DNA of 33,906 nucleotides from an uncultured bacterium. GTDB lineage: Bacteria; Patescibacteriota; Gracilibacteria; Absconditabacterales; Absconditicoccaceae. Each line of letters starts with the position of its first letter. Position 1 is the stretch's first letter. The notes beneath the pieces are model-generated. The model was not told the DNA's origin, made no database searches, and worked only from the letters and a program-made list of their open reading frames with translations. The stretch is taken from assembly GCA_903953935.1 (NCBI GenBank), contig CAJBLF010000006.1, forward strand, positions 1-33,906, given 5' to 3'. This document shows, one piece after another, positions 1 to 33,906 of the stretch. Both the position numbers and the translations under genes were made by a program.

Positions 1-55
1 CGTTTAATCACCTACTATATATAGTATACAAAGAAAGAGAAGCTAATATATAAAG

Positions 56-83
56 AAAGCCAGAACTTTTTTGGCTTTTTTTT
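56..83 (+). terminator. Intrinsic terminator of an upstream gene
   Basis: Arms aaagcca (56-62) and tggcttt (72-78) form a 7-bp stem followed by a T run. It ends a plus-strand transcript that starts before the window. A short AT palindrome, tactatatatagta, lies just before it at 14-27. Confidence 0.7.
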
Positions 84-136
84 GATATGGGCTATAATAG
101 TAGTACTGACTATCATTTAGTTTTTGATATCACATT

Positions 137-352
137 ATGACAACAAAAAAAACCAATAGAGAGTATCTTCTTACTATGCTCACTGCATTGGAAGGAAAAC
201 GAGCAGCGGCAGCTGGGCTCAAGGTTTTGGTAGAAAAGAAATTAGTAAACGACGATCAAATAATGCAACTTTTACATAGTTTTTTGAAAATAATCTACGA
301 GACACAGAGCAAAGTTGATCTAAATGCCCTCAAGAAAAATCTAAAAAAATAA
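137..352 (+). CDS. Small helical hypothetical protein, 71 aa
   Basis: I do not recognise this protein. It is short, basic and probably all-helical, with no signal peptide or membrane segment. It has an Ala-rich patch (RAAAAG) near residue 23 and a lysine-rich end. It has an ATG start and a TAA stop and contains no UGA codon, which means little because it has only two glycines. The next gene, coding for a 1,417-aa protein, begins 30 nt downstream in the same direction with no terminator between, so the two are probably co-transcribed. The size and charge would suit a small nucleic-acid or protein-binding accessory factor, but that is a guess. Confidence 0.6.
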   Translation: MTTKKTNREYLLTMLTALEGKRAAAAGLKVLVEKKLVNDDQIMQLLHSFLKIIYETQSKVDLNALKKNLKK

Positions 353-382
353 TATCTTTTTTACCATGTATACCACAGACAC

Positions 383-3300
383 ATGACGCCATTACAAAAC
401 TTCATAGAAGAGGCCAACAAAATTGATAGCAAAACAGATTTGTTCTCAAAGGAAGACCTAACAAGTTTCACAGATCTTTTGGATACACAAGATGAATTTG
501 ATGCATTATTGGAATGATTTAACAATCCAGATACAGTGGCAGAAATAAACAAAATATGATGAATACAGGAAACCATAAAAGCATATGTAGCAACACAAAA
601 GGAACTAGAAGACCTAACAAGTGTTTTGAGCTGACCTTACACTATTTGAATGGAAAACCAGGAGCTCTATGAGGTTTGCACACTAGGAGCAATACTAACA
701 GGAAAGGTAAGTGCAAAAGCATATTATGAAAGTATAGATGAATTTGGAAACGAAATAATCACAGAAACAGATATAGAAAAATTACCTTTAGAAAAATGGG
801 ACGAAAAAAAGGTATATGATATCGGTGATTATAGATTTTTTGGAAATGGAAGAGTTGCAAATGGGGTTGAGAAAAGCATATCAAATTGGACGGATATTAT
901 AGAAAAAAACGATACCAACGATTGACGACAACGAAAGAAAACAGAGAAAAAAGTAGAAACATTGTCAGAAGATAATTTCGGAACGAGATATGAAACGGGA
1001 GATGCAAACACCACAGCAGAGCTTATACTCAACAGCAATACCATTAGTGTAAAAGAAACAACCACACTAGATGACAATAAAAAAATCACAGGAGCAACAG
1101 TAACTATTGCAGCCGGTGCAGATACGAGAAAAGAAGACATTACAAAGGGGAAAGAAATTTACCATGCAAAAAAAGAAGAACTCAAAAATCTAGCAAATTC
1201 ATTTACCTGAGACAATAAAAAACAAATAAACGAGATATTTTTTGAGTTGTATGGTGAAAATATAGATGGAGAAACATCTACCAGCAATTTCGAAATTAAA
1301 AATAAAATTGATGCCGATACGCCACAAGAAGGAAATTATTATCTTATCGGAGCGAGAGTCGCTGAAGGATTTATCGATGTACTCAATACACTTACCTTAC
1401 AAGACCCAGAACCAACACTTACTTTAGACATCAATTGGGATGAATGTGTTATAGGAAAAAGCACAAAACAAGGTGATATAGCAGACGATAGATTTCTTAG
1501 CATATATCTCGAAATAAAAAAAGAAGACATTGGAACTGGAGACAAGAAACAATCAAAGAAAGAAACAATAGAAGAAGGAGGAGATGAAGATGAAGATGAA
1601 TGAATCGCAACATACAATCCTCTACCATGAGAAGAAAAAAAAGGAAAGGAAGAGAAAAAGAAACCAGGGAAACAAGCCGGTTGAAAACCAAGTGCAGATG
1701 TAGACGTTGAAAATGATGATGAAGATGTAGATGATGATGAAGATGAAGATGTAGATGGAGATGATAAAAAGATAAATAGTCCAGTAGTACCAGAAAAGAA
1801 AGAAACAAAAAAACAGACAGAAAAACCAATAGACAATGTGGAAAGTGCTGAAATAATCAGTCTCAAAAAAGAGCTTGCTGAACATTTCACCATCAACGGA
1901 AAAGCTATCAGTAGAGAAATAGACATTTCCAACACTATCGTTTTCAAAGACAATATATATACAGTAGCTATACAATGATACACCTGATTACAATTTGCTT
2001 ATGATATGAAAACCAAAAAAATTGAAGTTAAAGCAAACACAGGAGGAATAAGAAAATGATTGTTTCTTTATGACGTAGCAACTCAATCTGTAGCTACAGA
2101 CAAAACAGACAAAAAAGACATTATACCAAAGTTCAATACTACCAAAACCATAGAAGTAATAAACAAACAACTAGAAAGCAATGATCAAGACGGTGATAAA
2201 AAAGCAGATTATAAAGTAAAAAGCATCACGGGAACAAAGATGGAATTTGAATATGGAGTCAATTTCGTCCAAGACACTGCTGATGCTAAAAAAATAAAAA
2301 TAGATACATTCACATTGGATGTAGATGACGCAAACAATATAATCCTACCAGACAGTCAAGAAGTAGGACAAGTGAGTCAATGGAAGAAATCTGAAGGAAA
2401 ACTCTCCAAAGACTCAGACTTTATCTTTGATAATCAATATAAGACAGAAAGTGGAAAGAAAATACTTTATTATGCGAAAACAAAAGTAAATAATACGGGA
2501 ACAACAGAACTAACGATAATGAATAATATCCAAAAGACAGTACCAGGATGATATGAAAGCATCTATACAGATCACAAAGAAATGACTAATCCAGAATTTA
2601 AAGAAATAAAAGAGGATTTTTTGACCAACAAGATTGAAAGAATTTTTGCAGGAACATTACACGAACGTCACAAAACAGATTTTCAAAACAATTGGAAAAT
2701 AACAAAAGACACGAACGGAAAATATAATTTTGAGATAACCTTTAGCAAAAACGATGGAAAACAACAAACTATAAACATACCATTTACTCCAATAAACATG
2801 GGAACTAACACCAGAAACTATATATTTGGCACAACAAGCATAGAAGCAAACATAGATAATGTAATCTATGATATCAATACACCTATGATTGATGGTGTTC
2901 CAAGCATAAAAATGATAGAAAACAAAGAAAAAACATTGAACAATGCAGAGAAGAACACAAGCAAAAAAATAGTGTCTGATATTTTTTCAGAAAGAACACA
3001 AACAGAAAAAATGAGAGGTAGTGATGGTAACAAATATGAAGTACAACCACCAAAATTTTCTTTGGGAACAATTGAATTTGATGGAAAGGGATGATACAAA
3101 AGAACAATATTGTTTGGAGAACAAAAAGATGCAAATGGAAACGTTTTATTGCATGGAGAAGAAAAGGGAACAATATACTTCGATCAAGATTATAAAATAA
3201 TTCATATAAATGTACTCAAAAATGGTAAAGAAGAGGAATTAGATTTTGGAAATACAGAAACCAAAGTAAACATGGAAAATGTATTGGAAGATGATGATGC

Positions 3301-4636
3301 AAACCAAAAATGAGTAATCCTTGCACCGACAATACTTACAGAAACAGGTAAACCAGCATCATTACAATTGAAATTCGACACACCAGCACCAAAAGAAACA
3401 AATATAAATCGACAGAACGCAGATCTTTATCTCAATAGAATTAGAGAAGAAAAAGAAACGATATTCAAAGGACTCAAAACACTCAGCACAACAGTAATAC
3501 AAGATGCGAATTCTTTTAAATTACCAGACTTAAGCACAAGAGATGAGGCGAGTTATTCACAAAAAATAGTGGGACCTGATGGAAAGGGACTCTACCAACG
3601 AAGAATAGCAGATGCAGATGCAAGAGGCAAATACCTTGAACAAAATATTTACTGCAAGGTAGAAGGAAAATCAATAGCACTATGTGATAGTGATGGAAAC
3701 CCAATAGACAGCATATATGTGATCGATTATAAAAACAAGGAATATTATGAGCTAAAGATAGATGCTACAAAAACAGAAAGTTTTAGTGTCAAAAAACTGG
3801 ATGAAGTAGACAAGAAAAAGTTAATAAGTCTTAAAACAGAAGACGTAAAATATCAGAACACACAAGTATCATTCGATGTAAACGACAATACTATCGATTT
3901 GTTACAAAGTAATCTTACCGATAGATTCACATTTTCAAGCAATAAACATGAAATGTGTACAATATATCTGGATGATGAAAAAAAATTGGACGATAAATCA
4001 TTAACATCCGGAGAAAAGAAACCACAAATTATAGAACCAAACAACGAACTCTTTGGATCATACAAGAAATATTTTGGAGGAGAGGGTAGAGAAAGTTTAT
4101 GAATAGCAGAAAACGAATATGAAGATGCATTTAAGAACATTTATGATGAGTATCAAGACAAAGACACAAACAAGAAAATTATTCAAGTGAAGCTTCGATC
4201 AAGCACGGACAATAAATATTATTATGAATACATGGCAGTAAAACAAAGTGGAACAAAATTTTCTCTTGAAAAACTAGAAGGATTGGAAAAAGCCAAAGAA
4301 GAAATGAAAAAAAGATTGGATAATCTTGTGGCATTAGACAAAATGCAAGCATCGACAAAATGAGACTCCCTAAGAGGAGTAAAGATAAATACAAAAGATA
4401 ATGCAAGTAAAATAGCATACCTCAAGGACAAAGCTAGTCCAGTAAAGATAACGCTTTCTGATACGGCAGGACAAACCACTGAGCCGATTGAAATAACAAT
4501 GAAAGACTATCAAGATCGAGTATTAGAGAACAATATAGAGGTAGCGTTATGAAATCAAAAAATAAATTGTACAAAAGTAAAATTTGAAGATGGTATTCCA
4601 TTATTAAAGATAGAATTAGTTACACAAACACAATAA
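383..4636 (+). CDS. Giant acidic protein of unknown function, 1,417 aa, UGA-rich
   Basis: One uninterrupted frame from ATG at 383 to TAA at 4634-4636 when UGA is Gly; the standard code breaks it into about ten pieces. I checked the joins and saw no in-frame TAA or TAG. I recognise no domain. It has no signal peptide and no hydrophobic stretch long enough to span a membrane. Residues about 397-406 and 438-460 form an Asp/Glu-rich linker (for example DDEDVDDDEDEDVDGDD) that separates an N-terminal third from a long C-terminal part. The C-terminal part has alternating polar/hydrophobic segments typical of beta-sandwich or repeat proteins, such as YNFEITFSKNDGKQQTINIP. UGA-Gly codons are spread along the whole gene, so it is long resident or copied within UGA-recoding lineages. 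It may be a large structural or secreted-substrate protein. Confidence 0.85.
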
Positions 4637-4651
4637 TCAAAGGACAAAAAG

Positions 4652-4677
4652 ACCCGAAAAGAACACGGGTTTTTTTG
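4652..4677 (+). terminator. Intrinsic terminator after the giant protein gene
   Basis: Arms acccg (4652-4656) and cgggt (4666-4670) with a 9-nt A-rich loop, followed by seven T. It lies 16 nt after the TAA stop and closes the 137-4636 unit. Confidence 0.85.
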
Positions 4678-4720
4678 GTATTCACAAAAAAGCAAAAACA
4701 TTAAATATACAAACATTAAC

Positions 4721-4748
4721 TTGACTTTTTACAATAAATAAGTAAATT
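4721..4748 (+). promoter_or_regulatory. Sigma70-type promoter of the 4775 gene
   Basis: TTGACT at 4721-4726, 16-nt spacer, TAAATT at 4743-4748, 26 nt before the ATG. Similar TTGACW elements precede several other isolated genes in this window. Confidence 0.55.
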
Positions 4749-4774
4749 TACCAGTACAAAATAAATACCAATAT

Positions 4775-5275
4775 ATGAAAATCGTGAAATTAGTGCTCGG
4801 AATGGTGTTTTGTTTAGTGATAAGCAACACCTTTGCCCAAAGCTCATCAAAGAGCTTTAAAACAATCAAAGCCCTGTATGAAGTGCAGGTAGACCAATTC
4901 TTCATTGATGTGTTTGAACTCCAGAAAACCGGAGAGATTATAAAAACCACGATGAAAGAAGAATTGGAAGCTAAGATACTCGAAGCTTTCATACTCGATT
5001 TCAACAGTTGGAAAGCTTTTGCTATCAAACACAAAGGCGAAAAAAAATTCGAGTTAAAGCTGAAGGGAATCAAAGGCTTCGAAGCAGAATCCAAAGAGTA
5101 TACAAATCAGTTCAAAAACTTCCAAAAAGACTTCGTAACCAATCGAATGACCTGGTCGGAAAGTGAATTGAAAAACGTACTCACCCAAGACGAACTTCAA
5201 AAATTCATCGATCCGGTGATGAAAAAATTCGAAGACCGGACAAAAAAGCTATTTGAGAAACTGGCGAAAACATAA
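4775..5275 (+). CDS. Small secreted protein with Bacteroidota-like signal peptide, 166 aa
   Basis: It starts MKIVKLVLGMVFCLVISN, then TFAQSS: a classical signal peptide with probable cleavage near TFA/Q. The mature part is about 145 aa, Lys/Glu-rich and helical, with no membrane segment, so it is likely exported and soluble. I do not recognise the family. The gene has its own promoter and terminator. None of its five glycines is UGA, and it uses more GC-rich codons (GGC, CTC, ACC, CCG) than its neighbours. The signal-peptide style, with Gln at the new N-terminus, is common in Bacteroidota. I infer recent acquisition from a standard-code organism. Confidence 0.8.
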   Translation: MKIVKLVLGMVFCLVISNTFAQSSSKSFKTIKALYEVQVDQFFIDVFELQKTGEIIKTTMKEELEAKILEAFILDFNSWKAFAIKHKGEKKFELKLKGIKGFEAESKEYTNQFKNFQKDFVTNRMTWSESELKNVLTQDELQKFIDPVMKKFEDRTKKLFEKLAKT

Positions 5276-5295
5276 ACGTCAGAAACAAGACATGG

Positions 5296-5324
5296 GGCGA
5301 CCGTTATTCGGTTGCCTTTTTTTT
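5296..5324 (+). terminator. Strong intrinsic terminator of the 4775 gene
   Basis: Stem ggcgaccg (5296-5303) with cggttgcc (5309-5316), one G-T pair, loop ttatt, then eight T. It is more GC-rich than terminators of the core genes. Confidence 0.9.
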
Positions 5325-5367
5325 ATAAAACCATATAGTTTCCAAAAAACGGAAATAACCACATCAT

Positions 5368-5406
5368 GTCGTTGTGTCGTTTGAGCGTTTTATCGTTTCA
5401 TCGTTC
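5368..5406. repeat. Low-complexity CGTTT/TCGTTT short-word repeat
   Basis: Degenerate tandem words (gtcgtt, gtcgttt, gagcgttt, tatcgttt, catcgttc) lie directly before the RNase HI start codon. The same kind of sequence recurs before the 15548 gene and at the end of the 33494 gene. Confidence 0.75.
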
Positions 5407-5409
5407 AAT

Positions 5410-5850
5410 ATGAAAGTCAAAATACCAAATACGGCAAATGCACTCTGTGTAGATGCATCATGCACGGGCAATCCATGACCCATGGAATATAGGGCTGTTG
5501 AACTCCATACACGGAAAGAATTATTTCATTCACCTATTTATCCGACAGGCACAAATAATCTCGGAGAATTTTTGGCTATCTATGATGCAATCAGATATAT
5601 AGAAGACAGAGAAAAACACAAAAAAGTACCAAAATACGAATGTATATTTTCAGATTCTGAAACTGCAATCGCATGGATGAGATCAAAAAAAATTAAAACA
5701 ACCCTCAAATACACCAAAGAGACCAAAGAGTTGCTAACAAAAGTACAAGACGCAGTTACTCGGATAAAAACCCACGAATTTACCATACCGATTCGCAAAC
5801 GAGAAACAGAGATACGAGGAGAAATACCTGCAGATTTTGATAGAAAATAA
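5410..5850 (+). CDS. rnhA: Ribonuclease HI-like protein, 146 aa
   Basis: RNase HI cuts the RNA strand of RNA-DNA hybrids (R-loops, primer remnants). Reading UGA as Gly gives VDASCTGNPGPMEY, with the GNPG turn completed by a UGA at residue 23. The acidic catalytic set is present: D15 in VDAS, E53 in NNLGEF, D82 in FSDSETAI, and D142 in the C-terminal GEIPADFDRK, an ending I know from the Bacteroidota/viroplasmin-like RNase H branch. The length is normal for the single domain. The start at 5410 is needed to include the first catalytic Asp; a start at 5482 would lose it. A repeat-built terminator follows and an exonuclease gene comes next. Confidence 0.9.
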
Positions 5851-5857
5851 CAAACAA

Positions 5858-5938
5858 TATTGAAAGATTGAAAAGTTGAAACATTGAAATGTTCATACTT
5901 CCATATTTCCATATTTGCATCTTTCAATAGTTTTTTTT
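5858..5938 (+). terminator. Large terminator hairpin built from low-complexity repeats
   Basis: Arms tattgaaagat (5858-5868) and atctttcaata (5919-5929) pair over 11 bp and are followed by eight T. The 50-nt loop consists of (ttgaaa)- and (catatttc)-type words, so the same repeat words form stem and loop. Confidence 0.65.
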
Positions 5939-5955
5939 AATTAATAGGTAAACAT

Positions 5956-8127
5956 ATGTTACTCAACAACAAATATAGATATATCGGATTAGATTTTGAA
6001 ACTACAGGACTTGATATCACAAAGGATGAGCCCATACAAATAGGGATTATAGAGTTTGATGGAAACGGAAAAATAATCGGTGAATATCAATCACTGATTA
6101 AGCCGGACAAAAAAACTGATGAATTGAAACATATTGTCGGATTTATTACGGGACTTTCTATAAGTGAACTGGAAATAGCTCCTACAAGAGAAAAAATCAC
6201 TGAAGATATAACAAAATTTTTCTGAGAAAATTCAATTATTATCTGACATAACATCGCGTTTGATCTCGATTTTTTGAATAAATTTTTTCCCACACTCACC
6301 TACCACAGCAAAATAGATACTATGCCACTCGCACAAACAATAGTACATTATGCTCAGAGTTACGCACTAGAAGTACTGATAGAAAATCTCAAATCAGAAA
6401 AGCTATTCAACAGCATATTCAGTGATGATAATCATGGAGAAGAAAAGGCTCATGACGCATTTTTTGATACAAAAAACAGTAATAAGTTATTTCTCTATTT
6501 CGTAAAACACGTCTATGAACTCATAAAAACATATCCAAATCTCACACAAATAATCAATCAGACAGAGGGAATTTGGAAAGAAATATTGCAGTTAGAAAGC
6601 TATCAAGACATTCCACAAATGAATATAAAGTTTCCTCCATTGGAAAGAATAATGGGAGGTCATACAAGTATGTCTCAAACAAGCGAAGGGATCGATACCA
6701 ACAATTTAGAAAATCAGAAAAAATATTATATTGGAAATATAGCAATCAAAGACCTTCTTACTGCTTTGGCAGAAAATAAAAATGTAATTTTAGCATTTCA
6801 AAACATTCAGAAATTAGACATTGCCAAAGCCGTACTCAACGATATGGGAATCAAAAACATAGGTTTCACCAAAGAAGATCAGATGATAAATCAGGAAAAA
6901 TTCCAAGGGTTTTTAAATAAAGGAAGTTTTAATGAAGAAGAATGTATGTTTGTAATAAAGTATGTTTCTCATCTCAAGAGAGGGTTAGGTGTCTTACATT
7001 TAAACAGTCAATCAGATTATAGAATTTATTATTATATCAAAGACACAAGAAACCAGACAAAATATCCAATAGTTCTGACAACCCATCATGGATTATTCAC
7101 CAGTATGCAAGACAACGAAGAAACATACAAGGACTATGATATCTGCTTTTTCGACACAGAACAACGATACAAGAGTTATAATTTTTTCCTATCTAGCCCC
7201 TGTGATCTTTATTACACGCTAAATATTTTGGAATCATTTGTCTATCAACAAAAAATAGACAACGAAATACAAAAAACAAGTAATGAATCAACAGAACTCC
7301 AAGAATTTGTAAACACCTTTCAGGTATATATAGGGGTATTATTTAATGAAAGCACCAAATTATTCATCAAAACAGAAAATACAATGGTACAACACGATCC
7401 CATACGAGAACACGGAGACTTTTATCAGAGCAATCTTTTATGGAAACAATTACTCGAAAAAAAAGAAGGACTCAAAACAATACTCCCAGAAGAAAATTAT
7501 ATTATAGTAGAAAAACATATCGCTCATATCCAAAAAGTTTTTGATAGTGTAGTGAACGTATTCAAAAAAATGTATGGCAACAGTGATTTTTATTTTACCT
7601 ACGGTGAAGCGCAGAAGTTTACGGACCGAAAAGAGTTTACCGATGTATTTAAAAATAAAGTAATGTTTTTTAGCAACACCAACAAACAAGCAACTCCTTT
7701 GAAACCAGAAGAAACAAAGGGAGATTGACAACAAAGCACAAAAAACCAAAGCATAAAAACCGTTCCACCGATAGTAGATAAATTGGTAACCTATATTGTC
7801 GAAGAAACAAATAAATCACCAGAAAACATCTCATATTTCATCTTCTCACCAAAAAAAGACGAATCCAAAAAAATATTTGAAGATTTATGCAAAAACGATA
7901 TAAACAAAAAAGCTACATTACTCGTGGAAAATATCACGGGTGGTATAGGAAAAAACATCTTTAAGGCAAAACAAACAAAAAACAAAATTATGATCTGATG
8001 ATACAACTTTATTTTATTCCTCTTCGCAAACAAAGTTCCCATCAAAGAAATTATTCTTTTCAACGCAAGAGGACCAAGTGAACAATATATTGTAGATGAC
8101 ATAAAACGATATAACACTACAAACTAA
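5956..8127 (+). CDS. DnaQ-like 3'-5' exonuclease fused to a degenerate DinG-like region, 723 aa
   Basis: The N-terminal 180 residues are a DEDDh exonuclease: Exo I D13/E15 in LDFETTGL, Exo II H98-D103 in GHNIAFDLDFL (its Gly is UGA), Exo III H166 and D171 in HDAFFD. About 540 residues follow with the layout of a DinG/XPD helicase but without a Walker A or DEAH box that I can see. Faint echoes remain: TTHHGLFTSM resembles the DinG VTNHALL segment, and KIMIGGYNFILFLFANKVPI followed by IKEIILFNARGP resembles the helicase C-terminal motif region. B. subtilis DinG has the same order of exonuclease then helicase-like part and acts as a nuclease. I infer a DinG relative that kept the nuclease and lost the ATPase. 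Five UGA-Gly codons, two of them adjacent at 7996-8001, join the frame. ATG at 5956 places Exo I correctly. Confidence 0.82.
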
Positions 8128-8195
8128 TTAAAAATCAATAACAAATCACAAGAGCATAAATCAGTATAAAACATTTTCATTATTCATCATTCATC

Positions 8196-9122
8196 ATGAC
8201 GAAAAAAACAATCATATTCATTAAATTTATCATTGGAGTAGCAATATTTTATGCGCTGTTAGCATTGAATATTTTTCACCTATGAGATATCTTGGTGCCA
8301 AGTAGCAAAGATTATATACAAATAAATACATCTACAGAAAATTGAGATTTAGAGCAAATATATCTGGAAAATACTAACATCACAAACAATCAAACATGAC
8401 ATTTCGCTGCTAATGATATAGCGAATCTAGAAAGCTTATGTACTAGCATAGAGATATGTGATAAAATAAATTTTAATGGCAAATTTACTGATAAGGAAAG
8501 ATATACCTATACCAAAATATTCAGTAAAATAGTACAATTTATAGCAGACAATAGTAATGCAGACAAAAACATACAAGACGTAATAAAAAGCATAGAAATA
8601 AGTAAAGAAAACGGAAATAGAAGATGATATGCAACACGAGATTCTATCATCCTCAATCTGTGATCTGTCAAATCCAACAAAGAATTTATAGAACTCTCGA
8701 CCCATGAAATGGGACACATCACTGATCTATGATATATTCAATGATCATCAACGAAAAAAGATAAAAACTTTACAGAATTCGGTAATGTGGTGTTTCCTAT
8801 GAACGACATTTCTTTGGTATTCTATAAGATTTCATGGAACAAAGAAACTGTCAGAAAAGCTGAAGCCAAGAAAAAAGATTTTTGTAGTGGATATGGAATG
8901 AGCGACCCATTTGAAGATTTTGCAGAATGTTTCAATCTTTATACTAACCATAATAGTTTCTTTAGGCAGATAGCAAAGACAAATACCATACTCAAAAAAA
9001 AATACAATTTCATCGCAAGCATATTTGACGGACAATATATCAATTCAAACAATCAAGAACTTTCTCTCATAAAAACAAACATCACCCGAAGGCCACGAGA
9101 TACCACTAAATTAACTAATTAA
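8196..9122 (+). CDS. Membrane-anchored zinc metallopeptidase-like protein, 308 aa
   Basis: Residues 5-28 form one hydrophobic anchor, so the rest is probably extracytoplasmic. HEMGH at residues 170-174 is a zincin HExxH motif. DPFEDFAECF about 70 residues later supplies Glu (around 240-244) as a likely third zinc ligand, the gluzincin arrangement seen in anthrax-lethal-factor-like and related peptidases. At least nine UGA-Gly codons occur in the first 190 residues and none later. The start follows an ATTCATC repeat; no earlier in-frame ATG fits. ftsW begins 63 nt downstream on the same strand, so a role in cell-envelope processing is possible. I cannot name the peptidase family with confidence. 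Confidence 0.75.
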
Positions 9123-9185
9123 TTTGCTATGGAGAAATTAAAAATTGTGAATTAGAAATTGTTTTTAGTTATTAGTTGAAATTTT

Positions 9186-10325
9186 ATGCCTATCATAATA
9201 ATATGAATTATATTAACCATATTCGGGATACTTTCGATTTACAGCGTAAGTATTTATGAATCATTTTCACTTACGGTAGCATTAATAGCAAAAGGAACTA
9301 GGCAGGGTGATCCCTCAAATTATTTCTATTTTTTTAAACAACTAACAAATGCTGCAATAGCATTAGTCGTAGCTTGAATCAGCTATACTATTCCCATGAG
9401 ATTTTTCCAAAAAAACAAAAACATAACTATCATAGCGGTGATATTGATGGTAGTACAATTATTGGTATTTATACCAGGAATAGGAATGGTACTTAACGGA
9501 GCAAGATGATGGATAAACATACCGATTCTTTGAAGTATGCAACCAGCAGAATTTTTCAAATTAGGGTATGTGCTCTTCCTCTGAGCATGGTTGATAAGAA
9601 AACGCGATAGAATAAATACCAAGGAGTTTTTCGTTTCTTTCCTCATACTTAATGCATGATTTTTCTTTGTATTTCTATTGATACCAGATCTATGAACAGT
9701 AATGATTTTGGCCATCGTAGGATTGATCATGTGTCGATATGCTGGAGCAAAAATAAAATATGTTCTACGAATACTCTTCTGATGACTACTTTTATGACTC
9801 TTCGCAGGAAGTATAGCAGGTATGGTAAGTGATAGATTTGCTTACATTCAAAAGAGATTTACCTATTTTATAAGTTCAAGTGTAGATCCTCAAGCAAAAC
9901 AGATTTGACGACAAAATGAACAAGCATTGCTTGCCATCGGTGGTGGTGGTTTGTTTGGTAAATGATATGGAAAGTGATTACAGAAGTTTTGATTTATCCC
10001 AGAAGCACAAAGTGATTTCGTATTCGCAGCATTATCGGAAGAGATAGGGTTCGTGGGAAATATGTTCTTGTTAGGACTCTATATCTATATCGCATATTAT
10101 TTTCTCACCCGTCTTCGTCACATCAAAGATGATCATAGAAAAATTATTGGTATAGGTATTCTTTCATTGATTCTTGTCCAAGCATTTGTAAACATTTGAG
10201 TGAATATAAAGATTTTACCAAATACATGACTAACACTTCCATTTATCAGTTATGGAGGAACAGCATTGATGGTAAACTTTATAGAAATTATACTCCTGTA
10301 CAAGATTTTACAAAGAAATAAATAG
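9186..10325 (+). CDS. ftsW: FtsW/RodA/SpoVE-family peptidoglycan glycosyltransferase, probably FtsW, 379 aa
   Basis: SEDS proteins polymerise lipid II into glycan strands at the division septum (FtsW) or side wall (RodA). Family motifs are clear with UGA as Gly: NGARGWINI, MQPAEFFKLG, PDLGTVMI, GGGGLFGKGYGKG, IPEAQSDFVFAALSEE and ILPNTGLTLPFISYGGTAL. About ten membrane helices are visible. PEAQSDFVFA fits FtsW better than RodA. About 16 of roughly 41 glycines are UGA, the highest density in the window. The stop is TAG at 10323-10325 and the next gene's ATG follows at once. The length is normal for the family. It shows that the organism makes peptidoglycan. Confidence 0.92.
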
Positions 10326-11327
10326 ATGAAAATTCAAAAAGACAACAACAACCTTCTGACTATCTTCAACGAAAACATTCCACAAACCAAAGAATATACG
10401 TATCATGCAAGCGGATATACATTTTCTGATTTTGACAAAGGGATAATCGTTCTTCATAAAAAACAGTGGAAAATAATTAGTTTGAAAAATCTTGGAGATA
10501 ATATGAATGTCGTCTATATGAAAAACAAAACATGAGAAATAATACATGATAAATTAAGTGGAATAAACAAGGCATTAAAATTATTCCAGTGATTTGATGA
10601 AGAAACAGGAAAAAAATATTATTTTATACCAGGAATGGGAGAGACAGAACAACAAGAAAAAAACACTGTACTCAAAAATTTATGAACAAAATTTGCCATA
10701 GAAAAAACAACAAAAGGAATGGTGATATGAGGAGCACAAGAAGATAGTATCGAAACTGATCTTTGGGGATATTTTTTTGGATTAATGCTGATATATGGAA
10801 AACGAGAGGGAAAGAATATGGTCAACCGCCAAAAAAACCAGTGAAATGAAGTTTTTTTGGATGATTGAGTTATACCGACGACTTGAGAAAATTTAAGCAC
10901 AAATTTTTCTGATAAAACAAATGAAATGAAGTGATTAAATATTTCGAAAGCAGTCGTGTATATGGAACTGGCTTCTATCAAAATTCAAATTCCACTTTCT
11001 GGACAACATCTTGCACACGAAGAAAATTTAGATACTATGATTAAACAGTTACAACAAGAGTGAGTATTTGTCAAAGCAGATAAACTAACAAATAAGAATG
11101 GAATGGTCTACCAGATAAGTTGTAATGATTATGAGTTACTAGAAACATTTGCACAACGGTACGAAGCAGTTGAAAAGTTTGAGAAAATAAGTAAACGTGA
11201 GTTCACCGAAGAAATGAAAATCAAACTAATAGAATTTATTGAAACAAATCCTGAAATTCCACAAGACGGAAAGACAGAGGTTTTGAAAGAAATTAAAGAA
11301 TGAACAATCAAGCTATTAACCAAGTAA
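10326..11327 (+). CDS. Hypothetical protein directly abutting ftsW, 333 aa
   Basis: The ATG follows the ftsW TAG with no gap, so translation is probably coupled. UGA-Gly codons occur throughout and the frame ends in TAA at 11325-11327. It is soluble, with no signal peptide. I do not recognise the family. DLWGYFFGLMLIYGKREG near residue 147 looks superficially like a LAGLIDADG helix, and a second segment (LDTMIKQLQQEGVFVKADKL) could be the matching alpha-beta unit, so a degenerate homing-endonuclease-type fold is one option. The C-terminal 60 residues are helical and charged. The position argues for a cell-division link or simple operon hitch-hiking; I cannot choose. Confidence 0.72.
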
Positions 11328-11368
11328 GTTCGTTTAGAAATTAGGAATTAAAAATTAGTAATTATTAT

Positions 11369-11440
11369 GGGGCGTTGGTGTAGTGGTTAACATAGCGGTC
11401 TTCGGAACCGTTGTCAGGGGTTCGATCCCCTTACGCCCTG
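11369..11440 (+). tRNA. tRNA-Arg (anticodon UCG)
   Basis: A full cloverleaf can be drawn by hand: acceptor GGGGCGT with ACGCCCT (G1-U72), D arm GTGT/ACAT, anticodon stem GCGGT/ACCGT with loop CTTCGGA (11400-11406), so anticodon UCG reading CGA and other CGN codons, 4-nt variable loop, T arm with TTCGATC loop, discriminator G. CCA is not encoded. It lies 41 nt after the preceding gene. I found no tRNA for UGA in the window. Confidence 0.93.
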
Positions 11441-11474
11441 AATGTAAAAAAAACTAAAATATTATACATATATA

Positions 11475-11536
11475 CATAGCGGTCTTTCGCCCCGATGGGT
11501 CGGGGGATCCCCTTACGCCCTGAATGTAAAAAACAA
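11475..11536 (+). repeat. Partial, decayed tandem copy of the tRNA-Arg 3' half
   Basis: The sequence catagcggtct (11475-11485) repeats 11391-11401, and gatccccttacgccctgaat and onward (from 11506) repeats the tRNA 3' end and its flank from 11424, with an offset of 82-84 bp. The middle has been replaced by ccccga-tggg-tcgggg, a new hairpin, so anticodon and T arm are lost. It is either a slipped tandem duplication or a 3'-end tRNA repeat such as integrases leave. Confidence 0.8.
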
Positions 11537-11555
11537 CAGAATAAACACAGAAATA

Positions 11556-11580
11556 AAACCGCGATAATGCGAGTTTTTTT
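11556..11580 (+). terminator. Intrinsic terminator after the tRNA region
   Basis: Stem aaaccgc with gcgagttt (one bulged A), loop gataat, then a run of T. It probably ends the tRNA transcript. Confidence 0.65.
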
Positions 11581-11623
11581 TCGAAAAAACGGAAAACTAC
11601 CGCGGACATGCCGACGGTAGTTT
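11581..11623 (-). terminator. Strong terminator of the 11688-12761 gene
   Basis: Perfect 9-bp stem aaactaccg (11594-11602) with cggtagttt (11615-11623) and an inner cgg/ccg pair. On the minus strand it is followed by a ttttccgttttttcg tail. It lies 64 nt beyond the stop codon. Confidence 0.85.
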
Positions 11624-11687
11624 CACAAAGCAATATGCTTTATACGTGTAAGAGTAGATTGTGATAGGTATGAGTTCGAAGGAAAGA

Positions 11688-12761
11688 TTATTCGACCTCT
11701 GCAGGCACAGGTTGGTTGAACACAACGATCTGAAAGCCGGCACGAAGAGCCAGTCCTTCGAAACCTTCTTTCTTCTCAGGATTGATATCCATCTGAATAA
11801 GCGGCCAGGTGATATCCTGATACGGTTTCACGGATGATGCAATTACGTGTAATTCCTTTTTGAGTTCTTCCACACGGATACAGTCGGGATGCGACGGATC
11901 TTTGGGTTCAAAACTGAACTGCGGGTTTTCATCGGACATATCGATTGAAATCATAGCACCCAAAATACCAAGCGGGGTAAAATCGAAATTGGGACGGGAC
12001 CTCTTAACGAAGTTTTCTCCCTCCAAAAGCCGGTTGTGTTCTTCTTCCTTGGCATTCATGCCTTTGGTAAGGATACTGATCTGAGTGATGATAGCTTTTT
12101 CCAGCGGTTTCATCAAACGAATCAGGGAGTCGCCATCAATAAGCGAGGGTGCTTCATGATCAACGAATTGGCCACTTTCCAGGATCTCAGCAATCGGCTG
12201 AAGGAAGGTACCGGTGATGGATACTGCAACCAGTTCCTCGAGCGTCATGTCCTCCCATCCCTGGAACGTTTCAAACGTATCAGGATAGGATTCGGGCTTT
12301 TCGCGAGTGGAGATCTGGAAGTTTTCAATCAATGAAATACGGGAAAGGGTTTCGCCATGATCCGGAGTAGCATCCTTAATCAAGGAGAACATTAAATCCC
12401 TGATAAAGTCCTGGTGCGCGGCCAAGGGATGTGATTCCTTGACTTTAAGCAGGGCCGGAGCATGTGGACAGTCATCAAGTTCTCCGTCAATCTTACCAAT
12501 ACAACTCAGTCCAAAACCGGGACAGGCAATCGGAAGACTCATGATGGTTTCATTCTTCGCTGCAACAAGTGCTCTTTTGTTTACCTCCAGAAACGTGTAC
12601 ATTCCACGAACCAAAGGTGACATAACACCAATTACAGGTTGACCCAACTGTTTGGGATCACCGGGATCAGTGAATTTTTTGCTTTCAACGATCTTGATGA
12701 TCTCTGCAAGCACCGGAACCTCGTTCCATGCCTGGATAAAATTTGCAACTTTTGTTTTCAT
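11688..12761 (-). CDS. UGA-free hypothetical protein, 357 aa, probably acquired
   Basis: One clean frame from ATG at 12761 to the stop at 11688. I do not recognise the family. The protein is cytoplasmic by appearance, acidic, with no signal peptide or transmembrane helix. It contains several Cys and His residues in CPGFGLSCIGKIDGELDDCP (residues about 79-98), which could bind metal. All of about 20 glycines use GGN codons. Base composition is clearly more GC-rich than the neighbours, with frequent CTG, ACC and GGC. It runs against the surrounding genes, has its own promoter and terminator, and sits next to the tRNA-Arg partial repeat. I infer horizontal acquisition from a standard-code bacterium. 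Function is unknown. Confidence 0.85.
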   Translation of the reverse strand: MKTKVANFIQAWNEVPVLAEIIKIVESKKFTDPGDPKQLGQPVIGVMSPLVRGMYTFLEVNKRALVAAKNETIMSLPIACPGFGLSCIGKIDGELDDCPHAPALLKVKESHPLAAHQDFIRDLMFSLIKDATPDHGETLSRISLIENFQISTREKPESYPDTFETFQGWEDMTLEELVAVSITGTFLQPIAEILESGQFVDHEAPSLIDGDSLIRLMKPLEKAIITQISILTKGMNAKEEEHNRLLEGENFVKRSRPNFDFTPLGILGAMISIDMSDENPQFSFEPKDPSHPDCIRVEELKKELHVIASSVKPYQDITWPLIQMDINPEKKEGFEGLALRAGFQIVVFNQPVPAEVE

Positions 12762-12792
12762 AAGGTACTTTTTTGTTTATATGTGTCTTTGC

Positions 12793-12818
12793 TTTATATA
12801 TTTTAATATAAAAGTCAA
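12793..12818 (-). promoter_or_regulatory. Possible promoter of the 11688-12761 gene
   Basis: On the minus strand TTGACT (12818-12813) is followed after 14 nt by TATAAA (12798-12793). Spacing is short, so the exact -10 is uncertain. The gene starts 31 nt further on. Confidence 0.4.
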
Positions 12819-12955
12819 TAAGAAATAGAAAATATGTTGTAAAAGTAGAACAACAAGCACAAAAGGAGTATACAGCAAGACAAGAAAACATTGCATTAGA
12901 CGAACGATTGGGTAACATTTACCTGTTATATTTTTTATTCTATAACAAAATTTTA

Positions 12956-13198
12956 ATGAAAATTCTTAACTGGATTATGTTGATTCTTTTAGTTGTTGGA
13001 GGGGTAAATCGAGGTTTATACGCTTGGTTAGATCTTAATCTTGTTGCATTAGTATTTCCTGATATAGTAACTAAAAGTGTTGATGCTACCGGGATAGAAA
13101 GTACAGTAACAACAATAAGTATGCTAGCAAAAATTGTATATTCATTGGTGACTGTAGGTGCGCTTCGAACATTGGTTGGAGAAATTAAAAAAGCATAA
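12956..13198 (+). CDS. DUF378-family small membrane protein, 80 aa
   Basis: MKILNWIMLILLVVGGVNRG followed by a second hydrophobic segment (IVYSLVTVGALRTLVGEI) is the DUF378 (YuzA-like) pattern: two membrane helices, an N-W-G/N-R-G motif after helix 1 and a short loop. Biochemical role is not established. I take the ATG at 12956, because the family begins with this M-K-x-L-x-W segment. The frame is open upstream to 12812 and encodes a charged run (EQQAQKEYTARQEN), which may be a gene remnant rather than part of this protein. There is no UGA among six glycines. A terminator follows. Confidence 0.82.
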   Translation: MKILNWIMLILLVVGGVNRGLYAWLDLNLVALVFPDIVTKSVDATGIESTVTTISMLAKIVYSLVTVGALRTLVGEIKKA

Positions 13199-13225
13199 TA
13201 ATAAGTTTTCTTACAAACAAGAAGA

Positions 13226-13253
13226 CCTCCTCTCACGAGGGGGTTTTGCTTTT
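13226..13253 (+). terminator. Terminator of the DUF378 gene
   Basis: Stem cctcctc (13226-13232) with gaggggg (13237-13243), loop tcac, then ttttgctttt. Confidence 0.85.
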
Positions 13254-13316
13254 AATGAAAATTTTATAAAACAAACGGATAGGTATCTCACACAAGAACA
13301 AGAAAAAAAATAAACA

Positions 13317-13346
13317 TTGACATCAGAAAGAAAATACATATATAAT
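13317..13346 (+). promoter_or_regulatory. Sigma70-type promoter before the 13378 gene
   Basis: TTGACA at 13317-13322, 18-nt spacer and a perfect TATAAT at 13341-13346, 31 nt before the ATG. It probably drives 13378, 13652 and acpP together. Confidence 0.75.
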
Positions 13347-13377
13347 ATACATACAATTTTTGTAAATTAACAAAAAA

Positions 13378-13623
13378 ATGATCTGTAAAAATTACCTTGG
13401 AACAAGTCCTGAAGATATTCAGAAATTCAGAGAAAATAGCGCGTTAATCTCACAAAAGCTACTAACATCACAAACATGAAGAAGTGCAGAATTTTATAAA
13501 AATCAATTATTTCCTATATTAACAGAAAAAGAAATTGAAGAAAAAGATGAAATGAAAGCAAATTTATTTAAAGAATCATTTCAGCATATGAAAAAAGCAC
13601 ATAGACCAGACTTGCTAGATTAA
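13378..13623 (+). CDS. Small hypothetical protein with one UGA-Gly, 81 aa
   Basis: The ATG at 13378 sits 31 nt after the perfect TATAAT and the frame runs to TAA at 13621-13623. A single UGA, in SQTGRSAEFY, must be read as Gly. The sequence is hydrophilic and helical (ILTEKEIEEKDEMKANLF), with no membrane segment. I do not recognise a family. It is the first gene of a tight three-gene run ending in acyl carrier protein, 28 nt from the next start. Confidence 0.65.
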
Positions 13624-13651
13624 AAAAACATTTTAGTATATAAGAGATATT

Positions 13652-13927
13652 ATGATACAAATACTAGGAGGCATAGAAGAAGATTTTTTTGGTGAACCAC
13701 GTATACAAAAAAAAGTTAGAACAAACAAAGAAGAAGAGACAAAACCAATAGATTTGGAAGCTGCAAATAAGTTTTTCGGTCGAGATTTGTTAACAATTCT
13801 TGGACAAGGTCCCATCAAAAAGAATCCAAAAATGAATACCAAAGAAAATAGAGAAGAACCAAACACGCCGGAAATGGATGCTCAGATAAAAGAAATATTT
13901 TGAGAAAATCCACGACCAAATAAGTAA
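13652..13927 (+). CDS. Small hypothetical protein, 91 aa
   Basis: ATG at 13652; the frame passes a UGA at 13901-13903, read as Gly, and ends ENPRPNK at TAA 13925-13927. It is charged and Asn/Glu/Pro-rich at the C-terminus and probably partly disordered, with a motif [11 protein letters not shown] near the start. There is no recognised domain. It lies between the 13378 gene and acpP on the same strand with a 31-nt gap to acpP. Confidence 0.65.
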
Positions 13928-13958
13928 ACAATACAATAACCAAAAACAAAAAAAACAT

Positions 13959-14219
13959 ATGGACAAGAAATCAATTACTCAAGAAGTCAGAGATATCGTA
14001 CGCATAAAGCTTGATATCCCAGACATCTTTGCTGAGCAAGAGATAACTCCGGAAGCCAATTTTACCAATGACTTAGGAGCTGATTCTTTGGACACAGCAG
14101 AACTTGTAATGGAGTTCGAAAAAACATTCAACATCGCGATTAGTGACAATGAATGGGAAAACATTACAACATTTGGTGAGGCCGTAGCGCTCATCGAAAA
14201 AAAACTTGGAGTCTGATAA
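13959..14219 (+). CDS. acpP: Acyl carrier protein, 86 aa
   Basis: ACP carries growing acyl chains on a 4'-phosphopantetheine arm. The attachment site is S43 in [19 protein letters not shown], a textbook ACP core (DSL motif, four-helix acidic protein), followed by the helix-III/IV region [15 protein letters not shown]. With UGA as Gly the protein ends KKLGVG and stops at TAA 14217-14219; with the standard code it would end one residue earlier. No fatty-acid synthesis genes are in the window, so its partner pathway cannot be read here. A terminator follows 17 nt later. Confidence 0.96.
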
Positions 14220-14236
14220 AAACAGAAAAAAGAGTG

Positions 14237-14265
14237 AGCGAGACGTATTTGTCCCGCTTTTTTTT
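14237..14265 (+). terminator. Terminator of the acpP operon, shared region with tgt end
   Basis: Stem agcgagac (14237-14244) with gtcccgct (14251-14258), one mismatch, then eight T. It lies at the convergent junction and overlaps the last bases of tgt by two. Confidence 0.8.
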
Positions 14266-15445
14266 ATGTAAGCATAGCCGTTTTCCAATCCTCTACAATC
14301 TTATGAAGATACATAATGTTATGCAATGAAAGAAGGATACCTCACAACATCTCTTTTTCTTTTATAAGATGATGAAGATATGCTTTAGTAAAATGTTTGC
14401 ACGTATAACATCCACAATCATTCGTAAGTGGAGTAAAATCTTTTGTATATTTAGCGTTAGTAATTTTAACATTTCCACCAGTAGCAAATGCTTGTCCATG
14501 TCTACCCAATCTTGTAGGCAGAACACAATCAAACATATCAAAACCCTCTTCTATCGCATGGGTAATATCTTCTGGAGTTCATACTCACATCAAATATCTT
14601 GGCTTATCAAGAGGTAACTTAGAAGCAGTGAATGATACAACTTCACGAATAAGTTCTTTAGATTCTCAAACACTCACTCCTCCAACAGCGATTCCATCTC
14701 GTGCATAGTTGGAAAGAAAATCTACCGATGCTTGTCTCAAATCAAGATGAGTTCATCATTGTACAATAGGAAACAAAACACCACGAACGTCATCATATTT
14801 AGGTTGTAAATGATCAAATGCTCTCTTAGCTCGACGATGAGTCATGTGCATATGTTTTTCGATAGTTTTTTTGTCCGCACCAGAAGGTGAACACACATCA
14901 AGTACCATCATAATATCTGATCAAAGATTACACTGAATATCTACAACTCATTCAGGAGTAAACATATGTTTGGATCCATCATAGGGTGAACGAAATTTTA
15001 CCCCATCTTCAGTCAATTTCATTTTGACCTCATGTGTACTTTCCTCCCTTGATAAGGGGAGGTGAGGAGGGGTTTTTCAACCATCTTGAATGATAGATCA
15101 TGCATCCGCCTTTCCAAGTCATAAGGAAAACACCTGAAATCATCAACTATCAGTTAAAATAAGTTTGTCCCGATTTTCAAACGTATGCAATCCTCAGGCC
15201 TCTTTTATCAGCTCATCACCGGGGCGCAAATACAAATGAAAGGTATTCGCCAAGATAAGTTTGATCTCAGGTAAATCTCAGATATATTTAGGATCTTTGA
15301 GCATATCCAACACAATTCACTTTATTGTTGCTTTAGTTCCCACAGGCATAAAAACTGGCGTTGTCAAGGTAATTCCATTGAGGGTTAGCTGTCAAACTCT
15401 TGCATTTCACTTTTGTTTGAGTATCTTAAAATCAAGTTTAGACAT
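14264..15445 (-). CDS. tgt: tRNA-guanine transglycosylase, 393 aa
   Basis: Tgt exchanges the wobble G34 of GUN-anticodon tRNAs (Tyr, His, Asp, Asn) for the queuosine precursor. Motifs in order: NTFHLYLRPG (about 67-76), catalytic D99 in DSGGFQVFSL, DIMMVLDVCSPSGAD, PIVQGG, RYLMGVGTPEDI, MFDCVLPTRLGRHG (Asp nucleophile) and the zinc site CGCYTCKHFTKAYLHHL. Both Gly-Gly pairs, in DSGGF and VQGG, are coded UGA-UGA, which is the best proof of the code in this window. The length is a little above the family norm because residues about 122-139 form an insertion coming from a palindromic repeat. The end EMLGGILLSLHNIMYLHKIV follows the usual Tgt C-terminus and stops at TAA. ATG at 15445 gives a normal N-terminus. 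The promoter region is shared with the divergent 15548 gene. Confidence 0.97.
15040..15076. repeat. Palindromic repeat element inserted in-frame in tgt
   Basis: cctcccttgataaggggagg (15043-15062) folds as an 8-bp stem with a GATA loop and is followed by tgaggaggggtttt. It is far richer in G/C runs than the gene around it and encodes TPPHLPLSREES in a place where other Tgt proteins have a short loop. Confidence 0.65.
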
Positions 15446-15504
15446 AGAATTTTACAGAATATAAAGCGTGAAAATGTATAGGATTATACGACTGAATTTC
15501 AATA

Positions 15505-15546
15505 TCGTTTAGTCGTTTCATCATTTATTCGTTTAGTCGTTTTCGT
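15505..15546. repeat. Low-complexity CGTTTAGT repeat before the 15548 gene
   Basis: Words cgtttagt, cgtttcat, catttatt, cgtttagt, cgttttcgtt run straight into the ATG at 15548. Same class as 5368-5406 and 33773-33807. Confidence 0.75.
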
Positions 15547-15547
15547 T

Positions 15548-15994
15548 ATGCTCGACCAAATCAAAGCAGAACTTGCCAAGCATTGTAAGCCAGAGGAAAA
15601 AAAGGGTTTGTTTTTTTCACTTTTTGATGTAAACGGAAAACTTCTGACTTCTCATGGAGCAGTAGAAACTGACAAAAAGATAAACGAATTCACTGATCTC
15701 ATCTACAACGGTTTGCTCGCAAAAAACGAACATACTGCCAAAACCGTAGTGATCGATATCATACAATCATATATTCAAGAAACAGATATCAACAAATTAC
15801 TCGCTTTACCGACAAAGGATTATGGAGTATTTCTCATAAACAATGAGAACAAAACATCATGAGCGATATTACCAGGTACCAAGGGCGTTAATGATATCAA
15901 AACAGCACTCGGCCTTATAAAACAAAAGTACGGCATCAGTGGCAATGTAAGTATGTATAGTTTTAGAACAGAAAGAATTACCATAGGATTGTAA
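15548..15994 (+). CDS. Conserved-looking hypothetical protein, 148 aa
   Basis: The frame continues through a UGA at 15860-15862 (KTSGAILPGTKGV) and ends in TAA at 15992-15994, just before a good terminator. The protein is soluble and alpha/beta in style. GLFFSLFDVNGKLLTSHGAV looks like a beta hairpin, and GAILPGTKGVNDIKTALGLI followed by a helix vaguely recalls AMMECR1-type proteins. I do not trust that enough to name it. It is divergent from tgt with about 100 nt of repeat-rich spacer. Function is unknown. Confidence 0.75.
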
Positions 15995-16014
15995 TCAAAA
16001 AATAGTTGTGAAGG

Positions 16015-16038
16015 GGCGATTAATAATCGCCTTTTTTT
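16015..16038 (+). terminator. Terminator of the 15548 gene
   Basis: Perfect 7-bp stem ggcgatt (16015-16021) with aatcgcc (16025-16031), triloop, then seven T. Confidence 0.9.
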
Positions 16039-16062
16039 ACAATTAAAACGGTAAAACAAATA

Positions 16063-16088
16063 AAAAAAACCCACACAATATGGCGGGT
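16063..16088 (-). terminator. Terminator of the 16103 gene
   Basis: On the minus strand acccgc-loop-gtgggt followed by eight T. The preceding bases ttattctatgacccgc recur, with one change, before another minus-strand terminator at 17182-17197. Confidence 0.75.
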
Positions 16089-16102
16089 CATAGAATAACA
16101 CA

Positions 16103-16444
16103 TTACGAAGGGATAACAAGCGACTGGAGTACAAGCGCAAGGTTTTTGTGCTGATTTTGACGATAAGGAGTCAAAAGCTGTAAACGTGCCATGGCAGTAT
16201 TGATAAGTGCACCATAAGCAACAAGATTTACACGATCAAGAAGACCATTTTGTTGGGCTGAAATTGATGTATAATCCAATCCCGTCATAAAGGAAAGAAA
16301 AGAAACAAGATTATCTTCATCAGCGACAGTAATAAGTTGTTGCAAAGGAAGAAGAATCTTGATGTCTGCATCCTTGACAAGAGCAATTTTAATATCTGCC
16401 TCATTCAAATGTAAATAAGCAGATAAACTTTTGGAATCTTCCAT
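16103..16444 (-). CDS. Small hypothetical protein, 113 aa, UGA-free
   Basis: I take ATG at 16444 (MEDSKSLSAYLHLNEADI); an in-frame extension to 16522 encodes an unlikely Tyr/Cys/His-rich leader and overlaps the promoter zone. The protein looks helical and cytoplasmic (LVSFLSFMTGLDYTSISAQ). I do not recognise it. It has no UGA, and its own terminator. It is divergent from the lipoprotein gene at 16567, with which it shares a 122-nt AT-rich intergenic region. Confidence 0.6.
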   Translation of the reverse strand: MEDSKSLSAYLHLNEADIKIALVKDADIKILLPLQQLITVADEDNLVSFLSFMTGLDYTSISAQQNGLLDRVNLVAYGALINTAMARLQLLTPYRQNQHKNLALVLQSLVIPS

Positions 16445-16515
16445 GCTGTATATGTTTGTATATATGTTTGTGTGATACACTATATACATTTTAAAACAAA
16501 AAACAATACAATGTG

Positions 16516-16544
16516 TTGACATATTAACATAAATAATTGTAGTT
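16516..16544 (+). promoter_or_regulatory. TTGACA promoter element before the lipoprotein gene
   Basis: TTGACA at 16516-16521; the -10 at the usual distance (gtagtt) is weak and the spacer is all A/T. It lies 45 nt before the start codon. Confidence 0.4.
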
Positions 16545-16566
16545 AAAAAACAAACCCCCTAATACA

Positions 16567-17097
16567 ATGAGCATGAGAAATCTTCTTTCGATCATCGTTA
16601 TGTTTTGCTTAACAGTAACAATAAGCATGACAACAAGCTGTTCATCAAACACCATCACCGATCAACAGACGTCAAATACCGACAAAACGATGACTATTCC
16701 AACAGATTCTGGGACTAAAAATCCGGTTATATGCCAACCAAAAATACCGGTAGGCAGCGAGAATTTCACCAAATTAGTGGATTTCATCGAAAAAAACGGA
16801 TTTGTGACAGAAAACAAAGGAATCCCATCCGACCATCAGTACACCTTCATTGACAGCCAGAAAAACAGGCACGCATTGATAACCATCAAACGTGACGATA
16901 ATGGACAACCGTCAGTTAATGGAAAGGTGAAACAGATAAGCGTCTGGGCATACGAAAAAGGAATAAAGTCCCAAGAGAAATTCTTCGGCTATGGAATAAC
17001 CCAAGACAGTGTATTTAGCTTCTTAGAAGGCGAAGAACACTTCCTGGAAATAAAGCTGGGGTATGAAGAATTCACAAAAAAGGCAACTTCCAAATAA
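16567..17097 (+). CDS. Putative lipoprotein, 176 aa, UGA-free
   Basis: N-terminus MSMRNLLSIIVMFCLTVTIS followed by MTTSCSSN: a hydrophobic signal ending in a Cys at residue 25, with Ser-rich residues after it, is a lipoprotein-type signal (the -3 residue is Thr, not the ideal Leu). A Thr/Ser-rich linker to residue 60 leads to a compact 110-aa domain (FTKLVDFIEKNGFVTENKGI and on). The family is not recognised. All 11 glycines use GGN. ATG at 16573 is an alternative start. It has its own TTGACA element and strong terminator. Probable acquisition from a standard-code bacterium; the protein should be membrane-anchored outside the cell. Confidence 0.75.
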   Translation: MSMRNLLSIIVMFCLTVTISMTTSCSSNTITDQQTSNTDKTMTIPTDSGTKNPVICQPKIPVGSENFTKLVDFIEKNGFVTENKGIPSDHQYTFIDSQKNRHALITIKRDDNGQPSVNGKVKQISVWAYEKGIKSQEKFFGYGITQDSVFSFLEGEEHFLEIKLGYEEFTKKATSK

Positions 17098-17122
17098 AGG
17101 AACCTTTCCCACCAAGACATTG

Positions 17123-17150
17123 AACAGCTAGTATCTTAGCTGTTTTTTTT
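17123..17150 (+). terminator. Terminator of the lipoprotein gene
   Basis: Perfect 8-bp stem aacagcta (17123-17130) with tagctgtt (17137-17144), loop gtatct, then a T run. Confidence 0.92.
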
Positions 17151-17153
17151 AAT

Positions 17154-17182
17154 AAAAAAATCTCCTGCTGAATCAGCAGGAG
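17154..17182 (-). terminator. Minus-strand terminator with no clear gene upstream
   Basis: Perfect 8-bp stem ctcctgct (17162-17169) with agcaggag (17175-17182); on the minus strand it is followed by a T run (17160-17154). The only minus-strand sequence that could feed it is the G/C-richer block 17183-17330, where I see no convincing protein gene. It may end a small RNA or a remnant gene. Confidence 0.8.
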
Positions 17183-17374
17183 CGGGCCATAGAATAAAGG
17201 AATCAACAATAAAGCAAGGAGCTCCTTGGATATCGTAATTTCAAAGGTAATGCAGTAAGCCGCATTGGGCCGAAACTCAAAGCCGCACACTTTACTTTCG
17301 TAACAGGGCCAAATCTCATACACTACCAGAAATCACAATCAGTATCATAGACTACAACCTCATACCATAGCCAC

Positions 17375-17390
17375 CTACTATGCATAGTAG
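17375..17390. repeat. Perfect 16-bp palindrome
   Basis: ctactatgcatagtag is its own reverse complement. It lies 51 bp before the TTGACA of the 17475 gene and could be an operator. A related AT palindrome occurs at 14-27. Confidence 0.5.
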
Positions 17391-17440
17391 AGAAATTAAC
17401 ATATAAATCAAGACATATTGTTATAATATACAACAAAGAG

Positions 17441-17464
17441 TTGACATATATAGTAAAATATATA
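17441..17464 (+). promoter_or_regulatory. TTGACA element before the 17475 gene
   Basis: TTGACA at 17441-17446 followed by an A/T-only stretch; the best -10 word, TATATA at 17459-17464, is too close, so the true -10 is uncertain. The ATG is at 17475. Confidence 0.35.
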
Positions 17465-17474
17465 GAAACAAAAT

Positions 17475-20400
17475 ATGGTTAAGGAAAAAAATAATACAAC
17501 ACACAACAAAGAGCTATGATCAGCGCTCACCAAGATTATCCTTGAAAACAAGGATTGATTTTTTGATTTCTTTGATATACTAGAAAATCCTATTGTATGA
17601 AATGAAGAAAGTAAAAATTCAAGTATATGAAAATCAAAAACAGAAAAAATAATATATACTACCTCTATGGCTCTAATAGATCAGAACATCCTCTCTTTAC
17701 AAGAAATCGAAGAGATAATAAAGCATAATCCGTCTCTCGCTCGACATTGACAGAATAATAAATTTCTAAAATTAGGCGCAATGGTATGTAAAAAAACATG
17801 AATAGATATAAAAAAAATATTTTCTGTATGTACAGATATTTCTGTTAATATACCCACAATCAAAGACAAGAACAAACAAAACATACCAGACGACAAACGG
17901 GATGTTGTTTTTAATGAAAGATCGTTAAAAACATTAAAAAAAGTGATGTGAAACGAAAACTTCAAAGAAGCGATGGGTTGAGATTGAGGATTTGAAATAA
18001 TACAAGAAATGAACATATCATGAAACATTTACCAAAGGATGAGGATATTGTTTTTTTTGTTCGACTATCATTTAGAGAAAAAAAACATCCACATAAGTCC
18101 ATTAAACATATTACAGGAAATTTTTGATAAATGTTGAGAACATTGGACCATGGAAAACATATATATCATAGCAAATTTTCTCAGTTATATAACAGACAAA
18201 TCTTTAGAAAGAAATAAGATACCAAATCTAGAATCATTAGATATTTTGTGTTCTCCAGAAAACATAATCTATTTCGCAGAAAACAATCATCACGAAATAA
18301 TGAACTTTATAGAACTCATAAAGATGTTTAGCACAAAATGAATCATAAGCATAGACATCAATGACTATAAGGTTTGGTACGAATGAGTATTGAAAAACAT
18401 AGAAGTAAAAGAAGAGATTGCAGACCTACTGGAAAAATCATCAAAAGACCAATTGAGAGCATGGGAATCAGTAATATTACATGTAGCTACAACAAAAGTT
18501 AAACATATGATTGAAGCAACATCATTACCTATAGAAATACCAAACGACATACAACAATACAATGACGATTATTTCTTTGAGAACAGAAATTCATTATTGA
18601 AAGATTTATATATATTTTCAAAGGAAGAAATCATACATTGAGATATGCAGGACCATAAATTATTACAATTTTTACAAGGATCATTGCCGAGATGATTATC
18701 ACAGATATCCTTCTTTATAGACGTACTCCTAAAACTCATTCATCAAAAAAAAGAAGGAAATTCAGAACGTATTCAAGACATCAACAATAATCTTGGAAAG
18801 TTCTGGCTTCACATGTACAATCGACCATTCGAATTACAAAAAAATTTTTATAGCATATCCATGTTTCTTTTACAACACGACATACATGCATACCAATCAT
18901 TTGTAGAAGATTTATCGGGTCTAAGTAAACAAAATCGCAAACATTTTGTCGAAAAAATTGTTCCATTGATAGAGCCACAAATAATGATACTAAAAGAACT
19001 TAAAATAGAAAATATCGATACAACAACAAATGAAGATGGTTCACCCAAACCCAAAAGCATAGAGATAATAAGTATCTCGAGTTTCATAGAATCGTTCTTT
19101 GAGAAAATAGGAAATTGAACAACAATAGGGGAACTTGAACAACAAATGAACAACGACGATAATATAAAGATATATAAAAAAGCATTTATGGAAAAACGAT
19201 TAGGCATAAAATCACCAGAAGTATATCTGGAGGAATATACTGAAATTACAGAGTATGTATTTAAATATGCATGCAACCTCTCCCAAAAAAACGAAAAAAA
19301 CCTAATAAGTATATGAACAATCTTAGCAACAGTAAAAAACGATTCCCGAAATGAATTCAGGATAGACAAATCAATTCCAAAAGAAGAATTTACCGATGAA
19401 GGAAATGAAGCAATAAAAGAAATAACAACAGATCAAGAAAGGGACTATCGAAAATCACTAATAAACAAGGAGACACGAATCACTTTACAAGAAGATGCAT
19501 ATCATACAACCACGATACTTCCACAGACGATTTGAGAAAAGATATTTAATATACAGCAGAGTTTGGAAGAATTATATGATCCCGATATCTATGAAGATCC
19601 TGATGTAAAATCATTTGCAGAGAAATTTTTTCAGAAAAAAAACAAACAAATGACTTTGAAAAATATAGAAGATAACGAAGAACAAAGTAACTTTATGAAG
19701 AAAAACATTCCCATACTACAGTTCACTGACAAGATAGAAAGCCTGAATCTAAATGAGCTATTCAAAAAATTAAAATATAATGAAGAACAATGAACACCTA
19801 TTTCCAAAGAATTAGAAGAAGATTGAAAAAAAACAATACAGGATGCAATTATAATTTTCAAAGATATCGTGAGTACGTATAAAAAGAGTTGAATAGCAGA
19901 TACTGCACAGATAAGAATAGAAGAAGTTGCAAACAATTTTTCTTTAGAAGTGGATGAGCTGTCTCGTTTAGTAAGTCCGACAAATGAATTCCAAAATCCG
20001 ATAAAAATAAAATCACGAATTACCAATGATATAGTAGAAATAATAAAAAACATCAGAGGATGTTTATGATGCATGCAAAAAAACAGCAATAACCACACAA
20101 ACCTTGATTTTATGTCACCAAATAGATTTATTATATTTAGTGGTAAAGAAGATGAATTCTGATCAAACATAGCAGATCAAATATGTATACTTTCAGAGAC
20201 TGATCAGTGACTCTGTTTTATTATGGACGGACTTTATGGTGCCCGTATGTCCAATATATTACTCAATCACTGCCTTACCGTCATAGAGAAGATACAATCA
20301 GTAAAGGAACAACAAATAAAAATATTCATTCCAAAAACAAGCATCAAATCAGCAGGGACCAATACCACTCATTTCCAATCATTGTTAAACAAGGAAATTA

Positions 20401-20519
20401 TGGACAAAAATATCCATATGGAATATACAACAATAAGGTCAGATATAGAACATTTATGATACCAAGAATTAGGTCTGAAAGAATGAAGTACAGAAGGAAT
20501 ATTGTTATATGTAAAATAA
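17475..20519 (+). CDS. Large hypothetical protein, 1,014 aa, UGA-rich
   Basis: One open frame from ATG at 17475 to TAA at 20517-20519 with UGA as Gly; about twenty UGA codons would otherwise break it. It is mostly helical and rich in Ile, Lys, Glu and Asn, with no signal peptide or transmembrane helix. I do not recognise the N-terminal 850 residues. The C-terminal 150 residues look like a separate alpha/beta domain beginning IRGCLGCMQKNSNN (a C-x-x-C pair), then MSPNRFIIFSGKEDEF and CFIMDGLYGARMSNILLNHC. The gene for a kinase-like protein starts 26 nt downstream with no terminator between, so the two probably form an operon and may act together, for example as a scaffold or substrate with its modifying enzyme. 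That is inference. Confidence 0.83.
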
Positions 20520-20545
20520 TAAAATTTTATCCACAACAATAAAGT

Positions 20546-21415
20546 ATGAACAACAATATATCTTATGGTCCTCACCTTTTTCCTGGATGACCAGAATTAT
20601 ATATCAGGAAAGGACAGATGGATATAACAATACAAGAAGCACATCAAAGAATAAAACAAACGCTGATAGCATGATTTGACCATCAACAAGACAACAATAT
20701 CATGACACAAATAGCAGAAAAAATGAAATTGGACCTTGAAAGCAAAATTGATCTGAGTTTTATGAACTATGGAAACACAGAATTAGTATATCTTGCTAAT
20801 ATAGGAGACAAAGCAAAATTTGCCACATTGATAAATCAACCACACACGCCCCTAGGAAAGGTAAAAGAAGAATTTGATAATCTAAAAAGAATGACAGAGA
20901 TAGATCCTCATTTTGTTGTAAAACCGTTAGCGCATTACCTCAATAAAGAAAAAGGACATGAGGTATATATTTCTGAATATATCGATAATGCCTATTGTAT
21001 AGCACATAATAATGAACACGGCGTATACAATCCCTTGCCATATTATCACTTCGAGACATTTACGAAAGAAATAAGTAGCGAGATACACAAAATTATGATA
21101 GCATTACTTATTAATTATTATGATGAAGAAAGAGGTATGTGATTGGGTGAAACACAGATATCAGGCAATGATTTTTTATTGAGTAGAGATATGCAGATCA
21201 AGATGATCGGAGCAAGAAAATATGTAAAGATCTGATTTGATGAATATATCAGTCGTTTAAAAAAAGAATTCATAATAGGAACAAATCGTACAGAGTGAAC
21301 TATAGAAAAAGACATGTTAATAAATCACAAATCCAAGAAACCAATGACCTCAGAAGAAATAGCTGAGGGAATTACACTATGATTGTACCTCAGAAAACAA
21401 CACAAAAAACCATAA
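20546..21415 (+). CDS. Kinase-fold-like protein, 289 aa
   Basis: UGA as Gly gives one frame from 20546 to TAA at 21413-21415. The order of features recalls the protein-kinase/aminoglycoside-phosphotransferase fold: a strand with NYGNTELVYLANIG, a Lys-bearing strand AKFATLI, a helix with Glu (GKVKEEFDNLKRM), a hinge EVYISEYID, then a C-lobe with SGNDFLLSRDMQIKMIGARK, which resembles the GDF-L-x-I-DFG-like loop. A canonical HRD catalytic motif is not visible, so it could be a pseudokinase. It has no signal peptide. It follows the 1,014-aa gene by 26 nt and is probably co-transcribed with it. Confidence in the fold is moderate. Confidence 0.65.
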
Positions 21416-21425
21416 AATAATTATA

Positions 21426-21453
21426 TTGACATATTGTATAAAATATATATAAA
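21426..21453 (+). promoter_or_regulatory. Sigma70-type promoter of the CPBP protease gene
   Basis: TTGACA at 21426-21431, 16-nt spacer, TATAAA at 21448-21453, 45 nt before the ATG. Confidence 0.7.
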
Positions 21454-21498
21454 TACAAACAACAAAAACAAAAAAAACACTAAATAAAATCATGCCGT

Positions 21499-22749
21499 AT
21501 GGACAATAGGTATAAAAAAACACCAAGTGAGACAATAAACAGCAGGATAGAAGAGATAAAAAAAGCAATCAAGATAAAAAAAGCTTTTATTGCTCTCGAA
21601 GGTTGGTGGAGTATGATAAGCAGTTATGCCTTACTCTGCATAATAGCGTATTATTTTGCTCCATGGAAAGAGATTATAATCGATCTGCGATTATTCTTTT
21701 CAGGCAATGCACAGGATATACTACCAGGAAATTTCAAATTTTTGGAAGTAGTTCCCATCATCGCCGCCATCATTGTAATGGAATTATTGTTGTCAATACT
21801 TGCAGGAATTTTTGGATCAATATGTGTAGGAAATGGAGGTAGAAACGCCCTCAAATCCATGAAGCCCAACAACATATTGAAAACATTATTCATTGTGGTT
21901 GTGGCAGAAGAATTGTTTGCAAGATGGTTTTTCCTAGGATTTATGGCCAGCGATCCTAATCTGGGAAATTATTTCTATGTACTCTTAATCGCAGGAAATG
22001 GAATCTGGGCTTGGGTCCACTTATACAACTATGAAGATCCTAATAAGCGGCAGTTGATACGAGTATTGCCTCAGTTTATAGCGGGATTATTCTTCTCATA
22101 CGTATATGTGAAATTCGGGCTTATGGCAACTATTCTCACACACTTCGGAAGTAACGCTATTTTGTTCGCGTCAGACAAAAATCAGATATGGGACAAAAAA
22201 GAATTACGAAGATTGTTAACATTGGTGGTGTTTGGTGGAGCTATTTTGATACTTATATGGTTACAAGTAGATATAATAGGACTATTCAAACAATTTGTAC
22301 AATTTGACGAAAAAACAATCAGAAATTGGACTACAAACGATTTTTTCGCACTGTACATATCAATGTATTTTGTCATCAATACCGTATTTACGTTTATGAT
22401 GTACGATAAAAACTCTTCAAGAGAAAAAAAGGAAGAGACGGTATTCATAAAAAAAATGGTAAAAATAATGGTGGCAGCAGTAATTATCATTGGTCTTGTG
22501 GTAATATTAAATTGGGGACTTTCCTTTTTTACAAACTCTTTAATCTGGAAATCATTTATATCCACGATTATAGTAGTGCTATTGATAAAACACAAGTCTC
22601 CCAATGCGGCAATGCGTACCTTCTGGACAACAATTCCATTGAGCATGGTATCCTTTACGGCACTCATTATCCTCCCATTCAGTAGTTGTTTAGTCTTCTT
22701 AATTGTCTGTGGCCTTATAGTGGAAACGATAAACGAGATAGCAAAATAA
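21499..22749 (+). CDS. CPBP-family intramembrane metalloprotease, 416 aa
   Basis: CPBP (Abi/Rce1-like) proteases cut or process substrates inside the membrane. The three motifs are present: EExxxR in VVAEELFARWFFLGF (about residues 135-149), a WAWVH segment matching the second motif's H, and HxxxN in LTHFGSNAILF (about 214-224). About ten hydrophobic helices are visible. The protein is longer than the core domain, with a C-terminal membrane extension of about 180 residues. It uses GGN for all of its 21 glycines, in sharp contrast to ftsW, which has a similar membrane composition; this suggests a later arrival or strong codon constraint. It has its own promoter and terminator. The substrate is unknown. 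Confidence 0.85.
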   Translation: MDNRYKKTPSETINSRIEEIKKAIKIKKAFIALEGWWSMISSYALLCIIAYYFAPWKEIIIDLRLFFSGNAQDILPGNFKFLEVVPIIAAIIVMELLLSILAGIFGSICVGNGGRNALKSMKPNNILKTLFIVVVAEELFARWFFLGFMASDPNLGNYFYVLLIAGNGIWAWVHLYNYEDPNKRQLIRVLPQFIAGLFFSYVYVKFGLMATILTHFGSNAILFASDKNQIWDKKELRRLLTLVVFGGAILILIWLQVDIIGLFKQFVQFDEKTIRNWTTNDFFALYISMYFVINTVFTFMMYDKNSSREKKEETVFIKKMVKIMVAAVIIIGLVVILNWGLSFFTNSLIWKSFISTIIVVLLIKHKSPNAAMRTFWTTIPLSMVSFTALIILPFSSCLVFLIVCGLIVETINEIAK

Positions 22750-22766
22750 CACAGAAAAAATAAAAG

Positions 22767-22795
22767 CTTCCGATATGTCGGAAGTCTTTTTTTTA
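22767..22795 (+). terminator. Terminator of the CPBP gene
   Basis: Perfect 7-bp stem cttccga (22767-22773) with tcggaag (22778-22784), loop tatg, then tc and eight T. Confidence 0.9.
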
Positions 22796-22837
22796 TGGTA
22801 AAAAATGGTCGGAAACTTGCTTACGAAGTAGTATATA

Positions 22838-23392
22838 TTAGTCTTTCTTATATAAATATATGCTTGGTTTTCACTTCTTGTCCTTGATGACATCATAGGG
22901 CGTATGAACAGCAAATTGGAAAGAGTTAGAAATAATGATTGCATCAGTATTCATACGTTTAAATATCCAGTCTTCGATAGCAGCCATCTGCTGAGGCAAA
23001 AGATATACATAGATGTAATCATATCCGTGGATATCAGCAATCAGAAAATCATTTTTTAAAAGTCTAAGATCAGGATATCAGAGAAGTTTATTTAAGATTT
23101 TACCATAGAGATAAGGAAAATATTGGATTTCATATCCATCGCAATATACACCAAAGGTCCTGAAGAAAAATCTCATTGCCTTTCCATCTCCACATCATAA
23201 GTCCACAAGCTTTTTTCAACGAACTAATTTCAGATTATCTTTCATCAGACGGATATGCCTATTGAACGATGGGACATACATCGCAGACGTATTTCTTTTA
23301 AACATGAAAACGAGTAGTCCGTAGACCACTCGTAATGCAAAAAAGATTATGAACAACAAAAGCAAAGAAAATACTATCTGTTTAATTATCAT
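22838..23392 (-). CDS. Membrane-anchored SAM-dependent methyltransferase-like protein, 184 aa
   Basis: Residues 1-30 (MIIKQIVFSLLLLFIIFFAL and on) form one transmembrane anchor. LVDLGCGDGKAMRFF near residue 63 is a class I SAM-binding motif I (D-L-G-C-G-D-G); the first Gly of the motif is UGA. CDGYEIQ after it provides the acidic residue of motif II (E in YEI), and DYIYVYLLPQQM matches motif IV. It is short but of the size of other small anchored methyltransferases common in candidate-phyla genomes. The substrate is unknown. It lies downstream of yidC on the same strand with a 126-nt gap and ends in TAA. Confidence 0.82.
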
Positions 23393-23490
23393 GTACGTAA
23401 CATAATGAAAAAAATAAAGATTAATAATGGAACTATAGATTTACGGACCATACTAAAATACGATAGTTCATACTATTACAAAATCCAATA

Positions 23491-23520
23491 TTATTCATTC
23501 TTCATTATTCATTCTTCATT
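23491..23520. repeat. Low-complexity ATTCATTCTTC repeat
   Basis: ttattcattcttcattattcattcttcatt: two near-perfect 15-bp units, reaching into the yidC stop codon. Related to the tcattattcatcattcatc stretch just before the 8196 gene. Confidence 0.8.
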
Positions 23521-24337
23521 AGTTTTTATGATGTGGATTATGTACAACAACACCCTTACCTTTGCTAATCCATGCTAACCATTCAGCTCTAAGCAAAGCT
23601 TTATATTGCCAAGCATATTGGCATACGCTAAAGATTGTAGTAGTAACGATATATAAACCAACTCATGTCTGCATGCTATAAACAAATGAACCTATCATAA
23701 AGACAAGGAAGATATTCATAAATCACATCATCTTACCCATATCAGGAACTTTCTGTCCAGGAACATTAGGTGTCGCAGGTTTAGCTATCGTAGTTAATTT
23801 AGTTTGAAGATAAGTAAATATTGCAGCGATTATAGTAAGTGCGATATTTTTTGTAGCCAGAAGATCCATACCAAGAAAATGTGTATTGATAGCACCATTT
23901 TGCAATGCTTGAGCATCTACAAATCTTGCACCAAACCCATGAAAGAAACTATAGAGCCACTCTGGTGGTATCGTAGCAGCAGCCATATGTCTAATTACAT
24001 AATAGAGTCAAATGAAAACCGGTATCTGGATAAGCATCTGCAAACATCATTTGAATGCTCCCTTTCCATCAGTCTTAAAAACCTTCATAGTTTCTTCAGA
24101 CAATTTTTTTGGATCATCTTTATATTTTTCTTGAATTTCATTGAGTTTTGGTTGAAGCGCACCCATGCCTTTTTGCATATCATTACCAGCAAGTGTCTGT
24201 TTAACCATAAGTAATCTGATAGTAACCGTCAACAATATAATAGCCACACCAAGATTACCGCCAAAAATAGCAAGAAACACAGCCAAGATATTAAAAATTG
24301 GACGATATAAAATCTCTGTAAACAACATTCAAAGCAT
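23519..24337 (-). CDS. yidC: YidC/Oxa1 membrane protein insertase, 272 aa
   Basis: YidC inserts and folds inner-membrane proteins, alone or with Sec. The five-helix core is visible: LYRPIFNILAVFLAIFGG, the hydrophilic-groove Arg in ILLTVTIRLLMV, the cytoplasmic coiled region LQPKLNEIQEKYKDDPKKL, QMLIQIPVFIGLYYVIRHM, NIALTIIAAIFTYLQTKL and MMGFMNIFLVFMIGSFVYSM. The C-terminus is short and basic (WISKGKGVVVHNPHHKN). There is no large periplasmic domain, as in Gram-positive and candidate-phyla YidC. The start at 24337 reads MLGMLFTEIL across one UGA; ATG at 24328 is an alternative. It lies 67 nt after frr on the same strand. Confidence 0.94.
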
Positions 24338-24375
24338 ACGAAATTATAATTAAATAGTAAAAAATCATTCACTGG

Positions 24376-24402
24376 TAGTTGTTAGGTAATAGTTGTTAGT
24401 TA
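24376..24402. repeat. Low-complexity TTGTTAG repeat
   Basis: tagttgttaggtaatagttg then ttagtta, between frr and yidC. Same class as 30312-30347 before dnaX. Confidence 0.65.
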
Positions 24403-24404
24403 AA

Positions 24405-24953
24405 TTACATAGACATGACTTCATCAGCTTTGTTTTTTATAAGTTCATCAATTTTATCATTCATGGTTTTAACCAAAACATCAATATCTTTTTCATTTCT
24501 CTTGCTTTCATCTTCACCAATTTCTTTGGCATCAAAAATAGATTTATTATCTTTCATGGCTTCTTGCCTAGCCATTCTTACACGTCATTTCACTTCTTCT
24601 CCCATAGCCTTTACTTGCTTAGAGATTTCTAATCTTCTCTCTTGCGTCAAAGCAGGAATTCTAACGATAACATAACTTCCTTCGTTTTGTGGAGTAAGTC
24701 ATGCATTAGCATCATAAATAGCTTTTTCTACATGTTTCAGTTCGTTCTTATCTCGTGGTTCAATTTTGATCGTCTGTGCATCCATGATAGTAACATGGGC
24801 AATTTGAGGGACTTTCATGGGTCCATATGAAGCTTCTACAGTAATGTTTTCAACTAAACCAGCTGAAGCTCTTCCCACTTGTAATGCTTTGAGTTCTGAG
24901 ACCAAAAATTGAATAGCCTTGTCCATTTGTTGACGATGTGGTGTCAAATCCAT
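24405..24953 (-). CDS. frr: Ribosome recycling factor, 182 aa
   Basis: RRF splits post-termination ribosomes with EF-G. Diagnostic segments: LKALQVGRASAGLVENITVE at residues 21-40 (the R-A/T-G-R-A signature region), YGPMKVPQIAHVTIMDAQTI, LTPQNEGSYVIVRIPALTQE and RRLEISKQVKAMGEEVKGRV. The length is typical (E. coli has 185). One UGA-Gly, in DANAGLTPQNEG, is at a family-conserved Gly. It probably heads the minus-strand frr-yidC unit. The stop is TAA. Confidence 0.97.
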
Positions 24954-25104
24954 AAGTTTTTTTACGTTACAAAGTAAATCAGAAAATATAATAAGAAATA
25001 CGTTCGGATTTGCAATATTAAAGAATTCAAAGTCTTCATTGTAATTCCAAAGGATTTCCTTAGTATAGATGTGTTATTTCAAGCACAATAAGAAAAAATT
25101 TAGC

Positions 25105-25217
25105 GTTCTCGCTCTTCATACGTCCTTATCGTGTTCCAGGACTAGTCAAGAGTGACCTGGAATAGATACACCCTCTTTGGGGCTATAAGGTATGAAGTAA
25201 CATGAGAACTTTTTTTA
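25105..25217 (+). ncRNA. Putative structured RNA with terminator-like end
   Basis: A long rod-like hairpin: gttctc (25105-25110) pairs with gagaac (25204-25209), cttcata with tatgaag, ccttat with ataagg, and ttccagg with cctggaa, leaving a 15-nt apical loop and a 22-nt bulge on the 3' side that holds its own ccc/ggg mini-hairpin. The closing stem is followed at once by seven T. It lies in the 412-nt gap between frr and the helicase gene. It could be a free small RNA (6S-like architecture) or an attenuator in the 5' leader of the helicase gene; no family consensus fits, and the SRP RNA apical motif is absent. Confidence 0.6.
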
Positions 25218-25365
25218 TTATATTTTTTTTCGACAAAAAATTGCCAAAAAATTGACGTAAAATTGCTTAAAGTTGTAGTAAAAACAACAACATTTAGTCA
25301 ATCATTTGTCGTTCGGATAATCGAACATTAGGCTATTATTTGTCATTTTATCATTTAGTTTACAC

Positions 25366-27345
<1,980 letters not shown>

Positions 27346-27420
27346 AACAACCAATCATTACGATTGAATTATGGGCATATTTATATATGGTCTACATACA
27401 AAAAACAAAAACAATAAGCT

Positions 27421-27807
27421 ATGATACCATGGATTTTTTTCATCATTAGCACAATATGTCTTGGTGCAAATATATTCGTGCTCACACGCATCCAAAAAGT
27501 ATACGTAAACAGAAATCATTTTTATGTAGATTTTCCAAACATACCTAGTGGTGTATCAAAAGGTCTTGATACATTTGGAAGATTCATCATATACGTATAC
27601 ATGTCAGTATGGACAACATTAGTAGCATTTTGTTCAGCAATCATTGTTTTCTCGTATGTGAGAGTAACATATGATAACTGCTTTCTACTTGATGGAATCA
27701 TCACGACTATCTTGTGTATACCACTTATTTATTATTGGATACAGAGAGATTTCTTGAAACCACTCAAAGAATTCAACAAAAATGCTCAATCAAAAATGAG
27801 ACAATGA
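27421..27807 (+). CDS. Small membrane protein, 128 aa, with UGA just before a terminator
   Basis: MIPWIFFIISTICLGANIFV, a middle helix pair and LLDGIITTILCIPLIYYWI give three to four membrane segments, ending with a charged tail (KPLKEFNKNAQSKMRQ). The family is not recognised. The odd point is the end: the codon at 27805-27807 is UGA, and a perfect terminator hairpin starts five bases later. If UGA is Gly here too, the frame would run on through the hairpin to TAG at 27922-27924 and overlap the convergent gene by 77 bp. The mRNA should end near 27837, so it would lack a stop. I give the coordinates to the UGA. Either the stop was lost by mutation or termination occurs on this UGA. Confidence 0.65.
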   Translation: MIPWIFFIISTICLGANIFVLTRIQKVYVNRNHFYVDFPNIPSGVSKGLDTFGRFIIYVYMSVWTTLVAFCSAIIVFSYVRVTYDNCFLLDGIITTILCIPLIYYWIQRDFLKPLKEFNKNAQSKMRQ

Positions 27808-27811
27808 ATAT

Positions 27812-27837
27812 CGCCCCTGTATATGGGGCGTTTTTTT
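27812..27837 (+). terminator. Terminator of the 27421 gene
   Basis: Perfect 6-bp stem cgcccc (27812-27817) with ggggcg (27825-27830), loop tgtatat, then seven T. Confidence 0.92.
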
Positions 27838-27847
27838 ATATCAATTG

Positions 27848-28507
27848 TTAAATTCATATATTTTTTTGTGTGCTTCGAATTTTTTTTCACGCTACACTAC
27901 AACACAATACCACCAAAGAAATAGACACACTAAGCAAAAACATTCTCGTTGCTATAGCCTCAAAAAAACCTTCAGGAAACAATGAAATCAACATACTTGA
28001 TGAATCAAAAGACCAATTGCCCTGAGGAAAAAACACACTATGAAAAAGATTAAATGTAGCGGTAAAATCTATAGATAAGGCTAAAATAAGCAAAAAAGAT
28101 AGCAACAAGGAAGCTGATGATCCTCGAAACAATCATCTAGTGATAAGATATATTTTTTTCTGAAAAACAAATATCAACAGTACCAACAAAAATATCACAC
28201 TAGCTATAATTCCGACAAAATAGGTAACAGCAAAAATCTGTTTAACGTCTTCCATATGGCTTTTTTCAGCCATGGGAAAGTTCTTATCCAGAGAAGATCT
28301 TCATTGAATAAACATATATACATTTTGTACGTACCCCAAAGATGATTCCGACACAACAACTCATTGCTGGATCATATACTTAGTATAAAAACTTGGAACA
28401 GAAGAATAATAAACCAAAGGAAGTAACAATAAAAGGAAAAAAAGTGATCCACTAAAAAGTGGAAAAAAAATAGTATCTATTAAACGTCTGTAAGAAAAAG
28501 CAATCAT
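27848..28507 (-). CDS. DUF1461-family integral membrane protein, 219 aa
   Basis: About five membrane helices. The segment TFNLFHSVFFPQGNWSFDSS followed by LISLFPEGFFEAI is the signature of DUF1461 (TIGR01906), with its FH-x-x-FF-x-x-G-x-W-x-F and L-F-P-E-x-F-F elements. UGA-Gly codons occur at IQQGVVV, FIQGRSS, ITRGLF, SVAGKKI and in the last two residues (GI before TAA). The function of the family is not known; the conserved polar segment lies outside the membrane. It is convergent with the 27421 gene; their ends are 40 bp apart. Confidence 0.85.
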
Positions 28508-28557
28508 AGAAAGACTATACTGTTTTCTTTATCCAAAGACAACAAAAAGTAGCAGGT

Positions 28558-28587
28558 TTTTCAATTGAAAAATTATCATAGATAGCT
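28558..28587 (+). repeat. 30-bp direct repeat, left copy
   Basis: It begins with the palindrome ttttcaattgaaaa and ends attatcatagatagct. Identical to 30259-30288; the flanks on both sides differ. Confidence 0.9.
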
Positions 28588-28650
28588 CTATTAAAAAAAC
28601 AAAAAATAAACATGTTAATGTCCAGTAAACAATTATGAAAATTTTAAAAA

Positions 28651-28681
28651 CAAAAAAAAAGACACAGGAGTTTCCTGCGTC
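28651..28681 (-). terminator. Terminator of the 28707-29996 operon
   Basis: gacacagga (28661-28669) pairs with tcctgcgtc (28673-28681) with one mismatch; on the minus strand a run of T follows. It lies inside the repeat-bounded segment. Confidence 0.85.
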
Positions 28682-28706
28682 TTCTATAGAATATATAGTT
28701 ACTGTT

Positions 28707-29372
28707 TTAGAGAACAAAAACAGCAACCAAGAAGAACAAAATAAATCCGCAAATGTGCAGAAATTTTGAAGCGTTTATGCTATCATCAAATGGTCCATCA
28801 CTGGAAGAAAGCCAGGAGTCAGTTTCAAAAAGGGTTTCAACATCAGCAACCTTATGCTTAGTCAATACAGTGCTGAATACACCTTTCTTTTTCTTAGAGA
28901 CAAACTCTTTTGTCCAGAAATTTCTTTTATAGCTCCATATAAAGAACCATAAGAAGAAGACAACAAAGAGAATATCAGCAACAAATTTGAAGATTGTGGG
29001 TCCTGCTATTTTCCATGCAAACCCAGCTAAGGCTATTTTGCCGACTTTGGTATTGGGGATGTCATTCGACTGACGAATGATAACATTAGAGAGAGTATCA
29101 ATCATCAAACCGAATTGTTCGGGAGACAGAGAGAAATCCTCCAATAAGTCATTCATAGCGGTTCGTGACCAATCCTTTTCCAACGTTCTAATTTTGTCCA
29201 TAATAGAAACGTTGGTATGAATAGTGATTTCGTCAATAATCTTTCCTCCATTTTGGAGATCAGAAAATTGTTTGGAGTTAAGATCCTGTTTTTGGATATA
29301 AATAATCCTGTCTTGTCCAAAGACAAAAAGGGTTATACATACCAGACATAATGATACAAAAAGCTTTTTCAT
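28707..29372 (-). CDS. Secreted/membrane protein with C-terminal anchor, 221 aa, UGA-free
   Basis: Signal peptide MKKLFVSLCLVCITLFVFGQ, an extracytoplasmic part of about 110 residues (DRIIYIQKQDLNSKQFSDLQ and on), a membrane segment FKFVADILFVVFFLWFFIW, a 60-residue basic/acidic loop starting SYKRNFWTKEFVSKKKKG, and a final membrane segment CGFILFFLVAVFVL at the very C-terminus. It shares this layout with the 29409 product, so the two are probably paralogues that pair. All of about ten glycines are GGN. The signal peptide ending in G-Q is Bacteroidota-like. It starts 36 nt after the 29409 gene on the same strand. The family and function are not recognised. Confidence 0.8.
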   Translation of the reverse strand: MKKLFVSLCLVCITLFVFGQDRIIYIQKQDLNSKQFSDLQNGGKIIDEITIHTNVSIMDKIRTLEKDWSRTAMNDLLEDFSLSPEQFGLMIDTLSNVIIRQSNDIPNTKVGKIALAGFAWKIAGPTIFKFVADILFVVFFLWFFIWSYKRNFWTKEFVSKKKKGVFSTVLTKHKVADVETLFETDSWLSSSDGPFDDSINASKFLHICGFILFFLVAVFVL

Positions 29373-29408
29373 AGAATAATTTTTTTTAATGTTTGGGTTA
29401 ATTACTAC

Positions 29409-29996
29409 TTACAACACACACGCTCCTATAAAAAACAGGACAAAATACACAATGAGCAACCAGAATTGCATGCTAACATTGGCATGTTTAATTTCATAAC
29501 GAACGGTGTCAGCGGTAGATTTGACTTCAATTTCTCCCTCCGCAGTTTCTTCTTCAATAGGCACTACTTTATGAATACCATTTTTGCGCCATAACCAAAG
29601 AAATAGGATGGTAATTACAATGAGATAAAGGAATGTAAGGAGATATTGAAGAATTTCTCCACCGGTATAATGGTAGAACACTCCCCAAACAACCCAAAAC
29701 CCAACAGGGGTATTGTAGAATTTATTAGAATTTCCACTTATCGAAGACAAACTACTATCAAGTAGCTTTCCAAGATAAGAAACAACTCTAACAAAAATAC
29801 TACTGTTCTCTTGCTTTGGAGTGGCATAATAAACCATTCCTTTTTGCTTAAAGTAATCTAACGTTACAGAATCAAGCGACGATTCTTTGATGGCAATCCA
29901 TTCTGTTGCGGCTGTTGAATCACTAACCGATGCTTTAGCATAGGGACTCACAACACTCAAAAGAACGAACACGAACATAAAAATTTTTGTTTTCAT
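29409..29996 (-). CDS. Secreted/membrane protein, paralogue of 28707, 195 aa, UGA-free
   Basis: Signal peptide MKTKIFMFVFVLLSVVSPYA with likely cleavage at AKA/SV, about 90 extracytoplasmic residues, membrane segment LQYLLTFLYLIVITILFLWL, an acidic loop (VPIEEETAEGEIEVKSTADT), and a C-terminal membrane segment FWLLIVYFVLFFIGACVL. This is the same order and spacing as the 28707 product. It is first in the minus-strand operon, 66 nt after the TATAGT box. There is no UGA among ten glycines. The two proteins could form a hetero-oligomer with both tails embedded in the membrane. Function is unknown. Confidence 0.8.
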   Translation of the reverse strand: MKTKIFMFVFVLLSVVSPYAKASVSDSTAATEWIAIKESSLDSVTLDYFKQKGMVYYATPKQENSSIFVRVVSYLGKLLDSSLSSISGNSNKFYNTPVGFWVVWGVFYHYTGGEILQYLLTFLYLIVITILFLWLWRKNGIHKVVPIEEETAEGEIEVKSTADTVRYEIKHANVSMQFWLLIVYFVLFFIGACVL

Positions 29997-30061
29997 AAAA
30001 AATTTGTTTTGTTTAGTTGATTAATAATTACTGTTAATTAAGACTTCAGTATGTTAAAGAT

Positions 30062-30089
30062 ACTATAAATAAATATAAGATAAAGTCAA
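30062..30089 (-). promoter_or_regulatory. Promoter of the 29996-28707 operon
   Basis: On the minus strand TTGACT (30089-30084), 16-nt spacer, TATAGT (30067-30062). It lies inside the repeat-bounded segment. Confidence 0.65.
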
Positions 30090-30258
30090 GTAATTTGTAG
30101 AACGAAAAACAACTATTTATTTTATATATTGGCCAATTGAGATAGTCATATATCCAACAAAAAAACAATACAATAAATAAGCATATCAAATTTTTTAAAA
30201 TTCTACATACACCGCAAGGTTTTTGTATAAAATAAATATAGCTACCACTAATTATATG

Positions 30259-30288
30259 TTTTCAATTGAAAAATTATCATAGATAGCT
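30259..30288 (+). repeat. 30-bp direct repeat, right copy
   Basis: Identical to 28558-28587. It sits in the dnaX upstream region, 61 bp before the dnaX start. The rest of the 29997-30349 gap holds the promoter above and A/T-rich sequence. Confidence 0.9.
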
Positions 30289-30311
30289 ACACTGCTACAT
30301 ACCAACAAATA

Positions 30312-30347
30312 TTGTTAGTCATTAGTTTTTAGTTGTTAGTTTAATTA
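30312..30347. repeat. Low-complexity TTAGT repeat before dnaX
   Basis: Words gttagt, cattagt, ttttagt, tgttagt, ttaattagt run into the dnaX ATG at 30350. Confidence 0.7.
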
Positions 30348-30349
30348 GT

Positions 30350-31360
30350 ATGTCCCTAGCAAATAAATATCGTCCGCAAACCTTTGATACCATCATCGGA
30401 CAAGATCATATCACAGAAATACTCAAAGCACAAATGAGCACGCACAAGCAGATTCATCACAATTACCTATTGTTTGGACCAAGAGGAACAGGAAAAACGA
30501 CTGCAGCCAGGATATTGGCAAAAGCTATCAATTGTCTGGATCCACATGAGGGAAATCCATGCAACAAATGTTTCAACTGTACAACTATCAACGAAGGAAA
30601 GACGCTTGATTATGTGGAAATAGACGCTGCATCACATACTGGAGTAGATAATATTAGAGAAGAAATCTTAGATAAAGCAGCATATCCACCAGCAAACCTA
30701 AAGAAAAAAATCTATGTGATAGATGAAGTCCACATGCTAAGTAAATGAGCATTTAATGCACTCTTGAAAACCATCGAAGAACCTAGAGACAATGTATGTT
30801 TTATCCTAGCTACGACGGATATACAGAAAGTACCAGAAACTATTATCTCCCGTTGTCAGGTATTTAATTTCAAAAAGATAGACAAGAAAGAGATAGGAAA
30901 ACGACTCAAAATGATTTGTGAAAAGGAAGAACTTACTGCCACAGATGGAGCGATAGAATTGATTGCTAAGATATCGGAATGATGTGCTCGTGATGCGGTA
31001 AAATATATGGATCAGGTGAGTGTTTTAGGCAATATAGATGAGGAACATATTACGAAGTTTCTTGGTGTTGCATCAGAAGTCTTAATAAAAGATTTTCTCA
31101 CACTCATACAGACAGGGGACGCAAAAGCTCTATTCGAGAAAATAGATGACATCCACAATCAGGGCATAGATCTACATAATTTTGCAAAACAAACACTTAT
31201 GTATATCGACCAGATTTTCTTAGAAGATATAGAATTTTTTACCAAAATATCTGAAACATTTACAGACATCATCGGAAACATCAGATATTATCCATACCCT
31301 ACGATTATCTACAAGGTCGCGATACACAAACACTTGAAATGAGATACAATAAAAAATTAA
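30350..31360 (+). CDS. dnaX: DNA polymerase III gamma/tau subunit, short form, 336 aa
   Basis: The clamp-loader ATPase subunit. ANKYRPQTFDTIIGQDHI at the start, Walker A GPRGTGKT (43-50), a Cys4 zinc knuckle (C62, C71, C74, C77), Walker B with IYVIDEVHML, NALLKTIEEP and the SRC motif in ISRCQVFNF are all present. UGA encodes Gly in LSKGAFNALL, ISEGCARDAV and LKGDTIKN. The protein ends at about the end of domain III, so it lacks the tau-specific C-terminus. A separate 99-aa gene 158 bp downstream looks like that missing C-terminal domain, with a terminator-like hairpin and a long palindrome between them. Confidence 0.95.
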
Positions 31361-31392
31361 ATTCGCGAAAAGCGGAAAAGATTTAATTTTTT
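31351..31392 (+). terminator. AT-rich hairpin overlapping the dnaX stop
   Basis: aaaaaattaaat (31351-31362) pairs perfectly with atttaatttttt (31381-31392) over 12 bp and encloses tcgcgaaaagcgga, a second small hairpin. It contains the TAA of dnaX. Confidence 0.7.
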
Positions 31393-31406
31393 ATGATATC
31401 GAATTC

Positions 31407-31478
31407 ATACCGGCGATTTTTGATAAATAAATTACGAGTGCCAACGAAGTAATTTATAAGTTCAAAAACAGTCGGTAT
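31407..31478. repeat. 72-bp imperfect palindrome between dnaX and the DnaX-C-like gene
   Basis: Nested arms: ataccg with cggtat, tttttga with tcaaaaa, ataaattac with gtaatttat, with small symmetric internal loops and a 13-nt apical loop gagtgccaacgaa. Compensated pairing over three blocks points to a conserved RNA hairpin or a REP/MITE-like element. Confidence 0.75.
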
Positions 31479-31518
31479 AGGAAGAGTGGTAACAATTTAT
31501 CTATTATACAAAAAAATA

Positions 31519-31818
31519 ATGGAAGAAATAACGTGAAATGAACAAACTTTTGAAAATATTCTTACTCAACTTATAGAAAAGATCGATAAACCATCTATCA
31601 AAAATAGCCTCAAAGACACGCTAATTATAAACAGGATAACAAGCGATACCGTAGAAATGATCACCATAAGCAAGGTTGCTCAACTCATTTTCAGTAACAA
31701 AGAACATATGAGATATATCGAAGAGAAGATGAATGAAGTCATGCAAAAACCAGTAGCATTATATATAACCTTTGAAAACAAAGATAAATATTTCGCAAGA
31801 AAATTAGAGAACCTATAA
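31519..31818 (+). CDS. DnaX C-terminal-domain-like protein, 99 aa
   Basis: MEEITGNEQTFENILTQLIE (the Gly is UGA), then DTLIINRITSDTVEMITISK, AQLIFSNKEHMRYIEEKMNE and VALYITFENK. The pattern of helix, two strands with x-G/S-D-T-V/L-x-I, F-x-N-K-E, helix and final strand resembles the domain that follows the clamp-loader core in DnaX proteins (WxxLLxxL... HxxxLExPEN...). Position directly after a truncated dnaX supports this. I infer a split dnaX, or a free-standing subunit carrying this domain. It ends in TAA, 24 nt before the next start. Confidence 0.65.
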
Positions 31819-31842
31819 TTTCACTTTTTTAGCATATAAGAT

Positions 31843-32505
31843 ATGCAACTCCAAATCGACCAGCTCTATACACATCGAGAAAAACTCCAAAAAAAACATG
31901 GAGAAAAGACACTTTTTGCTATTCATGGAGCAGGATGTATTCAAAAGCCAGATATCTGTTTCATCTTCATGAATCCAACAGGAAAGAACATTTCAGCAGT
32001 AAAAGGATGGAAATGAATCCGTGCTCCTCGACTTGGAACAAAAAATGTTCGAAAGATTTTTTTTGCAACACATATCATTTCAAAAACAACATACGACCAG
32101 ATTCAAAATATGAAAGCAAATGAACGAACAGAAAATTTTGCAGAACAGCTATACAAAGAAATTGCAGACAAGAAAATATATATCACAAACCTAGCCAAGT
32201 GTACTCAGGCGGACGCAAGACCCTTAAAAGACAAAGTATTCAAAGACTACCTGACATATACTATGGAAGAAATTGCCTTGCTCCAACCGAAACATATTAT
32301 TTCATTGGGTAACCAAGTAAGTTCGATACTTCTACATAAGCCCATAAGGGTTTCGGAATATAAAAATAACGACCATGAAACACTCACTATCGACAATACA
32401 ACATATAAAGTTTATCCAACATTCTATCCAGTTGGACAGGGAATGAGAAATATGCCCTTAGCAATAGAAAGAATACAAAAAATAAAAAAACCCACATCAC
32501 TGTAG
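31843..32505 (+). CDS. Uracil-DNA glycosylase superfamily protein, 220 aa
   Basis: Base-excision repair enzyme that removes uracil or related bases. ICFIFMNPTGKNISAVKGWK followed by GIRAPRLGTKNV (its first Gly is UGA) corresponds to the uracil-binding first motif region. YITNLAKCTQADARPLKD and LQPKHIISLGNQVSSILL match the central strand and helix of family 4/5 enzymes, and YPTFYPVGQGMRNMP supplies the last motif, with Tyr-Pro in place of the usual H-P-S. The iron-sulphur cysteines of family 4 are not all present (C46 and C115 are), so the sub-family is open. It ends in TAG. Confidence 0.78.
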
Positions 32506-32530
32506 ATTTTTTTGTATATAACAGAATAAT

Positions 32531-33412
32531 TTATCTCGCACAACACTTCACTATAATAATATTGAAATGGAAGGTCTTCACCTCCTCGAACAAAAAATGG
32601 ACGCCATAAAGTCTGCGAAGAATATCGATTTGCCGGGTCATCATTTCAAGAAACATGATAAATGAATCAGCATGAATATTATATCCTCAAATAAGGTTGA
32701 GAACCTGATCAAGCATTTTCTTATAATAATCGAGTCCATCCTCCCCTCAGATAAATGCAGCTCTTGGTTCCCATTTTTTGACATTATCAGAAACGTTTTC
32801 ATCAAAAGTTTTTTCGGGGATATAGGGAAGATTAGCGACCAATATAATATTTCCTTGAGGAAGATTATATGTTCCATCAAAGAGAAAAGTAAGCAGATCA
32901 GAGCGAAGAAATAAAACTTCCGCATCTTCTTTTTTGACAAGGTTATGATAGTTTTTTTGAGCAACTTCAAGAGCATCCTGAAAATGATCAGTGAAAATAG
33001 CATCGGAAAACACACCAGGATTCTGAAGCAATACTGAGATTCAAAGCACTCAGCATCAGGTACCGATATCAAGCAAGAGATTATTACTAGCTTGATCACC
33101 CTGCTCACGTATATACTCGGTTACTGCAGTAATCATATATTCTGTCTCAGGTCTTGGAATCAAGGTAGAACTATTAACGTAAAATTTCGTACCAAAAAAC
33201 TCGACATGTTCCATGATATATTCCAAAGGCTTTTGTTCATCCACATACGACTTGTAAGCAGTAAGTATTTTTTGTATAGTTTCTTCAGGAAGCTCTTTAT
33301 CCATTTGAGTCCACAATGATTCTCTAGAACACCCCAAAAAAGCACAGAGAAACTTCTGAAGAACAAATTTATCCGAAAGATCACCGCGTCACATGATTTC
33401 TCATACTTTCAT
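32531..33412 (-). CDS. prmC: Release factor glutamine methyltransferase PrmC (HemK), 293 aa
   Basis: PrmC methylates the Gln of the GGQ loop in release factors and raises termination efficiency. Visible: the N-terminal helical domain, PLEYIMEHVEFFGTKFYVNS, STLIPRPETEYMI, the SAM motif LLLDIGTGCGVLGISVLLQN (three UGA-Gly codons) and the active-site loop VANLPYIPEKTF (N-x-P-Y), then EPRAAFIGGEDGLDYYKKML. Start ATG at 33412 reads MKVGEIMGRGDLSDK across two UGA codons. An organism that reads UGA as Gly should lack RF2, so RF1 is the likely sole substrate. It is convergent with the glycosylase gene, 25 bp apart. Confidence 0.94.
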
Positions 33413-33493
33413 ACGTAAATAATCAAAAAATAAATATACTAAAGAATAGGTAAATAGAATAAATTAGACAAAGTTTTATATTCCAAACACACT

Positions 33494-33781
33494 ATGAATA
33501 GCAAGTTTTCAAAGACAAAGACAGAACACCATATTCTACCAGAATTTCATAAGCTGCTTTTAGAGATTGAAAAACAACCGCTGATTTCTAGAATGATACC
33601 AGGAAGAATCTCCAGACAACAGAAATGATCATCAGAGCTCCGTTTCAAGATATCTTATGCTACAACAAGCTGAATCAAATGTATCATGAGCAAAGGCGCA
33701 ACAGCACAAGAACTCTTTATTGTCTGTAATGATCAAGACACAGAAACCATAAAGGAATATCTAAAAACTTTAATCGTTTAG
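33494..33781 (+). CDS. DUF2103-family protein, 95 aa
   Basis: EHHILPEFHKLLLEIEKQPL, SRMIPGRISRQQKG (UGA Gly), FKISYATTSGIKCIMSKGAT and AQELFIVCNDQD match the DUF2103 pattern, with P-G-R-I-x-R, a central strand with a Y-T-G-x-K-C core and an A-x-E-x-F-x-V end; the family has been described as metal-binding. The last codons and the TAG stop (33779-33781) come from the CGTTTAGTCGTTTTATCG repeat, so the repeat has replaced the original end of the gene. The function is not known. Confidence 0.82.
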
Positions 33782-33807
33782 TCGTTTTATCGTTTTATCG
33801 TTTAGTC
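33773..33807. repeat. Low-complexity CGTTTAGT/CGTTTTAT repeat at the end of the DUF2103 gene
   Basis: atcgtttagtcgttttatcg followed by ttttatcgtttagtc. The first TTTAG supplies the stop codon of the gene at 33494. The remaining bases to 33906 are AT-rich, with no gene I can support. Confidence 0.8.
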
Positions 33808-33906
33808 CTGAATTTAATCTGGCCAATCATCACAAGTATCTTGTTAATATATGTACGAATTCGGATCATAAATACAATTTTTTCACAAAAGAAAATTAAA
33901 ATCTGA

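Follow-up and report, generated by a model that had tools for sequence, protein, structure and literature searches.

The locus and its features

We analyzed a window of 33,906 nucleotides, which is contig C6 of a 1.30-Mb genome assembled into 65 contigs (G000; estimated completeness 96%, estimated contamination 4%) from an uncultured member of the Absconditicoccaceae. The host genome reads UGA as glycine: UGA represents 28% of the glycine codons (163/578) in the window genes other than P0001 and P0002, the 2 genes considered here, and DnaX carries UGA at the expected glycine of its SKGAFNALLKTIEEP motif. The locus lies between a DUF1461 gene and dnaX and is composed of the following features:

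27848..28507, minus strand: DUF1461 gene, left neighbour, encoding a TIGR01906/DUF1461-like membrane protein (2e-19, just under the curated cut-off)
28558..28587, plus strand: direct repeat copy 1, left end of the insertion; putative piece of the dnaX promoter that holds the -35 and the spacer and breaks off within the -10 box
28588..30258, no strand: putative inserted segment of 1671 bp, which G008 and further congeners lack at the corresponding position
28657..28685, minus strand: predicted intrinsic terminator of P0001/P0002 (13 pairs, U-tract)
28707..29372, minus strand: P0001, ORFan of 221 aa; no UGA among 10 glycine codons, 6 Trp
29409..29996, minus strand: P0002, ORFan of 195 aa; no UGA among 10 glycine codons, 6 Trp
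30062..30089, minus strand: predicted promoter of P0001/P0002, TTGACT-16-TATAGT (10/12)
30259..30288, plus strand: direct repeat copy 2, predicted native dnaX promoter segment
30266..30293, plus strand: predicted dnaX promoter, with -35 TTGAAA (30266-30271), a 16-bp spacer and -10 TACACT (30288-30293)
30350..31360, plus strand: dnaX, right neighbour

The sequence-only reading of this DNA had described identical 30-bp repeats enclosing a self-contained gene unit. Indeed, the two 30-mers are exact, in direct orientation and 1701 bp apart, and each contains the 14-bp palindrome TTTTCAATTGAAAA. The repeat is exactly 30 bp long, since at either end the next base is not the same in the two copies (T/G and C/A), and about 3e-8 exact pairs of at least 30 bp would be expected by chance in the window. 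The 30-mer occurs only twice in its own genome, both times at the dnaX locus, and was absent from 58 relatives even with up to 3 mismatches allowed, as well as from IMG/VR; it is not a dispersed repeat. Between the copies we found the promoter, the 2 UGA-free genes and the terminator that had been announced, and no recombinase, the only genes being those of 2 membrane proteins. The count of "exactly one" promoter did not stand in the same way: the promoter scan listed further weak promoter-like sites in the insert, so that this count is a reading and not a measurement.

The repeat is part of the predicted dnaX promoter

Copy 2 overlaps the dnaX promoter, a point missing from the sequence-only reading, and the duplicated 30-mer reaches just one base into the -10 box. 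Each of five congeners (G001, G002, G003, G006, and G008) has a single ATTGAAA...TAACTACACT element ahead of dnaX, and their dnaX-promoter segments are identical to the 30-mer at 19-23 of 30 positions. Copy 2 is followed by ACACT, matching G003, G006, and G008, while copy 1 is followed by CTATT. Judged from these alignments, copy 2 is the predicted native promoter of dnaX; the putative promoters named here, including that of P0001/P0002, would be active as such. Copy 1 lies upstream of the DUF1461 gene at a distance of 50 bp, close to the position that the single promoter takes in G008. A candidate degenerate third promoter copy (30213-30248) was rejected: it reached p 0.0045 in the last 60 bp of the insert, but 82 of 300 shuffles matched it when the whole insert was considered.

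An empty site in a congener and the polarity of the event

The occupied locus was compared with the orthologous places in the congeners. In G008 the order is DUF1461, about 50 bp, a single promoter, and dnaX without the cassette, which is the empty site with one copy that the sequence-only reading had proposed to look for. In G003 the same promoter stands directly after a DEAD-box gene, and the cassette is likewise missing; it is absent between DEAD-box/DUF1461 and dnaX in G008, G003, and others. The opposite case, in which all relatives would carry the genes with decayed flanks, was not encountered, as the relatives lack the genes.

The left flank resembles that of relatives at best in 4/10 positions for copy 1 versus 2/10 for copy 2. 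As it barely separates the copies, the polarity is judged from where the copies lie, from the -10 box and from the absence of the genes. The single promoter of the congeners, the empty site of G008 and the cut of copy 1 inside the -10 box together point to the arrival of a 1671-bp insert that doubled 30 bp of its target. We infer that the direction was insertion and not loss everywhere else; the simplest history would be that 1671 bp was inserted and 30 bp of the target was duplicated. The idea that a self-contained gene unit had been inserted is supported, as is that of an empty site.

Two ORFan membrane proteins without UGA codons

P0001 is predicted to contain a signal peptide, an exported part of about 100 aa, a membrane helix, a cytoplasmic stretch and a C-terminal membrane helix, and the same architecture can be read in P0002. 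Among the ORFs of two genomes, the two proteins are each other's sole relatives (E 0.0025 and 0.012) and therefore are probably ancient paralogues, P0002 being a probable distant paralogue of P0001. Neither has another copy in its own genome. No convincing relative was found for P0001 in 353 genomes of the class or for P0002 in 380 genomes of the phylum, these searches giving one chance-like short match. Likewise, neither protein gave a convincing match in Pfam, NCBIfam, PHROGs, PADLOC, or PDB sequences, matches in genome contigs, IMG/VR, and phages were at chance level only, and P0002 had no convincing match among plasmids. Both proteins share a weak hit to PHROG 19575 (E 0.025 and 1.1). Single-sequence structure predictions reached a mean pLDDT of 52-55, too poor for a structure search. 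Our guess is that the pair may be the two subunits of a small envelope protein that stems from a phage or an episome.

We also looked at codon usage. Glycine is encoded by UGA in 0/20 cases in P0001 and P0002 versus 163/578 for the genes in the rest of the window (p = 0.0013, computed from the window mean), while Trp codons amount to 12/416, a density several times that of most neighbours. This absence of UGA suggests a donor using the standard code, and a foreign donor of P0001/P0002 appears likely on these grounds. Further UGA-free genes of the window lie at 11688-12761, 16567-17097, and 21499-22749. The first of them has 46% GC, compared with 33% GC for the window, and is without Pfam match; a diverged-looking relative of its protein adjoins dnaX in G022 (L045, 3789-4799).

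UGA-free genes also more often carry a strict TTGAC(A/T)-TATA(A/T/G)T promoter. Such a promoter precedes 5/42 UGA-free genes versus 12/374 other genes in this genome (p 0.02), a count in which overlapping stretches led to one gene being counted twice, and 5/32 versus 12/393 in G008 (p 0.006).

Other inserts flanked by direct repeats

Direct repeats beside genes were sought in 1.06 Mb of this genome, a figure that counts overlaps, and in 1.00 Mb of G008. Besides the dnaX locus, this genome yielded four UGA-free genes with such flanks:

L127, 7003/7494: exact 39-bp terminator-like repeat; UGA-free lipoprotein gene
L068 (contig C15), 3695/4415: 41-bp repeat with 3 mismatches; UGA-free gene
L134 (contig C21): imperfect repeat of about 80 bp after tRNA-Trp; UGA-free kinase-like gene
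L085: repeat of about 280 bp of the def end; UGA-free gene

The L127 repeat resembles a terminator and its surroundings are variable in this genome and in G008 alike, so that L127 is a candidate insertion. That of L068 consists of the last 13 codons and the stop of the neighbouring gene, of which an older, degenerate copy is present further to the left; the event has a single-copy empty site in contig C2 of G008, and a strict promoter similar to that predicted for P0001/P0002 lies upstream of the UGA-free gene. In contig C3 of G008, an exact 49-bp pair (59439/60567), located 52 bp upstream of a resident gene, encloses two UGA-using genes, and the orthologous position in our genome holds a single degenerate copy. 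Clean empty sites were obtained for the dnaX and L068 events only, and an approximate one for the 49-bp pair. Within this genome the flanking repeats have different sequences at all loci, and the duplications measure 30, 39, 41, about 80, and about 280 bp. A class of mobile cassettes sharing one repeat was therefore rejected, each locus having its own.

When the flanks had to be intergenic at either side, such repeats accompany 6/95 UGA-free gene runs versus 7/1567 others (OR 15, p 3.7e-5), in a post hoc test that used a crude ORF caller, included the window locus and had a coverage of about 82% here and 85% in G008. Two arrays of G008, in contigs C8 and C6, were counted in this test and set aside as insertion examples, being probably tandem duplicates of small genes and not insertions.

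Three separate observations were made at these loci. In L068 (3525-3760 and 4412-4460), three graded copies of a gene 3' end (native, with 3 mismatches, and more decayed) stand between successive inserts, as if one gene end had been targeted more than once. In L134 (7847-10320), two inserts follow tRNA-Trp with imperfect 70-80-bp repeats between; the UGA-free kinase-like gene is in the first, and the second carries a UGA-using gene. The membrane protein encoded by the UGA-free gene at L068 3844-4359 is 44% identical to a relative (E 5e-38) in LR756511.1 (261000-261494), a 595-kb uncultured phage.

How the unit may have entered

We consider it probable that the locus arose by an insertion with long target duplication of the dnaX promoter that was not site-specific. 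A 1671-bp piece of foreign DNA, holding a two-gene membrane-protein operon with its own promoter and terminator and derived from a donor in which UGA does not stand for glycine, would have entered the promoter in a single event in the species' recent past. This event would have duplicated 30 bp of the promoter, so that the right copy would still drive dnaX and the left copy would remain as a dead fragment beside the DUF1461 gene. A DNA fragment may have been captured illegitimately, perhaps as widely staggered nicks underwent repair or restart, or as a polymerase switched templates; the duplication length would then vary between events. We infer a mechanism without site specificity and favour capture during repair or by template switching. 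DprA (PF02481) was found in the host genome, while neither ComEC (PF03772) nor Ku (PF02735) was detected in it, which takes away the easiest route of uptake and the easiest of end joining and counts against this reading.

Integrases rebuild tRNA genes on integration. The main rival is a site-specific integration into the dnaX promoter, where a tyrosine recombinase acting in trans, perhaps of a phage or plasmid, would have placed a circular cassette by way of a 30-bp att core overlapping the promoter, and rebuilt the promoter in like manner. The exact 30-bp core, the regenerated target and the cargo with its own expression signals would agree with such an event, as would the other inserts of this genome, which restore gene ends or follow tRNA-Trp, and the signs of accretion given by degenerate third copies in L068 and L134. 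Moreover, the genome encodes an Xer-like protein (327 aa) and a short second PF00589 protein (196 aa). However, these two tyrosine recombinases, the only ones found, would have to serve all the different repeats, and a distinct sequence and length at each flanked insert argues against one integrase, or one transposase, behind them. In the 30-mer we saw no inverted core arms around a 6-8-bp overlap, no further copy of it exists in 59 genomes or IMG/VR, and the segment 28588-30258 has no integrase gene. The proposal of the sequence-only reading that the 30-mer is an att or core site for an enzyme encoded elsewhere is not supported, as the 30-mer belongs to a conserved dnaX promoter and is present at no other site; one shared enzyme is disfavoured by the unrelated repeats of different length at the four other inserts. 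On balance, we regard site-specific integration as rather unlikely.

Clean ends and identical repeats could also be left by an element of transposon type, served by a transposase in trans and making a target duplication of unusual length, but the insert has no visible terminal inverted repeats at 28588/30258 and no transposase, its genes have no second copy in the genome, and the duplication length varies between events; this is the least probable of the explanations weighed here. Hardly more probable is an ancestral cassette lost elsewhere through its repeats, or a product of chance or assembly. Deletion across 30-bp direct repeats is ordinary, and the assembly consists of 65 contigs with 4% estimated contamination, but the cargo genes are missing from each relative searched and are UGA-free among neighbours using UGA, the chance expectation is 3e-8, and an assembly chimera would require a second molecule with the identical 30-mer.

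Returning to insertion with long target duplication, we consider the locus a genuine gene-gain scar, a fresh case of a known, unexplained kind. A broader version, which we hold to be unlikely, is that the lineage takes up short gene units through an active, undescribed insertion process from a common standard-code pool (phage or episome), duplicating target promoters, terminators or gene ends and building arrays at favoured places. The L068 gene with a relative in phage LR756511.1 would be one gene of this sort.

Relation to known systems

According to PMC1643837 and PMC3031569, insertion with long target duplication is known mainly from restriction-modification genes of Helicobacter pylori (Nobusato et al. 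2000, Gene 259:99; Furuta et al. 2010, NAR 38:2428). As at dnaX, one genome has a gene unit between long direct repeats and a relative lacks it, the repeat being single there; lengths vary between events and the mechanism is unsettled. The differences are the cargo, here two ORFan membrane-protein genes instead of restriction-modification genes, and the UGA=Gly lineage, where the absence of UGA marks the insert as foreign.

Integrase islands in tRNA genes or gene ends likewise have direct repeats, one copy of which keeps the target functional, whereas our insert has no integrase, spans only 1.7 kb, has a promoter as target and belongs to a set whose repeats differ per locus. Integron gene cassettes are also small self-contained units beside resident genes; here, in contrast, the repeat is the target's own promoter and the unit has its own. 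No attC-like structure was noticed at the locus, and the recombinases found are the Xer-like and the 196-aa protein. Xer-dependent elements (IMEX, pdif modules) share repeats of about 28-30 bp and an enzyme in trans, but the repeat at our locus is a genus-conserved dnaX promoter, and no XerC/XerD-arm symmetry was seen in it.

The entry of genes without mobility enzymes into bacterial chromosomes is poorly understood. As UGA-free genes mark recent arrivals in UGA=Gly lineages, insertion scars can be counted genome-wide, and the share of genes flanked by direct repeats is here far higher among foreign-looking than among resident ones. Should more genomes show the same, the idea of long target duplication becomes testable by strain comparison in Patescibacteria.

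Additional observations

Several other elements were noted during the survey. In the window, 38-bp repeats (11424-11461 and 11506-11543, 89% identical) lie at and just downstream of a tRNA gene end (11369-11440). Two dispersed families of intergenic repeats of about 100 bp (L068 3573-3681 and L127 5671-5764) are common to this genome and G008. Stretch L089 (contig C34) has genes without UGA-glycine, many of them small, as well as a promoter-like repeat of 23-33 nt that is present five times, and is probably a phage contig binned by mistake. Stretches L057 (C3) and L091 (C36), of 2.9 and 3.2 kb, end in 141- and 135-bp terminal direct repeats, so that these contigs would be circular or tandem; they have no obvious replication gene, and carry UGA-using genes, one of which encodes a Fic-domain-like protein. 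Finally, L073 (C20) contains two near-identical 120-nt intergenic elements (11170-11290 and 19170-19290) with complementary ends, GTCGCCATTA...TAATGGCGAC, and without Rfam match; a related stretch occurs in contig C6 of G008, and the elements may possibly represent an unknown structured RNA or a repeat family.
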